Below are positions 1-56,549 of a stretch of 56,549 nt of DNA, piece by piece (within the stretch, counting starts at the first letter, position 1; each line of letters starts with the position of its first letter). The notes beneath the pieces are model-generated. The model worked only from the letters and a program-made list of their open reading frames with translations. It did not search any database and was not told the DNA's origin. The stretch covers positions 1 through 56,549 of the forward strand of contig JAFXVT010000038.1 in assembly GCA_017534835.1 (NCBI GenBank), written 5' to 3'. The translations under genes and the position numbers were made by a program. The DNA comes from Ruminococcus sp. (lineage in GTDB: Bacteria > Bacillota > Clostridia > Oscillospirales > Ruminococcaceae).

Positions 1-856
1 GTCCCATAGTATCAGTCATACCGTAGGAAGCAGGACCGGCAGCCATGTTATCGGGGTGAAGTGTACGACCTGTACCGCCGCCTGAAGCAACAGAGAAGTA
101 CTTCTTGCCAGCGTCAGTGCGCTCCTTCTTGTAAGTACCTGCAACGGGGTGCTGGAAACGAGTGGGGTTAGTTGAGTTACCTGTGATAGAAACGTCAACG
201 TTCTCCTTCCACATGATAGCAACGCCCTCGCGGACATCGTTTGCACCGTAGCAGTTTACCTTAGCGCGGAGACCGTCTGAGTAAGCCTTGCGGAATACTT
301 CCTTGACTTCGCCTGTAGCGTAGTCCATTTCAGTCTCGATGTATGTGAAACCGTTTATACGAGCGATGATCTGAGCAGCGTCCTTGCCGAGGCCGTTGAG
401 GATAACGCGGAGGGGCTTCTGACGTACCTTGTTAGCCTTCTCAGCGATACCGATAGCGCCCTCAGCAGCAGCGAATGACTCGTGACCTGCGAGGAATGCG
501 AAGCACTCAGTGTCCTCTTCGAGGAGCATCTTGCCGAGGTTGCCGTGACCGAGACCTACCTTACGCTGGTCAGCAACAGAACCGGGAATGCAGAATGCCT
601 GAAGACCCTCACCGATAGCAGCAGCAGCGTCAGCAGCCTTTGTGCAGCCCTTCTTGATAGCGATAGCGCAGCCTACTGTGTAAGCCCACTTAGCGTTCTC
701 AAAGCAGATAGGCTGTATCTTTTCAACGAGTGTGTATATATCGAGACCTTTTTCCTTGCAGACGTCAGCGCACTCCTCGATGGAGTTGATGCCGTATTCC
801 TTTATAACAGCGAGTATCTGCTTTTCTCTTCTCTCATAAGATTCAAATAAAGCCAT
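1..856 (-). CDS. GGGtGRT family protein, 3' end cut by window edge
   Basis: The reading frame starts at ATG 856, with AAGGAGG nine bases upstream, and runs off the left edge after 285 codons, so the C-terminus is missing. The translation contains GGGTGRTLHPDN followed by MAAGPASYGMTD, the stretch that gives the GGGtGRT family (Pfam PF14057) its name. The family is abundant in anaerobic Firmicutes and has no established biochemical role that I know of. No signal peptide or membrane segment is visible, so it should be cytosolic. It lies 15 bp downstream of the NifU-like scaffold gene and is clearly co-transcribed with it, suggesting a role linked to Fe-S cluster handling. That link is inference from adjacency. 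Family assignment is confident; function is not. Confidence 0.9.
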   Translation of the reverse strand, partial: MALFESYERREKQILAVIKEYGINSIEECADVCKEKGLDIYTLVEKIQPICFENAKWAYTVGCAIAIKKGCTKAADAAAAIGEGLQAFCIPGSVADQRKVGLGHGNLGKMLLEEDTECFAFLAGHESFAAAEGAIGIAEKANKVRQKPLRVILNGLGKDAAQIIARINGFTYIETEMDYATGEVKEVFRKAYSDGLRAKVNCYGANDVREGVAIMWKENVDVSITGNSTNPTRFQHPVAGTYKKERTDAGKKYFSVASGGGTGRTLHPDNMAAGPASYGMTDTMG

Positions 857-871
857 TGTTAGAAATCCTCC

Positions 872-1564
872 TTATTCCTTTCTGGGGTCAACGATCTTTA
901 CAGCGTCAGCAACTCTTCCGTACTGACCCTGAGCCTTCTCGAAAGCAGTGTTAGCATCGTCGCCAGCCTTGATGAAGTCCATCATCTTGCCGAAGTTCAC
1001 GAACTTGTAGCCGATGATCTCATCATCTGCATTGAGTGCAAGACCTGTGATATATCCGTCGGTCATTTCAAGGTAACGAGGACCCTTTGCGAGTGTGCCG
1101 TAGAGTGTTCCGACCTGTGAACGGAGACCCTTACCGAGGTCTTCAAGACCTGCGCCGACAACGAGACCGCCCTCAGAGAATGCAGACTGTGAGCGTCCGT
1201 AAACGATCTGGAGGAAGAGCTCTCTCATAGCAGTGTTGATAGCGTCGCATACGAGGTCAGTGTTGAGAGCCTCGAGGATAGTTCTGCCGGGAAGGATCTC
1301 AGCAGCCATAGCAGCAGAATGAGTCATACCCGAGCAGCCGATAGTCTCAACGAGAGCTTCCTGGATAATGCCCTCCTTAACGTTGAGAGTGAGCTTGCAG
1401 GTACCCTGCTGAGGTGCGCACCAGCCGATACCGTGTGTGAAACCGGAAATATCCTTGATCTCCTTAGCCTTTACCCATTTTGCCTCCTCCGGGATCGGAG
1501 CAGCGCCGTGAGCAACGCCCTGTGCGATCGGGCACATTGTTTCAACTTCGTGAGAATAAATCAT
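872..1564 (-). CDS. NifU/IscU-like iron-sulfur cluster assembly scaffold protein
   Basis: 230 aa, ATG start at 1564 with AAAGGAG upstream. It resembles the NifU_N/IscU-like scaffold proteins that pair with GGGtGRT proteins. Cysteines lie at GIGWCAPQQGTCKL (about residues 48-56), ETIGCSGMTHSA (about 77) and LVCDAI (about 105), consistent with a three-cysteine cluster ligand set. The C-terminal half, from about residue 125, is longer than classical IscU (about 130 aa) and carries repeated glycine-rich segments. No membrane segment is visible. It is the first gene of a two-gene operon with the GGGtGRT gene, transcribed from a promoter at 1649-1677 and divergent from the MATE gene. The role as an Fe-S scaffold is family-based; the cluster type and client are unknown. 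Confidence 0.82.
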   Translation of the reverse strand: MIYSHEVETMCPIAQGVAHGAAPIPEEAKWVKAKEIKDISGFTHGIGWCAPQQGTCKLTLNVKEGIIQEALVETIGCSGMTHSAAMAAEILPGRTILEALNTDLVCDAINTAMRELFLQIVYGRSQSAFSEGGLVVGAGLEDLGKGLRSQVGTLYGTLAKGPRYLEMTDGYITGLALNADDEIIGYKFVNFGKMMDFIKAGDDANTAFEKAQGQYGRVADAVKIVDPRKE

Positions 1565-1590
1565 TATTAATACTCCTTTCAGATATTATA

Positions 1591-1635
1591 AGAGAAGCCT
1601 GCCCGGTCGCTTGAAAGCAGGTGCAGCCGTTCTCT
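1591..1635 (-). promoter_or_regulatory. Stem-loop in the 5' leader of the NifU-like/GGGtGRT operon
   Basis: On the minus-strand transcript AGAGAA (1635-1630) pairs with TTCTCT (1596-1591), and CCTGC (1621-1617) pairs inside it with GCAGG (1602-1598), leaving a loop of about 14 nt. It would begin just after the predicted transcription start and end about 27 nt before the start codon. There is no following T-tract, so it is not an obvious terminator. It may be a transcript-stability or regulatory hairpin. Its function is unknown. Confidence 0.45.
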
Positions 1636-1648
1636 CACATACAAATCA

Positions 1649-1677
1649 ATTATACAACATTTACGGTTTTGAATCAA
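1649..1677 (-). promoter_or_regulatory. Sigma-A type promoter of the NifU-like/GGGtGRT operon
   Basis: Minus strand TTGATT (1677-1672), 17-bp spacer, TATAAT (1654-1649), placed about 85 bp upstream of the first start codon. Confidence 0.65.
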
Positions 1678-1707
1678 GTTATTTTGACAAATGAACATCA
1701 ATCTTTT

Positions 1708-1723
1708 GTTAGACTCCTCTAAC
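1708..1723. promoter_or_regulatory. 16-bp palindrome, candidate operator between divergent promoters
   Basis: GTTAGA-CTCC-TCTAAC is a perfect inverted repeat with 6-bp arms, midway between the minus-strand promoter (1649-1677) and the plus-strand promoter (1746-1774). TTAG/CTAA arms recall metal-responsive DtxR-family operators, which would suit an Fe-S gene pair, but the regulator is a guess. Confidence 0.4.
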
Positions 1724-1745
1724 GTTTAGCTGACATATCCGGCAC

Positions 1746-1774
1746 TTGCAATTATCTGTAAAATGTAGTATAAT
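1746..1774 (+). promoter_or_regulatory. Promoter of the MATE/Nudix operon
   Basis: TTGCAA (1746-1751), 17-bp spacer, TATAAT (1769-1774), 48 bp before the MATE start codon. Confidence 0.65.
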
Positions 1775-1822
1775 TATACAGTTAATGTATTTATAAGACG
1801 TTTTCGGAAAAGAAGGATAATT

Positions 1823-3205
1823 ATGGAAAAGGAAAAACAGAATCCGCTGGGATACGCCTCAGTCACTAAGCTTATGCTGAAATTCGCTATCCCCAGCATC
1901 ATCGGTATGCTCGTCAGCGCACTGTACAACATCGTTGACCAGCTCTTCATCGGTCAGGGCGTCGGCACGAACGGCAACGCCGCGACAAATATCGCATTCC
2001 CGTTCTCGACGGCTTGTATGGCAGTCGCCCTGCTGCTCGGTATCGGCGGCGCTTCCTGCTTCAATCTCACGCTCGGACGCGGAGACAAGAAGCTCGCAGG
2101 CTTCTACGCCGGCAATGCGATAACTATGCTCATCGCCTGCGGAGTGGTCATATCCGCCGTAACACTTGTGTTTCTCACTCCCCTGCTGAAATTTTTCGGC
2201 TCACCAGCTGAGGTGCTGCCCTACGCACAGGAATACGTGAAGGTCACCGCTCTCGGCTTCCCGTTCCTGATACTCACAACGGGCGGCGGACACATCGTCC
2301 GCGCTGACGGAAGTCCCACAATGACGATGATATGCAATCTCACCGGTGCCGTGATCAACACCGCACTTGACGCACTCTTCGTTCTCGGATTCAAATGGGG
2401 AATGGCAGGTGCAGCCGCCGCAACGGTCATCGGACAGGTAGTATCCGCGGTGATAGTGCTCGTTTACCTTACAAGATTCAAGACTCTCAGGCTGACGATG
2501 ACCCACTTCAAGCCGAGAGTCACCATCGTCAAACGGATCGCCTCGATAGGAATGGCATCGTGCTTCAACCAGCTCGCTATCGCGATAGTTCAGATAGTGC
2601 TCAACAACTCGCTCAAGCACTACGGAAGGCTCTCAGTTTACGGCGAAAATGAGCCGCTCGCGTGCGCCGGGATCATAATGAAGGTGAATATGATAGTGTT
2701 CTCGATCGTTATCGGACTCGCGCAGGGAACGCAGCCTATAGAGAGCTTCAACTACGGCGCAAAGCAGTACAGCCGCGTGAAGAAGGCGTATATGCTCGCG
2801 GTCGTGACCGGCGGCGCTATCTCGATCGTCGCCTTCGTGCTGTTTCAGGCGTTTCCGCGGCAGATACTCGCGGTCTTCGGCGAGGGCAGCGAGAACTATT
2901 TCAGATTCGGCGTGAGGTTCTTCCGGATATTCCTGTTCTTCACGTGGATAAACTGCCTGCAACCCATAACATCGACGTTTTTCACATCTATCGGAAAGCC
3001 GGTCAAGGGCGTTTTCCTCTCGATGACCCGACAGATGATATTCTTTATCCCCTTTCTCGTAATACTGCCGCTCATATTCGGCATTGACGGCATAATCTAC
3101 ACAGGTCCGATAGCGGATGTTCTGTCCGCAGCGGTCGCTATCGTAATGGCGATGCTCGATTTCAGAGCGATGAACAAGCTCGAAAAAGCGAAAGGAGATG
3201 CCTGA
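1823..3205 (+). CDS. MATE family efflux transporter
   Basis: 460 aa, the usual MATE length, starting at ATG 1823 behind AGAAGG. The translation is almost entirely hydrophobic and gives about twelve membrane segments in two related halves. Near the N-terminus is the typical LKFAIPSIIGMLVSALYNIVDQLFIG segment (read in parts: IPSIIGML and YNIVDQLFIG), and the second half has the equivalent INCLQPITSTFFTSIGKP. MATE proteins export cationic drugs, flavins or metabolites in exchange for Na+ or H+; the substrate cannot be read from the sequence. It is the first gene of an operon with the NudC-like gene: its stop TGA shares a base with the next ATG (TGATG), implying translational coupling. Confidence 0.93.
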   Translation: MEKEKQNPLGYASVTKLMLKFAIPSIIGMLVSALYNIVDQLFIGQGVGTNGNAATNIAFPFSTACMAVALLLGIGGASCFNLTLGRGDKKLAGFYAGNAITMLIACGVVISAVTLVFLTPLLKFFGSPAEVLPYAQEYVKVTALGFPFLILTTGGGHIVRADGSPTMTMICNLTGAVINTALDALFVLGFKWGMAGAAAATVIGQVVSAVIVLVYLTRFKTLRLTMTHFKPRVTIVKRIASIGMASCFNQLAIAIVQIVLNNSLKHYGRLSVYGENEPLACAGIIMKVNMIVFSIVIGLAQGTQPIESFNYGAKQYSRVKKAYMLAVVTGGAISIVAFVLFQAFPRQILAVFGEGSENYFRFGVRFFRIFLFFTWINCLQPITSTFFTSIGKPVKGVFLSMTRQMIFFIPFLVILPLIFGIDGIIYTGPIADVLSAAVAIVMAMLDFRAMNKLEKAKGDA

Positions 3206-4035
3206 TGATACAGGACATCGGAGCTGAAAAGCTCAATAATTCGTATATTCCCGACGCTGTCCCCTCTCCCGGAGACACGCTGTTCTGCTTCCGCGGAGGT
3301 GAGGTGCTCGCCTGTCCCGATATGCAGGAGCCTTTCCCGAAGGTCGCCGATGTGAGCTTCTCGGGCGATACCGTTTACCTGTTTTCTATCGGTGAAAGGC
3401 GATATTTCCTGTGCAGGGACGAAAATCCCGAAGCTCCGGAAAAATTCGCATACACAGACGTGAAGCAGCTCCGCCGCGCAGAAGGAGCTGTAAAGCTGCA
3501 CGTTTTTGCGCTGTTCACGGCGTTCCACCTCTGCAAATGGTACCGGAAGAGCCGGTTCTGCGGTGCGTGCGGTGCAGAGACTGTCCCCGACAGCCGCGAA
3601 AGGGCGATGCGCTGCCCCGGATGCGGAAATATCACCTACCCGAGGATAGACCCGGCAGTCATCGTTGGTGTCACGAACGGGGATAAGCTCCTGCTGACGC
3701 GATATGCACGCGGAAGAGGCGTGAACTTCGATGCCCTCGTAGCCGGTTTCACTGAGATAGGCGAAACTCTCGAACAGACCGTTGAACGCGAGGTAATGGA
3801 GGAAGTCGGGCTTCGAGTGAAGAATATCCGCTATTACAAGTCGCAGCCGTGGGGATTCTCGGGCGGTATCCTCGCCGGATTCTTCTGCGATGTGGAAGGC
3901 GGCGACACTGTGACCCTCGACGAAAGCGAGCTAAGCTCTGCGATATGGACTCGCAGGGAGGATATTGTCGGTCAGCCGGACGATATGAGCCTGACGAATG
4001 AGATGATGAAAATGTTCCGCGACGGAAAAGTGTGA
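3205..4035 (+). CDS. nudC: NudC-like Nudix hydrolase (NAD+ diphosphatase type)
   Basis: 276 aa, close to NudC family length. In order: a variable N-terminal domain, a zinc ribbon with FCGACG and CPGCGN at about residues 116-137, then the Nudix fold. The Nudix box GFTEIGETLEQTVEREVMEE (about 182-201) has the GX5EX7REUXEEXGU pattern intact, and SQPWGF about 20 residues later matches the NudC SQPWPF signature, with Pro replaced by Gly. Such enzymes cleave NAD(H) to NMN(H) and AMP and can remove NAD caps from RNA. The start overlaps the MATE stop by one base. A CGGAAAAG/CTTTTCCG hairpin (4023-4046) spans the stop codon but has no T-tract. Confidence 0.9.
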   Translation: MIQDIGAEKLNNSYIPDAVPSPGDTLFCFRGGEVLACPDMQEPFPKVADVSFSGDTVYLFSIGERRYFLCRDENPEAPEKFAYTDVKQLRRAEGAVKLHVFALFTAFHLCKWYRKSRFCGACGAETVPDSRERAMRCPGCGNITYPRIDPAVIVGVTNGDKLLLTRYARGRGVNFDALVAGFTEIGETLEQTVEREVMEEVGLRVKNIRYYKSQPWGFSGGILAGFFCDVEGGDTVTLDESELSSAIWTRREDIVGQPDDMSLTNEMMKMFRDGKV

Positions 4036-4055
4036 GAGCTTTTCCGCCGCAGCTA

Positions 4056-4084
4056 TTGCATTTTGCAAAAAAGTATGGTATAAT
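4056..4084 (+). promoter_or_regulatory. Promoter of tRNA-Gln
   Basis: TTGCAT (4056-4061), 17-bp spacer, TATAAT (4079-4084), 12 bp before the first base of the tRNA. Confidence 0.65.
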
Positions 4085-4095
4085 GAGTAAGTTAC

Positions 4096-4170
4096 TGGGG
4101 TATAGCCAAGCGGTAAGGCAACAGACTTTGACTCTGTCATGCGTGGGTTCAAATCCCGCTGCCCCAACCA
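4096..4170 (+). tRNA. tRNA-Gln (anticodon UUG)
   Basis: The acceptor stem TGGGGTA (4096-4102) pairs with TGCCCCA (4160-4166). The anticodon stem-loop CAGACTTTGACTCTG places TTG at the anticodon, and the T-arm carries GGTTCAAATCC. Discriminator A and an encoded CCA end at 4170. There is one tRNA in this cluster and a repeat block follows directly. Confidence 0.96.
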
Positions 4171-4191
4171 GCGCCGAGCGGGCGCGCGCTG

Positions 4192-4551
4192 TTTCGATGA
4201 CGCTCGCAAGCTCGCTCACTATTTACAGAATCGTCAGTCTGCTGTCGCATTCGGAACTGTTTTCAAGCGTTACACAGACAATAACAGCGTGTCGCCGCAG
4301 CCAATTTCGCTGACGCTCGCAAGCTCACTCACTATTTACAGAATCGTCAGTCTGCTGTCGCATTCGGAACTGTTTTCAAGCGGCACACAGATGATAACGG
4401 CGTGTCGCCGCAGCCAAATTCGATGACGCTCGCAGGCTCGCTCACTATTTACAGAATCGTCAGTCTGCTGTCGCATTCGGCACTGTTATCAAAGCGTTAC
4501 ACAGACGCTAACAGCGTGTCGCCGCAGCAGGTTTCGCTATAGCTCGCACTG
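4192..4551 (+). repeat. Tandem array of three 113-114 bp repeats plus a partial fourth copy
   Basis: Units begin at 4192, 4305 and 4418, and a truncated copy begins at 4532. Each unit runs from TTCGATGACGCTCGCAAG-like sequence through a strictly conserved core (ACAGAATCGTCAGTCTGCTG) to GTGTCGCCGCAGC. The copies differ by scattered substitutions. In the second unit CTGACG (4310-4315) can pair with the downstream CGTCAG. The block occupies the whole gap between tRNA-Gln and the dCMP deaminase gene. Open frames of about 93-95 codons cross it, but they are repeat-derived, have no ribosome site and are unlikely to be genes. There are no spacers, so it is not CRISPR. Confidence 0.9.
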
Positions 4552-4566
4552 TACAGGAGGTCTACT

Positions 4567-5049
4567 ATGAAGCGCAAGGACTACATCACGTGGGACGAAT
4601 ACTTTATGGGTATAGCTATGCTCTCCGCCGAGAGAAGCAAGGACAGCAACACTCAGGTCGGCGCGTGTATCGTGAACAACGAGCACAAGATAGTCTCCGT
4701 CGGATACAACGGTATGCCAACAGGCTGCGATGATGACGAAATGCCGTGGGAGCGCGACGGTGAATCCGTACTTGATACGAAATACCCCTTCGTCTGTCAC
4801 GCTGAGCTGAATGCCGTGCTCAACAGCAGCGGCGCTTCACTCGCCGGCTGTACACTCTATGTTACGCTTTTTCCGTGCAATGAGTGCGCGAAAGCTATCA
4901 TTCAGTCAGGGATAAAAAGAGTTGTCTACTACAGCAACAAATACAACGGCACAGACAGTGTTACCGCATCTGCAATGCTCTTCGACAAGTGCGGCGTGAA
5001 GGTCGAGCAGTACGCTCCGACCGGAAAGAAGATAGAGCTCGATATGTAA
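4567..5049 (+). CDS. dCMP deaminase (ComEB-like) family protein
   Basis: 160 aa, starting at ATG 4567 with AGGAGG at 4555-4560. The zinc-dependent deaminase signature is complete: CHAELNAVLN (His ligand and catalytic Glu, about residues 78-87) and FPCNECAK (two Cys ligands, about 103-108). The order and spacing match deoxycytidylate deaminases, which convert dCMP to dUMP for thymidylate synthesis; in Bacillus the homologue is ComEB. The protein is cytosolic. The gene follows the repeat block and stands alone, ending in a strong hairpin terminator. ComEC, often encoded beside ComEB, is here 45 kb away on the other strand. dCMP deaminase is the preferred reading over guanine or tRNA adenosine deaminase because of the overall N-terminal match. 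Confidence 0.9.
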   Translation: MKRKDYITWDEYFMGIAMLSAERSKDSNTQVGACIVNNEHKIVSVGYNGMPTGCDDDEMPWERDGESVLDTKYPFVCHAELNAVLNSSGASLAGCTLYVTLFPCNECAKAIIQSGIKRVVYYSNKYNGTDSVTASAMLFDKCGVKVEQYAPTGKKIELDM

Positions 5050-5066
5050 CGCTCTCATACAAAAAC

Positions 5067-5107
5067 GACCCGGAAGCAATTTCACCTTCGCTTCCGGGTC
5101 TTATTCA
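5067..5107 (+). terminator. Intrinsic terminator after the dCMP deaminase gene
   Basis: GACCCGGAAGC (5067-5077) pairs perfectly with GCTTCCGGGTC (5090-5100), with a 12-nt loop, followed by TTATTCATT. The convergent diguanylate cyclase gene ends 39 bp further on, and the run of A before the stem gives it a T-tract in the other direction too. Confidence 0.8.
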
Positions 5108-5138
5108 TTCATTTGCTGTTTACTATTTTATAGTGTGT

Positions 5139-7064
5139 TCATTTCTTCAGGTACTTAGAGAGCTTTTTTTTTCTCTTCTGCTCGTACATAACCTTGTCTG
5201 CGGCAGTCACAAAGCGGAACAGATCCTCGCCGGGTCTCGGCTCAGCGATCGTGAAACCGATACTTGCACTGAGAGAGAACGGATTCGCCATACTATCGTT
5301 GACCACCTCTATCGCATCCTGTATGCGTTTTGTGAGGTCTTTTCCGAGCTCTTCGTTTGAATCCGCCGAGAAGACTATGAACTCGTCTCCTCCGAAGCGG
5401 CAGTATATCTCGCCCTGCTTGCAGACACTCCTGAGTACGCCTGCTATCGAGCTTATCGCAAGGTCGCCTATGTCGTGACCGTAGGTGTCATTTATGGTCT
5501 TGAGTCCGTCGAGGTCTATGAACATCAGCATAACGCTGCGGTTATTCTTCACGCAGTCGGCATAGATGTCCTTTGTCGCCTTTACAAAGCCGTTTCGGTT
5601 GTAGATACCTGAGAAGGTGTCCTGCGTGTACAGCTTGCCGAGACGGTCAACTGCGAATTCGAGCGTGATTATCTTTCGCATATTCTCAAGCGAATTGCTC
5701 ATAGATATGCACCATGACTGGAACAGCGAATTGTGCAGCGGAAGCTTGCAGTTGCTTATCGCCATATATCCGAGACAGCGCTCACCGAAGTGAAGCGGCA
5801 CCATATAGTACACCTTTCCCGGCGATTTATCGGGATTTATGTCCGGTATCAGCTCCTTTGTCGGGAGAGTTGTAACATCGTCGCGGAATTTTCCCCTGCA
5901 ATAGGCAACGGGAATGAACATCTCGTCCGTATACCTCGTCGGGACCTCCGACTTTTTGCCTATATTGCGCTCATCAGGGCGTTCTATGTCCCAGTCCTCG
6001 CAGACGAGGAAGAAGAACTCGCCGGGGTCTATATCCTTGACAAATCTCTTTATCGCTGCGATGTAGTCATCGAACGAGCCGCAGCCCTGAAGGTTGCAGT
6101 AGAGCTTGTTGAACATCGACATATAGCTGCCTATCATCTCTACTTTGTTGTAATTGGCTATATTCAGCTCCTTGTACTCTGCGATGTTGCTGACCGCACT
6201 GTCGCGGCAGCCGCAGCTCTCGGTAAACCTCGTGGACATATCGAGTATCTCGGAGCGCTCCTTCGGAGTGCCGCGGAAATGGTCGGCGAGCATCTGGCAG
6301 GCGAGCTGTCCGGAATAGTTGAACGGACGCTCTACGGATGTGAGCTCTATGCGGAAATTATGGTTGTTGTAGGTATTGTCAAAGCCGGAAACGGCTATCT
6401 CCTCCGGCACCTTGAATCCGGCTTCAAACAGGCGGTTCACAGCCGTTGCAGCCATAACGTCGTTGGCGCATATTATCGCCTCGGGCATATATTCATTGTT
6501 GCGAAGGAAGTATTCAACGGCGGCTTTTCCGGCAGGTGCGCGGAAATCGCCGTAGAAGATGCGGTCGTCGTCTATCGTCAGACCGTTCTCCTCGAGCACC
6601 TCAAGGAAGCCGCGCAGACGGTCCATACTCTCGGGGTTTTCAGCAGGGCCGGAGATGTAGTTGAACTTCCTGAAGCCGTGGACCTTGACAAAATGCTCGG
6701 TGATACGGCGCATCGCAGCCTTGTTGTCGCTTCCGATGTAGTACATCCCTTCAACATCGTCGTCGATGCTTACAGCAGGGATGCCTGCCTTTATTATGCG
6801 GCTGTGGATGTTCTCAACAACGCGCTTGTCGTCGATAGTGTTTGTGAGAAGGATAGCTCCGTCGAACGTCGTGAAGTCCGGAAGGCGGAAAATATTATAC
6901 TCTCCGGAATCGTGGCTGAGATTCCCCATCGTTCCGCTGAACGAAGCAAAGACGTACAGATCGAGCATACAGCCCGATGCTGCGGACTCTATGCCGTGAA
7001 GGATACTGCTCTGATAATTTTCGTCGATACCGGCTACAATTACCGCAATTCTGTACTTTTTCAA
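5139..7064 (-). CDS. LacI-type substrate-binding domain protein with C-terminal GGDEF domain (predicted diguanylate cyclase)
   Basis: 641 aa from a TTG codon at 7064 preceded by GAGGGAG; the first residues, KKYRIAVIVAGIDENYQSS, are already the first strand of a periplasmic-binding-protein fold, so the rare start is convincing. Residues about 1-275 resemble the sugar-binding core of LacI/XylR regulators but there is no helix-turn-helix, signal peptide or membrane segment. A middle region (about 300-460) may be GAF-like. The GGDEF domain occupies about 475-635 with RFGGDEF at 556-562 intact, so c-di-GMP synthesis is predicted. The product-inhibition I-site (RXXD) is absent; KQGE stands there. 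The architecture implies a cytosolic metabolite sensor controlling c-di-GMP. The ligand is unknown. Confidence 0.88.
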   Translation of the reverse strand: MKKYRIAVIVAGIDENYQSSILHGIESAASGCMLDLYVFASFSGTMGNLSHDSGEYNIFRLPDFTTFDGAILLTNTIDDKRVVENIHSRIIKAGIPAVSIDDDVEGMYYIGSDNKAAMRRITEHFVKVHGFRKFNYISGPAENPESMDRLRGFLEVLEENGLTIDDDRIFYGDFRAPAGKAAVEYFLRNNEYMPEAIICANDVMAATAVNRLFEAGFKVPEEIAVSGFDNTYNNHNFRIELTSVERPFNYSGQLACQMLADHFRGTPKERSEILDMSTRFTESCGCRDSAVSNIAEYKELNIANYNKVEMIGSYMSMFNKLYCNLQGCGSFDDYIAAIKRFVKDIDPGEFFFLVCEDWDIERPDERNIGKKSEVPTRYTDEMFIPVAYCRGKFRDDVTTLPTKELIPDINPDKSPGKVYYMVPLHFGERCLGYMAISNCKLPLHNSLFQSWCISMSNSLENMRKIITLEFAVDRLGKLYTQDTFSGIYNRNGFVKATKDIYADCVKNNRSVMLMFIDLDGLKTINDTYGHDIGDLAISSIAGVLRSVCKQGEIYCRFGGDEFIVFSADSNEELGKDLTKRIQDAIEVVNDSMANPFSLSASIGFTIAEPRPGEDLFRFVTAADKVMYEQKRKKKLSKYLKK

Positions 7065-7112
7065 ATCAGCTCCCTCACTTTCTTCAGTAATTATTCAAGC
7101 AATATATCTATA

Positions 7113-7141
7113 TTTTACACCAATTCGGAAAGAAAATCAAT
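7113..7141 (-). promoter_or_regulatory. Promoter of the GGDEF gene
   Basis: Minus strand TTGATT (7141-7136), 17-bp spacer, TAAAAT (7118-7113). The remaining AT-rich gap 7142-7330 holds no gene or structure that I can support. Confidence 0.55.
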
Positions 7142-7330
7142 AGGTTTGCAATATAATATTCATTAGCAAAATTAACTGTTCGTTCATACATTTTTCCAAA
7201 TTGTATATACAGCGAGTATTTCTACAATTTGTTCAAACATTTCACAACTGCTTTAATTCTGAAAAATTCTGTACAAGCGGTGTAAAATACCGTCATCTTG
7301 ACGAAAATTGACCTTCTTCTCTGTATAATG

Positions 7331-7358
7331 TTGACAATTCACAAAAAAATGGTATACT
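7331..7358 (+). promoter_or_regulatory. Promoter of ppa-prs
   Basis: Consensus TTGACA (7331-7336), 16-bp spacer, TATACT (7353-7358), 44 bp before the ppa start codon. Confidence 0.7.
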
Positions 7359-7402
7359 TAAAAGTGGCAGAACACGTAAAATCTTACTGCGGAGGTATAT
7401 GA

Positions 7403-7936
7403 ATGAAAAACATCTGGCACAACATAAGTCCCAAAAGGATAAGTCCGGAGAGTTTTTATGCGGTCATCGAGATCGGCAAGGGCAGCAAGATAAAGTATGA
7501 GCTCGACAAGGACACGGGTTACATCAAAATGGACCGTATCCTCCACACCTCTACTCATTATCCTGCAAATTACGGCTTTATACCGCGCACCTACTCCGAC
7601 GACAAGGACCCCCTTGACGTTCTGGTGCTTTGCTCTGAAACACTTATGCCGCTCACTCTCGTTGAGTGCTATCCTATCGGCGTTATCCGTATGCTCGACA
7701 ACGGTCACCACGACGATAAGATAATCGCTGTTCCCTTCAATGACCCTAACTATAATATGTATATGGACATTGATCAGCTCCCCAAGCACATCTTCGACGA
7801 AATGACCCACTTCTTCACAGTATACAAAGAGCTTGAAAACAAGACGACCGTAGTAAACGAGGTTGACCACGCCGACATCGCAAAGGAAATAATCGCCGGC
7901 GATATAGACAACTATATCGAAAACTTCTGCAAGTGA
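7403..7936 (+). CDS. ppa: Inorganic pyrophosphatase, soluble family I
   Basis: 177 aa, ATG 7403 after a GGAGG site. It shows the family I hallmarks: an early YELDKDTGYIKMDR segment with the conserved Glu/Lys, NYGFIPRTY, and the metal-binding signature DDKDPLDVLVL (about residues 65-75). It hydrolyses PPi to two phosphates, driving biosynthetic reactions in the cytosol. The length matches bacterial hexameric enzymes (about 175 aa). The PRPP synthetase gene follows after 33 bp on the same transcript, a sensible pairing because phosphoribosyl transfer from PRPP releases PPi. Confidence 0.95.
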   Translation: MKNIWHNISPKRISPESFYAVIEIGKGSKIKYELDKDTGYIKMDRILHTSTHYPANYGFIPRTYSDDKDPLDVLVLCSETLMPLTLVECYPIGVIRMLDNGHHDDKIIAVPFNDPNYNMYMDIDQLPKHIFDEMTHFFTVYKELENKTTVVNEVDHADIAKEIIAGDIDNYIENFCK

Positions 7937-7969
7937 CCGACCGACAAACGAAAACGAAAGGAATTATTT

Positions 7970-9115
7970 ATGACTGCTTCAAGTGAAAATTTATTCAGCA
8001 GCGAATCAAGTGCTGCACCTATCGGAATTATCGCAATGAACAGCGTTACCGAGCTCGGCAACAAGATCGACGGATACCTTACCGACTGGTCCAAGCTTGC
8101 CGGATATGAGAATGACAGCTTCCTCATCGAGTGCGAGTGCCCCAGATTCTCCTCAGGTGACGGCAAGGGTCTCATCAAGTCCACTGTCCGCGGTATGGAC
8201 CTCTTCATCATCGTTGACGTCGGAAACTACAGCATAAAATACGACTACTTCGGAATGCAGAACGCCATGTCGCCCGATGACCACTTCCAGGATCTCAAGC
8301 GTATCATTCAGGCTGCAAGCGGCAAGGCTCACCGCATAACCGTTATCATGCCCACTCTCTACGGCGGCAGACAGCACCGCAGAAATTACCGCGAGTCCCT
8401 CGACTGTGCGTGCGCTCTTCAGGAGCTTGAGGCTATGGGCGTTTCCAATATCGTGTGCTTCGACGCTCACGACCCGAGAGTACAGAACGCTGTCCCCCTT
8501 ATGGGCTTTGACAACGTTATGCCGACTTATCAGGTGCTCAAGGCTATGCTCAAGCAGATAAAGGACATCAACCTCTCAAAGGAGAAGTTTATGATAGTTT
8601 CTCCCGATGAAGGCGCTCTCAACAGAAATATGTACTACGCTTCCGTTCTCGGCGTTGATATGGGTATGTTCTACAAGCGCCGCGATTATTCACAGATAAT
8701 CAACGGCAGAAACCCCATCGTTGCTCACGAATACATCGGCAACCCCGTCGAGGGCAAGGACATCTTCGTTGCTGATGACATCATCTCGTCCGGCGAATCT
8801 ATGCTTGACCTCGCTTACAACCTCAAAAAGAAGAACGCCGGAAGGATCTTCACCTACGCAACATACGCCATCTTCACAAACGGTCTTGAAAAGTTCGACA
8901 AGGCTTATGAGGACGGCATAATCGACGGCGTATTCGGCACTAACCTCACATACAGGACTCCCGAGCTGCTTAGCAGACCGTGGTTCCACGAGGTCGACGT
9001 TTCCAAGTACATCGCTTACTTCATCGAGGCTATCAACCACGACGTTTCTATCAGCAAGATAATCGACCCCCACACAAAGATAGAGACTCTTCTCAAGAAG
9101 TACGGTATCAAGTAA
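7970..9115 (+). CDS. prs: Divergent ribose-phosphate pyrophosphokinase (PRPP synthetase)
   Basis: 381 aa, longer than the usual 310-320 aa, with GAAAGGA before ATG 7970. Residues about 124-175 keep the ATP-binding loop in altered form (YGGRQHRRNYRESL in place of YARQDRK), followed by VCFDAHDPRVQN in place of the metal-binding DLH segment. The PRPP loop reads FVADDIISSGESML (about 265-278). The N-terminus carries an extra segment of about 40 residues and the C-terminus an extension ending LLKKYGIK. It should make PRPP from ribose 5-phosphate and ATP. No second prs is visible here, so whether this is the housekeeping enzyme or a paralogue cannot be told. It shares a transcript with ppa. Confidence 0.85.
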   Translation: MTASSENLFSSESSAAPIGIIAMNSVTELGNKIDGYLTDWSKLAGYENDSFLIECECPRFSSGDGKGLIKSTVRGMDLFIIVDVGNYSIKYDYFGMQNAMSPDDHFQDLKRIIQAASGKAHRITVIMPTLYGGRQHRRNYRESLDCACALQELEAMGVSNIVCFDAHDPRVQNAVPLMGFDNVMPTYQVLKAMLKQIKDINLSKEKFMIVSPDEGALNRNMYYASVLGVDMGMFYKRRDYSQIINGRNPIVAHEYIGNPVEGKDIFVADDIISSGESMLDLAYNLKKKNAGRIFTYATYAIFTNGLEKFDKAYEDGIIDGVFGTNLTYRTPELLSRPWFHEVDVSKYIAYFIEAINHDVSISKIIDPHTKIETLLKKYGIK

Positions 9116-9120
9116 TTTAC

Positions 9121-9220
9121 AGGGACTGCAAGGCTCCCCCAGACATCAAAAAGGCTGCCTGACCGTATTGCTACGGCTGATCCGGCAGCCCTCAGTGTCC
9201 GGGACTTCCTTACAGTCCCT
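9121..9220. other. 100-nt nested hairpin element between convergent prs and exonuclease III genes
   Basis: AGGGACTG (9121-9128) pairs with CAGTCCCT (9213-9220). Inside it CCCAGACA-like sequence faces TGTCCGGG, GGCTGCC (9153-9159) pairs with GGCAGCC (9184-9190), and CCGTA (9163-9167) pairs with TACGG (9172-9176) around a TTGC loop. The whole folds as one long imperfect hairpin. It may act as a bidirectional terminator, although T-tracts are weak. An alternative is a mobile palindromic repeat. Confidence 0.6.
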
Positions 9221-9227
9221 TTCCTGT

Positions 9228-9980
9228 TTATAGGTCAATATCCAGCTCAACGGGACAGTGGTCGCTGCCTGTGATTTCGGTGAGGATACGCGAATCCTTC
9301 ACCTTTTCCATAAGCCGCTCGGATACCACGAAATAGTCGATACGCCAGCCGATGTTCTTCTCGCGCGCCTTGAAACGGTATGACCACCACGAGTATACGC
9401 CCTCCTTATCAGGATAAAGGCGGCGGTATGTATCCGCGAATCCGGCTGCAAGGAGCTCTGTGAACTTGCCGCGCTCTTCGTCCGAGAAGCCTGCATTCCC
9501 GACATTGGACTTCGGATTTTTCAGGTCTATCTCGTTATGTGCAACGTTGAGGTCGCCGCAGTAGATGACAGGCTTCTTACTGTCGAGCTCCGAAAGATAG
9601 GCGCGCAGGTCGTCCTCGAACTCCATTCTGTAGTCGATGCGCTTGAGCTCGTTCTGTGCGTTCGGCACGTAGCAGCAGACGAAATAGAAGCTCTCATATT
9701 CGCACGTTATGACCCTTCCTTCGTCGAGGTGAGCGCCGTTTAGCCCGTAGCTGACCGAGAGCGGCTCCTGCTTCGTGAAGACGGCAGTCCCGGAATAGCC
9801 CTTCTTTACGGCGCTGTGGAAGTAGCTCCTGTAGCCCTCCGGCGCGAAATCAGCCTGTCCGGGCTGCATTTTTGTCTCCTGTATGCAGAAAATATCAGCG
9901 TCCGCCTGTGCGAAGAAGTCGCCGAAGCCCTTCGTAAGACAGGCACGGAAGCCGTTGACGTTCCAAGATATGAATCTCAT
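9228..9980 (-). CDS. xth: Exodeoxyribonuclease III (AP endonuclease)
   Basis: 250 aa, ATG 9980 behind GGGAGG. The EEP-fold motifs of exonuclease III are all present in order: WNVNGFRA (about 6-13), the metal-binding Glu in CIQETKMQ (about 32-39), YFHSAVKKGYSGTA, CGDLNVAHNEIDL (about 140-152) and the C-terminal catalytic ITGSDHCPVEL (about 236-246). The enzyme cuts DNA 5' of abasic sites and degrades duplex DNA from 3' ends in base-excision repair. It is a stand-alone gene with its own promoter at 10010-10038. The length is normal, with no sign of truncation. Confidence 0.95.
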   Translation of the reverse strand: MRFISWNVNGFRACLTKGFGDFFAQADADIFCIQETKMQPGQADFAPEGYRSYFHSAVKKGYSGTAVFTKQEPLSVSYGLNGAHLDEGRVITCEYESFYFVCCYVPNAQNELKRIDYRMEFEDDLRAYLSELDSKKPVIYCGDLNVAHNEIDLKNPKSNVGNAGFSDEERGKFTELLAAGFADTYRRLYPDKEGVYSWWSYRFKAREKNIGWRIDYFVVSERLMEKVKDSRILTEITGSDHCPVELDIDL

Positions 9981-10009
9981 AGTTGACCTCCCATATTAAT
10001 GCTGTGCTA

Positions 10010-10038
10010 ATCATAACATATTACAGCGGAAATTGCAA
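10010..10038 (-). promoter_or_regulatory. Promoter of the exonuclease III gene
   Basis: Minus strand TTGCAA (10038-10033), 17-bp spacer, TATGAT (10015-10010). Confidence 0.55.
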
Positions 10039-10093
10039 GCCTTGCCGGAAAAGCTCATATCGGCTGACATCTGCAAAGTCCGCAAAAAGTGGA

Positions 10094-10122
10094 TAGACAT
10101 AACAGGAAAAGTATGATATACT
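10094..10122 (+). promoter_or_regulatory. Promoter of the SDR gene
   Basis: TAGACA (10094-10099), 17-bp spacer, TATACT (10117-10122), 30 bp before the start codon. Confidence 0.6.
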
Positions 10123-10152
10123 ATTAACAATATCACTGAAAGGAGCGATATT

Positions 10153-10860
10153 ATGCCGAAAACTGCAATCGTCACAGGCGGTTCGGGCGGTATCGGGAGC
10201 GCCATATGCCGTCGTCTCGCTGCGGACGGCTGTTTCGTTTATGTCGGTTATTCCTCATCAGCCGCAAAAGCCGGGGCTCTCGCGGACGAAATAGGCGGAA
10301 AGGCGCTGAAGCTTGACGTCTCCTCCCCTTCCGACATCGAGGCTGCGGCGAAGATGTGCAGCTGCACCGATATTCTCGTCAACAACGCCGGTGTTTCTGA
10401 GATCGGGCTTTTCCATTGCATTCCCGACGAGCGAAGCCGCCGCCTTATGGAGATAAATCTCATCGGCGCGATGAACTGCTCGCGTACCTTCGTGAAGCAA
10501 ATGATAGCCCGGAAATCGGGCTGTATCGTAAACATATCCTCGATGTGGGGACAGACCGGTGCTTCCTGCGAGGTCGATTATTCGGCTTCAAAGGCTGGTC
10601 TTATCGGATTCACAAAGGCGCTCGCGAAGGAGGTCGCGCCGTCAGGCATCAGGGTCAACTGTGTCTCTCCCGGATTTATTATGACCGAGATGAACTCGCA
10701 TTTCTCCGATGAAGACCTCGCGCTTATACGTGAGGACATTCCGCTCGGTATCTTCGGCGAGCCGCGTCACGTTGCGGACGCTGTCGCCTTCCTCGTGTCA
10801 ACTCAGGCTGAGTATATCACCGGTCAGGTGCTCGCTGTCAACGGAGGTATGGTCATTTAG
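10153..10860 (+). CDS. FabG-like short-chain dehydrogenase/reductase
   Basis: 235 aa, ATG 10153 after AAAGGAG. Classical SDR layout: NAD(P)-binding TGGSGGIG (8-15), DVSS after strand 4, NNAG (about 77-80), catalytic Ser in NISSMWG (about 127-133) and YSASK (about 142-146), then VSPGFIMTEMN. It is slightly shorter than typical FabG (about 245 aa). FabG reduces 3-oxoacyl-ACP in fatty-acid elongation, but this gene is isolated from any fab cluster, so another carbonyl substrate is equally possible. It is monocistronic, with no clear hairpin terminator downstream. Confidence 0.85.
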   Translation: MPKTAIVTGGSGGIGSAICRRLAADGCFVYVGYSSSAAKAGALADEIGGKALKLDVSSPSDIEAAAKMCSCTDILVNNAGVSEIGLFHCIPDERSRRLMEINLIGAMNCSRTFVKQMIARKSGCIVNISSMWGQTGASCEVDYSASKAGLIGFTKALAKEVAPSGIRVNCVSPGFIMTEMNSHFSDEDLALIREDIPLGIFGEPRHVADAVAFLVSTQAEYITGQVLAVNGGMVI

Positions 10861-11163
10861 CGCTTTGTTCATTGCAGTGTACTGTGGGAATTATGCCCCT
10901 TTCACCACATGATCCGGCAAGTCAGCACATTAGCAGGTCAAAGTAGAATATCGTTAAAATGTACAAAACTCATATACCGTTTCAATGCACTATTACTAAA
11001 CTGACGAAAATAATGACAAAATTATGATATTTTTCGATTTCTCTTGAATCTTGAGATTCGATGTGATATTATAATGCTATGAAAATGCCTATATTTATGC
11101 ATTTCCATAACATTCCACACAACATATAGGAACGTTTTTCTGTTTTTTTACGGAGGAATTTAA
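10861..11163. other. 303-bp intergenic region without a gene
   Basis: AT-rich toward its right end. A TATAAT at 11070-11075 could be the -10 of the LTA-synthase-like gene, but no well-spaced -35 accompanies it. I see no terminator, repeat or short gene. Confidence 0.5.
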
Positions 11164-13041
11164 ATGACTGAAACTCAGACAAGAACAAATGCTCAGACCA
11201 AAAATGGATTGTTCGGGTGGGCTAAGCGCTACAACGCTCTCCGCGAGGAGAACACCGAGAAGTACAAGTGGCTCAATCTTGTGCTGCTCATTCTCTATCC
11301 CGTTTTCATCACCTGCATGGCTGAGATAAATCAGGCAAAGAAGGTGACCGCGTTCGCGAGCTTCGCTGCTGACCGCCCGACTGTAGTGCTCTTTGACATC
11401 GCTGCTGCCGGAGTGATATTCATCCTCCTGCTCGCCGCATTCCGCAAGGGCTGGATAGCCGCACTCATACAGAGCTTCGTATATATGGCGCTCAGTATCA
11501 CCGAGCTGTTCAAGTACGGAACGAACGGCAACCACCTCATCCTCTCGGATATGAAGCTCATCAGAAGCGTGAAGAGCCTCAAATCCTTCGCCTACATAAG
11601 GATAACTCCGGCACTCATCATCTACTGCGCTATCGTTATCGCAGCCGTTGTGCTGATATTCCACTTCAACCCCGTACTGCCGCACCATGTGCCGTTCAAG
11701 CGCGCTGCTGTCGGCGTCATATGCACTATCCTCTGCACCGGAATGATAATCGTCCCCTCGTTCTACAACCCCGTTTACAAGCTCTTCAAGCTCGATACGA
11801 CGGCGGCTACGAACGCTTTCCTTCTCAACGAGAAATTCGATAAGAACAGCTTCCTCGCATTTATAGTCGAGACCGCCTCGGAGAGCTATTCCAACCGTCT
11901 CTCCAAGCCCGACAACTACAACGAGGAATTCGTCGACGACATCACTGACGTTAATATCGCCGCTGCTGACGGCTTCAAGGACGGAAAAAAGCCTAACGTT
12001 ATCGTTGTTATGAGTGAATCCTACGCCGATTTCCGTGTATTCGACCAGCTCGACATTGATGACGCATACTACGCCGGCTTCGATAAGGCTCGCAGCGAGG
12101 GCTATGCCGGTACCGCTATCACTCCTACATATGCAAGCTATACTGTACGCTCGGAGTTCGAGCTTCTCTTCGGTCTTCCGGTAAGAGGCATAAACGCTCC
12201 GAATATGCCGCAGAGAGTCCTTGCCGACCGTGAACAGCCTGCTCTTGCTCAGTATTACAAGAACTGGGGCTACAAGACAGCTTACGTTCACCCATTCCTC
12301 GGCTCTTTCTACGGAAGGAACCATACCTACAGCAAGTTCGGCTTCGACCAGCTCATCTTCCACGATGACATCGACAACGTTACAGACTTCACAGTTCCCG
12401 TTGAACACTACGGCACATACGTCGATGACAAGACCGTTTACGACCAGCTGCTCGAGCTCGTAAAAACTACCGACGAGCCTATGTACATCCACACCACTAC
12501 GATGCAGAACCACCAGCCCTACAATCAGGGAGATGACCCGAATGACGAATTCGGCAACTATCTCCAGTGGGTACAGCACACGAATGAAGGCACTGTTGCA
12601 TTCCTCGATGAGCTGAAGAAGCTCGATGAGCCCACTCTCGTATTCTTCGTCGGCGACCACTTCCCGTCACTCAGAGGCGAGACGAGCGTTTACAACCAGC
12701 TCGACCTCAACGGCTCGAATTGCAGCGTTCTCTACGAGCAGGAATACTTCATCTGGGACAACTACGGTGCTGATTACAGCTGCGTACCCGAGAAGCCCGT
12801 TTCGTTCTTCTATATGCCTTATGTCCTCATTGACATCATCGGCGCTCCCCACGATGAATTCATAGAAAAAATGGACGGCTTTATGGAGTCAGTACCTGTA
12901 TACTCGCTCGACTACAACGACGGCACTCCCGACAATGAGGAGCTCGATGTGCTCACATATGACAGGGTCATCGGCGACGTTTACTCGCCCTGCCCGATAC
13001 CGAGCGATGTAATGGAAAAGTCAAAAGGAGATCAGAAATGA
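11164..13041 (+). CDS. LTA synthase family membrane sulfatase-fold protein
   Basis: 625 aa, ATG 11164 behind GGAGG. Five membrane segments lie within the first 200 residues, followed by an extracellular alkaline-phosphatase/sulfatase domain, the topology of lipoteichoic acid synthases and related phosphoglycerol transferases. Metal-site motifs are recognisable: NVIVVMSESYADF (about 279-291), SYTVRSEFELL with a candidate nucleophile Thr (about 325), TTTMQNHQPY (about 444-453) and FVGDHFPSL (about 496-504). It would transfer glycerol-phosphate from phosphatidylglycerol to a surface polymer or glycolipid. Lipoteichoic acid synthesis is the default reading, but the exact acceptor is not established. 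It overlaps the thioesterase gene by 4 bp (ATGA). Confidence 0.88.
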   Translation: MTETQTRTNAQTKNGLFGWAKRYNALREENTEKYKWLNLVLLILYPVFITCMAEINQAKKVTAFASFAADRPTVVLFDIAAAGVIFILLLAAFRKGWIAALIQSFVYMALSITELFKYGTNGNHLILSDMKLIRSVKSLKSFAYIRITPALIIYCAIVIAAVVLIFHFNPVLPHHVPFKRAAVGVICTILCTGMIIVPSFYNPVYKLFKLDTTAATNAFLLNEKFDKNSFLAFIVETASESYSNRLSKPDNYNEEFVDDITDVNIAAADGFKDGKKPNVIVVMSESYADFRVFDQLDIDDAYYAGFDKARSEGYAGTAITPTYASYTVRSEFELLFGLPVRGINAPNMPQRVLADREQPALAQYYKNWGYKTAYVHPFLGSFYGRNHTYSKFGFDQLIFHDDIDNVTDFTVPVEHYGTYVDDKTVYDQLLELVKTTDEPMYIHTTTMQNHQPYNQGDDPNDEFGNYLQWVQHTNEGTVAFLDELKKLDEPTLVFFVGDHFPSLRGETSVYNQLDLNGSNCSVLYEQEYFIWDNYGADYSCVPEKPVSFFYMPYVLIDIIGAPHDEFIEKMDGFMESVPVYSLDYNDGTPDNEELDVLTYDRVIGDVYSPCPIPSDVMEKSKGDQK

Positions 13042-13427
13042 AAGAACCCGTGATCGGCAAAAAAGGCAGCGCGACTGTCGAAGTCGCAAGAAATAACCTT
13101 GCTTCAACTATGGCAAGCGGAGCACTTGACGTGTTCGCTACTCCGGCAATGGTCGCTCTTATGGAGCTTGCAGCGTGCAACTGCCTCGCTGACCTTCTCG
13201 AAGGCGATGAAACTACCGTCGGCACGGCTCTCGATATAAAGCACACATCTGCTTCGCCCGAGGGCTGCACTGTCACTGCCGAGGCTGTGCTCACAGCTGT
13301 TGACGGACGTGAATTCACGTTTGACGTCTCAGCCTCAGATAACGCAGGTCCTATCGGCTCGGGAACTCATAAAAGGTTCCTCGTTTACGGTAAGCGATTC
13401 ACAGAAAAAGCCAAAGCTAAGCTATAA
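13038..13427 (+). CDS. FlK-like hot-dog thioesterase
   Basis: 129 aa, overlapping the previous gene by ATGA at 13038-13041, with AGGAG just upstream. The sequence resembles the FlK (fluoroacetyl-CoA thioesterase-like) family: short N-terminal strand, VFATPAMVALMELAACNCL forming the central helix of a single hot-dog domain (about residues 33-51), VGTALDIKHTSASPEG, then VTAEAVLTAVDGREFTFDVSASD and a final HKRF strand (RFLVYGKRF). These small cytosolic proteins hydrolyse acyl-CoA thioesters; the physiological substrate is usually unknown. The coupling with the LTA-synthase-like gene is conserved only as far as this window shows. A strong terminator follows. Confidence 0.85.
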   Translation: MKEPVIGKKGSATVEVARNNLASTMASGALDVFATPAMVALMELAACNCLADLLEGDETTVGTALDIKHTSASPEGCTVTAEAVLTAVDGREFTFDVSASDNAGPIGSGTHKRFLVYGKRFTEKAKAKL

Positions 13428-13430
13428 CGA

Positions 13431-13460
13431 AAAACTCCCGTTCACAGCGGGAGTTTTCAC
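13431..13460 (+). terminator. Intrinsic terminator after the thioesterase gene
   Basis: AAAACTCCCG (13431-13440) pairs perfectly with CGGGAGTTTT (13448-13457), 7-nt loop; the A/T flanks make it bidirectional. Confidence 0.85.
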
Positions 13461-13587
13461 ATATAAGTATCAATTTTCTATATGCTATCATATTTTTATC
13501 ACATATATTATTATAATTGATTATGGTGAATAATCATACATCTGGCGGAAAGCCTATAATTATATATTGAACGCGAGGTAAATGATA

Positions 13588-15114
13588 ATGTCAGATCTCT
13601 ATGACGATCAGAACTCCATAAATGGTCAGCAGGGCGCTGACTCCGGACAGTCCGCTGTCCCTCAGCAGCCGAATGACCCTCAGCAGAACAGCTATGCCGG
13701 ACAGCCGCAGTATAATTCCCCTCAGCAGACAAGCTTCACGGCTCAGCAGCAGGCTCAGTACACCGCTCAGCACAGCGCTGACTATTCGTATCACAGCGCG
13801 GCTCAGCAGGCTCCTGTCCGGAAAAAACAGAAGTCACATACCGCTCTCAAAGTTATTGCATTCGTGCTCTCGCTCGTAATCGTGGGCGCAGGCTCTGTGC
13901 AGTTCTATAAATTCTGGGACGACAGTAAGATTCAGGTGACAGAGGAGGACGAGCCGGTCATCGAGAATATCCAGTCCAGAGAGATAGCCTCCGCTGTAAA
14001 GGACGGTAGCGTTCCTGCTTCACCTCCCCCGAAGAATCTCCCGAGCCTGTTCGACATCGCTGCACGCACTGACGCAAAGCAGCTCCCGGACATCGTTGAC
14101 GAGATAATGCCGTCTGTTATCGGCGTTTCATCAACGTTCGAGATCGTCGAGCCGTATACTACGTGGGGCTGGGGCGGCTTCCAGACCGAAACACGCAAGC
14201 GCACCGCTGTCGGAACGGGAACAGGTATCATTATGACCGATGACGGCTATATCGTTACAAATGCGCACTGCGTCTATGACGATGAATACAACGCCGGCGA
14301 GGCTGTGGACGTAAGTGTCCAGTTCAGCGACGAATCCAAGCACAGCGCAAAGATAATCGCATACGATACGGAAACTGATATTGCCGTTCTCAAGATAGAC
14401 GCTGCGAACCTTACTCCTGCGACATTCGGCAACAGCGACGACCTCAGGGTCGGAGAGCTCGTTATCGCTGTAGGAAATCCTCTCGGATTCGAGCTTTTCG
14501 GCTCAGTCACGAGCGGTATCGTATCCGCGCTCAACCGCAAGATCTCTATAAATGAGAAGAATATGACCCTTATCCAGACCGATGCCGCTATAAATCAGGG
14601 CAACTCAGGCGGTCCGCTCCTCAACAGCTGCGGACAGGTCATCGGTATCAACTCAGCGAAAATGTCATCGAGCTACGGCTCTGCGAGCGTTGAGGGTCTC
14701 GGATTCGCTATCCCGATAAATGAGGCTAAGACAATAGTTGACGACCTCATCTACAACGGCTATGTCACAGGAAAGCCGCAGATCGGTATCAGCGGCGAGG
14801 ACGTTACCGAAGCTTACTCTGCTTATACCGGTATACCTATGGGCGTCCGCGTGCGTGCAGTCTCCGAGGGAAGTGCTGCCGAGCAGGCAGGCATCAGACC
14901 CGGCGATGTAATTATCGCTATCCAGGACGAGGCTATCACTACAATGGACGAACTCAACAAGGTGAAGAACCAGTACAAAGCCGGTGATACGATAACACTG
15001 AAAATTTGCCGAAACAACGAGGATATGGACGTTACTCTCACACTTCAGGACGCCAATGCCGATAAAGCCGGCAAAAAGACCGGTACCGAATCAGCGACCG
15101 AAAGTGACGAATAA
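13588..15114 (+). CDS. HtrA/DegP-like membrane-anchored serine protease with PDZ domain
   Basis: About 508 aa. ATG 13588 is chosen over ATG 13582 because GAGG (13575-13578) is nine bases from it and only three from the other. Residues 1-80 are an unusual Gln-rich, low-complexity cytosolic segment, followed by one membrane helix (about 87-106), so the protease faces outward. The S1C triad is complete: His in VTNAHCVYDD (about 226), Asp in ETDIAVLKID (about 263) and Ser in INQGNSGGPLL (about 339). One PDZ domain follows (about 400-490; GVRVRAVSEGSAAEQAGIRPGD). It should degrade misfolded envelope proteins. It is monocistronic, with a shared terminator downstream. Confidence 0.93.
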   Translation: MSDLYDDQNSINGQQGADSGQSAVPQQPNDPQQNSYAGQPQYNSPQQTSFTAQQQAQYTAQHSADYSYHSAAQQAPVRKKQKSHTALKVIAFVLSLVIVGAGSVQFYKFWDDSKIQVTEEDEPVIENIQSREIASAVKDGSVPASPPPKNLPSLFDIAARTDAKQLPDIVDEIMPSVIGVSSTFEIVEPYTTWGWGGFQTETRKRTAVGTGTGIIMTDDGYIVTNAHCVYDDEYNAGEAVDVSVQFSDESKHSAKIIAYDTETDIAVLKIDAANLTPATFGNSDDLRVGELVIAVGNPLGFELFGSVTSGIVSALNRKISINEKNMTLIQTDAAINQGNSGGPLLNSCGQVIGINSAKMSSSYGSASVEGLGFAIPINEAKTIVDDLIYNGYVTGKPQIGISGEDVTEAYSAYTGIPMGVRVRAVSEGSAAEQAGIRPGDVIIAIQDEAITTMDELNKVKNQYKAGDTITLKICRNNEDMDVTLTLQDANADKAGKKTGTESATESDE

Positions 15115-15151
15115 TTACGTATATCACAATTCTCCTTACTGAATATGAAAA

Positions 15152-15185
15152 GACCGCCCGAAGCAAACGCTCAGGCGGTCTTTTT
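15152..15185. terminator. Bidirectional terminator between the HtrA and TM2 genes
   Basis: GACCGCC (15152-15158) pairs with GGCGGTC (15174-15180), flanked by AAAA on the left and TTTTTG on the right, so it can serve both convergent transcripts. Confidence 0.8.
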
Positions 15186-15200
15186 GTTTATGTTGATTTA

Positions 15201-15614
15201 TCAGTCCCCGAGAGGAACTCCGTTCGCATCTGTGTCGATGTTTCCGCAGAGTATCATTATACCCTCAACGAGTCCCCATATTACGCTTATCTCACTTAGC
15301 AGTCCGAAGCTCAGCAATGTGAGCAGAAGCTGTGCTACACCCTTGCCTGTATAGCCGAGATAGAAGTTGTGTATGCCGAGTCCGCCGAGAAAGATACCGA
15401 GCAGACCAGCTGCCATCTTCGACTTTGCTCCGGGAGGAGCAAATGCCTTACCTCCGCTGAGAGCAGATCCGCAGTTTATACATACTGCTGCTCCGGGCTG
15501 TACGGGATTTCCGCAGTTCCTGCAATACTTCTCTCCGCGGCCGACATAGCTGCCGCACATCGTGCAGGCTGCTGCACCGTCTTCTACAGGATGACCGCAA
15601 TTCTTACAATACAT
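15201..15614 (-). CDS. TM2-domain protein with two N-terminal zinc ribbons (copy 3 of 3)
   Basis: 137 aa, ATG 15614 with a GGGGGAGAGG-like site upstream. It starts MYCKNCGHPV; two zinc-ribbon knuckle pairs follow (CKNC...CTMC at 3-21 and CRNC...CINC at 31-49). After a short PPGAKSK linker, the TM2 domain begins AAGLLGIFLGGLGIHNFYLG (about 68-87), with two membrane helices in total. It ends IDTDANGVPLGD. TM2 proteins are of unknown function. The two neighbours upstream are paralogues with the same layout, so this is the last gene of a three-gene tandem family operon. Confidence 0.88.
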   Translation of the reverse strand: MYCKNCGHPVEDGAAACTMCGSYVGRGEKYCRNCGNPVQPGAAVCINCGSALSGGKAFAPPGAKSKMAAGLLGIFLGGLGIHNFYLGYTGKGVAQLLLTLLSFGLLSEISVIWGLVEGIMILCGNIDTDANGVPLGD

Positions 15615-15640
15615 ACGCCTCTCCCCCGTTTGTGAGCGTT

Positions 15641-16084
15641 TTAATCACCGAGCGGCTTTCCGTCAGCATCGGTGTTTATGCTGCCGGTAAGTATCATAAT
15701 GCCCTCTATCAAGCTCCAGATCCACGGTCCGAGATAGATAATGGCACTGATACCGAATGTGCAGGGAGTGAGAAGAAAAGCAGCAAGAGTCAGGCAGAGC
15801 TGTGTGACTGCCTTTCCTGTATAACCAAGATAGAAATTATGAACTCCGAGCGAGCCGAGGAAGATACCGAGCAGACCTGCTGCCATTTTAGACTTTGCAC
15901 CGGGAGGCGCTATCGTCCTTGCTCCGTTGAGAGCAAATCCGCAGTTCATACATACCGCTGCTCCGGGCTGTACAGGATTGCCGCAATTTCCGCAGTAGTT
16001 GTTGCCCTGTCCGACATACGCTCCGCAGGTCATACAGGAAGCTGCACCCGGCTCAACAGGATTACCACAGTTTTTACAATACAT
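15641..16084 (-). CDS. TM2-domain protein with two N-terminal zinc ribbons (copy 2 of 3)
   Basis: 147 aa. An in-frame start eight codons upstream exists, but ATG 16084 has GGAGGG seven bases before it and gives the same MYCKNCG beginning as both paralogues. Two CXXC pairs per ribbon (CKNC, CMTC, CGNC, CMNC) precede SKMAAGLLGIFLGSLGVHNF and a TM2 domain whose inter-helix part (LLTPCTFGISAIIYLGPW) is longer than in copy 3. It ends INTDADGKPLGD. It lies 20 bp after copy 1 and 26 bp before copy 3. Predicted membrane protein with cytosolic ribbons; function unknown. Confidence 0.88.
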   Translation of the reverse strand: MYCKNCGNPVEPGAASCMTCGAYVGQGNNYCGNCGNPVQPGAAVCMNCGFALNGARTIAPPGAKSKMAAGLLGIFLGSLGVHNFYLGYTGKAVTQLCLTLAAFLLTPCTFGISAIIYLGPWIWSLIEGIMILTGSINTDADGKPLGD

Positions 16085-16104
16085 AAAATATCCCTCCGAT
16101 ACGA

Positions 16105-16551
16105 TCAATCAGTAAGTGGAACGCCGTTTGCGTCGGTATTGATACTGCCGCAGAGTATCATTATGCCCTCTACAAGTCCCCAGATAGGTGCGAGGAAAGC
16201 AAGAGGAGTAGCCAAGCCACAGGTGATGACTGAAAGAAGGATCACGCCGAGCGTGATGCTGAGCTGTCCTATAGCCTTGCCTGTATAGCCGAGGTAGAAA
16301 TTATGTACACCAAAGCCGCCGAGGAAGATACCGAGCAGACCTGCTGCCATCTTTGACTTTGCTCCGGGCACAGCAGGCGCCTTTACAGCTGCGTTTGAAG
16401 CGAATCCGCAGGACATACAGACAGCTGCACCGGGCTGAAGAGGATTACCGCAGTTGGCACAGTAATTCGCACCCTGTCCGCTGGGAACTCCGCAGTTTAT
16501 ACATACGGCAGCGCCCTGTTCCATAGCACTTCCGCAATTCTTACAATACAT
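16105..16551 (-). CDS. TM2-domain protein with two N-terminal zinc ribbons (copy 1 of 3)
   Basis: 148 aa, ATG 16551 with AAAGGAGG upstream. It has the same modules as the two following genes: MYCKNCG, ribbons with CKNC/CINC and CANC/CMSC, a KAPAVPGAKSK linker, then GIFLGGFGVHNFYLGYTGK and two helices. Its ribbon linker (GVPSGQGANY) is the most divergent of the three. The set probably arose by tandem duplication and is first transcribed from this copy. No promoter with good spacing was found in 16552-16660. Function unknown; multimerising zinc-ribbon membrane adaptors are one possibility. Confidence 0.88.
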   Translation of the reverse strand: MYCKNCGSAMEQGAAVCINCGVPSGQGANYCANCGNPLQPGAAVCMSCGFASNAAVKAPAVPGAKSKMAAGLLGIFLGGFGVHNFYLGYTGKAIGQLSITLGVILLSVITCGLATPLAFLAPIWGLVEGIMILCGSINTDANGVPLTD

Positions 16552-16666
16552 AATATTTCCTCCTTTATGTGTAATGCTCCGTTTTTATCGACAGAGCGGA
16601 TTTTTGCTAAAGACAGTATATCATATACGGCAAAAAATGTCAATATCTGTATGAATATAAGAAATA

Positions 16667-16690
16667 GAGGAGCCCTGCGGCTCCTCCTTG
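16667..16690 (-). terminator. Terminator after the rubrerythrin gene
   Basis: GAGGAGCC (16667-16674) pairs with GGCTCCTC (16679-16686) around a CTGC loop; on the minus transcript the tail is CTATTTC, so it is a modest terminator. Confidence 0.6.
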
Positions 16691-16695
16691 TTTTA

Positions 16696-17235
16696 TCAGT
16701 AATTCTCGGCGTGTATCTCGAAATATGACTGTGGATGCGCACAGACCGGACATACGTCCGGCGCCTTTGTACCGACAACGATGTGTCCGCAGTTGCGGCA
16801 CTCCCACACCTTGACCTCGCTCTTCTCGAACACCTTCTGCATCTCAACGTTCTTGAGAAGTGCGCGGTAACGCTCCTCGTGGTGCTTCTCTATCTCGCCT
16901 ACTGCGCGGAATTTAGCAGCAAGCTCCGGGAAGCCCTCCTCCTCGGCTGTCTTTGCGAAGCCCTCGTACATATCTGTCCACTCGTAGTTCTCGCCGTCGG
17001 CTGCTGCACCGAGGTTCTCAGCTGTCGAGCCTATGCCCTCAAGCTCCTTGAACCACATTTTTGCGTGCTCCTTCTCGTTATCGGCAGTCTTAGTGAAGAT
17101 GGCAGAGATCTGCTCAAAGCCCTCCTTCTTTGCCTTGGATGCGAAGAAGGTATACTTGTTTCTCGCCTGTGATTCACCTGCAAAAGCTGCTAGAAGGTTC
17201 TTTTCGGTCTGTGTTCCTGAATAGCGGTTTGCCAT
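16696..17235 (-). CDS. rbr: Rubrerythrin
   Basis: 179 aa, ATG 17235, GGAG site upstream. The N-terminal ferritin-like four-helix domain carries the di-iron ligands ([13 protein letters not shown] at about 17-29, DNEKEHAK at about 52-59, and the later [11 protein letters not shown] at about 112-122). The C-terminal rubredoxin domain has CRNCGH (about 146-151) and CPVCAHPQ (about 162-169). Rubrerythrin reduces hydrogen peroxide in the cytosol of anaerobes. It has its own promoter (17282-17311) and terminator. No PerR-type operator was convincingly seen. Confidence 0.96.
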
Positions 17236-17281
17236 AGTTTTTTCACTCCATTTCGTTTTTTCGGTCTGAGCCGTTGATTAT

Positions 17282-17311
17282 ATTATATATCAGTCCGTCA
17301 GTAAAAGTCAA
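17282..17311 (-). promoter_or_regulatory. Promoter of the rubrerythrin gene
   Basis: Minus strand TTGACT (17311-17306), 18-bp spacer, TATAAT (17287-17282), lying just after the stop codon of the upstream pseudouridine synthase gene. Confidence 0.65.
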
Positions 17312-17327
17312 TACATTTAATGGAAAT

Positions 17328-18275
17328 TCAGCGAAACATCTCCATAAATCCCGGTTCGGGCGCGGTGATCCTCTTCTCATTCAGGTATGCAAGAGGCGAG
17401 CTCTCGGGAAGGCTGAATCCGAGCGCATATGCGCAAAGCTGCTGACGAAAAATGCCGTATCGCTTATTCGCACGTACATCGCCGTATTTGCCGTCGCCAA
17501 GCAGCGGCGCTCCGAGATGTGCAAGGTGAGCGCGTATCTGATGAGTGCGTCCGGTGTAGAGCGTGACCTCAACAAGATAAAGCCCCCTGCTCTCGGCAAT
17601 GACCTTCCAGCCGGTGCGTATCTCGCGGAAGCCGTCAGCCGGCGTGTCGGAAATGCGGACGATATTCCTGTCGGCGTCCTTGCGGTGATATGCTACAGCT
17701 ATGCCCTCGGGCTGAGGAGGCGCGGCTACAGTCACGCAGCGGTAGATCTTATGGAGCGAGCCGTTCTGTATCGCACTGTTTATCTCACGCAGAGCTGCCG
17801 CATTCTTCGCAGCTGTGACAAGTCCGGCTGTATTGCGGTCGAGACGGCTGCACAGCGCCGGTGCGAACGAGCTCTCAGCCTCGGGGACATACTCCTTCTT
17901 GCTGTAGAGGTACTTCTTCACGCGGTCTATGAGCGTATCGGCGGAAGATGTGCCGTTTGAGTGCGAATCGACCCCGACAGGCTTGAACACAACGAGAATG
18001 TTCCCGTCCTCGTATACCGGCTGTATTTCATCGGAGGCGGAGAGAAATCCCATATCGTGCGATCTCACAGCCGCGACCTCGTCCTTCACGTAGACGCGCA
18101 CAACGTCTCCTTCACTGAGAATGGTCGATATTTCGCACCTTTTCCCGTTTATCTTGATGTCCTTCTTGCGTATCAGGCGGTACATCATACTCTTCGGGAG
18201 CTCAGGCATTGATTTTCCGAGAAATCTGTCTATCCTCTGTCCGCTGTCATTCATATTAATTATAAATTCCTTCAT
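17328..18275 (-). CDS. RluA-family pseudouridine synthase
   Basis: 315 aa, ATG 18275. An N-terminal S4-like RNA-binding domain (RIDRFLGKSMPELPKSMMYR, about 14-33) precedes the synthase core. The catalytic motif CSRLDRNTAGLV (about 142-153) contains the invariant Asp after Arg-Leu. Later conserved parts include KIYRCVTV and TGRTHQIRAHLAHLG (about 240-254). RluC/RluD-type enzymes convert specific uridines of 23S rRNA to pseudouridine; which sites this one modifies cannot be decided. It is monocistronic, and the divergent lysozyme gene starts 204 bp away. Confidence 0.92.
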   Translation of the reverse strand: MKEFIINMNDSGQRIDRFLGKSMPELPKSMMYRLIRKKDIKINGKRCEISTILSEGDVVRVYVKDEVAAVRSHDMGFLSASDEIQPVYEDGNILVVFKPVGVDSHSNGTSSADTLIDRVKKYLYSKKEYVPEAESSFAPALCSRLDRNTAGLVTAAKNAAALREINSAIQNGSLHKIYRCVTVAAPPQPEGIAVAYHRKDADRNIVRISDTPADGFREIRTGWKVIAESRGLYLVEVTLYTGRTHQIRAHLAHLGAPLLGDGKYGDVRANKRYGIFRQQLCAYALGFSLPESSPLAYLNEKRITAPEPGFMEMFR

Positions 18276-18371
18276 TTAACCACCTTCGGTATTGTGCATA
18301 AATTTTTCCCTCTTGTTTAGTCTTATTTCTACAAGATTTTGTGTACTCAATGTGAATTTGCTCTCAAACAC

Positions 18372-18400
18372 TTGAAAAGCAAGCCAAAAAATGCTATAAT
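18372..18400 (+). promoter_or_regulatory. Promoter of the GH25 gene
   Basis: TTGAAA (18372-18377), 17-bp spacer, TATAAT (18395-18400), followed by an untranslated leader of about 75 nt in which no known riboswitch was recognised. Confidence 0.65.
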
Positions 18401-18479
18401 GATGAAGTCGGTTCCATAAACTGCTTAAATTTAGCTGACGGAAACGATAATCTTTTAAGGCAAAGGAGGCTTACGTGTC

Positions 18480-20657
18480 ATGGGAAATGTCAAGAAAATA
18501 CTTTCTGTAATGCTTTCATGTGCGATAGCCTTTAGTTCGGCTGCGGCTGCGATACCCGCATCTACAGCGGCACTCAGAACTGAAGATCCTTCTGTTGTAT
18601 ATGATAACACAATCGTGACAGAAAGTAAAGAGGAGGAAGTCCCCTTTAACGTATTCGATATATATGACGCTTTCTACGGTATACCCAAAACTACAACTAC
18701 TACATCTGCCGCCACTACTTCATCTACCACTACCACAAAGGCAACTACAAAGGCGACTACCACTTCGACCGCCGCGACTACTCAGCGACCGGTCGTAACA
18801 ACTACGGCTGCAACTACTATGCCGCCGAAATACACATCAGGTACAGGTCAGGCTGTTACTACAACAAGACCGATGCTCGGTACCGGCAACCCCAGACCCG
18901 CGACATCCTCAACAACGGCTGCAACTACAAAAACGACCGCAAAGCCTACATCTGCAACAACAACGAAAACAACTCAGGCGACCACAAAGCCTGTAGCCAC
19001 AACCACGACTAAGCCGCCCGTGACGACTGACGGAGCTGCGGAAACTACCGTTACCACAAAGCCGCAGGTTCTCCCCGTGCCGAACACATCGGCTTCGAGC
19101 CAGAGCACGACAGCTTCATCTGTTCAGACCGAGACAACTACCTCGGAGGTAACTACGATAGCTACACGTCCCGGCTCACTCGGTGATTTCTACCTCAACG
19201 GCATCGACGTTTCCGAGCATCAGGCTTACATCGACTGGGAAAAGGTTGAGCAGAGCGGTATCGACTTCGCGATAATCCGCGCCGGCTACGGCAAGGAAGC
19301 TTATCAGCGTGACCGCTACTTCGACATCAATATGCAGAATATCCAGAAGACAAATATCCACTACGGTATCTACTGGTTCAGCTATGCGATGACTGTCGAG
19401 GAGGCTCTTCAGGAGGCTAAGACCTGCTGCGAGATAATCAAGGACTATGACGGCTACACCTTCCCGATATACTTCGACATCGAGCTCAATTCCCAGCGTG
19501 ATTACCTCACAACTGCTCAGGTCTCAGCAATAACCGAGACCTTCTGCTCTTACCTTGAGGAACAGGGCTATTACACAGGCATTTACAGCTGTGCAAGCTT
19601 CCTCACAACGAAGATATACTCCAACGTGCTCGAAAAGTATGATGTGTGGGTAGCTCAGTACAACAGCAAGGTCGACCTCTACTACGGCGATTACGGTATC
19701 TGGCAGTATTCGAGCGTCGGTCAGGTAGACGGCATAAACACAGTAGTCGATATGAACTACTGCTACCTCAACTATCCCCTGCTCGTTTCTCCCGAAACCT
19801 ACACAGGTATCGTGACTACATATCCGCAGTCAGCAGCTGCAACTACTACCACGACAGCTGCAACAGGCGGCAGCACAACTTCTTCCGTTAACGGAAGCAC
19901 TACTACAGCTGCTCCCGTATCAACTTCGGCTCCGAAGACAACGGCTGCTCCGGTCACCACCGCTTCCGCGACAACAACTGCTCCCGTTACTACAACTACA
20001 GCCAAGCCTGTGCAGCAGTTAGACCCGTATTCATATTCATCCGTCGGAGTCAGCGTTTCCGGTGACAACGGCTATGTCAACTGGAACTGCATCAAGGATG
20101 CAGGCTACAGCTTCGGTGTTGTCCGCGCCGGCGGAGGACCCGATATTACCGGTTCTGACCCACTGTTCTACGTGAATATGGAGAACGCTATCACTGCCGG
20201 AGTTGACCGCGGCGTTTACTGGGAGATAATGTCAACAACAGAAGAGGATATGCTCAGGGAGGCTGAGGCTTTCCACAAGGTGATCAAGGATTACTCCTAT
20301 GAGTACCCGATATACCTCGACCTCACAAATCCCGCCATCAGGGACGCAGGTCTCTCAAAGGAGGAGCTCACCAAGCTCATAAGCACGTTCTGCTCTTACT
20401 TCGAGGATATGAGATACTACATCGGTATCCGCGCTGATGAGGACTTCCTCTGCAATTCGCTCGACCCCGAACTCTTCAAGGCTTATGACGTTTACCTCGT
20501 CAACAGCGGCGATACTCCCGTCTTCTCAGGCAAGTACGGCGTATGGCAGTTCGGCACTGAAAAGATAGACGGTGTGTTCGGTGATACCGAAGTGGCTTAC
20601 TGCTACAGGGTCTACCCCTCAGTCATGAGCTTCTACGGACTGAACCAAAGATCTTGA
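18480..20657 (+). CDS. Secreted GH25 lysozyme-like protein with two GH25 modules and Thr-rich linkers
   Basis: 725 aa, ATG 18480 after AAAGGAGG. A signal peptide (residues 1 to about 31, SAAAAIPASTAA) is followed by a Thr/Ala-rich linker (about 70-235), GH25 module 1 (about 238-445), a second Thr-rich linker (about 450-512) and GH25-like module 2 (about 518-720). Module 1 keeps the active site: GIDVSEHQ near its start and YFDIEL (about 331), supplying the Asp and the catalytic DXE. Module 2 reads GVSVSGDNG and YLDLTN at the same points, losing the first Asp and the Glu, so it is probably inactive. No dockerin or sortase signal is visible. Likely function: peptidoglycan turnover or competitor lysis. 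Terminator at 20664. Confidence 0.92.
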   Translation: MGNVKKILSVMLSCAIAFSSAAAAIPASTAALRTEDPSVVYDNTIVTESKEEEVPFNVFDIYDAFYGIPKTTTTTSAATTSSTTTTKATTKATTTSTAATTQRPVVTTTAATTMPPKYTSGTGQAVTTTRPMLGTGNPRPATSSTTAATTKTTAKPTSATTTKTTQATTKPVATTTTKPPVTTDGAAETTVTTKPQVLPVPNTSASSQSTTASSVQTETTTSEVTTIATRPGSLGDFYLNGIDVSEHQAYIDWEKVEQSGIDFAIIRAGYGKEAYQRDRYFDINMQNIQKTNIHYGIYWFSYAMTVEEALQEAKTCCEIIKDYDGYTFPIYFDIELNSQRDYLTTAQVSAITETFCSYLEEQGYYTGIYSCASFLTTKIYSNVLEKYDVWVAQYNSKVDLYYGDYGIWQYSSVGQVDGINTVVDMNYCYLNYPLLVSPETYTGIVTTYPQSAAATTTTTAATGGSTTSSVNGSTTTAAPVSTSAPKTTAAPVTTASATTTAPVTTTTAKPVQQLDPYSYSSVGVSVSGDNGYVNWNCIKDAGYSFGVVRAGGGPDITGSDPLFYVNMENAITAGVDRGVYWEIMSTTEEDMLREAEAFHKVIKDYSYEYPIYLDLTNPAIRDAGLSKEELTKLISTFCSYFEDMRYYIGIRADEDFLCNSLDPELFKAYDVYLVNSGDTPVFSGKYGVWQFGTEKIDGVFGDTEVAYCYRVYPSVMSFYGLNQRS

Positions 20658-20663
20658 ATACAC

Positions 20664-20698
20664 GATATGCACACTCCTTCCGGGTGTGCATATTTTTG
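20664..20698 (+). terminator. Terminator after the GH25 gene
   Basis: ATATGCACAC pairs with GTGTGCATAT around TCCTTCCGG, followed by TTTTTG. It contains an in-frame GTG (20686) that could otherwise be mistaken for the addB start. Confidence 0.85.
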
Positions 20699-20712
20699 CA
20701 ATGGAGATAGCT

Positions 20713-23700
20713 ATGATCGAATTTATCACAGGTGCTTCCGGCACCGGAAAAACTACCGAAATGTTCGGACGTATACGCTCTGCAGCCATTGAAGGCAAGA
20801 AACAGTGTATACTCGTTCCCGAGCAGTATTCACACGAATTTGACAAGAATCTGTACGGCTTCCTCGGCGCGAAGCTGTTCAACGAGCTCTTCTCACTCAG
20901 CTTCAGCAGCCTTGCACGTCAGCTCTTCCAGCTCTACGGCGAGCCCGACCGCAAGGGTGAATACGCCGATGATATGGCGAGAATGATACTCGTTTATCAG
21001 GCGATAGAGGCTGCCGCAAAGAAGCCGGAAATGCTCCGTTATTTCCGCCGCAGCAGCTCTCAGCCCGGATTTGCCGAGGAGATGCTCAAGCTAATCAGTG
21101 ATATGAAACGTGCCGGTATCACTCCCGATATGCTCACCGGACACGCTGAGCTGCTCGACAGCCGTCTGCGCGACAAGACCGTCGACGTCGCCTCCGTTTA
21201 CTCGGAATACGTCCGCCTGATGGAGGCATACGGCTTCAAGGACAGCTATGAAAATATCCGCTTTGCTGCCAGAACAGCAAATCTACAGCAGTATTTCAAG
21301 GGAAGGCACGTATATCTCGACGAATTCGAGAGCTTCAACGGCGATCAGCTCGAAATGCTCGAAGTCATTTTTTCGTCAGCCGAAAACGTCGTTATCACGC
21401 TCAGGACGGACGACGTTTCCGCAGGCGAATTCACCCTCTTCGAGACTGTAAATTCAACATTCCGCAGACTCGTCGGGCTCTGCCGCGAGCTGCACCTCGA
21501 ATACAAGGTCACCCGCCTGACCGAGAGTCACAGATTCGCATTCCCCGACCTGAGATACCTCAGTGAGAACGTTCTGCGAAACCGTCCGCTCGATGCCGGA
21601 AAAGCTCCGAAAGCGCAGAATATCCGCATTTTCGAGGCGCGTGATATGTACAGCGAGATCGAGTATATCTGCGCCGAGATAAAGCGTATCGTCGCATCTG
21701 ACAGCTCTGTCCGCTACCGTGACATCGCCATTATCTCAAACGATATAACCGGCTATGCTGACCTTCTCCGCGCCGCCTTCACACGCTATGAGATACCGTA
21801 TTTTCTGAGCATCGAGCGCTCCGTAAGCCACACTGCTGTTATGGCGTTCTTCATATCGCTGCTCGACCTGCTGACAGCAAAAAAAGTCCGCAGCGAACAG
21901 GTCTTCCGGCTGCTCAAATGCGGTATCCTCGATATTGCTCTCACCGATGTTTCTCTGCTCGAGAATTACTGTTACAAATGGTCGATAGACGGCGATGTAT
22001 GGCTCGCGGAGTTCACTTCCGAGGACGCTCAGCTCGTGAAGCTCGAAGCTCTCCGGAAGCAGGTCATCGAGCCGATAGTGAAGCTGAAAAAGCAGCTCTC
22101 ACGCAGGCAGTCAGCCTCCGGTATTTGCAGGAAGCTGTACACATACCTCTGCGACTGCGAGGCAGAGCGAAGCCTTGCCGCACTTATGGGCAGGCTCATA
22201 AGAAATGACCGCGACTATGAAGCAGCCGAGCTGAAACGGCTGTGGAAGTGCCTGATGGACATTCTCGACAGTATCGCTTCTACTCTCGGAGACGAAGAGG
22301 TCTATTTCAGCCGTATCGCCGACATTATGCGCTCGCTCATCGCCCGTATCACCTACTCGGTGCCGCCGCAGACTCTCGACGCTGTTACTGCCGCTTCATC
22401 GCGGACAGCACGTCTCAACTCGCCGAAGGTGATATTCGCGGCAGGCTCGAACGAGGGCGATTTTCCGAATCAGGTGACGCTCGGCGGACTCTTCTCGGGA
22501 AGCGACCGTCAGAAGCTCTCCGACAATGGGATAGAGATAGCACGTCCGCTCTCAGACCTCATCGCTTCGGAGCGTCTCATCGTCTATAAAGCCCTGTCTA
22601 CAGCCTCTCACAGGCTATACCTCACCTATCCCCTCTCAGACATCGCAGGTCAGGCGAAGTACCCGTCACAGGTCATCGACCAGATAACGAAGATGTTCCC
22701 GGATAAGCTCCTGCTCACCGAGAGCGACCTCACGCCCGAGCACTACGCTGTGACATATCACGCCGCCTACTACCACTATATGCAGAACAGGTCCGATAAC
22801 ACGCCTGTTATCGCCGCTATCGAGAAGGTGCTGCTCGAAGACCCGGTCTACCGGAGCCGTATCATCTCTGTTCTCGACCGCTCTGCAAGCAGAACGGCTA
22901 AAGCTATCGACACCGGTATTATGCAGAAGCTCAAAAGCTTCGAGCCGCTCACGCTCTCGCCGACTGCGCTCGAGAATTATAACAGCTGCCATTTTATGCA
23001 CTTTTGCAGCAGCTTCCTGCGTTTGCAGATGCCGGAAAAGATAGAGCTCGATGCACGTATCACAGGCGAGCTCACACACAACTGCTTCCGCTCGCTGCTC
23101 GGTTCGCGGAGAAAAAATGACTTCATAAACCTGAGCGTGGATGAACTGCAAAATGAGATAAGGTCCGAGGCTGAACGCTACAAAAATGAAAAACTCGCCG
23201 GAGATTTTGCGAAAACTCCGCGCTTTGAGCTGATGTTCAACAAGCTTGAGGAGCGGCTCACCGAGGTTTTCGTCCACACTCAGCACGCACTTATGGCAAG
23301 CGATTTCGTGCCTGTCGAATTCGAGTACGATATGAACGGCGATAACGCTCTGAGGCTGCCGTTCGCAAAGGGAAAAGAGCTCAGATTCGGCGGTATCGCT
23401 GACCGTATCGACACCTGTGAGGTCAATGGCAGAAAGTACCTTCGCGTTATCGACTACAAGAGCTCCGAGAAGTCTATCAACGAATTTACGCTCGCAGGCG
23501 GTCTGAATCTGCAAATGCTTCTTTACATCTTTGCAGCGACAGAGACCGGAAGCAAATTCGATGGCTATTCGCCTGCCGGTGTCCTCTACACGCCGATACA
23601 GATAGATGAGCTGAAGGCGGAAGAGGCAAAGGATGATACCTTCAATCAGGCTGCTGTCGATTCCGAGCTCCGCACGAAGGGTATCATCATTGACGATATG

Positions 23701-24060
23701 TCCGTAGCCGAGGCTATGGAGCACGACCTGAAAGGCAGGTTCATACCAGCTAAAAAGACGACGAAGGACGTTTTCGATTCGCGCTCGTCAGTTATGCCGG
23801 CAGCAAATATGAGCCGTCTGCGTGAAAATGTGTACAGCTCGCTCGTCAATGCGGCAGAGTCGATGCTGAGCGGAAGCATTGAGGCTGTTCCGCTGAAAAA
23901 CGGCAAAAAGCTGCCGTGTACATACTGCGATTATTCCGATATTTGCGGAAATCCGGACGGTGCAGTCAGCAGGCAGCCCGACGCTGAAAAGCTCGCGGAG
24001 GCTGCCGATATTCTCGGAAAAGGTACGAAGGGAGGAAATGACAATGGCTTGGACAACTGA
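20713..24060 (+). CDS. addB: ATP-dependent helicase-nuclease subunit B (AddB)
   Basis: 1115 aa. ATG 20713 is preferred because GGAG lies six bases upstream and the protein then begins MIEFITGASGTGKTTEMF, the AddB Walker A. The UvrD-like N-terminal domain has lost most helicase motifs, as is normal for AddB. The C-terminal RecB-type nuclease shows RVIDYKSSEK (about 910-919), and the Fe-S cluster cysteines are present: NSCHFMHFC (about 757-766) and PCTYCDYSDIC (about 1067-1077). AddAB resects double-strand breaks and recognises Chi for recombinational repair. The addA start lies 17 bp inside the 3' end, implying coupled translation. Confidence 0.95.
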   Translation: MIEFITGASGTGKTTEMFGRIRSAAIEGKKQCILVPEQYSHEFDKNLYGFLGAKLFNELFSLSFSSLARQLFQLYGEPDRKGEYADDMARMILVYQAIEAAAKKPEMLRYFRRSSSQPGFAEEMLKLISDMKRAGITPDMLTGHAELLDSRLRDKTVDVASVYSEYVRLMEAYGFKDSYENIRFAARTANLQQYFKGRHVYLDEFESFNGDQLEMLEVIFSSAENVVITLRTDDVSAGEFTLFETVNSTFRRLVGLCRELHLEYKVTRLTESHRFAFPDLRYLSENVLRNRPLDAGKAPKAQNIRIFEARDMYSEIEYICAEIKRIVASDSSVRYRDIAIISNDITGYADLLRAAFTRYEIPYFLSIERSVSHTAVMAFFISLLDLLTAKKVRSEQVFRLLKCGILDIALTDVSLLENYCYKWSIDGDVWLAEFTSEDAQLVKLEALRKQVIEPIVKLKKQLSRRQSASGICRKLYTYLCDCEAERSLAALMGRLIRNDRDYEAAELKRLWKCLMDILDSIASTLGDEEVYFSRIADIMRSLIARITYSVPPQTLDAVTAASSRTARLNSPKVIFAAGSNEGDFPNQVTLGGLFSGSDRQKLSDNGIEIARPLSDLIASERLIVYKALSTASHRLYLTYPLSDIAGQAKYPSQVIDQITKMFPDKLLLTESDLTPEHYAVTYHAAYYHYMQNRSDNTPVIAAIEKVLLEDPVYRSRIISVLDRSASRTAKAIDTGIMQKLKSFEPLTLSPTALENYNSCHFMHFCSSFLRLQMPEKIELDARITGELTHNCFRSLLGSRRKNDFINLSVDELQNEIRSEAERYKNEKLAGDFAKTPRFELMFNKLEERLTEVFVHTQHALMASDFVPVEFEYDMNGDNALRLPFAKGKELRFGGIADRIDTCEVNGRKYLRVIDYKSSEKSINEFTLAGGLNLQMLLYIFAATETGSKFDGYSPAGVLYTPIQIDELKAEEAKDDTFNQAAVDSELRTKGIIIDDMSVAEAMEHDLKGRFIPAKKTTKDVFDSRSSVMPAANMSRLRENVYSSLVNAAESMLSGSIEAVPLKNGKKLPCTYCDYSDICGNPDGAVSRQPDAEKLAEAADILGKGTKGGNDNGLDN

Positions 24061-27000
24061 ACAGCAGCACGCTATAGATGCGCGTGATTCGTCCATTATC
24101 GTATCCGCAGCTGCCGGAAGCGGCAAGACTGCCGTACTGACCGAGCGTCTCGTGAAGCTGCTCTCAGACCCGATGTCCGGTGTCAGAGCGGACAGGATAA
24201 TCGTTGTTACTTTCACCAACGACGCCGCCGCCGAGCTCAAAAAGCGCCTTGATTCCAAGCTGCGCCTTATGATAGACAGCGACCCCGGCAACGAATACCT
24301 CCTGAAACAGCAGGCTTTGCTGCAAAATGCGAAGATCTCGACGATAAACTCATTCTGCTTCGACCTCCTGCGCGAGAATATCACCGACGAGGGAATAACC
24401 TCCGGCTTCTCCGTGCTCGAAGACACCGACAATGAGGTCATACGCTCGCAGGCTATGGAGGAGCTTTTCGACTGGTACAGCTCTGAAGATTACGATACTA
24501 TCTCCTTCCTGTACGACAAATTCTGCCTGAAAAGTCAGAAGCCGCTCGTCACCGTCATAAACGAGACCGACCGCTTCCTCGCTTCCGTTGCGATGAGCGA
24601 TATATGGCTGAACAAAGCCGTTTCCGAATACAAAAAGCCGTTTATGGAATCTGCCTACGGAAAGAAGCTTTTCGGAAGCGTACTCGCGGCAGCTGACACA
24701 GCAGTTAAGCTCGCGGAGGACAATGTCGCGATACTCAATGACATCTTCCCCGACCAGACGATAAAAGCCGTTCAAGCCGCTATGCTTCAGGCTCACGAGG
24801 ACCTCACACGCGCCGAGAGCCTACAGCTCCACGCCCGGAAAATGACTTATCCGGACAGCAGCGAGCTTGCCGCGATAAAAGGTTTTGGCTCGCTGAAAGT
24901 GATAAGAGCAAATGTCACCCACAATGCCGCTTTGAGAGATGTTTTCAAGGCTCGCCGGAACAGGCTCAAAGAAATCGTTATCGGGACTGCTGACCTTCTG
25001 TACTCTGCCGAGAGCAATTTCAGCGAAACAGCTGAGGTCGTGGAAAAGCTTGCGGAAGTAGTTAAGAAGTTCCAGGAGCTCGTATGGGAACGCAAATGCG
25101 CAAAAAATGCTATCAGCTTCGATGACGGTGAAAGACTCGCGCTGCGTCTGCTCGCGGAGGTAGACGAGGACGGCAATGTCTCGCAGTCCGAGACAGCAAA
25201 GCGCACTGCCGAACACTACGACATCATTATGATAGACGAATATCAGGACTCAAACAACAAGGAGGACCTCATTTTCAAGCTCCTCACGAAGGACTACAAG
25301 CGCTCTCCCGAAGGCAGACCGATGTACGGCTCAAACGCCTTCCTTGTCGGGGACGTGAAGCAGTCGATATACAGGTTCAGGCTCGCGAATCCGCGCAATT
25401 TCATCGAGACGATGAAGAGCTCCGAGCCGTATGAGAGCAATGCGAAAAACCGCTATATACTGCTGAATAAGAACTTCCGCAGCTCGCCCGAGGTCATCAG
25501 CTTCGTCAACTACGTATTCGGCGAGATAATGAGCGAGAGCTGCGGCGACATCGACTACAACGATGACGAGAAGCTATACTACGGCGCTCCCGGGTATGGC
25601 GAGGCTGACAGAAAAAGGCTCACCTGCATCAATTTCATCAATACCGACCCGGTCGATACCGAGGACGATGAAGAGGAAGTACCTGAGAGTCCTGAAGCTG
25701 AGGTCGTAGCTGCGAAAATTGCAAAAATGCTCGCGGAGAAGGCTCCCGTGCGTCTGCCGGACGGCTCCGACAGACCGTGTACACCGAAAGATTTCTGCGT
25801 GCTGATACGCAAGAACAAGTTCTCGAAGGCGTATGTGAACGCCCTCGAAAGCCGCGGCGTAGCAGCGAAGGGAAGCGAGGAAAAGGGGTATCTCAGGTCT
25901 CAGGAAATAGCAATTCTTACCGATCTGCTGCGGATAATCGCAAATCCGCTGCTCGATGTACCTATGGCGGCTGTAATGGTCTCGCCGATGTTTATGTTCA
26001 GCATAGCCGACCTCGCTTTTCTCAAATCCTGTGACAGTAAAGCTGCTCTGTTCCCACTCATAAAGGCTGCGGCTGCCGGCGAGCTGAATGGCTCCGACCC
26101 TTCGCTCGAAGCGAAATGCAGGGAGTTCATCGAGGCTATCGACCGTTTCAGGCTCGACTCGGTAACTATGACTATCGGCGAGCTCATCGCCTCTGTCTAC
26201 GATACTACCGACTTCATCTCAGTTATGCAGCAGCAGACCGACGGCGAGAAAAAACGCGCAAATCTGCGCGCTCTTATCAGGTATGCACAGAATTATGAGG
26301 CGTCCGCGGCTGCCGAGGGAAGCGGCGGTCTGACCGGTTTTATCCGCCACATCGACCGCATACTCGAGAGCGGCGACTACGAACAGGGCAAGATTTCTGC
26401 CTCCTCCGGCGATTACGTCACTATCCAGACCCTCCACAAGTCGAAGGGACTCGAATACCCGTTCGTGTTCATCGCCGAGACCTCGTCGAGATTCAAGTAC
26501 GATTCCGGGTCTGTGATGTGCAGCGACGACGGCAGGATAGGCTTCGCTATGTACGATAAGAAGCTGATGCGCCGCTACAAGACCTTCCAGCAGAAAATGC
26601 TCCAGTCCGAGAGCAAAAATGACTCACGAAGCGAGGAGATGCGCCTGCTTTACGTTGGTCTGACACGCGCGAAGCAGCAGCTTTTCATTGACCTGTGCTG
26701 CGGTGAGGATTCGCTCAGTCACGTGCGCTCGCTTGCGGACAGCTGCGTGATAAACAGCAGCGACATATCCGCGCTCGTCAGTGAGGCAAACTGCTATTCC
26801 GACTGGCTGTGGCTGAGTCTTATGATGCACGGAAAATTCCCGGAGATAGCTGATAAGATCGGTATCCCATCCGGTCAGTTCGGATTCCCGGCACACGACT
26901 GCGAGGACGAGCTGTTCACGTATGAGGTCTGCGAGGCAGGAAGCACCCAAAAGCAGGAGATATGCGCCGCAGAGCCGGCAAAGCCCGATGACAAGGCAAT

Positions 27001-27670
27001 TGAACGTATCAAGGCTATGATAGCTTCACACTACGACGACTCGCTGACAGGTGTTACGGCAAAGCTCAGCGTTACTCAGATAACCCGTAAATTCCGCGAG
27101 GACGAGGCATTCGACCTACAGCTCGCACGTCCGCACTTCCTCACAGGGACAAATAAGCTCACCGGTGCCGAACGAGGGACCGCTATCCATACCTTCTTCC
27201 AATACTGCGACTTCAACTTTGCTGCCGCTGACCCGGCAGCGGAGATACAGCGGCTCGCTGAGCTCGGTTTCCTCGACAGTGCGCAGGCTGAGTGCATTTC
27301 TCCGGACAAGATAACGGCGTTTTTCAGCAGTCCGCTCTATGCAAAGATAAGTGCAGCCAATGAGGTATGGCGCGAGAAGAAGTTTATGGTCGCGGCATCT
27401 CAGCTGCGGCTGAACGACCCGATATTCGAGCGCATCAGCAGCTCGGACGGAATGATAAAGGGCATCATCGACCTCGTTTACGAAACGGATGATGGGCTCG
27501 TCATCGTCGATTACAAGTCCGACCGCGGTATGACGCCGGACGAGCTGCGCGAACGCTACACGACACAGCTCGAGATATACAAAGCTGCCGTTGAGCTCAC
27601 GACCGGCAAAAAGGTCACAGGGCTCGCGCTGTATTCGATCGAGCTCGAAAAAGAGATCGTGATAGAATAA
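24044..27670 (+). CDS. addA: ATP-dependent helicase-nuclease subunit A (AddA)
   Basis: 1208 aa. ATG 24044 (MAWTTEQQHAI) is eight bases from GGAGG and is preferred over ATG 24038, only two bases away. Superfamily 1 helicase motifs are intact: SAAAGSGKTAVLTER (about 22-36), IMIDEYQDSN (about 396-405), VGDVKQSIYRFR (about 435-446), TLHKSKGLEY (about 796-805) and LLYVGLTRAK (about 866-875). The C-terminal nuclease contains VIVDYKSDRG (about 1153-1162). Together with AddB it forms the Firmicutes counterpart of RecBCD. addB-addA is the standard gene order. A GC-rich terminator follows directly after the stop. Confidence 0.96.
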   Translation: MAWTTEQQHAIDARDSSIIVSAAAGSGKTAVLTERLVKLLSDPMSGVRADRIIVVTFTNDAAAELKKRLDSKLRLMIDSDPGNEYLLKQQALLQNAKISTINSFCFDLLRENITDEGITSGFSVLEDTDNEVIRSQAMEELFDWYSSEDYDTISFLYDKFCLKSQKPLVTVINETDRFLASVAMSDIWLNKAVSEYKKPFMESAYGKKLFGSVLAAADTAVKLAEDNVAILNDIFPDQTIKAVQAAMLQAHEDLTRAESLQLHARKMTYPDSSELAAIKGFGSLKVIRANVTHNAALRDVFKARRNRLKEIVIGTADLLYSAESNFSETAEVVEKLAEVVKKFQELVWERKCAKNAISFDDGERLALRLLAEVDEDGNVSQSETAKRTAEHYDIIMIDEYQDSNNKEDLIFKLLTKDYKRSPEGRPMYGSNAFLVGDVKQSIYRFRLANPRNFIETMKSSEPYESNAKNRYILLNKNFRSSPEVISFVNYVFGEIMSESCGDIDYNDDEKLYYGAPGYGEADRKRLTCINFINTDPVDTEDDEEEVPESPEAEVVAAKIAKMLAEKAPVRLPDGSDRPCTPKDFCVLIRKNKFSKAYVNALESRGVAAKGSEEKGYLRSQEIAILTDLLRIIANPLLDVPMAAVMVSPMFMFSIADLAFLKSCDSKAALFPLIKAAAAGELNGSDPSLEAKCREFIEAIDRFRLDSVTMTIGELIASVYDTTDFISVMQQQTDGEKKRANLRALIRYAQNYEASAAAEGSGGLTGFIRHIDRILESGDYEQGKISASSGDYVTIQTLHKSKGLEYPFVFIAETSSRFKYDSGSVMCSDDGRIGFAMYDKKLMRRYKTFQQKMLQSESKNDSRSEEMRLLYVGLTRAKQQLFIDLCCGEDSLSHVRSLADSCVINSSDISALVSEANCYSDWLWLSLMMHGKFPEIADKIGIPSGQFGFPAHDCEDELFTYEVCEAGSTQKQEICAAEPAKPDDKAIERIKAMIASHYDDSLTGVTAKLSVTQITRKFREDEAFDLQLARPHFLTGTNKLTGAERGTAIHTFFQYCDFNFAAADPAAEIQRLAELGFLDSAQAECISPDKITAFFSSPLYAKISAANEVWREKKFMVAASQLRLNDPIFERISSSDGMIKGIIDLVYETDDGLVIVDYKSDRGMTPDELRERYTTQLEIYKAAVELTTGKKVTGLALYSIELEKEIVIE

Positions 27671-27676
27671 AAAATT

Positions 27677-27704
27677 GCTGCCGGCGGATCTCTCCGCTGG
27701 CAGC
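27677..27704. terminator. Bidirectional terminator between addA and the cohesin-like lipoprotein gene
   Basis: GCTGCCGGCGGA (27677-27688) pairs with TCCGCTGGCAGC (27693-27704) with one G-T wobble and a TCTC loop. On the minus strand it is followed by a run of T, so it serves the lipoprotein gene especially well. Confidence 0.8.
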
Positions 27705-27737
27705 ATAAAATTTATATGGAGTTTTTTATAATCTGTT

Positions 27738-28628
27738 TCAGTTCGATGCCTCAGTTGACTTCTGAGCACCTGCGCCGATCTCAGTGTCTCTTGCGATCTT
27801 TTTGTACTCGCCCGAAGCCTCTGCACTTACGAATTCAAATGCATTGCTGTCGAAGTAGAACCAGATAACGAATGCAACAAGACCTGTGTTATTCTTGATG
27901 TTGATGTAGCAGTCGATAGTGTCGCCCTGCTTGCAGGCAACGTTGCTGCCGTAGAATATCATTCCGGATTCGCCGGAAACGTCAGTTTCTTCGATAGTGC
28001 CGTTGTTTACTCTGATAGTACCGTCGATGACCTTGCTCGGGTAAACTGCTGTACCGGCAACGTCAGAGAGGTCGGGAGAGATCCTGAGCTTGTAGTCGCC
28101 GTCCGGGATACCTTCCTTGACCTTGAACTTGATGTGGAGGAAATCGCCCTCGAAGAAGAAGTTCTCGTCCTTGGAGATGTCGAGCCACATTGCGTATCTT
28201 CCGTCCTGCTTGGACTCATACTTCGATGCGGCTGTAGTTGTCTGGGAAGAAGGCTTCTTGACAACTGTTGTCACCTTGACTGTCTCTGTTACAGCTGAAC
28301 CGGAAGCGTCTGTTACTGTTGCGCCGTTTGCATCGGTCACTGTAACGGATTCTGTAACGGGCTGACCGTCTGCGTCTGTGACGTCCTCTATCTCAGTGGT
28401 ATCCTCAGCAGGAGCAGACGTTGCTGCCTCGCTTGTCTTGTCATCGACCTTGATGCCGGGGTCATCAGTCTTACCGTCGCCAGCCTGTCCTATCTCAAGA
28501 GCGTACTGCGTAACAGCGCTTGTGGAGGAAGAGGACTTCTTGTCCTTGTCTCCGCAGCCTGCAAAGCTCGACATAGCTACGCAAACGACCGAAAATACCG
28601 CGATTATTCTTTTTGTTATTGTCTTCAT
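27738..28628 (-). CDS. Lipoprotein with a cohesin-like module in permuted order
   Basis: 296 aa from ATG 28628, ten bases after AAAGGA; a TTG nine bases further upstream is less likely. It has a lipoprotein signal with lipobox SFAGC (Cys25), then a long Thr/Asp/Val-rich spacer (about 30-145). Residues 164-209 read like the C-terminal half of a cohesin (IKFKVKEGIPDGDYKLRIS, then VIDGTIRV), while residues 234-273 read like the N-terminal half (KQGDTIDCYINIKNNTG, then FYFDSNAFEFVSAE). The order is therefore reversed relative to a normal cohesin of about 140 aa. It would sit on the outer face of the membrane. Dockerin binding is possible but unproven. It has a strong promoter (28688-28716) and no operon partner. 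Confidence 0.75.
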   Translation of the reverse strand: MKTITKRIIAVFSVVCVAMSSFAGCGDKDKKSSSSTSAVTQYALEIGQAGDGKTDDPGIKVDDKTSEAATSAPAEDTTEIEDVTDADGQPVTESVTVTDANGATVTDASGSAVTETVKVTTVVKKPSSQTTTAASKYESKQDGRYAMWLDISKDENFFFEGDFLHIKFKVKEGIPDGDYKLRISPDLSDVAGTAVYPSKVIDGTIRVNNGTIEETDVSGESGMIFYGSNVACKQGDTIDCYINIKNNTGLVAFVIWFYFDSNAFEFVSAEASGEYKKIARDTEIGAGAQKSTEASN

Positions 28629-28687
28629 CTGCTCCAATTCCTTTCAAAAACCGGGTCATATTATTGCAGGTCCCCCTGCTTGTTATA

Positions 28688-28716
28688 ATTATACACAACG
28701 CCGCAGATTTTGTCAA
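28688..28716 (-). promoter_or_regulatory. Consensus promoter of the cohesin-like lipoprotein gene
   Basis: Minus strand TTGACA (28716-28711), 17-bp spacer, TATAAT (28693-28688): a perfect sigma-A consensus, suggesting high expression. Confidence 0.75.
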
Positions 28717-28836
28717 GCGAGCTTGTAAATTCTTATCATTTATTAGGAAAAAGGTCACTTGTTTATCACAAAAATTCATTAATTCATCACATTAAAAATT
28801 AATATTAAATTATTTGTCCCGATATCATTTTTACTA

Positions 28837-28865
28837 TTGATTTTTTTTCGGTTTTATTGTATAAT
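28837..28865 (+). promoter_or_regulatory. Promoter of the HD-domain gene and metY
   Basis: TTGATT (28837-28842), 17-bp T-rich spacer, TATAAT (28860-28865). Confidence 0.65.
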
Positions 28866-28936
28866 GAAATGGTAGATATAAATAAGATAATAGTGTGAAC
28901 AAACCAAATCCAATGAAAGATAAAAGGGACAAAATA

Positions 28937-29440
28937 ATGATAAAAGCTATATGCTCAAAAAAGGATCTCTCCGGCGGAGTCTATTACGACTGCGTCAGAG
29001 ACATCATCGACGCTCCGGAGATAGAGCGTCTCAAGGATATAACCCATCATATCTCCACTACCCGTTATCAGCACTGTGTGAACGTTTCGTACTACGGCTT
29101 CATCATCTGCCGCAAGCTCCGCCTTGATGCGCGCTCTGCCGCAAGAGCAGGTCTTATGCACGATATGTTCTACTATGACCGCCGTGAGTTCAACTCAGCA
29201 CGCGAAAAGGGTCAGCTCCGCCACAGCGCAAAGCACAGCTACATCGCATCAGAAAATGCCTCCCTCATCACTGACATCTCCGAAAAGGAAAAGGATATGA
29301 TAGAGAAGCATATGTGGCCGATGACCCGACCAAGACCAAGCTACAAGGAGACTTACATCATCACCTTCGTTGACAAATACTGCGCAGTTCTCGAATACTG
29401 CGTGCCAAAGGTTAAGAGGTTGGTCTCTAAGAATAAATAA
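28937..29440 (+). CDS. HD-domain phosphohydrolase-like protein
   Basis: 167 aa from ATG 28937 (MIKAICSKKDLSG), with GGGA seven bases upstream; GTG 28895 and ATG 28913 in the same frame are possible but have no ribosome site. HD-superfamily features: ISTTRYQHCVNVSYYGF supplies the first His, GLMHDMFYYD the HD pair (about 76-77), and IEKHMWP a later His. A DKYCAVLEY segment gives the final Asp. HD proteins hydrolyse phosphate esters of nucleotides or related compounds; this short stand-alone type is common in Clostridia and its substrate is unknown. It is followed 31 bp later by metY on the same transcript. Confidence 0.85.
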   Translation: MIKAICSKKDLSGGVYYDCVRDIIDAPEIERLKDITHHISTTRYQHCVNVSYYGFIICRKLRLDARSAARAGLMHDMFYYDRREFNSAREKGQLRHSAKHSYIASENASLITDISEKEKDMIEKHMWPMTRPRPSYKETYIITFVDKYCAVLEYCVPKVKRLVSKNK

Positions 29441-29471
29441 CAAGATATTATACACAGGAGGAATCCCAACA

Positions 29472-30743
29472 ATGAAGATCGAGACTAAATGCCTGCACGC
29501 AGGCTACACTCCCAAGAACACCGAACCAAGAGTCGTTCCGATAGTTCAGAGCACGACCTACGTTTATGATTCGACAGACGACGTTGCCGCTGTTTTCGAT
29601 GACCCCACCAAGAGCCTTATCTATTCACGCTTCGAGAACCCCACAGTTATGGCTGTTGAGGACAAGATAGCTGCTCTTGAGGGCGGTATCGGCGCTATGT
29701 GTACATCGAGCGGTCAGGCTGCTTCTCTCCTCTCTCTGCTCAATATCCTCCAGGCTGGTGACAGCTTCATCTCAGCTGCTACTATCTACGGCGGAACAGT
29801 GAACCTCTTCGCTTACACTCTCAAAAAGCTCGGCATCGAGTGCATCTTCGTGAACGCTGACGCTTCCGAGGAAGAGATACAGGCTGCCTTCAAGCCCAAT
29901 ACAAAGGCTGTTTTCGGCGAGACTCTCGCCAATCCGGCTCTCTCTGTTTTCGACATCGAAAAGTTCGCCAAGATAGCTCACGCAAACGGTGTTCCGCTCA
30001 TCATCGACAACACCTTCCCCACCCCCGTACTTTGCAGACCCTTTGAGTTCGGTGCGGACATAGTTATCCACTCCACTACCAAGTATATGGACGGTCATGC
30101 AGTTCAGGGCGGCGGTGTTATCGTGGATTCCGGTAACTTTGACTGGACGAACGGAAAGTTCCCCGAGTTCACAGAGCCCGATGAGAGCTACCACGGAACT
30201 GTCTACACAAAGGCTTACGGAAAGGCTGCTTATATCGTAAAAGCAAGAATGCAGCTTATGAGAGACTTCGGCTGCTATCCGTCAGCACAGTCAGCATTCT
30301 ACCTCAACCTCGGTCTTGAAACGCTCCCGATAAGAATGAAGCAGTACTGCGAGAATGCTAAGATAGTTGCCGAATTCCTCGAGGCTAACGAGAATGTCGA
30401 GTCCGTGAATTATCCCGGTCTCAAGAGCAATCCCTACTATGAGCTCGCTCAGAAGTATCTGCCGCTCGGATGCAGCGGAGTTATCTCGTTCGTTATCAAG
30501 GGCGGCAGAAATCAGGCTGTCAAGTTTATGGATTCTCTTTCGCTCGCTTCCAACGAGGTACACGTTGCTGATATTCGCACCTGCGTTCTCCACCCGGCAA
30601 GCGCTACTCACCGTCAGCTCACAGACGAACAGCTCGTTGCCTGCGGTATCGAGGGCGGTATGATACGTCTTTCAGTCGGACTCGAAAATATCGAGGACAT
30701 TCTCGACGACCTCAAAAACGGCTTCAGCGCTCTCAGCAAGTAA
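29472..30743 (+). CDS. metY: O-acetylhomoserine sulfhydrylase (Cys/Met metabolism PLP enzyme)
   Basis: 423 aa. ATG 29472 lies nine bases after AGGAGG; the longer frame upstream overlaps the HD gene and is not used. Cys/Met PLP-family motifs: YSRFENPTVMAVEDKIAALE (about 57-76), SSGQAA, ASEEEI, then IIDNTFPTP and the PLP lysine in VIHSTTKYMDGHAVQGGG (about 197-214). The C-terminus has HPASATHRQL and IRLSVGLENIEDI. The length fits OAH sulfhydrylases (about 425 aa), which make homocysteine from O-acetylhomoserine and sulfide. Cystathionine gamma-synthase is about 45 aa shorter and is less likely. No SAM riboswitch was seen upstream. Confidence 0.92.
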   Translation: MKIETKCLHAGYTPKNTEPRVVPIVQSTTYVYDSTDDVAAVFDDPTKSLIYSRFENPTVMAVEDKIAALEGGIGAMCTSSGQAASLLSLLNILQAGDSFISAATIYGGTVNLFAYTLKKLGIECIFVNADASEEEIQAAFKPNTKAVFGETLANPALSVFDIEKFAKIAHANGVPLIIDNTFPTPVLCRPFEFGADIVIHSTTKYMDGHAVQGGGVIVDSGNFDWTNGKFPEFTEPDESYHGTVYTKAYGKAAYIVKARMQLMRDFGCYPSAQSAFYLNLGLETLPIRMKQYCENAKIVAEFLEANENVESVNYPGLKSNPYYELAQKYLPLGCSGVISFVIKGGRNQAVKFMDSLSLASNEVHVADIRTCVLHPASATHRQLTDEQLVACGIEGGMIRLSVGLENIEDILDDLKNGFSALSK

Positions 30744-30755
30744 TATAAACAGAAT

Positions 30756-30800
30756 TCCCCGAAGCTGAAGGGACACCCTTCTGCCTCGGGGATATTTTTT
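30756..30800 (+). terminator. Terminator after metY
   Basis: TCCCCGA (30756-30762) pairs with TCGGGGA (30786-30792), with an inner GAAGGG/CCCTTC stem (30767-30772 and 30776-30781), followed by TATTTTTT. Confidence 0.85.
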
Positions 30801-31740
30801 ATATGTTCGTTTTTTCTTTTTTCCTGCGGACGAGAAACAGTATCGTCGCGATAGTGTATAATACAGCAAAAAATCCGAGAAATCCGGGTTTTATCTTCGA
30901 TTCGAGGCAGAGCGTCATATTTGAAAAGAAGAAGAATAGTCCTGTGAAGACTCGAAGGTCATCTGTGTATCTGACGAGCGATCTCTTTTCCGCCTTGACC
31001 GCCCTGACGGATATTATCTCAATTATGATCAGCAGCACAACTCCTGCGACGAGCGGTATAAAGAGATAGCGCCTGTCGAGGTATCTGTCAAGGTTAGCGT
31101 AGTACGCGAGACCGTAGTAATCGGGGTCGAAATACAGCTTCTCATCGCCGGGAAGTCTCGGATATACCTCAAGAAGCATCCAGACACTGCCGAATGTCAC
31201 GAGCCACGCAATGAGCCGTGATAATCTGTGAGTGAGCATAGTGTCCTTCGCTTCCTTTTTCTTTTCCCGGAGCACTATATATGTGACTACCTGTGCCGCG
31301 ATACCTGCTGCGATCAGCAGCAGAAAGACGCTCAATACATTACCGACGGTGTGTATCGGAAGTCCGACTTGAAGCGAGACAGAGCGTGTCCAGAATGCGA
31401 ATAACAACAGACACATCATATGCAGGACATCGAGTGTGAACATCACCTCTGCACGGAATATCTCCTCGCCGCGACCTCTCATTTTGAGACCCGAGCTTTT
31501 TTTCGGTATGATATGGAAGGCAACTGCAAGCCCGAGCGTGATGATACCGCCGATTATGTGAGGATAGAAGCCGTATGCCTTCGATGCTACGACGTCGAAA
31601 TCGCCGTTCCCTCCAAAGTGTATGCCTATCTCATCCGGCAGACTGCCAAGCTTCGAGATGTAGTAAATGAGACAGCCAGCCCATATCAGCAGATTTATCG
31701 CGAAAAATATGCGGTGTATGAGCAATACCTTTTTATTCAC
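30799..31740 (-). CDS. DUF1648-like multi-spanning membrane protein
   Basis: 313 aa from GTG 31740, eight bases after GGGAGG. About seven membrane helices are predicted. After the first helix the stretch SLPDEIGIHFGGNGDFD (about 32-48) matches the DUF1648 signature (Leu-Pro, then His-Phe, then Gly) found in SdpI-like immunity proteins and many uncharacterised membrane proteins. The remainder is not recognisable. The C-terminus is strongly basic (VRRKKEKTN). It is the last gene of the run that begins with mscS, 15 bp after the aminotransferase-like gene. The function cannot be named; an SdpI-type toxin immunity role is conceivable but unsupported by neighbours. Confidence 0.75.
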   Translation of the reverse strand: MNKKVLLIHRIFFAINLLIWAGCLIYYISKLGSLPDEIGIHFGGNGDFDVVASKAYGFYPHIIGGIITLGLAVAFHIIPKKSSGLKMRGRGEEIFRAEVMFTLDVLHMMCLLLFAFWTRSVSLQVGLPIHTVGNVLSVFLLLIAAGIAAQVVTYIVLREKKKEAKDTMLTHRLSRLIAWLVTFGSVWMLLEVYPRLPGDEKLYFDPDYYGLAYYANLDRYLDRRYLFIPLVAGVVLLIIIEIISVRAVKAEKRSLVRYTDDLRVFTGLFFFFSNMTLCLESKIKPGFLGFFAVLYTIATILFLVRRKKEKTNI

Positions 31741-31755
31741 AGAAAGCCTCCCGTT

Positions 31756-32808
31756 TTACAGCGTAAGGTATTCGCGGATACGAAGGATACGCTCTATTTC
31801 GGCAACTATCCGCTTATTGTCGGCGCGTCGGCGGACTGCGATACCGAAAAAGCCCTCGCCGAGACCGGTAATATCTGCATAGCTGCGAATACGGAAGCCG
31901 CGCCTTGCGAGCAGCTCATCAAGCGGAAGAGAGCAGCGTATCAGCAGGAAATTCGCCTGTGACGGGTAGACCATCATTCCGACACGTGTAAGCTCCTCCG
32001 AGAGATAACGGCGTTCATCGTCCATTATGCGGCGTGCGCGCTTGAGGTAGACCTCATCGTCGAGCGCAGCGGCTCCGGCAGCCTGTGCAGGTGCGGGAAT
32101 GAACACGGGAGGACCTGCCGCCCCGACTATCTGCGCTATCTTATCCGCAGCGAAAACGGCGTATGCGAGCCCCAAGCCAGCCATTCCGAAGGTCTCGGAA
32201 ACTGACCGGAGAACTATCATATGCGCTCCCGGGCAATGCTTTGCGCTGAATCTGTCACTGTTGCGGACGAGCTGCAAATAGCGCTCATCGCATATGAGGA
32301 TAGTATTGTTGTCACGGCAGCGCTGAGCTATCCTGCTGAGAGTGTAGGGCGTTACGAGCTCACCTGTCGGGTAATTCGGGCTGCAAATTATGACTATGTC
32401 CGTGTCGCGCGTGATGAAGTCGGCAAACTCGGTCGTGAGTGCGAAATTGTTTTCCTGCGAGAGCATATATTCCGAAACATCACAGCCGTTTTCGAGCAGA
32501 GCCCGCTTGTATTCGCTGTCCGCAGGTGCGCAGACGAGCGCCTTTTTCGGACGAAGTCCGAGCACGACCCTGTATACGAGCTCAGCTGCGGAGTTTCCGC
32601 AGACGATGTTTTCGGGAGCTGTGCCCTCGAACTGTGCTATCTTCTTTTTCAGCAGCGTGCAGCCGGCGTCCGGCTCTGTGGAAAACACGGAAATATCGCC
32701 AAGTACACGCTCCGATATTTCAGGCATACCGAACGGACACGCAAGCGATGAATGGTCGTATCGTATACGTACACGTCTGCGTACCTCCGGCTGAATGGTA
32801 TCGCTCAT
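31756..32808 (-). CDS. HisC/CobD-like fold-type I aminotransferase homologue lacking the PLP lysine
   Basis: 350 aa. ATG 32808 is eight bases after GAGG; GTG 32817 is in frame but has no site. The fold of class I/II aminotransferases is clear: NIVCGNSAAELVYRVV (about 67-82), IICSPNYPTGELV (about 143-155) and ICDERYLQL (about 171-179, with the cofactor Asp). At the cofactor lysine position, where relatives read S-X-S-K-X-F-G, this protein reads SVSETFGMAG: residue 205 is Glu (codon GAG). The following Arg of the GLRLGY motif is Gly (GLGLAY). It therefore probably cannot form the PLP Schiff base. No frameshift or stop is present and the frame is well kept. It may be a regulatory or binding pseudoenzyme. 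It is downstream of rsmA. Confidence 0.82.
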   Translation of the reverse strand: MSDTIQPEVRRRVRIRYDHSSLACPFGMPEISERVLGDISVFSTEPDAGCTLLKKKIAQFEGTAPENIVCGNSAAELVYRVVLGLRPKKALVCAPADSEYKRALLENGCDVSEYMLSQENNFALTTEFADFITRDTDIVIICSPNYPTGELVTPYTLSRIAQRCRDNNTILICDERYLQLVRNSDRFSAKHCPGAHMIVLRSVSETFGMAGLGLAYAVFAADKIAQIVGAAGPPVFIPAPAQAAGAAALDDEVYLKRARRIMDDERRYLSEELTRVGMMVYPSQANFLLIRCSLPLDELLARRGFRIRSYADITGLGEGFFGIAVRRRADNKRIVAEIERILRIREYLTL

Positions 32809-32818
32809 TTCATACACC

Positions 32819-33679
32819 TCATTTCATCAGTTTCATAAGTCCGGCAGAGAGCTCCGTCAGCTGCTGCATATCAAGCGCTTCGATACGCGATGTCTCGGGA
32901 AGTCCGAGCTCGCGGAGCACCTGATATACCTTTTCCTTGTCCGCTCCGAGCAGCGACGACAGAGCGTTTGCGACTGTCTTTCTCCTCTGCGAAAAGCCTG
33001 CCTTCACGACCCTGAAGAAGAATTCCTCCTCATCGGGAGCAAGACGCGGCTCCTTGTTTATATCAATGCGGATAACTGCGGAATCCACGTTCGGGGCAGG
33101 CATAAAGCTTCCGCGCGAGACTCCGAAGAGCTGCCGTGCTGTACCGTAGTAGTTCACGCCTACGGTTATCGCTCCGGCGTCGCGTGTGCCGACCTTTGCA
33201 CAAAGCCGCTGTGCCGCCTCCTTCTGCACCATTACCGTAATCGACTCGATGGGTAGCCTGCTCTCAAGCAGCAGCATAAGCACCGGCGATGTGATATAAT
33301 ACGGCAGATTTGCGCATACAGCCGCGTGCAGTCCGGCGAAGTCACGTTCGATGATTCCGCGCAGATCCGCCTTCATAACGTCCTCGTTGTAAATCTTTAT
33401 ATTGTCGAATCCGGCAAGTGTCTCCTCCAGTACCGGAAGGAGGCGTGTGTCTATCTCCACCGCCGAGACCTTGTCCGCACGCAGCGCGAGCTCCTTCGTC
33501 AGTACGCCGATACCCGTTCCGATCTCGAGGATCCCCCAGCCGGGCTGAGCATTGCCGTTTTCGGCTATTTCAGGGCAGATCCCGGGATTGATGATGAAGT
33601 TCTGTCCGAGCCCCTTCGAGAAGCTGAAGCCGTGGCGCGAGAGTATCTCACGCACGGTCGCGATGTTAGTAAGCTCCAT
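32819..33679 (-). CDS. rsmA: 16S rRNA (adenine1518/1519-N6) dimethyltransferase
   Basis: 286 aa, ATG 33679 overlapping the previous stop (TAATG). The N-terminus SFSKGLGQNFIINPGI (about 19-34) and the SAM motif LEIGTGIGVLTKELA (about 51-65) are typical of KsgA/RsmA. VSAVEID and the catalytic NLPYYITSPVL (about 124-134) follow, and FMPAPNVDSAVI lies near the C-terminal domain. The enzyme methylates two adenines near the 3' end of 16S rRNA during 30S maturation. Length and motifs are standard. In many Firmicutes rsmA is next to rnmV; here an RnmV-like gene is about 14 kb away. Confidence 0.96.
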   Translation of the reverse strand: MELTNIATVREILSRHGFSFSKGLGQNFIINPGICPEIAENGNAQPGWGILEIGTGIGVLTKELALRADKVSAVEIDTRLLPVLEETLAGFDNIKIYNEDVMKADLRGIIERDFAGLHAAVCANLPYYITSPVLMLLLESRLPIESITVMVQKEAAQRLCAKVGTRDAGAITVGVNYYGTARQLFGVSRGSFMPAPNVDSAVIRIDINKEPRLAPDEEEFFFRVVKAGFSQRRKTVANALSSLLGADKEKVYQVLRELGLPETSRIEALDMQQLTELSAGLMKLMK

Positions 33680-33954
33680 TATTCGTCCTCTCCAACTCCG
33701 TGACGCTCCTTCTCGGAGAATTCCTTCTGCTTGGCGTCATTGAGCTTGTCCATATTGTTCACAAGATAGTCGGCAGAACGGTAGGCTCGCTGAAAATCCA
33801 TATCCTTGAAATAGGTCTTTATATCAACGAATTCGCCGTCGATGACAATATCGAGCTGTCTTATCTGTCTGCCGGGATATTTCCGCCCTGCGTAGGCGAT
33901 ATACTCGTCGATCTCACGCGGACTCATCTCGCCGCCGATAATGTTTATCTTCAT
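33679..33954 (-). CDS. Conserved-looking 91-aa protein of unknown function
   Basis: 91 aa, ATG 33954 inside the stop of the flavoprotein gene (ATGA), with GGAGG eight bases upstream; its own stop overlaps the rsmA start. I do not recognise the family. The N-terminus MKINIIGGEMSPREIDEYIA and the central RQLDIVIDGEFVDIKTYF suggest a small alpha/beta protein, and the last 25 residues are highly charged (KQKEFSEKERHGVGEDE). No cysteine, signal peptide or membrane helix is present. Tight coupling on both sides makes it a real gene. Its job may relate to the flavoprotein or to ribosome maturation, but that is a guess. Confidence 0.75.
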   Translation of the reverse strand: MKINIIGGEMSPREIDEYIAYAGRKYPGRQIRQLDIVIDGEFVDIKTYFKDMDFQRAYRSADYLVNNMDKLNDAKQKEFSEKERHGVGEDE

Positions 33955-35546
33955 AGTAAGCCTCCGTTCATTTTATTTATCACAGCCTCCGCGCACTTCA
34001 TTCCGTCTACTGCTGCGGAGACTATCCCTCCTGCGTAGCCTGCGCCCTCGCCGCATGGGTACAAACCCTTGACGGACAGGGATTGCAGATCCTCTCCCCT
34101 GTCGATCCGGACAGGCGAGCTGCTCCGGCTCTCGATACCTGTGAGGACAGCCTCGCGGTCGTCGAATCCGGCTATTTTTCTGCCCATTTCAGGTATACCA
34201 AGCCTCAGCGACTCGCATATTATCCGCGGCAGATATTCGTCCGGAAGAGCCTTTTTCACTGCCGGAGCGTATGACGGCTCAACTCTTCCGAAGCCGTCAG
34301 CTGTCTTTTCGTCCATCAGCTCACCGACCGTGCAGACCGGTGCGCTGTAGCCGCCTCCGCCGGCGATAAAAGCCTTCTCCTCGAGCCCGCGCTGGAAGTA
34401 CATACCTGCAAGCGGATGAGAGCTCCCGTAGTCCTCGGGTCCGACGTTCACGAGCAGAGCGCTGTTGGAATTGACTGCATCACGCGCAAAGCAGCTCATA
34501 CCGTTGACCGCGAGCCGTCCCTCCTCTGAGGAAGCTGCAACGACCTCGCCGCCCGGACACATACAGAATGTGTACAGCGTCCTTCCGTTCGGGAGATGTA
34601 CGACGAGCTTGTAATCCGCCGCCTTCAGCGCACGATGACCGGCAAAGCTGCCGTACATCGCCTTGTCTATGTCTGTGCGGAGGTGCTCGATACGGACTCC
34701 GACCGCGAAATTCTTCTGTGAAAGAGCCTCGCCGCGGCTGTAAAGCAGCTCGAAAACGTCACGTGCGCTGTGACCTGCCGCAAGGATAATGCTGTCAGTT
34801 TCTATACGGTGCTCGCCTCCGGCGTCGGTGTAAACGGCAGCTTTTATGCGACCGTCCGCTGTCTCATATCCGCTGAACCGCGCCCCGAAGCGGACCTCTC
34901 CGCCAAGAGCGATAACACGTCTGCGGAGCTCACGCACAGTACCGCGGAGCTTGTCCGTACCGATGTGCGGCTTCGCCATATACAGTATCTCGTCCGGCGC
35001 TCCGAACTCCACAAGCTTTTCAAGCACATAGCGGATACGCTTGTCCTTGATGCCGGTAGTGAGCTTGCCGTCCGAGAATGTACCTGCGCCGCCCTCGCCG
35101 AACTGGATATTGCATTCGGGGTCGAGCTTTCCGGTCGTTCGGAACTCATCGACTGCCTTCACGCGCGTGTCAACATCGCTGCCTCTTTCGAGGACGACCG
35201 GCTTCGCTCCGGCAGATGCGAGGACAAGTGCCGCGAACATACCGGCTGGTCCGAATCCGACGATGACAGGTCTGCACCCGGAGTTGACCTGCGGTATCTC
35301 GTAGACGTATCTCTCCACCGGAGAAGCATTTTTCAGGCGTTTCAGCAGCTGCGCCTCACCCTTCGCGGAGATGTCGAGCGAGATAGTGAAATGCACATCG
35401 TTCTTTTTGCGCGCGTCCACCGACTTCTTCGACAGCTTCACGGAGTGCAGACGGCTCGGAGGAATGCCGAGCCTTTCCTCGCAGAAGCGCGGAAGCTGCG
35501 TAAGATCGAAGTCCAGCGGAACGTTTATATTGCCGACTCTTATCAT
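33951..35546 (-). CDS. NAD(P)/FAD-dependent oxidoreductase (COG2509-type flavoprotein)
   Basis: 531 aa, ATG 35546 overlapping the upstream gene by 4 bp. An N-terminal domain of about 90 residues (PLDFDLTQLPRFCEERLGI) precedes the FAD-binding VIVGFGPAGMFAALVLASAG (about 94-113). Then come QFGEGGAGTFSDGKLTT (about 148-164), typical of the uncharacterised FAD dehydrogenases of COG2509, and a C-terminal FAD contact GLYPCGEGAGYAGGI (about 496-510). The family is widespread in anaerobes; its electron partners and substrate are unknown. The gene lies next to a second, unrelated flavoprotein (HI0933 type), a pairing worth noting. Confidence 0.9.
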   Translation of the reverse strand: MIRVGNINVPLDFDLTQLPRFCEERLGIPPSRLHSVKLSKKSVDARKKNDVHFTISLDISAKGEAQLLKRLKNASPVERYVYEIPQVNSGCRPVIVGFGPAGMFAALVLASAGAKPVVLERGSDVDTRVKAVDEFRTTGKLDPECNIQFGEGGAGTFSDGKLTTGIKDKRIRYVLEKLVEFGAPDEILYMAKPHIGTDKLRGTVRELRRRVIALGGEVRFGARFSGYETADGRIKAAVYTDAGGEHRIETDSIILAAGHSARDVFELLYSRGEALSQKNFAVGVRIEHLRTDIDKAMYGSFAGHRALKAADYKLVVHLPNGRTLYTFCMCPGGEVVAASSEEGRLAVNGMSCFARDAVNSNSALLVNVGPEDYGSSHPLAGMYFQRGLEEKAFIAGGGGYSAPVCTVGELMDEKTADGFGRVEPSYAPAVKKALPDEYLPRIICESLRLGIPEMGRKIAGFDDREAVLTGIESRSSSPVRIDRGEDLQSLSVKGLYPCGEGAGYAGGIVSAAVDGMKCAEAVINKMNGGLL

Positions 35547-36784
35547 TTTTTACCGCCTTTCAGCGACAGAGCCGCATTTTTTCCAGCCAGCGTTCCCGAC
35601 GACCACGCCCATTGCAGATTGTAACCGCCGCAGTCTCCGGCAACGTCGAGAATCTCGCCGCAGAAGTACATTCCGTCGTACTTCACCGAGCCGAGCTCGT
35701 CATTTATGCAGTCCGCAGGGATACCGCCCATCGTGGACTGCGCATTCTGCCACGGCGAACAGCCTGTGACAGCGAGCTCAAGCGATTTTATGCTCTTGCA
35801 GAGCGACATTATATCACGGTCTGTGACGGACCCTATCGGCTCTGACGGCGAACGTCCGAGCACGTTCTTCACCAGCCATACTGCAAGATTCCTCACGAAA
35901 AAGCCGCTCAGAAGCTCCTCCGCGGTCGTTCCGGCGCGGTCGCGGCGTATCTTTTTCAGATACTTCGTAAGCTCAGTCTCCGTCATATCAGGTGCGAGGT
36001 CTGCTCTCAGCGTAAGCCTGCCCTCGTATTTCTGAAACAGGTACGCGAGGTTGAACACGCAGATACCCGAGATGTTGTTCTCGTTGAACTGGAGCTCTCC
36101 CCTTTCGCGGCGGAGCTCCTTATTTCCAGAAAATGCCGCTATCTCGCCCTTTATGCGGACTCCCTTCAAGCCACGGAGCCTATCCGGGCTCACCCTCAGC
36201 GGTGCGACTGCCGGACATATCTTCTCAGAGCGTATGCCCATATTTTTCAGAAGCCGGAGCATCGAGCCGTCTGTTCCGAATGAAGGCGCAGCGTAGCCGC
36301 CTGCCGCGATTATCACTCTCCGGCAGCGTATCTCGCCCTCTTTATATGTAAGCACGAAACCGCCGTCTGACGGTCTTATGCCGGTTATCTCACATTCGCA
36401 GAGCTCCCTGACACCGAGTGCTGACAGCTTCAGCCTTATCGCATTCAGCACCGTTGCCGAGCTGTTGCTGCGCGGATAGACTCCGCCCTCGCGCCCATCG
36501 CTGCCCGTAACACAGGCAACTCCGAGCTTCTCCGTGAAGAGCTCGTACCAGCCGGGCGTTCTTGCTATGATACCCATCGCGTCTATGGTTCCGTGGAAGT
36601 TTCGGCTGCCAAGCGACATATTGCTGAGATTGCACTTGCCGTTGCCGGTCGCGATCAGCTTTTTGCCGGTACGCGGGAGCCTCTCGGCGATAACTACGTC
36701 TGCGTCCGGAGCTGTCTCCTTCGCCGCGATAGCTGCCGCAAAGCCGGAAGCTCCGCCGCCTATGATGACAATATCTGTATTCAT
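35543..36784 (-). CDS. HI0933/YhiN-like flavoprotein (NAD(P)/FAD-dependent oxidoreductase)
   Basis: 413 aa from ATG 36784, nine bases after GAGGG; a TTG one codon upstream is not needed. FAD motifs: IVIIGGGASGFAAAIAAKE (about 5-23), then RTGKKLIATGNGKCNLSN (about 39-56), the hallmark of the HI0933 family, and YFCGEILDVAGDCGGYNLQWAW near the C-terminus, read in parts as GEILDVAG and GGYNLQWAW. The reaction is unknown for most members. The start shares a base with the metallophosphoesterase stop (TGATG) and the stop overlaps the next flavoprotein start, so both flavoproteins are translated in a coupled manner. Confidence 0.92.
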   Translation of the reverse strand: MNTDIVIIGGGASGFAAAIAAKETAPDADVVIAERLPRTGKKLIATGNGKCNLSNMSLGSRNFHGTIDAMGIIARTPGWYELFTEKLGVACVTGSDGREGGVYPRSNSSATVLNAIRLKLSALGVRELCECEITGIRPSDGGFVLTYKEGEIRCRRVIIAAGGYAAPSFGTDGSMLRLLKNMGIRSEKICPAVAPLRVSPDRLRGLKGVRIKGEIAAFSGNKELRRERGELQFNENNISGICVFNLAYLFQKYEGRLTLRADLAPDMTETELTKYLKKIRRDRAGTTAEELLSGFFVRNLAVWLVKNVLGRSPSEPIGSVTDRDIMSLCKSIKSLELAVTGCSPWQNAQSTMGGIPADCINDELGSVKYDGMYFCGEILDVAGDCGGYNLQWAWSSGTLAGKNAALSLKGGKK

Positions 36785-37644
36785 CAAGTATTACCCTCTT
36801 TTTCGGGAAGTATATCCATCACCACTACCTCCGGACGATTGTTGATGCGCACCGGATACGGTGAATCTCCGAGCCCCGATGTTATGAACATCGCTCCGCC
36901 CGGATACTGGAACCAGCCCTTGTCGAAAACTGTAGCGTCCGAGAGGAGCTTCGGGAACCATTCACCTGTATCGGGCGAAATGACGGGTCCGAGTCCGAAC
37001 GGAAGCTGTACCATTCCGCCGTGTGTGTCGGCGCATATCGTGAGGTCGGTGCGGAATGCCGCAAAACGCTCGTAATTCGGGATATGGGCGAGAAGGATGC
37101 TGAAGCAGTCCCTGTCGACCGTGAATTCGTTCGTGAGGTCGAAGGTCGGCGAATAATAGGCGTTGTCTATGCCGATGAGCTGCACCTTGTTGCCCTTTAC
37201 GTCGAGAATGCTGCTCTTGTAGTTCATAACGTTCACACCGGCGGCTTCAAGTCCGGCGAGGTAATCCGCATCTGTGTCGTGTTCACCGCTGACAAAGTAC
37301 GTGGGATAGCCATCGGCTGCGATGCTCTTTGTCACGTCCGCTGCGCCGTCTATGTCCGCCTGCGGACTTCCGGTCGTGTACATATCGCCGAGGACGAAGA
37401 CCATATCAGGGTCCGCAGCGCCTATCTTTTCGAGAATATCAGTGCTGCCGAGACCGCTGCTGTGATAGTGGAGGTCGCTTATGACCGCGATGCGGAAACG
37501 GCTCGACACCTTCTCCGTCATATACGCAGTCCTGTTGAGCTTTATCGTGTAATTGCCGAACCACCACGCAAGTACAAGGGCAAGGATAATGACAATGACT
37601 GTCCACCAGCGCAGCTTCAGCTTCTTTCGTTCTTTCTTTTCCAT
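36784..37644 (-). CDS. Membrane-anchored metallophosphoesterase with altered metal motifs
   Basis: 286 aa, ATG 37644. A basic N-terminus and one membrane helix (about 13-30) put the catalytic domain outside. The calcineurin-like series is present but modified: AVISDLHYH (about 53-61) and VLGDMYTTG (about 83-91) are normal, the GNHD motif reads GEHDTD (about 117-122), ILLAHIPN is normal, and GHTHGGQ reads ADTHGGM (about 205-211), losing one His ligand. The protein is otherwise like YkuE-type phosphoesterases. Activity may be changed or lost. The gene lies 12 bp after mscS and is coupled to the YhiN-like gene. Confidence 0.87.
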   Translation of the reverse strand: MEKKERKKLKLRWWTVIVIILALVLAWWFGNYTIKLNRTAYMTEKVSSRFRIAVISDLHYHSSGLGSTDILEKIGAADPDMVFVLGDMYTTGSPQADIDGAADVTKSIAADGYPTYFVSGEHDTDADYLAGLEAAGVNVMNYKSSILDVKGNKVQLIGIDNAYYSPTFDLTNEFTVDRDCFSILLAHIPNYERFAAFRTDLTICADTHGGMVQLPFGLGPVISPDTGEWFPKLLSDATVFDKGWFQYPGGAMFITSGLGDSPYPVRINNRPEVVVMDILPEKEGNT

Positions 37645-37656
37645 ATTGTCTCCGTG

Positions 37657-38556
37657 TTATTTCATATGAACGTCGAGCTGGCTGAACGGTATCTCTATCC
37701 CGTTCTCGTCGAATGCAGCCTTTACGTTCTCAAGCAGGTCATAGCGCGCTGTGATGTAGTCGCTGTTCTTCACCCAGACGAGAGTATCTATATCTATCGA
37801 GCTCTCGCTGTGCTTTCCCATACGGACGATAGGTCCGGGAATGGGCTGCACCATTTTTTCGTTGCTGATGACCTCGGTGATGAGTGCCTGCGCTTTTTTG
37901 AAGTCGGCAGTGTAGCTTATCGGGAATGTGAGGTCGATACGCCTGAGCGGACTTTCCGTGTAGTTTATCAGCTTCGCGTCCGAGACCTTTCCGTTAGGGA
38001 TAAAGGCTGTCTTGCCGTCGAATGTATCTATTTTCGTGTAGAGTATGCTTATAGCGCGGACTGTTCCGACAGTGCCGTCTATCTCGATTATATCACCTGT
38101 CACGAACGGCTTCGAGAAGAGTATGATGAAGCCGCCTGCAAGGTTGGAAAGGCAGGTCTGAAGCGCAAGGCTGACGGCGAGTCCTGCCGCGCCGAGGATA
38201 GTGATTATCGACGAGATAGGCACCTTCATCACTGACAATGCCATTACGAGAACGACGGTATACAGGGCTATCCTGATGACCGAAAGGAGAAAATTCCTCG
38301 CTCCGCTGTCTATTTTCGAGCGCTTCATCGCACGGTCCGAGAGCTTTGTTATCAGCTTTATCACGAAGTAGCCGATGATGAATATGAGCAGCGCAAATAC
38401 CGCGAGCGGAAGGAATTTCCTCAGATAATCGCCGGATTTATCAAGCAGCTCAGATACGAACGTGACCTGCTCCTGTATAGTCTCAACGGCTGCATTCTGC
38501 TCGGAACCGGTCGTTGCCGCAGCATCCGCAGCTTCATTTACTGCCGTGGTATCCAT
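37657..38556 (-). CDS. mscS: Small-conductance mechanosensitive channel (MscS family)
   Basis: 299 aa from ATG 38556, nine bases after AGGAG; the longer frame upstream is not supported. Three membrane helices lie within residues 45-155 after an acidic/Ala-rich N-terminus. The pore helix ILGAAGLAVSLALQTCLSNL (about 139-158) has the Ala/Gly pattern of MscS TM3, and the beta domain shows FVTGDIIEIDGTVGTV (about 171-186) and FIPNGKVSDAKLINYT (about 206-221). The channel opens under membrane tension during hypo-osmotic shock. It is the first gene of an eight-gene run ending at 30799, from the promoter at 38588-38616. Confidence 0.94.
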   Translation of the reverse strand: MDTTAVNEAADAAATTGSEQNAAVETIQEQVTFVSELLDKSGDYLRKFLPLAVFALLIFIIGYFVIKLITKLSDRAMKRSKIDSGARNFLLSVIRIALYTVVLVMALSVMKVPISSIITILGAAGLAVSLALQTCLSNLAGGFIILFSKPFVTGDIIEIDGTVGTVRAISILYTKIDTFDGKTAFIPNGKVSDAKLINYTESPLRRIDLTFPISYTADFKKAQALITEVISNEKMVQPIPGPIVRMGKHSESSIDIDTLVWVKNSDYITARYDLLENVKAAFDENGIEIPFSQLDVHMK

Positions 38557-38587
38557 ATGTATCAACTCCTGAACAAACTTATAATAA

Positions 38588-38616
38588 ATTATAACACAAA
38601 AACCATAAAATAGCAA
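38588..38616 (-). promoter_or_regulatory. Promoter of the mscS operon
   Basis: Minus strand TTGCTA (38616-38611), 17-bp spacer, TATAAT (38593-38588), 32 bp before the mscS start. Confidence 0.6.
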
Positions 38617-38718
38617 CAGGGGCAGTGAAGAATTTTGATTTCAGTGTGTCAGAGCAATTTAACCTCAGCTCGTTCAGCGTTAATGCAGTTCACAAGTAAA
38701 ATTTTTTCTCCTCATCTC

Positions 38719-38747
38719 TTGAAATTTTCTGTACAATATGTTACAAT
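38719..38747 (+). promoter_or_regulatory. Promoter of the 64-aa gene
   Basis: TTGAAA (38719-38724), 17-bp spacer, TACAAT (38742-38747). Confidence 0.6.
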
Positions 38748-38772
38748 ATTAAAAAAAGGAGGTATTTCCGCT

Positions 38773-38967
38773 ATGAAGGAAATGAAACTTATCACGATCG
38801 AGACCTATTACCAGAAGCAGACAGTCCCCAGCCATCTCAAGATCTTATCATATCCCGAGGTCGATCAGGTCATATCTGATTACGTGAACAAGGGCTACGA
38901 GGTCAAAACAATGACCGAAGATCATGTAAATCACACTATCACGATCCTCTTCGAGAAGGAAGTCTGA
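38773..38967 (+). CDS. Small 64-aa protein of unknown function
   Basis: 64 aa from ATG 38773 (MKEMKLITIETYYQKQ), with a near-perfect AAAGGAGG nine bases upstream. It has its own promoter and a hairpin downstream, so it is expressed as a single small gene. The sequence predicts beta-alpha-beta: ITIETYYQKQTVPSH, then SYPEVDQVISDYVNKGYEVK, then NHTITILFEKEV. No cysteine, membrane helix or known motif is visible. I do not recognise the family. The in-frame extension to 38635 has no ribosome site and is rejected. Cytosolic, possibly a small regulator or binding protein. Confidence 0.75.
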   Translation: MKEMKLITIETYYQKQTVPSHLKILSYPEVDQVISDYVNKGYEVKTMTEDHVNHTITILFEKEV

Positions 38968-39003
38968 ACACCTTTGTGCTTCACCTCTTAACGGAAAAAC
39001 GGG

Positions 39004-39037
39004 TTACCGAGCCTTGAATCATAGGCTCGGTAATTCT
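39004..39037 (+). terminator. Hairpin after the 64-aa gene
   Basis: TTACCGAGCC (39004-39013) pairs perfectly with GGCTCGGTAA (39024-39033), 10-nt loop, then TTCT. The T-tract is poor. The gap 39038-39227 contains no other supported feature. Confidence 0.6.
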
Positions 39038-39227
39038 ACACCGTGACCACGCCGGCGGCAGCTGTGCGATTTCCTTAATGTAAATTGCAGCTGCCGAGCC
39101 GTAAACTTCCGGTACATATCCGGTAAGCAGCGAAACAGCCTGAACGCACACCTTCACTGTACATTTGTTTACGCAATATGTTTTTGCAGTCAAATTACGT
39201 TAAATATATAAAATATATCGCATACAG

Positions 39228-39256
39228 TTGCAAATCTTTTGAAAATGTGGTAGAAT
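39228..39256 (+). promoter_or_regulatory. Promoter of tRNA-Arg
   Basis: TTGCAA (39228-39233), 17-bp spacer, TAGAAT (39251-39256), 10 bp before the tRNA. Confidence 0.6.
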
Positions 39257-39265
39257 ATAAAAGAT

Positions 39266-39342
39266 GTCCCAATAGCTCAGTAGGATAGAGCGACTGCCTC
39301 CTAAGCAGTAGGCCGGAGGTTCGACTCCTCTTTGGGACGCCA
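39266..39342 (+). tRNA. tRNA-Arg (anticodon CCU)
   Basis: The acceptor stem GTCCCAA (39266-39272) pairs with TTGGGAC (39332-39338). The anticodon stem CTGC...GCAG encloses CTCCTAA, placing CCT at the anticodon. The T-loop carries GGTTCGACTCC, the discriminator is G, and CCA is encoded. tRNA-Arg(CCU) 3' ends are common integration sites, but no repeated 3' segment (att copy) was found downstream. Confidence 0.96.
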
Positions 39343-39365
39343 GCGGCAAGCCGCCGCAGACAGCT

Positions 39366-39400
39366 TCGCGCTTCACTTCCCGGTGAGGCGCGATATTTTT
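39366..39400 (+). terminator. Terminator of tRNA-Arg
   Basis: TCGCGC (39366-39371) pairs with GCGCGA (39388-39393), with inner TCAC/GTGA, followed by TATTTTTA. Confidence 0.75.
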
Positions 39401-39412
39401 ACTAAACAAGCG

Positions 39413-39448
39413 AAAGACCGCAGCTGATCTACAGCCTGCGGTCTTTTT
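39413..39448. terminator. Bidirectional terminator between tRNA-Arg and the 599-aa gene
   Basis: AAAGACCGCAG (39413-39423) pairs with CTGCGGTCTTT (39436-39446); T-tracts are available on both strands. Confidence 0.85.
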
Positions 39449-39461
39449 GTTATTCAGTGCC

Positions 39462-41261
39462 TTATATCTTGGACGTGCCTTTGTTTCCCGCGATCGTGTT
39501 TCTTCTCTGTATTTCGTCAGCCGGCTTATTATTGCGGAGCTCAGAGGGAGAGCCGATAGAATGGCGTCTCTCGACCTTCTTCTCATCAGCGTTCTTTTTG
39601 CCCTCGATGATCTGCTCCTTCTTCCTGACAAGCTGCTTGACCTTACTCTGAGTAGCCTGCTTTGCGTATTCATCGCCTATAACATCATCTGCGATATCAT
39701 CATCGTTGATAGAGAAAGCACCGCCTACATTGAAATCTGCTTCAAAGGCATCCTGCTTTTCGTCCATTCCGTCATAGCGCGACTTCATAAGCTTCTCTAC
39801 GCGGTAGAGCACCTTGTACTTGTGCTCGGTGCTGAAATCAGTCTCGCCCTTGACAGCCTTGTGCGCATAGTAAGCTCCGATATCGCCGATTATGCCGCCG
39901 ACAGCAGCTTTGTACTGCTTCTGCATTTCCTCCGGGCTGAGCTCCTTGTTCTGCAGGATCTTCTTGGCTTTGTCAACATCAGACATTATCTTCTTGTATT
40001 CGCTCGAATTCCACTTTGAGGACATCGAGTTTTTCAGCATATCATAGCAGGTATCGAGAGCTTTCTGCTCGCGTTCGTTGATACGGTCTGCGGTGAGGTT
40101 ATCCCCTTTCTCGAATTCGTCTACCCACTCGGGGTTTTTGTCGTCGCCAAGCTTTAGCTGTTTCTCATGCATCGCCGTTTTGTAGTTCTGCTTCATCTGG
40201 AACAGCATATGCTTATATTCATTGATCTTAGCGATCTTCTCAGCAGGTATTCTGTCAATCTTTTCTTTAGTGTACTGGAGCGCCTGCTGACTGCTGCCTT
40301 CCTTTAAGTATTTGACTTCATCGTGAACAAAATTTATCGCTTCCTTATTAGCAGGATCAGCATAGAATTTCTTTGCCTTTTCAAACATCATTTTGTCATA
40401 GTTTGCTGCTTTGTCGCGATCCATGTTATCGAGCTTTTCAGAGAATTCTATCAGTCCGTTCTTCTCCTCAATCTGAGCATATACAGGCATCTTGAAGCTA
40501 TACGCCCAATTTGCAAGTTTCTGCTTATCATCAATATCAGCCCAGTGCTCCACGCCCTTATCCTTTACAAGCTTTTCAACGTGGTCGAGGAAGGCGTTTA
40601 CTGATTTCTTGACCTCAACTTCGGGAGCATTTTTGAGTATCCATCGCTTTCCTTCGGGGTGTTCCACGTTATTCAGGATATTAAGCGGTGCTTTTTTATT
40701 CTTCGGTCCATCACTCGACCTCAGATAATCATCATATAGGTCACCGTCAGCTATCTCATTGACATCTACACCCTTTTTCTTGAGCTCCTCAACCCTTTTC
40801 TCCATATCTTCAAGGTCTTTTTCATTTATTGGTTCATTTCCCCAATTAAACCAGAAAGGATCTTCTTTACCCATATCATTTTTGAATGTTATAACAGGCT
40901 TGGTAGGATCTTTAGGATCTATCTTCTTGATCAACCTGTCAAGGGCTTTGTCATAGTCTTCCATTTGCTCCTTAGATAGACCACTTAATTCATTTCTAAT
41001 CCCAGGAGCCAGCTCAAAAGAATCAAGATCTTCTTCTTTACATTCAGAAAGTTTCTTGAGGTTATTTATAGTAACTTTCGGAAATTGTGACTTTCTCCTG
41101 ATCATATCGATCGTTCTCATGAAGTCCTGTGCATTTTTAGTTGCCTGATCCATATCGTCACAAAACTTGATCTCGTTTTTATACAAAATATTTGTCAAAA
41201 ATCCGTTTTCTTGAAGCTTTTTAACAAACTTGTTATACTGTTTTTCTGATGCCAATGCCAT
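39462..41261 (-). CDS. Lysine-rich 599-aa orphan protein of unknown function
   Basis: 599 aa, ATG 41261 with AGGAGG upstream. I do not recognise any family. The protein is very charged (Lys, Glu, Asp), mostly helical in appearance, with several heptad-like stretches (EKDLEDMEKRVEELKKKG, about 146-163) and no signal peptide or membrane helix. Features: an aromatic patch DPFWFNWGNEP (about 132-142), a Gly/Ala segment VGGIIGDIGAYYAHKAVKG (about 457-475), and a basic tail with two similar motifs, RRHSIG (565-570) and RRNTIAG (586-592). Base composition is clearly more AT-rich than the neighbours, notably 40300-41260, suggesting acquisition. It is monocistronic, bounded by terminators, between tRNA-Arg and the alaS operon. 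Confidence 0.85.
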   Translation of the reverse strand: MALASEKQYNKFVKKLQENGFLTNILYKNEIKFCDDMDQATKNAQDFMRTIDMIRRKSQFPKVTINNLKKLSECKEEDLDSFELAPGIRNELSGLSKEQMEDYDKALDRLIKKIDPKDPTKPVITFKNDMGKEDPFWFNWGNEPINEKDLEDMEKRVEELKKKGVDVNEIADGDLYDDYLRSSDGPKNKKAPLNILNNVEHPEGKRWILKNAPEVEVKKSVNAFLDHVEKLVKDKGVEHWADIDDKQKLANWAYSFKMPVYAQIEEKNGLIEFSEKLDNMDRDKAANYDKMMFEKAKKFYADPANKEAINFVHDEVKYLKEGSSQQALQYTKEKIDRIPAEKIAKINEYKHMLFQMKQNYKTAMHEKQLKLGDDKNPEWVDEFEKGDNLTADRINEREQKALDTCYDMLKNSMSSKWNSSEYKKIMSDVDKAKKILQNKELSPEEMQKQYKAAVGGIIGDIGAYYAHKAVKGETDFSTEHKYKVLYRVEKLMKSRYDGMDEKQDAFEADFNVGGAFSINDDDIADDVIGDEYAKQATQSKVKQLVRKKEQIIEGKKNADEKKVERRHSIGSPSELRNNKPADEIQRRNTIAGNKGTSKI

Positions 41262-41389
41262 AATAGATTCCTCCTAAAAAGCTTTTCTGATCTCGTCCCC
41301 TGTGATCCGGGGCTGTTATTAGTAATACCATTGCCGCACCAAAAAGGTTACAGCTTTTTCAAATAACGTGAGAAACGGACACCTTTATC

Positions 41390-41431
41390 TAAAAAAGGCA
41401 AGACCCCACAGGTACGCGCCCTGTGAGGTCT
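41390..41431 (-). terminator. Terminator at the end of the alaS operon
   Basis: On the minus transcript GACCTCACAGG pairs with CCTGTGGGGTC (one T-G wobble) around GCGCGTA, then GCCTTTTTT. It lies 5 bp past the NYN-domain stop. Confidence 0.85.
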
Positions 41432-41435
41432 TTTG

Positions 41436-43169
41436 TCATTTCCCGATGTATTCGCGTATCGCGCGGTCGGCTTCTCTCACGCGGTCGAGCAGCTCCGCTG
41501 CCGGTATACGCATCGCGCCGTTGCCGAAGATTATCAGCTGCTCCGGACCGTCGCTCGTTGCGACCTTTACGCGGTGCCTGACCGAAAGCTCGCGGCTGAC
41601 ACGCTCGATGTAGCTGTCGGCGGTCTCCTTTTCCTTCGTGTAGACGATGTTGATGTTGTAATAGCGCTCAACGTCGCGGTGACGTCCCTTTACCTTGTAT
41701 GCGTCAAATACAAGTATCACCTCGCAGCCGGCGTAGCCCTGATAATTGCACATTATCTTCACGAGCTCAGCACGTGCCGCGTCGAGGTTGTTGTCGGCTA
41801 TTCTGCGGAGGTCCTCCCACGCATATATGATGTTGTAGCCGTCAACGAGAAGGTATTCCGGTCCCTCGTAGTCCGGCAGCTTTACGGGCTTGCTGTAGTC
41901 GCTCTCGACTCTTGTGCGCTTGAATGCACGGCGAGGGTCACGGTCTATCTTGCCGTAGGTGCGCTCGAAAATCTCCATAAGCTCCTCGTCGGTCGCGGCT
42001 CGCTCGTAGAACCGGCGTACACGCTCCTGCTTTCCGCTCTCGGAGCTGTCTGTCTCCTCCGCAAAGCAGGACGGCAGATGCATCTTCTCCGGCACCTCGT
42101 CCCATTTCACGATGAAGCCTGCTCCGTGGCTGCAAAATACGGAATCAGCGCTGTTTTCGAGGTCGTTGTCGCAGTCGTAGCCTATCGCGGCGATGACCTC
42201 CTCAGCATTGTGGCACGGACGATAGCCGCTGTTTACGCACGAAAGCCTGCCCTTTCCGCGAGTATAGCCTACAACATCGGACTGATAGCCGCCAAGCTCG
42301 GAAACGGGGGCGCTGCCCGTGATGACCGACATCTCGCCGACGGTCTCGGGTGCGGAGAATTCCGCGGACATACGCTGCAAGTCCGAGATAGCGCGTCCCA
42401 CGAATTCGGACGGGACTTCAAGCTCGTAATCGTAATACGGCTCGAGCAGCACGCTCTGTGCGGAGCGAAGTCCCTGACGGACTGCCCTGTATGTCGCCTG
42501 CCGGAAGTCGCCGCCCTCGGTGTGCTTGAGGTGAGCTTTTCCGGCTGCGAGGGTTATTTTCATATCGGTTATCGGCGAGCCGGTCAGCACGCCGATGTGA
42601 GTTTTTTCCTCGAGGTGGGTGAGTATAAGGCGCTGCCAGTTGCGGTCGAGCTTATCCTCGGAGCAGCTCGTTCCAAGAACGATACCGCTGCCCTGCGGAA
42701 GCGGCTCCATAAGCAGGTGTACCTCGGCGTAGTGGCGGAGCGGCTCGTAGTGTCCGACGCCTTCTACCGGCGCGGAAATGGTCTCCTTGTATGCGACTAC
42801 GCCGCTGTCAAAGGTGACAGGATAGCCGAATCTGTCCTCCGCGATGCTGCCGAGAACTTCGAGCTGTACCGCTCCCATAAGCTGGATATGTATCTCGCGA
42901 AGCTGCTCGTTCCATACGATGTGGAGCTGCGGATCCTCGTCCTCAAGGCGTCGCATATCACGCAGAACATCGTATGCGTTCTTCTCGGGCGGAAAGCCGA
43001 CACGATAGGTCATTACCGGTTCGAGAACGGCTCTGTCTGAGTTTCTGATACTGCCGATACCCTGTCCTGCATAAGTGCCGTCAAGTCCGGTCACAGCGCA
43101 TACTGTTCCGGCTTCGGCGAAGTCGGCGGTACGGAAACGCTCGCCCGAGTAGAAGCGGACAGAGCTCAC
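41436..43169 (-). CDS. TetM-like GTPase, C-terminal part, with fused Rae1/YacP-type NYN nuclease domain
   Basis: 577 aa if read from GTG 43169. Residues 1 to about 330 continue the EF-G/TetM-like protein: the rest of domain II (RFYSGERFRTADFAEAGTV), domain III (IHIQLMGAVQLEVLGS, about 92-107), then domains IV and V. After a linker of about 70 aa comes a full NYN domain (about 433-577) matching B. subtilis Rae1/YacP at every motif: LLVDGYNIIYAW, ILVFDAYKVKG, KEKETADSYIERV and VATSDGPEQLIIFGNGAMR. Rae1 cuts mRNA in the ribosomal A site. Upstream, the frame joins the GTPase ORF 43166-43993 if one A is restored at 43171-43173, so this is probably the second half of one gene of about 850 codons. 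The NYN motifs show no decay. Confidence 0.85.
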   Translation of the reverse strand: MSSVRFYSGERFRTADFAEAGTVCAVTGLDGTYAGQGIGSIRNSDRAVLEPVMTYRVGFPPEKNAYDVLRDMRRLEDEDPQLHIVWNEQLREIHIQLMGAVQLEVLGSIAEDRFGYPVTFDSGVVAYKETISAPVEGVGHYEPLRHYAEVHLLMEPLPQGSGIVLGTSCSEDKLDRNWQRLILTHLEEKTHIGVLTGSPITDMKITLAAGKAHLKHTEGGDFRQATYRAVRQGLRSAQSVLLEPYYDYELEVPSEFVGRAISDLQRMSAEFSAPETVGEMSVITGSAPVSELGGYQSDVVGYTRGKGRLSCVNSGYRPCHNAEEVIAAIGYDCDNDLENSADSVFCSHGAGFIVKWDEVPEKMHLPSCFAEETDSSESGKQERVRRFYERAATDEELMEIFERTYGKIDRDPRRAFKRTRVESDYSKPVKLPDYEGPEYLLVDGYNIIYAWEDLRRIADNNLDAARAELVKIMCNYQGYAGCEVILVFDAYKVKGRHRDVERYYNINIVYTKEKETADSYIERVSRELSVRHRVKVATSDGPEQLIIFGNGAMRIPAAELLDRVREADRAIREYIGK

Positions 43170-43993
43170 CTTTCCCGTAAGTCGCTGCCGTCCGGACCTG
43201 TGTATGTGAGCTCGTCGCGGACATTGAGCCTTCCGCCCATAACCTTGAGATGTGTCAGGCGAGTGCCCTTGCTGTCGTATGATATTTTGTATACCCTCGC
43301 ACCGAATGCGGAATTATGCTCCGGCTCGGAGGTGAAGCGGTCGAGCGCGGAAATGAGCTGCTCCACGCCCTCCATTTTCAGAGCTGAACCAAAAAAGCAC
43401 GGTATCACGCGGCGCTCGCTGACAGCTGCGGCTATCTGCTCGTCAGTCAGAGCTCCGCTTTCGAGGTAGAGCTCCATAAGCTGCTCGTCACAGGCAGCCG
43501 CATTCTCAGCGATGTCCGCGTCATAGCTGAGATCGGCACACGCGCCCGAAAGCTGCCGGCGGAGCTTGTCCATTATCGCAGCCCTGTCAGCACCGATGAG
43601 GTCCATTTTATTCACGAAGATGAACACCGGCACCTCGTATTTCCGCAGCAGCTTCCAGAGCGTCGAGGTGTGGCTCTGAACGCCGTCCGTACCGCTGATA
43701 ACGAGCACTGCGTAGTCCATAACACGCATTGTACGCTCGGTCTCGGCGGAGAAATCAACGTGTCCGGGAGTATCGACGAGTGTGATATGCGTATCACCGG
43801 CGGTCATCTCCGCCTGACTTGCGAATATGGTGATACCGCGGTCACGCTCGATGCGGTCCGTATCAAGGAAGGAGCTTCCGCTGTCGACTCTGCCGGCTTT
43901 GCGTATACTGCCCGTCAGGAAAAGCATAGCCTCTGCGAGCGTTGTCTTGCCGGAATCGACGTGCGCTGTGATGCCGATAGTTATATTTTTCAT
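43166..43993 (-). CDS. TetM-like translational GTPase, N-terminal part (frame interrupted)
   Basis: 275 aa, ATG 43993 with GAGGAGGGG upstream. The G domain is complete: AHVDSGKTT (about 10-18), ERDRGITIF in switch I (about 50-58), VDTPGHVDF (about 74-82), FVNKMD (about 128-133) and GSALK (about 201-205). This order and the KAGRVDSGSS segment match ribosomal-protection GTPases of the Tet(M)/Tet(W) type more than canonical EF-G. The ORF stops in the middle of domain II (after GPDGSDLRER), where the next frame takes over with a GTGA overlap. Restoring one A gives LREKVSSVRFYSG and a continuous protein. The stop is therefore probably a frameshift, from mutation or sequencing error. It is unlikely to be tetracycline resistance given the fused nuclease. 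Confidence 0.85.
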   Translation of the reverse strand: MKNITIGITAHVDSGKTTLAEAMLFLTGSIRKAGRVDSGSSFLDTDRIERDRGITIFASQAEMTAGDTHITLVDTPGHVDFSAETERTMRVMDYAVLVISGTDGVQSHTSTLWKLLRKYEVPVFIFVNKMDLIGADRAAIMDKLRRQLSGACADLSYDADIAENAAACDEQLMELYLESGALTDEQIAAAVSERRVIPCFFGSALKMEGVEQLISALDRFTSEPEHNSAFGARVYKISYDSKGTRLTHLKVMGGRLNVRDELTYTGPDGSDLRER

Positions 43994-44014
43994 CGTGCTC
44001 CCCTCCTCTGCGGC

Positions 44015-44554
44015 TCACCGCTTTTTCTTGAATCGCGGCATTATGCGCTTGATATAGACCTTGTACACTGTATCAAGGTTGAAATCGTAAAGTACAAATA
44101 TGACATTGCAGACCGCGAGCAGCACATAGCTCCCGTATCTGCCGAAATCGTTCATATCCTCTATCATCTGCTTGATACCGAAAACATAGACCGTAATGTA
44201 GAAGAAGCCGAGCGCACAGGCGTTGAAAACGCTCTGCTTCAGAAGGAATCGCAGCGGTCTGAAGCGTATCTTTTGCAGATAGAAACGAAGTATCGGATAG
44301 TGTCCGAAAAGCATTATGAATATCAGAGCCGCTTCCTTGTCGGCTGTGATGAATATTGACAGCAGGCTGACCGATATGTAGGTCAGCAGCGCCCAGCTTA
44401 TGCTTACCTCCTCAACGATTATCAGGAGCAGCACTCCTGCGATGAGTGGAAGCACGAGGTAGAGCGCCGAGATTATTCCTGCAAGGAACATCGTGACAAG
44501 GCACAGAGCAGAGATTATGCCGCCGAGGGCTACTCTGTAGCTCTTATCCCTCAT
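44015..44554 (-). CDS. Hydrophobic membrane protein of unknown function
   Basis: 179 aa, ATG 44554, overlapping the SDR gene by 11 bp. About five membrane helices are predicted. The N-terminus (YRVALGGIISALCLVTMF, then IISALYLVLPLIAGVLLLI) resembles the first helices of ECF-transporter substrate-binding (S) proteins, and a basic C-terminus (IKRIMPRFKKKR) follows the last helix. The match is too loose to name a substrate. It is 21 bp upstream of the TetM-like GTPase gene on the same transcript. I treat it as a genuine but uncharacterised membrane protein. Confidence 0.8.
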   Translation of the reverse strand: MRDKSYRVALGGIISALCLVTMFLAGIISALYLVLPLIAGVLLLIIVEEVSISWALLTYISVSLLSIFITADKEAALIFIMLFGHYPILRFYLQKIRFRPLRFLLKQSVFNACALGFFYITVYVFGIKQMIEDMNDFGRYGSYVLLAVCNVIFVLYDFNLDTVYKVYIKRIMPRFKKKR

Positions 44555-45329
44555 CAGTTACAGCCTTTCCGCTGCCGTCGGCAGTCTTTTTGCTGTGCTG
44601 TATGCCGTAAACTACCGCTGAGAGGAGCTTATGCGGTGCGAAGCGTGAAGCGAAAACACCTGCTCTTACGGCGAGTCCCGGAATGGCGATGAGCTGTCTG
44701 CCGAATGCCTTTCTGAGGGCATATTCTGCCGCATAGTCGGGAGTTATCGGCTTTACGCTGAAGCTGACTCCGGCGCGGTCATTGAAGTTGGTATCGACGG
44801 GTCCGGGACAGAGGACGGTTATGCTGACGTTCGACCTGTCGCGGCGGAGCTCCTCTGCTATCGCGAGGCTGAGCCTTACAACGTAGTTCTTCGATGCGTA
44901 GTAGGAAGAGAGGAGCGGTCCTGTCATAAAGCCTGCCGAGGAAGCAACGTTGAGTATGATACCGCGGTCACGCTCCTTGAAATCGCGCAGGAAGAGCTTC
45001 GTGAGAATGTGGACAGCTATGATGTTCACGCCTATCATATCGAGCTCGTCCTCGAGGTCGGTGTGGTCGAATCTGCCAAAGATACCGTATCCGGCGTTGT
45101 TGACGAGCATATCGACATTCTTGTCCCTGCTGAACTCATAGACCTTGAAAACGTCCTCGCGCTTCGAGAGGTCAGCGGTTATGATCTCGGTATTGCCGAG
45201 CTCGTCCCTGAGCTGCTCAAGGGCAGCCTCGTTCCTGCCTGTGAGTATGAGCTCCCAGCCGCGCGCGCTGAGCTTTCTTGCCATACTCCTGCCAATGCCT
45301 GATGTTGCGCCTGTTATCAATGCTTTCAT
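44544..45329 (-). CDS. Short-chain dehydrogenase/reductase
   Basis: 261 aa, ATG 45329, four bases after the DHHW-like gene stop. Classical SDR motifs: LITGATSGIGRSMARKL (about 4-20), VNNAGYGIFG (about 81-90), NVASSAGF (about 130-137) and YYASKNYV (about 149-156), followed by LCPGPVDTNF. The type (ATSGIG, ELILTGR, NEAALEQL) is that of the DltE/YqjQ-like subgroup of unknown substrate. Its position directly behind an acyltransferase-fold pair could link it to surface polysaccharide modification, but this is only contextual. Confidence 0.88.
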   Translation of the reverse strand: MKALITGATSGIGRSMARKLSARGWELILTGRNEAALEQLRDELGNTEIITADLSKREDVFKVYEFSRDKNVDMLVNNAGYGIFGRFDHTDLEDELDMIGVNIIAVHILTKLFLRDFKERDRGIILNVASSAGFMTGPLLSSYYASKNYVVRLSLAIAEELRRDRSNVSITVLCPGPVDTNFNDRAGVSFSVKPITPDYAAEYALRKAFGRQLIAIPGLAVRAGVFASRFAPHKLLSAVVYGIQHSKKTADGSGKAVTDEG

Positions 45330-45333
45330 ATCT

Positions 45334-46452
45334 TTACCTCGTTTCTGTTAAATTGAGATTTTCCTTTTTTACCGCGTCTATGCCGAACAGGAAGAGAGTC
45401 TGTTCGTAGTCGTCGGGGTCGATGTAGCTGTCAAGCGGTCTGTCCGCGTATTCGGGAAGTATTACCGCTATCTCGCTGTAATGCTGAGTGAGGAACGGCA
45501 CGAATCCGGCTGCACATTCGCTGCCGATGAGCAGAAGGCGGCGGTCGTTGTTGACGTCCGTGCTTATCTTCATAAGCGGCAGCCGCTCGCCGAGATACAG
45601 CCTGTACATATCCTCCGAGCCGACAGCGCTGATGTCGTAGAGCGAGCATTCGTGCTCCGAGCCGTCGTTGCCGAAGCCGGTGCAGGCGGTGACTGATGCA
45701 CCGTCCTGATACTCGTAGATGTCGAGTATATCGGGCTCGTTTTTCATATAGAGAGTGCGGCTGTAGAGGTCGCCGCGGTATTCGTCCGTTACGTGGCGGA
45801 CTGTGTATTTGTCGAATGAGACCGGCTGAAATCCGAGCTTCTGAATGACCGTCCTGTACAGGCAGTATGCACCGTACATCGTCCATTTGCTGTCGCTTCG
45901 GAGGTATATCCGGTCATCGCTGAGCATCTTCATAAGATTGTATGCGTCAACACGCCTGATGTCGCTGCTGAGCTGCTCATACAGGCGGTCGGTCTGCTGC
46001 TTCTCGGTCACACGGTCGAGGGGCGACGGGAGCATATCGCCGTAAACTCCGGCAGATGTCGGAACTGCCGCAAAATAGACGATTCCGTCATAGTTCTCCG
46101 CAAACTCGTTTACCGCAGCCGCACAATCTGCCGTGTCCGGACGCTGTGCGACATCGGCAGCGATAAGACGCTCCGGCGAGATGTAGACTCCGCCGACTAT
46201 ATTGCCGCTTATGCCTGAGTCAATACGCGAGCCGGCTGAGACCCACGTTTCGCGGAATGCGAACCTCTCGGCGATGCCCTCCGTGAGCCGTCTTCCGAGC
46301 GTGCCGTCAGATATATTATCCCACGTTATCTCCGGAATAACCGTATCCTCGCCCTCATCGGGGAAGAGCGCTCCTGCGGCAGATGCCGCTCCGAAAAAGA
46401 CTATGAACGTGAGAACTGCAACAGCAGTGAGCTTGTTCTTTATTCCCTTCAT
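45334..46452 (-). CDS. DHHW-family (AlgX/AlgJ-like) exported protein with a degenerate DSKW motif
   Basis: 372 aa, ATG 46452. An N-terminal hydrophobic segment (about 8-27) acts as signal anchor, so the domain is extracellular. The fold and length match DHHW proteins, the usual partners of MBOAT O-acyltransferases: RLTEGIAERFAFRETWV (about 54-70), YISPERLI, VPTSAGVYGDMLPS, then YLRSDSKWTMYGAY (about 183-196). Family members normally read D-H-H-W-T there. Here residues 187-190 are Asp-Ser-Lys-Trp, so the paired His is gone. GSECAAGFVPFL near the C-terminus takes the place of the usual SGNH-like Ser-Tyr segment. It follows the MBOAT gene by 8 bp. The family call is good; activity is doubtful. 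Confidence 0.82.
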   Translation of the reverse strand: MKGIKNKLTAVAVLTFIVFFGAASAAGALFPDEGEDTVIPEITWDNISDGTLGRRLTEGIAERFAFRETWVSAGSRIDSGISGNIVGGVYISPERLIAADVAQRPDTADCAAAVNEFAENYDGIVYFAAVPTSAGVYGDMLPSPLDRVTEKQQTDRLYEQLSSDIRRVDAYNLMKMLSDDRIYLRSDSKWTMYGAYCLYRTVIQKLGFQPVSFDKYTVRHVTDEYRGDLYSRTLYMKNEPDILDIYEYQDGASVTACTGFGNDGSEHECSLYDISAVGSEDMYRLYLGERLPLMKISTDVNNDRRLLLIGSECAAGFVPFLTQHYSEIAVILPEYADRPLDSYIDPDDYEQTLFLFGIDAVKKENLNLTETR

Positions 46453-46460
46453 ATTGCCTC

Positions 46461-47843
46461 CTATAGCCTAAGAAGCTGTACTGCGGAGCTTCCGTCAGCG
46501 GAGATGAGAGCCGTGCAGAGTGCGAGCAGCACCAGCATCACGGCAGGAGTTACCGCCGAGAATATCCGCCTCAGCACTCTCCTTCGCGAGCGCACGAGCA
46601 TATTCCTGAACAGGTCAGTCGAGGCGTACATCGAAATGAGCAGCACCACCAGATACGAGCGCAGCAGATACAGCGTCATACTGTCGGTGAGGAGGCGGTT
46701 GCCGCCTATCATCGCGAACAGATACCGCATACTCCCTGCAAGGCTGCCCTCCGCGAGAAATACCGAGAGCACAGTCACGATGATGAGGGTGTAGATGATG
46801 CCTGTAGCCTTGAGCATCTTCGATTTGCGGAGCCGGTTCTCGACCACTATCGCCGTGCCCATAAGCGCTCCGAAGACTGCTCCGCCGGCACTGAAGCCGT
46901 ACCAGAAGCCGGCTATAGTCCACGCACCGATGAAGATGAGCTTGCGAATGAGCTGACTTTTGATGTGTGACGCGAACGGCTTCGTGATGTAGCTGCGGAA
47001 CCAGTGAATGACCTGTGTATGCCATTTTGCGGCGAAAAACCGGATACGGGTGCTGAACATCGGGTAGCTGAAGCTCTGAGGGAAACGGAAGCCGAAGCAG
47101 CTTGCGATACCGGCTCCCATATCAGCCACGCCCGAGAGCGAGAAGTACAGACAGAGTATGTACGATACCGCTCCGAGCCAAGCCGAAACTGCCGAAAGAC
47201 TGCCCTTGTCGACCGTATGGACCGCCGAATAGAGGGCGTAGAGAGTGTCCGCAGCGAGAACCTTTTTTGCAAGTCCCTTTATGAAAAGCGTAAGACCCGT
47301 GCCGAGCTCTTGTGAGCCTGTCCGGCGTTTGTCCATAATGCGCGTGAAGGCGTCATACCGCAGAACAGGTCCCATCAGCAGGCGCGGGAACATCATAATG
47401 AACAGCGAATAGCGGACGATATTCTTCTCCGCCTTGATACGCCCGTCATAGACATCGACGAGGTAGCCGAGCGCCGACAGCGTGAACAGCGATATACCGA
47501 CCGCGAAGAAGCCTCTGTGCAGTCCGAGTGCGCTGTAGAGCCACGAAAAATGCTCCGTTCTGAATGCGAAAAGTGCGAATATATCGAAGGTCACACCAGC
47601 GGCGAACGGGAAGTAAGCAGCGGCTTTTTTCCGGCTGCGGAGATGACCTGCCGCGAGCGCGAGAGCGTAATTGAGAAGGATATAGACTGCTAACAACGCG
47701 AGATAGCGCAGACCGAAAAGTCCGCAGAATACCGCGCTCAGCAGAAGCAGCACAGACTCGCGCAGCTTTTTCGGCGTGACGTAAAATATCCCGAGCGAGA
47801 CCGGGAAAAAGACATAGATGAACAGAAGGCTGCTATATTCCAT
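46461..47843 (-). CDS. MBOAT-family membrane O-acyltransferase homologue with the invariant His replaced
   Basis: 460 aa, ATG 47843, overlapping the Toprim gene by 11 bp. About eleven membrane helices. The AlgI/DltB-like architecture is clear: FVFFPVSLGIFY-like start (LFIYVFFPVSLGIFYVTP), MMFPRLLMGPVLRYDAF (about 150-166, normally FPQLIAGPI) and FFAAKWHTQVIHWFRSYI (about 267-284, normally FWRRWHISLSTWFRDY). The catalytic L-W-H-G segment reads GFWYGFSAGG: residue 315 is Tyr (codon TAC). Because the partner DHHW protein is degenerate too, the pair may have lost O-acylation or changed chemistry. Surface polysaccharide acetylation is the family role. Confidence 0.86.
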   Translation of the reverse strand: MEYSSLLFIYVFFPVSLGIFYVTPKKLRESVLLLLSAVFCGLFGLRYLALLAVYILLNYALALAAGHLRSRKKAAAYFPFAAGVTFDIFALFAFRTEHFSWLYSALGLHRGFFAVGISLFTLSALGYLVDVYDGRIKAEKNIVRYSLFIMMFPRLLMGPVLRYDAFTRIMDKRRTGSQELGTGLTLFIKGLAKKVLAADTLYALYSAVHTVDKGSLSAVSAWLGAVSYILCLYFSLSGVADMGAGIASCFGFRFPQSFSYPMFSTRIRFFAAKWHTQVIHWFRSYITKPFASHIKSQLIRKLIFIGAWTIAGFWYGFSAGGAVFGALMGTAIVVENRLRKSKMLKATGIIYTLIIVTVLSVFLAEGSLAGSMRYLFAMIGGNRLLTDSMTLYLLRSYLVVLLISMYASTDLFRNMLVRSRRRVLRRIFSAVTPAVMLVLLALCTALISADGSSAVQLLRL

Positions 47844-48432
47844 TGTCTTCCTCCCTCAGCATTGCGACCTTCTCTTCAAGCTCCGCCGCCGTCATCATCG
47901 TGTTTAGCACCTCTGTGAGAGCGCTCGCGGAGAGCAGCGAGGGAAGTCCGAGACTTTTTTGCAGCCGCCTGCGGAGCTCACTGCTGTTGCTGCCGCCGCT
48001 GAGTCCGAGCTCGTAAAGCGTCAGCTTTGTTATATCGGGCGGTGCCGAGCGCTCGGCAGCGGTGATGCCCGCCTTCTCAAAGGCAGCAAGAAGCGTCGCG
48101 CCGTCTATCCCCTCGACCCCGAGCTTGCCCTCGGCAGACGGCTTCACCTTGCGCTTTTCCTTGCCGAAAACATCGGGGATATACACGTTCCTTACCGTGC
48201 CGTTCTTTATCGCGCCCTTGATATAGCCGCGGATACGGCGTCCGGCGCTGTCAGAGTCGGTGAGGATGATAACGCCGGTCTTTTCCGCGTAATAGCGTAT
48301 CAGCTCGAGCTTTTCGGCGTCCTTGAAAATACCGAAGCCGCCGGTCACGATTATCACAGCGTCGACGATCGAGCACAGCTTTATCTTATCGTACTTGCCC
48401 TCGACGATTATAGCCTCGTTTATCTTTATCAT
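47833..48432 (-). CDS. Toprim-domain RNase M5-like protein
   Basis: 199 aa, ATG 48432, overlapping holA by 4 bp. The N-terminal Toprim fold has the catalytic Glu in AIIVEGKYDKIKL (about 8-20) and the DXD metal motif in ILTDSDSAGRRIRGYIKG (about 56-73). The C-terminal half (about 110-199) resembles the DUF4093 extension found in RnmV proteins. RNase M5 matures 5S rRNA precursors; the bacterial enzyme is about 185 aa, so the size fits. It sits between holA and the MBOAT gene rather than beside rsmA, the usual neighbour. A DnaG-like role is excluded by size. Confidence 0.85.
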   Translation of the reverse strand: MIKINEAIIVEGKYDKIKLCSIVDAVIIVTGGFGIFKDAEKLELIRYYAEKTGVIILTDSDSAGRRIRGYIKGAIKNGTVRNVYIPDVFGKEKRKVKPSAEGKLGVEGIDGATLLAAFEKAGITAAERSAPPDITKLTLYELGLSGGSNSSELRRRLQKSLGLPSLLSASALTEVLNTMMTAAELEEKVAMLREEDNGI

Positions 48433-49529
48433 TTCTTCCTCCCGGACTTGTCGAGCGTGAGCATACGGACTATCGCCTGCTCTATCGCGATCCGCGGATC
48501 AACAGGCGAAGAATTGAGCTTCATCGCCGTATCGCGGAGTATCACTATACACGCGCGCAGACGCTCGATACCGAATCTTCCCGAGTCGCGGTAAGCGTTC
48601 TTCATCACAAATGTACGCTTGCCGTAGCCGAAATCCTCCGCAGTCTTCTCGAAGCCGAGGTTCGTTGCCTTGCCGCACTCAGCGCGGTACATATCGAGGA
48701 AAACTCCTGCGAGCGCGTACAGAGCCGCTCCCCTGTTCTCGTTGTCGATATTCAGCTGAGCCACCGCTTGCAGAGCCGCGTGTGCATTTCTTGCTGCAAC
48801 GGCATTCGCGAGTGTGAATATAGTCGTATCGTTCTGCTCGTGAACGAGGTCTGCGAGCATTTCGCGTGTTATCTCGTCTGAGCCGGCATATGCGCAGAGC
48901 TTGTCTATCTCGTTGCTGATAGTGAGCTCGTCGCAGAGACACATCTCCGCGAGCTCCTGCGCTGTCCCGAGACCTATCATTCCGCCACGTGCGCGCACCT
49001 TGTCCGCTATCATCTTCGAGAGCTCGACCGAGTTTTTCAGCTCAGCCTCACAGCAGACGCCGTTTTTGGCAGCGAGATCGGCGAGCATTTTGTTCTTGTC
49101 GGTGATGATATTCGTTCCGGACTTGAAATCGCGGCGGACCTTGACCTCGAATCCGGTGACGTTGAAAATGACAACGGTGTAGTCCGGTATCTCCTTGAGC
49201 GCTTCAAGGAGCGCCTTGTTCACCGTTTCCGGATTCCTGCCGCGCATATCCTCATACGGCTTCTCGCAGTTGTAATCGTTGACGAGGACGCAGTTGTATT
49301 CCGACATCATCGGCGCTGTCTGTAGCGTATCGTAAAACGCCGAAATATCGAGCTCTCTGCCGTTGAGCTTCGTGAGAGCGAGGTCGGCGTTCTCTCCGAC
49401 GGCAGCCTTGATGACGAGCGATGTCGCCTTTTCGACACCTGACACGTCTGCCCCGAAAATGTAGTATATCCGGGCAGGAGCGTCCTTTTTAAGAGCCGCT
49501 GTAAGCCCTTTAATATCAGTCTTCGGCAT
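48429..49529 (-). CDS. holA: DNA polymerase III subunit delta
   Basis: 366 aa, ATG 49529 sharing a base with the comEC stop (TAATG). The N-terminal AAA+-like domain begins ARIYYIFGADVSGVEKAT (about 18-35), in place of the usual YLLYGEE-like segment. The middle has DYTVVIFNVTG (about 116-126), and the C-terminal collar domain has ALYALAGVFLDMYRAECG and GIERLRACIVILRDTAMKL near the end. Delta opens the sliding clamp in the clamp loader. The comEC-holA order is typical of Firmicutes, where they usually sit upstream of rpsT. No rpsT follows here. Confidence 0.93.
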   Translation of the reverse strand: MPKTDIKGLTAALKKDAPARIYYIFGADVSGVEKATSLVIKAAVGENADLALTKLNGRELDISAFYDTLQTAPMMSEYNCVLVNDYNCEKPYEDMRGRNPETVNKALLEALKEIPDYTVVIFNVTGFEVKVRRDFKSGTNIITDKNKMLADLAAKNGVCCEAELKNSVELSKMIADKVRARGGMIGLGTAQELAEMCLCDELTISNEIDKLCAYAGSDEITREMLADLVHEQNDTTIFTLANAVAARNAHAALQAVAQLNIDNENRGAALYALAGVFLDMYRAECGKATNLGFEKTAEDFGYGKRTFVMKNAYRDSGRFGIERLRACIVILRDTAMKLNSSPVDPRIAIEQAIVRMLTLDKSGRKK

Positions 49530-51574
49530 TACAGCCTCCTTACCTTGTATTCCTTCCCGGTCATAACTATCTCATAGCCGTTCGTCACCGGGAACAAGCC
49601 TTCTTTGTTTTCAGCCGGTATCTCCCTCTCGGGGATAAGACCGGTCCGCTCCGAGCAGTGGATCATCAGTCCGGAGCCTTTTTCATCTGCGGGGACGAGC
49701 GACAATTCCTTGCCCCTGTACGTGACCGTCAGAGCTCCGCCGTCGTAATCTATCAGACAGCCACGGCTCTCGGCGTGTACCGCACCATCTCCGAAGATCT
49801 GTGCATCTCCGCAGTATATCTCAGTTTCACCGGCAGCAGCGCTGAAATACCCCGGGAACAGCTCAAGCCCCTTCACATACGCGGAATACTCCGACTGTAC
49901 ATTCTTCGTGAGGATCAGCATATCTGCCGAGCCTATGCCGTTCACGAGCAGGTACTTGCGCACGTGATCCGCCGTGCTGTAGTGACCGCTGAGATCTATG
50001 ATGTCCGCGTATCCGCCGTGAGTCACCACTACTGCGTGATCGTCGCCCGAGCCGAGAACTGCCGCTCTAAACGCCCTCCGCGAAGCATACCCGGAAACGA
50101 GCGAGATAACGCAGAACAGTGCCATTCCGGAGGAAGTCAGTATCGCGGTCGTGCGGCTGCTGCGGCGGATGATGTGAACGATGATGACCGAGAGTGCCGC
50201 AGATATGAGCAGTATCCGCAGAATTCCCGATGTATCCGCGATGTGGAGCGCTCCGACTGACGAAACAGCTTCAGATATACGGATGATCAGCTTTATGAGC
50301 CCTGCCGCGATGCCGGACACAGGTATCAGTCCGAATGATACGAGCCAGAGCAGTCCGAGCGCCATCGCGCACGTACACAGCGGCAGAAGTATGATATTCG
50401 CAAACGGCGAGATGAGCGAGGTCTCATCGAAAAAGAACACACACAGCGGAAATACCGAAAGAGTGGTGCATATCGCCGTAACGAGCATGATACCGAGCTT
50501 TTGCAGCAATGTCTCATCCTTCATCTTCTTCGTCATATACGGCGCAAATACAGCTATGCCCGCCGTGCCTGCTGCCGAGAGAAGGAAACCGGCGCTGTAG
50601 ACGCAGTACGGGTCGGAAATGCATATTATCAGCACCGCCGCCGAAAGCGAATTCAGCGAGTCGTTCTGTCGCAGAAACAGCCGTGCGGAGTACATAATAT
50701 CGAGCATTACTGCCGCTCTCACAGCCGATACGGGACTGTTTGCGAGCATTATAAGCGCTATCATAAAAACGTTCACGGCAGCGAATGAGATACGGTAGCT
50801 GACGTGCATTTTCCTGAGCAGGAGCATCAGCAATGCCGAAATTATCGACACGTGCAGACCCGAGACCGCGAGGACGTGACCAATGCCTGTCCTGTAAAGC
50901 ACTGTCCTCGAATTGTCGTCGAGGTTCTGTTTTTCGCCGAATATCATACCTGCAAGGAAGCTTCCGCAGTCGTTTCCCGTTTCTGCGCGCAGGCTCGCGG
51001 TCAGGCTCTCACGGATGTCACGGAGCGTCCGCCGGAGCATAAAGCGGTCATTGTGCAATATCTCGCGCTCCTTCGCGGAGGTCGCGATAAGCTGGATATG
51101 ACGGGCTTTGTAGGCTGTCTCTGCCCTGAAAAGATAATTGTCGTGCGGCACGGAAAGGTGACATTCGCCGAACCTTATCACGTCGCCGAGGTCAGCGCCG
51201 GTATCAGCCGTGTAATACGTCAGCTTTGCGCGCGTATCGCCGTTTATCCTGCCGCTGAGCGTGTAGAGCACGTTTCCGCCCTGACAGCTCACACAGTCGG
51301 TGACGGTGCCCTCAAAAGAGGCTGTCTGACCGTCGAAAGCAAGTGCCGGACTGAACACGAATGCGGTATACGCAAAGCTCATCAGCACTGATAAGACGAA
51401 CGAGCCGGCTGTCAGCGCAAAGTCGCCGGCGGAAAAGCTCTTCCGCCTGCCGTAGAATACAGCCGCCGCTGCGAACGCCAGAGTAAACAGCACACATTCC
51501 GGCTCCATAAAAAACGAAGCGAAAAACGTGCCCGACAAATATGCTGCTGCCGCACCGATAGTTTTCCGCTTCAT
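49529..51574 (-). CDS. comEC: ComEC/Rec2-family competence protein with a degenerate C-terminal hydrolase domain
   Basis: 681 aa, ATG 51574, 5 bp after the phosphoribosyltransferase stop and without a clear ribosome site, so translation is probably coupled. Several N-terminal helices, an OB-like DUF4131 region (FEGTVTDCVSCQGGNVLYTL), then the competence core with GHVLAVSGLHVSIISALLML (about 232-251) and about ten helices. ComEC forms the DNA import channel. The C-terminal metallo-beta-lactamase-like domain has lost its metal site: where relatives have L-T-H-X-D-X-D-H, this one reads LILTKNVQSEYSAY (553-566). Nuclease function of that domain is therefore unlikely. Confidence 0.88.
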   Translation of the reverse strand: MKRKTIGAAAAYLSGTFFASFFMEPECVLFTLAFAAAAVFYGRRKSFSAGDFALTAGSFVLSVLMSFAYTAFVFSPALAFDGQTASFEGTVTDCVSCQGGNVLYTLSGRINGDTRAKLTYYTADTGADLGDVIRFGECHLSVPHDNYLFRAETAYKARHIQLIATSAKEREILHNDRFMLRRTLRDIRESLTASLRAETGNDCGSFLAGMIFGEKQNLDDNSRTVLYRTGIGHVLAVSGLHVSIISALLMLLLRKMHVSYRISFAAVNVFMIALIMLANSPVSAVRAAVMLDIMYSARLFLRQNDSLNSLSAAVLIICISDPYCVYSAGFLLSAAGTAGIAVFAPYMTKKMKDETLLQKLGIMLVTAICTTLSVFPLCVFFFDETSLISPFANIILLPLCTCAMALGLLWLVSFGLIPVSGIAAGLIKLIIRISEAVSSVGALHIADTSGILRILLISAALSVIIVHIIRRSSRTTAILTSSGMALFCVISLVSGYASRRAFRAAVLGSGDDHAVVVTHGGYADIIDLSGHYSTADHVRKYLLVNGIGSADMLILTKNVQSEYSAYVKGLELFPGYFSAAAGETEIYCGDAQIFGDGAVHAESRGCLIDYDGGALTVTYRGKELSLVPADEKGSGLMIHCSERTGLIPEREIPAENKEGLFPVTNGYEIVMTGKEYKVRRL

Positions 51575-51579
51575 ATGTA

Positions 51580-52119
51580 TTATTTAAAGAAAAGTGGCAG
51601 CTTTTCGAGGAAAACTATGTCTGATCTGTCGGCGGCTTCGCCCTCTGCGAGCACAGCCGTCTTAGCGGCTATCCCTCCGCCGGCAGCCTCTACAAGCTTC
51701 TCAAGTGCGGTAAGCGACTCGCCCGTGCTTATCACGTCGTCCGCTATCAGCACACGCTTTCCTCTCAGCATCTCAGCCTTGTCCGCAGCAAGATAAAGCG
51801 TCTGCTCAGCCGCAGTCGTTATCGACTTCACCTTCACAGCGATAGGGTCGTTCATATACAGCTTCACGGACTTTCTCGCAACGACATAGGGCTTGCCGCT
51901 CTGACGCGCCATTTCGTAGCCGAGCGGTATCCCCTTCGATTCTGCCGTGAGTATAACGTCAAATTCCGGACACTTCTTCAGAAGCGCCTCTGCGGAAGCG
52001 ACAGTTATCTCAACGTCCGAGAACATAACGAATGCTGCGATGTCGAGCTTATCGCTCAGCGGACACAGCGGGAGCTCGCGCTCGAGCCCTGCTATCGTCA
52101 TCCTGTAGGTCTCAGCCAT
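51580..52119 (-). CDS. Phosphoribosyltransferase (Apt/Xpt-like)
   Basis: 179 aa, ATG 52119 with GGAG upstream. Type I phosphoribosyltransferase fold with the PRPP loop VLIADDVISTGESL (about 123-136) and, earlier, ILTAESKGIPLGYEMARQSG (about 56-75), as in adenine phosphoribosyltransferases. YVVARKSVKLYM follows. It transfers ribose 5-phosphate from PRPP to a purine base; the N-terminus (PLCPLSDKLDIAAFVMFSD) is unlike classical Apt, so the base is uncertain. It lies between hinT and comEC on the alaS transcript. Confidence 0.85.
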   Translation of the reverse strand: MAETYRMTIAGLERELPLCPLSDKLDIAAFVMFSDVEITVASAEALLKKCPEFDVILTAESKGIPLGYEMARQSGKPYVVARKSVKLYMNDPIAVKVKSITTAAEQTLYLAADKAEMLRGKRVLIADDVISTGESLTALEKLVEAAGGGIAAKTAVLAEGEAADRSDIVFLEKLPLFFK

Positions 52120-52130
52120 TTCTGCTCTCC

Positions 52131-52484
52131 TTATTCGGTCTTGCCGAGTGACTCAGGTCCCCAGCCCATTTTTACGCCTGCGAGCATATGGAAATGCATA
52201 TGCTTTACGGTCTGTCCGGCATCGTCGCCGCAGTTGTTGATGATACGGTAGCTCTCGATACCCTCATCCTTAGCTATCTTTGCAGCAGCCTCGAATACCT
52301 TCGCAACGAGAGAGGAATTCTCCTCTGTTATCTCGTTTGCGCTCGCGATGTGAGCCTTCGGGATTATGAGGTAGTGTACGGGAGCTATCGGAGCGATGTC
52401 CTTGAAGCTGTAAACGTACTCGTCCTCGTACACCTTTGTGCTCGGTATCTCGCCGTCGATTATCTTGCAGAATAAGCAGTCCAT
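52131..52484 (-). CDS. hinT: HIT family nucleotide-binding hydrolase
   Basis: 117 aa. ATG 52484 (MDCLFCKIIDGEIPS) is seven bases after GGAG and preferred to an ATG two codons earlier. CLFCKI provides the two N-terminal Cys common in bacterial HINT, and the active-site triad is KHMHFHML (about 94-101), in place of the usual H-X-H-X-H. HINT proteins hydrolyse nucleoside phosphoramidates. It is close to a typical 113-aa size. It is 12 bp downstream of alaS, a pairing that suits hydrolysis of aminoacyl-adenylates released by synthetases. Confidence 0.92.
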   Translation of the reverse strand: MDCLFCKIIDGEIPSTKVYEDEYVYSFKDIAPIAPVHYLIIPKAHIASANEITEENSSLVAKVFEAAAKIAKDEGIESYRIINNCGDDAGQTVKHMHFHMLAGVKMGWGPESLGKTE

Positions 52485-52496
52485 AGTCATTCTCCT

Positions 52497-55127
52497 TTAC
52501 TTGATGATATTAGATACCACGCTCTCGAACTGTGCAAGAGCCTCATCTATCTTGGCAATATCGCCTGCACCAGCCATTGCGCCGTCGGGCTTTCCGCCGC
52601 CCTTTCCGCCTGTAACAGCGGCTATCTCGCGGACGATAGTGCCTGCATTTCCGCCCTTTGCAACTGCTTCTTTGGTGCATACGCAGTAGAATGTGCCCTT
52701 CTCACCGACTGTGCCTGCGAAAAGTGCGATAACAGGCTCGTTCTTGTCCTTTACGCTGTCGCCGAGCTTGCGGAGCGCGTCGGGAGCTGTGCCGTCAAGT
52801 CTTGCGGAAACGAGCTTCACGCCGCCGACTTCCTTTGCATTGTCGAAGAGAGAAGCTGTCTTTGCGTTTGCTATCTGCTGGTTGAGGCTCTCGAGCTTCT
52901 TGTCCTTGTCCTTGAGCTCGGCAGCAACAGCAGCGCACTTCTCGGGGAGCTCGCTCACATTTGCGAGCTTGAGAGCCTTTGCAGAGCGTGCGATAGTGTC
53001 CTTGAATTCGTTGAGCAGAGCCATCACGCCCATACCTGTTACAGCCTCGATACGTCTTACGCCGGCTGCGACAGAGCTCTCGGAAACTATCTTGAAGAGT
53101 CCTATCTGTGATGTATTAGAAATGTGAGTACCGCCGCAGAATTCGATAGAGCTGTCAGCAGTTACTACTCTTACAGTGTCGCCGTACTTCTCGCCGAAGA
53201 GAGCCATTGCACCGAGCTTCTTAGCCTCCTCGATAGGGAGCTCCTGCATCGTTACGGGTACAGCCTTCATTATCTCGGCATTGACGAGCTCCTCGACCTT
53301 TGTTATCTCCTCGGCAGTCATTGCGGAGAAGTGGTTGAAGTCGAAGCGGCAGGCGTTCTCATTTACGAGCTGACCAGCCTGATGTACGTGGTCGCCAAGC
53401 ACCTGACGGAGCGCATACTGAAGAAGATGAGCAGTCGTGTGGTTGCGCATTATAGCCCATCTGCGCTCTCTGTCGATAGCGGCAGTTACGTTGTCGCCCT
53501 TGCGGAGAGTTCCCTGCTCGACTGTCGCAACATGGAGGAAGTGACCCTCAGACTTGATAGTATCGGCAACAGAAGCGATGTTCTCGCCGCTGATTATCGA
53601 GCCGGTATCGCCGACCTGTCCGCCGCTCTCAGCGTAGAAGGGAGTAACATCGAGCACGATGACTACGTCGTCGCCCTCGTTTGCGAAATCGACCTCAGCG
53701 CCGTCCTTGTAGATAGCGAGTATCTCAGCGCTCTCAGCCTCGAAATCGGTATAGCCGGTGAATACGGTCTTGGGAGCGTCTACCTTTATGCTGTTGTCAG
53801 CCCACGAAGAGCCAGCCTTTGCAGCGTGGTCAGCCTTCGCACGTGCTCTCTGCTCCTTTGCGAGCTCAGTGAAGCGGTCGCGGTCAACTGTGAGTCCCTT
53901 CTCCTCGCATATCTCCTCTGTAAGGTCTATCGGGAAGCCGTATGTATCGGAGAGCCTGAATGCATCGTCGCCGGAGAGAACTGTCTTGCCCTCAGCTTTG
54001 AGAGCCTCGGTGAAGCCGTTGAGCATCTCTGTGCCCTTGTCGATGGTCTTGGCAAAAGCCTCCTCCTCGACGCCGATTATCTTCTTGATGTAGTCGCGCT
54101 TCTCGGCGAGCTCGGGATAAGCAGTTGCATTCTCATTGATAACAGTGTCGCATACCTCGCAGAGGAAGGGCTTTGTTATGCCGAGAAGTCTGCCGTGGCG
54201 TGCAGCTCTTCTGAGGAGACGGCGGAGAACGTAGCCGCGTCCCTCGTTGGAGGGCATAATGCCGTCGCCGACCATAAATGTTGTGCTTCTGATGTGGTCA
54301 GTGATGACACGGAGAGAAACGTCGGTCTTGTGGTCGTTCTTGTACTCAACGCCTGCGATGCGTGAGATGTGCTTCATAATATTCTGAACAGTGTCGACCT
54401 CGAAGATATTGTCGACGTTCTGCATAACACAGGCAAGTCTCTCAAGACCCATACCTGTGTCGATGTTCTTGTTCTTCATCTCGGCATAGTGACCCTCGCC
54501 GTCGCTGTCGAACTGGCTGAATACGAGGTTCCATATCTCGATAACGCGGTCGCAGTCGCTTGCCTGCTCGAAGCTCTCGAACGGACCGTAAGCCTCTCCG
54601 CGGTCGAAATGTATCTCAGAGCAGGGACCGCAGGGACCTGAGCCGTGCTCCCAGAAGTTGTCCTTCTTGCCGAGGCGGATTATCCTGTCGTGGGGGATAC
54701 CGATGTTGTTCTCCCAGATCTGCTCAGCCTCGTCATCGCTCTCGTAGATCGTTATCCAGAGGCGGTCTGCCGGTATCTCGAGCACCTTTGTGAGGAATTC
54801 CCAAGCCCAGTCGATAGCCTCGGTCTTGAAGTAATCGCCGAACGAGAAGTTGCCGAGCATCTCAAAATATGTACCGTGGCGAGCTGTCTTGCCTACGCTC
54901 TCGATGTCGGGAGTTCTGATACACTTCTGGCAGGTAGTAACTCTCACATTGGGAGGAGTAGCCTGTCCGAGGAAGAATTTCTTGAGCGGAGCCATACCTG
55001 AGTTGATGAGAAGGAGGCTCTTGTCTCCCTGCGGAACGAGCGAAGCGCTCGCCATACGTGTGTGGTTCTTGCTCTCGAAGAATGAAAGATACTTTTCGCG
55101 TAAGTCATTAAGACCTGTCCACTGCAT
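52497..55127 (-). CDS. alaS: Alanyl-tRNA synthetase
   Basis: 876 aa from ATG 55127, nine bases after AAAGGAG; the longer frame upstream reads through the leader and is not translated. Class II core with LREKYLSFFESKNHTRM at the start, then GMAPLKKFFLGQATPPN and CQKCIRTPDIESVGKTARHG, read in parts as KCIRTPDIES and GRHGTYFEMLGN-like (ARHGTYFEMLGNFSFGDYF). The editing domain has RNHTTAHLLQYALR (HXXXH) and CGGTHISNT supplies the zinc ligands. A Gly-rich C-Ala domain (GGKGGGKPDGAMAGA) ends the protein. It is the first gene of a 13.7-kb co-directional run and is controlled by a T-box. Confidence 0.97.
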   Translation of the reverse strand: MQWTGLNDLREKYLSFFESKNHTRMASASLVPQGDKSLLLINSGMAPLKKFFLGQATPPNVRVTTCQKCIRTPDIESVGKTARHGTYFEMLGNFSFGDYFKTEAIDWAWEFLTKVLEIPADRLWITIYESDDEAEQIWENNIGIPHDRIIRLGKKDNFWEHGSGPCGPCSEIHFDRGEAYGPFESFEQASDCDRVIEIWNLVFSQFDSDGEGHYAEMKNKNIDTGMGLERLACVMQNVDNIFEVDTVQNIMKHISRIAGVEYKNDHKTDVSLRVITDHIRSTTFMVGDGIMPSNEGRGYVLRRLLRRAARHGRLLGITKPFLCEVCDTVINENATAYPELAEKRDYIKKIIGVEEEAFAKTIDKGTEMLNGFTEALKAEGKTVLSGDDAFRLSDTYGFPIDLTEEICEEKGLTVDRDRFTELAKEQRARAKADHAAKAGSSWADNSIKVDAPKTVFTGYTDFEAESAEILAIYKDGAEVDFANEGDDVVIVLDVTPFYAESGGQVGDTGSIISGENIASVADTIKSEGHFLHVATVEQGTLRKGDNVTAAIDRERRWAIMRNHTTAHLLQYALRQVLGDHVHQAGQLVNENACRFDFNHFSAMTAEEITKVEELVNAEIMKAVPVTMQELPIEEAKKLGAMALFGEKYGDTVRVVTADSSIEFCGGTHISNTSQIGLFKIVSESSVAAGVRRIEAVTGMGVMALLNEFKDTIARSAKALKLANVSELPEKCAAVAAELKDKDKKLESLNQQIANAKTASLFDNAKEVGGVKLVSARLDGTAPDALRKLGDSVKDKNEPVIALFAGTVGEKGTFYCVCTKEAVAKGGNAGTIVREIAAVTGGKGGGKPDGAMAGAGDIAKIDEALAQFESVVSNIIK

Positions 55128-55164
55128 AGATATTATCTCCTTTAATAAAATGATTTGCGGGACA

Positions 55165-55385
55165 AAATATAAAAAGCCCCGCCGCCAAATGGGACGAAGG
55201 CTCTCGTGGTACCACCCAAATTCAAAGGAGCATACTGCCCCTTCCTCGTTCGTCCTTAACGCGGACATACGCCGGAGTTTCCCGCGGAGGCTCGGGGTAA
55301 GCACCTGCCCTGCGCCTGAAAGCTCGCACCTGCCGCTTTCTCTCTGAAAGGCGCGCCAAAGCAGTCAATCCCGTCGACGCCATAC
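55165..55385 (-). promoter_or_regulatory. T-box leader of alaS
   Basis: The minus-strand leader holds the T-box core GGGTGGTACCACGAG (55217-55203), close to the AGGGTGGNACCGCG consensus, preceded by a structured stem-I region with TCAGAGAG and GGTGCGAGC motifs. It is followed by a terminator stem ending GGGGCTTTTT (55180-55171). Uncharged tRNA-Ala is expected to stabilise the antiterminator and allow alaS transcription. I could not place the alanine specifier codon with certainty. Confidence 0.93.
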
Positions 55386-55391
55386 ACATAC

Positions 55392-55420
55392 ATTATATAT
55401 CCGCGGGCATGAAAAGTCAA
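55392..55420 (-). promoter_or_regulatory. Promoter of the alaS T-box operon
   Basis: Minus strand TTGACT (55420-55415), 17-bp spacer, TATAAT (55397-55392), immediately before the T-box leader. Confidence 0.75.
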
Positions 55421-55454
55421 GAGCTTTTTCGTTTTTTCCGCTCAAATCAGCAAA

Positions 55455-55480
55455 AAAGCACCCGCCGAAACAGGTGCTTT
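55455..55480 (-). terminator. Terminator of the lipoprotein gene
   Basis: AAAGCACC (55455-55462) pairs with GGTGCTTT (55473-55480), 10-nt loop; on the minus strand a run of six T follows. Confidence 0.85.
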
Positions 55481-55486
55481 GTCTCA

Positions 55487-56203
55487 TTATTCGTGGAGCT
55501 TTGCCTTTGTGAGAGGAAGGTCGGCTGCCTTTTCCATAAGGTAAAGAGCATCTATATCATTTGATGTCGTATATGCCATCCAAAAAGACGGTACATGCTT
55601 ACCTTCATCCCCAAAATTCGGGAAATCTAAATATGCGTAATATGCTTTATAATAAATCGTTATATCACCATAACAATTGAATGTGCCTGTTCGACAAAGA
55701 GCGGGAAATCCTAAAAACTCCACTTCGGTACTGGAATCCACTGCAACTTTTGAAAAATCTCCGTTTGTATCTTGTTTACATTTACGACGCATAAAAGGCT
55801 GCATAACAAAAAGTAATTCTTCAGGCAATTCATCAAGCGTGTGTCCTTGTGACACATCCTGAAATTTTTCATTAAAGTCGAAATCCATTCCATAATACAC
55901 CGGAGCACTCTCTGAACCACCGGTCAGACAAATCATACCGGTTCTATCAATTATATCATCAACTTCCCATCCCTTGGGAAACGGCATATCAATACCATTC
56001 CAGTTATGATACTCCCCCACTTCCAAAGAAACCGATGATTCTGTCTCTTGAGTATTCTCTTCCTTTTTTGCTTCCGTCTCCTGCTGAGCTGCCGCTGTTG
56101 CCGCAGGGGCGCCATTCTTGCTGCTCTCGGACGAGCCCGCAGCGCTTCCGCAGCCTGTGAGCATAACAGCCGCCATGCAAATTGCAAATATTCCCTTTTT
56201 CAT
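55487..56203 (-). CDS. Lipoprotein of unknown function
   Basis: 238 aa, ATG 56203 ten bases after AAGGAG. Signal peptide with lipobox MLTGC (Cys18). A Ser/Ala/Glu-rich spacer (about 20-60) is followed by a domain that I do not recognise: WNGIDMPFPKGWEVDDII (about 69-86), GDFSKVAVDSSTEVEFLGFP (about 148-167) and YGDITIYYKAYYAYLDFP. The pattern of a FPKGWE-type start and a tyrosine-rich strand recalls small surface-anchored ligand-binding domains. The domain-coding part is AT-rich compared with the rest. It is monocistronic with its own promoter and terminator. Confidence 0.85.
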   Translation of the reverse strand: MKKGIFAICMAAVMLTGCGSAAGSSESSKNGAPAATAAAQQETEAKKEENTQETESSVSLEVGEYHNWNGIDMPFPKGWEVDDIIDRTGMICLTGGSESAPVYYGMDFDFNEKFQDVSQGHTLDELPEELLFVMQPFMRRKCKQDTNGDFSKVAVDSSTEVEFLGFPALCRTGTFNCYGDITIYYKAYYAYLDFPNFGDEGKHVPSFWMAYTTSNDIDALYLMEKAADLPLTKAKLHE

Positions 56204-56259
56204 TGTGATTATACTCCTTATTCAGCGGTATTACAATAATTACCGACATTATTTATTTC

Positions 56260-56288
56260 ATTATAGTATATAATCGAAGTAAAGTCAA
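56260..56288 (-). promoter_or_regulatory. Promoter of the lipoprotein gene
   Basis: Minus strand TTGACT (56288-56283), 17-bp spacer, TATAAT (56265-56260). Confidence 0.7.
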
Positions 56289-56467
56289 GCGTGAATTTGT
56301 CACTATCTGTGCAAATGCCGAAAAACGTGGATTTTCCGCCCTGTATAACCTGACAAAAATATAACTTACTTTGACAAAAAATAACATAGAAACTATTAGC
56401 TTGCTGTCCGAAATCTATAGACTTTTGCGGAAAATGCAAATATTCTGCAAAATTTTCATTGCAGTGC

Positions 56468-56496
56468 TTGATTTTTCAAATGCATTGTGCTATAGT
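56468..56496 (+). promoter_or_regulatory. Promoter of a gene starting just beyond the window
   Basis: TTGATT (56468-56473), 17-bp spacer, TATAGT (56491-56496). The leader that follows ends with AAGGAG a few bases before the window edge, so the start codon lies just outside. A second possible promoter is TTGACA (56371-56376), 17 bp, TATTAG (56394-56399). The rest of 56289-56467 shows nothing else. Confidence 0.6.
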
Positions 56497-56549
56497 ATGC
56501 TTGTACGAGGGAGAATCCCCCGAAACATGAGTAAATGAAAAGGAGAATA

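Follow-up and report, generated by a model that had tools for sequence, protein, structure and literature searches.

A translational GTPase fused to a Rae1-type nuclease in Ruminococcus and other clostridia, a candidate GTPase-delivered ribosome-associated endoribonuclease

A gene that lies in two pieces in the DNA of a Ruminococcus sp. (assembly GCA_017534835.1, contig JAFXVT010000038.1; the whole stretch of 56,549 nucleotides analyzed is called the window below) encodes a translational GTPase joined to a Rae1-type NYN nuclease, and comparison of clostridial genomes indicates that the fused protein replaces the stand-alone Rae1 in the genomes that carry it. The explanation that best accounts for these observations, and to which we give about even credence, is a ribosome-associated endoribonuclease, that is, a Rae1 delivered by a GTPase that would also replace the tail of Rae1. 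The domain architecture itself is already known: the accessible text of Atkinson 2015 (PMC4342817) describes ten clostridial species whose Tet proteins carry a YacP-like NYN domain. In the literature searched, with most subscription journals outside the search, we found no experimental work on the fused protein.

The features of the window copy are collected in Table 1. The N-terminal open reading frame (ORF) gave a GTP_EFTU match (Pfam, E = 1.7e-53) and contains the G motifs AHVDSGKT, DTPGH, NKMD, and GSAL; the C-terminal ORF gave matches to EFG_IV (9.4e-19), EFG_C (1e-19), and NYN_YacP (4.3e-48; PF05991, 163.9 bits versus a curated cut-off of 24.6), and its domain III is weak, with EFG_III under Pfam's curated cut-off. 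These domain assignments are far beyond chance, and the copy has the domains of an EF-G/EF2-type protein (G1 to G5 and III to V) spread over two frames. A full NYN domain with every Rae1 motif had been claimed initially, and VDGYN, VFDA, ETAD, and TSDGPEQ are indeed all present; the second ORF had also been called a continuing frame, which it is not, as the two ORFs lie in different frames with a 4-nt overlap and the gene is interrupted, split by a reading-frame break. When the pieces were compared separately with three relatives, both had dN values of 0.13 to 0.21 versus dS values of at least 1.1 (near saturation) and look constrained, and for this reason the frame break either arose recently or stems from an error of assembly. 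The nearest copy, among the best 80 of 243 loci and the genus genomes, is 82% identical to the window copy, which, if active, would work as a pair of polypeptides. Each of the other 49 full-length copies in the genus occupies a single frame, and a programmed frameshift as a conserved feature was rejected on this ground. The view that the two halves are normally separate genes was likewise rejected, given that intact single frames dominate, and there was no sign of an old pseudogene, the dN/dS of both pieces showing constraint.

Table 1. Features of the interrupted gene and of the alaS region (positions in the window)
Feature	Position	Strand	Remark
N-terminal piece: translational-GTPase G domain and downstream part	43166..43993	(-)	275 aa, then stop; Pfam match ~43331-43987
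C-terminal piece: rest of GTPase (III-V), linker, NYN domain	41436..43169	(-)	577 aa from GTG
EF-G domain IV	42456..42800	(-)	EFG_IV match
Domain IV tip loop KAHLKHTEGGDF	42504-42539	(-)	position of SPVS loop in Tet(M)
EF-G domain V (EFG_C)	42207..42452	(-)	EFG_C match
Subfamily-specific extension CHN...SVFCSHGAGF	42114..42215	(-)	common to unfused relatives, not in Tet(M)-type controls
Linker motif LMEIFERTYG	41952..41981	(-)	pattern comparison
NYN_YacP (Rae1-type) nuclease domain, all catalytic motifs; no LEKxRR-type tail	41451..41852	(-)	domain and motif matches
Terminator-like hairpin directly 3' of gene	41400..41432	(-)	13 pairs, T-rich tail
alaS ORF	52497..55304	(-)	far upstream, named by eye from sequence
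T-box leader match at alaS 5' end	55187..55386	(-)	81.7 bits vs Rfam cut-off 93

Uninterrupted homologues with the same domain order, which the initial annotation had proposed to search for, are abundant: 49 full-length one-frame copies of 854 to 1,004 aa, with no stop, were found in 48 of the 59 other genomes of the genus, and because of these the fusion is judged, by sequence, to be genuine. (A genus tally of 59/60 also counts EF-G-type matches, and a few further genus genomes contain fragments.) The gene is dispensable, being absent from some genus and family genomes of at least 95% completeness. An intact representative is the 855-aa protein of Ruminococcus flavefaciens XPD3002 (L039). The scan for relatives gave 243 loci encoding them, of which the best 80 were retained, and 108 intact fused proteins were taken from these 80 loci and 29 other genus loci. 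Among 110 fused proteins, the P-loop is present in 108, DTPGH in 108, and NKxD in all 110, and a linker motif of the L..IFE.TYG type was matched in 92 by a pattern that found nothing in 21 unfused GTPases or 24 stand-alone Rae1 proteins. Most of the remaining 18 fused proteins, chiefly of families that lie beyond the order of the window's genome, have a linker variant recognizable by eye.

The GTPase half resembles the Tet(M)/Tet(O) ribosomal protection proteins in its EF-G-like domain order and its G motifs, and the initial description of the latter as a Tet(M)-like arrangement holds for the motif layout; the likeness does not extend to the family score or the domain IV loop, by neither of which the protein is the Tet(M)-type GTPase it had been taken to be. 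Identity in the Tet(M)-type matches is 30 to 31%, and the domain IV loop and the C terminus differ. NF012153 is the best NCBIfam model for the GTPase, but the single fused protein scored, intact L039, reached 425.2 bits versus a cut-off of 775, with three unfused relatives at 393 to 458, whereas the Tet(M)-type controls L169 and L170 reached 880 and 853. The SPVS of the Tet(M) domain IV loop was found in none of the 110 fused proteins and in all three Tet(M)-type controls; HxKHTxGGDF in domain IV was found in 109/110 fused proteins and 21/21 unfused clostridial relatives, and the core pattern of the C-terminal extension (CHN...SVFC) likewise in 109/110 and 21/21 and in 0/6 Tet or Tet-like controls, the motif contrasts of this study being drawn against 21 unfused GTPases and 24 to 26 stand-alone Rae1 proteins, many of them from one family (f38). 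The Tet(M)-type rows form a separate clade in the GTPase trees. We regard the GTPase, on these comparisons, as a distinct subfamily, newly recognized here, that neither its score nor its domain IV loop assigns to the Tet proteins. It also occurs without NYN, as proteins of about 650 aa that end where the fused linker begins; these unfused proteins, of the "translation factor GTPase family" and from clostridia and lactobacilli, are 44 to 51% identical to the fused ones over the GTPase half, have the same extension, and have no NYN domain. The domain IV signature is common to those of clostridia; the unfused GTPase of L. salivarius is without the exact KHTxGGDF signature.

For the 577-aa ORF, the best solved structures by sequence were 5mq8 and 5mq9 (E = 7.7e-28), both of YacP, which we take to be the Rae1 of B. 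subtilis. Residues D7, N10, D53, D81, and D104 in the numbering of these structures, presumably the catalytic residues of the NYN site, are conserved in 87/87 non-identical fused proteins and 24/24 stand-alone proteins, both sets having been chosen by a pattern that contains several catalytic letters; conservation of these residues in the fused family had been a further check proposed initially. The selecting pattern was passed by 108 of 109 fused-type loci, and no complete fused protein was lost, the remaining locus (L058) ending at a contig edge; it dropped two of 26 stand-alone loci, L130 and L135, which have an Asn beside the last catalytic Asp, keep the same residues by eye, and end in LENIRR. 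The class loci L121, L123, L138, and L140 are too short for the full gene. An LEKxRR-type motif, by a loose pattern under which the variants LDKIRK and LEKWRK count, lies in the last 25 residues of 24/24 stand-alone Rae1 proteins and was found in the last 40 residues of 0/110 fused proteins, an absence that is new here. The fused form has the same NYN domain and catalytic residues as Rae1/YacP of B. subtilis but differs in that the latter stands alone and carries the C-terminal motif, whereas the former is joined to the GTPase and lacks it. The motif aligns to EKLRR, residues 162 to 166 of the solved YacP, with R166 as its end. According to the accessible text of PMC6613710, Rae1 is an endoribonuclease of the ribosomal A site that has mRNAs as substrates, and R166P is the only missense allele among the rae1 mutations acting as suppressors of an efp mutant; since disruption of rae1 also suppresses it, R166P behaves as a loss of function.

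The distribution of the two halves was followed in 393 genomes of the class that are at least 90% complete. NYN_YacP is present in 249 of them, with exactly one each except for G343 (two), and the 150 NYN matches listed comprise 65 stand-alone frames (up to 220 aa), 80 fused frames (at least 700 aa), and 5 of intermediate length (G231, G215, G354, G244, and G294). The GTPase subfamily, defined at E <= 1e-130, is present in 157 genomes, of which 130 were scored as fused, 25 as unfused, and 2 (G257 and G395) as unresolved, where "fused" means a GTPase genome outside the 25 with an unfused frame length, 5 of those 25 having been judged separately; in 126 of the 130, the GTPase frame is at least 780 aa, and in G000, G103, G231, and G294 it is broken or cut. 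All 130 fused-scored genomes carry NYN, and none of the genomes with the fused GTPase has one of the 65 stand-alone Rae1 genes among the matches listed; both observations are new here and indicate, at the level of gene content, that the fused protein replaces stand-alone Rae1 in its genomes. The 25 genomes with an unfused GTPase include 19 with a separate NYN and 6 without NYN, which shows that the GTPase is also of use on its own. The co-occurrence of unfused GTPase with stand-alone Rae1 is only weak (19/117 versus 6/144 genomes, Fisher p = 0.0012, kinship ignored). In the order sample, NYN was found in 51/147 genomes, one each, in 49 of the 51 within frames of at least 833 aa, and in the phylum sample in 135/249 genomes, exactly one each except for G775 (two). 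The two shorter NYN frames of the order sample are those of the window's genome and G554.

In a GTPase tree of 51 rows, the 23 fused rows formed one clade (support, 100/100), whose sister group is a pair of unfused GTPases belonging to the same order, in whose genomes NYN is missing. A tree of 73 rows, made by a quick method and accompanied by a program warning of long branches and odd letter make-up, placed the 43 fused rows in one group that includes the L. salivarius GTPase on a long branch. The GTPase trees fit, and suggest, a single fusion, with one gain and one loss as the simplest count, a result that is new here. The short NYN tree (22 fused and 25 stand-alone rows) has two label changes, of which the well-supported branches force one.

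The initial annotation had also placed the gene at the end of an alaS operon under a T-box and tied it to alanine starvation. A T-box match is present about 11 kb upstream of the fused gene (E = 2.4e-18 in a 381-base search; core, GGGUGGUACC), although its 81.7 bits are under the Rfam curated cut-off of 93; the match runs into the beginning of the alaS ORF as listed, whose true start probably lies further in, and a promoter-like site precedes the T-box. A gap of 377 nt follows alaS, and the interval from alaS to the gene contains on this strand only weak terminator-like sites of 5 to 6 pairs, in a pattern scan that gave 15 sites on both strands versus 12.1 expected; the fused gene may be the last in a long alaS transcript in this window. 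The gene order, on the other hand, is not conserved. The upstream block of MBOAT, DltD, SDR, and membrane protein genes (mostly with holA and rnmV) occurs at 13 of the 80 best loci out of 243, all of them Ruminococcus by similarity or record title except L040 (labeled Alistipes); it was present in 11 to 12 of the 45 loci longer than 12 kb among L032 to L088 (the Ruminococcus group, some with short upstream flanks) and in 0/22 loci outside that group, with one weak DltD-like match elsewhere in L103. The flanks reach at most 8 kb, and alaS is beyond reach in most loci. Because the intervening genes adjoin the fused gene in only 13/80 loci, a general tie to alanine starvation is unsupported, and the alaS T-box link is local.

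EF-G-type GTPases enter the ribosomal A site. We propose that (i) the EF-G/Tet-superfamily GTPase would enter stalled or slow ribosomes at their A site; (ii) the C-terminal Rae1-type nuclease would be carried there with it, giving GTP a role in nuclease delivery; (iii) the NYN domain would cut its presumed substrate, the mRNA in the A site, as the start of decay or rescue; and (iv) the fused protein would fill the place that a free Rae1 (YacP) has in bacilli and in other clostridia, the GTPase taking over the function of the lost tail, which may once have served in ribosome docking. The domain order, the G motifs, the invariant nuclease residues, the replacement of Rae1, and the absence of the tail motif are read from sequence comparison. 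A GTPase-delivered Rae1 is the simplest account because Rae1 is replaced, its active site kept, its tail dropped, and a GTPase added; GTPase-driven delivery of the nuclease to the A site is plausible, and this reading is strengthened by the replacement of the stand-alone protein and the loss of its C-terminal motif.

The same protein can be explained in other ways. Atkinson 2015 suggested a ribosomal protection protein that confers tetracycline resistance and has gained an RNase; the accessible text of that account (PMC4342817) classes the fusion with Tet and calls it a possible new resistance mechanism. This explanation would suit the TetM/TetW/TetO/TetS family names that some members bear in databases and the choice of NF012153 as best model, but the score of L039, the domain IV loop, and the separate Tet(M)-type clade make it highly improbable. 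By their description, the proteins in that text have the same domain combination and come from the same bacterial group as ours; the points of difference are that they are filed under Tet with a resistance hypothesis, whereas here the GTPase can be told apart from Tet and stand-alone Rae1 gives way to the fusion.

We consider it rather unlikely that the protein is a factor for ribosome assembly or rRNA/tRNA maturation, whose GTPase would bind ribosomal particles and whose NYN domain would trim stable RNA. The EF-G relative BipA acts in large-subunit maturation (accessible text of PMC8313970), and an RlmB/SpoU-type rRNA methyltransferase gene, named by eye, lies in the flank of 21/26 stand-alone NYN loci; however, an RlmB-like gene was found in 0/80 fused loci (the best 80 of 243), no neighbor gene recurs widely among fused loci outside Ruminococcus, and Rae1, the one close relative described in the literature searched, acts on A-site mRNA (accessible text of PMC6613710). 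Two independent activities on one chain, with the fusion merely ensuring joint expression, would agree with the occurrence of the GTPase unfused both with and without NYN, with that of Rae1 without the GTPase, and with the long-branched L. salivarius GTPase inside the fused clade, as if the NYN domain were droppable. The retention of the fusion in a third of the sampled class genomes, the missing tail, and a conserved linker motif not seen in the unfused proteins tested speak against such an arrangement, which we hold to be decidedly improbable. Against a GTPase-delivered Rae1 itself, it can be said that the unfused GTPase occurs in genomes with no NYN domain (6/25), that it co-occurs with stand-alone Rae1 only weakly, that the gene is dispensable, that the motif contrasts draw on small sets of unfused and stand-alone proteins, many from one family, and that domain IV would compete with Rae1 for the A site. 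Our confidence that GTP-driven A-site entry puts a Rae1-type nuclease on stalled ribosomes, with the GTPase making the C-terminal motif of Rae1 superfluous, is tentative and somewhat short of even.

To conclude, the fused protein is common in the class, including gut and rumen clostridia (130/393 genomes of the sample). In Agathobacter rectalis, a fused protein of 933 aa, with the NYN pattern present, is labeled a TetM/TetW/TetO/TetS resistance protein, and since L039, the one fused protein scored, is far under the cut-off of the resistance family, such labels may inflate the number of resistance genes counted in gut genomes. Many relatives encode the RNA-cutting enzyme as a separate protein, and many gut and rumen clostridia fuse it to a GTPase, with which it may together cut mRNA on stalled ribosomes. 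A GTPase-delivered Rae1 would couple factor-driven A-site entry and mRNA cleavage in one chain and would provide a tractable route to the role of the C-terminal motif of Rae1; if true, it would be a further way of handling stalled ribosomes, neither a tmRNA-like rescue nor a free A-site nuclease.

The fused GTPase-NYN protein encoded on a plasmid of Agathobacter rectalis, in which the NYN pattern is present, carries the label of a TetM/TetW/TetO/TetS tetracycline resistance protein. This label looks like a mis-annotation, since the protein that was scored, a relative (L039, the intact fused protein of Ruminococcus flavefaciens XPD3002), falls far under the cut-off of the NCBIfam model for tetracycline ribosomal protection proteins (NF012153). 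The record JAMPAJ010000001.1 (L040), titled Alistipes, is probably mislabelled or mis-binned, because it holds a Ruminococcus-type fused gene together with the upstream gene block, at 76% identity.

Among stand-alone Rae1 proteins (loci L112-L141), an LEKxRR-type C-terminal motif was found by pattern in 24/24, with 2 more recognized by eye, and in none of the 110 fused proteins. The stand-alone NYN_YacP proteins of family f122 in the phylum sample (e.g., genomes G595 and G636) gave far weaker scores (E of about 1e-16 to 1e-20) and are perhaps a divergent subfamily.

Features of the window and of two plasmid loci
Feature	Location	Strand	Remarks
T-box leader at alaS	window 55187-55386	-	Score under Rfam gathering cut-off; full GGGUGGUACC core
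599-aa protein, highly charged	window 39462-41261	-	Directly downstream of fused gene
Fused GTPase-NYN protein, 933 aa	L212:2974-5775		Agathobacter rectalis plasmid record NZ_CP143948.1
Unfused GTPase of the same subfamily	L210:2986-4920		Ligilactobacillus salivarius UCC118 megaplasmid pMP118

Six genomes (G084, G087, G113, G127, G237, and G347) possess an unfused GTPase and lack an NYN_YacP match at a cut-off of E 1e-5. The unfused GTPase of L. salivarius, whose gene adjoins rpsN on the megaplasmid, is long-branched and groups inside the clade of fused proteins, as if the gene had been transferred and had lost its NYN domain.
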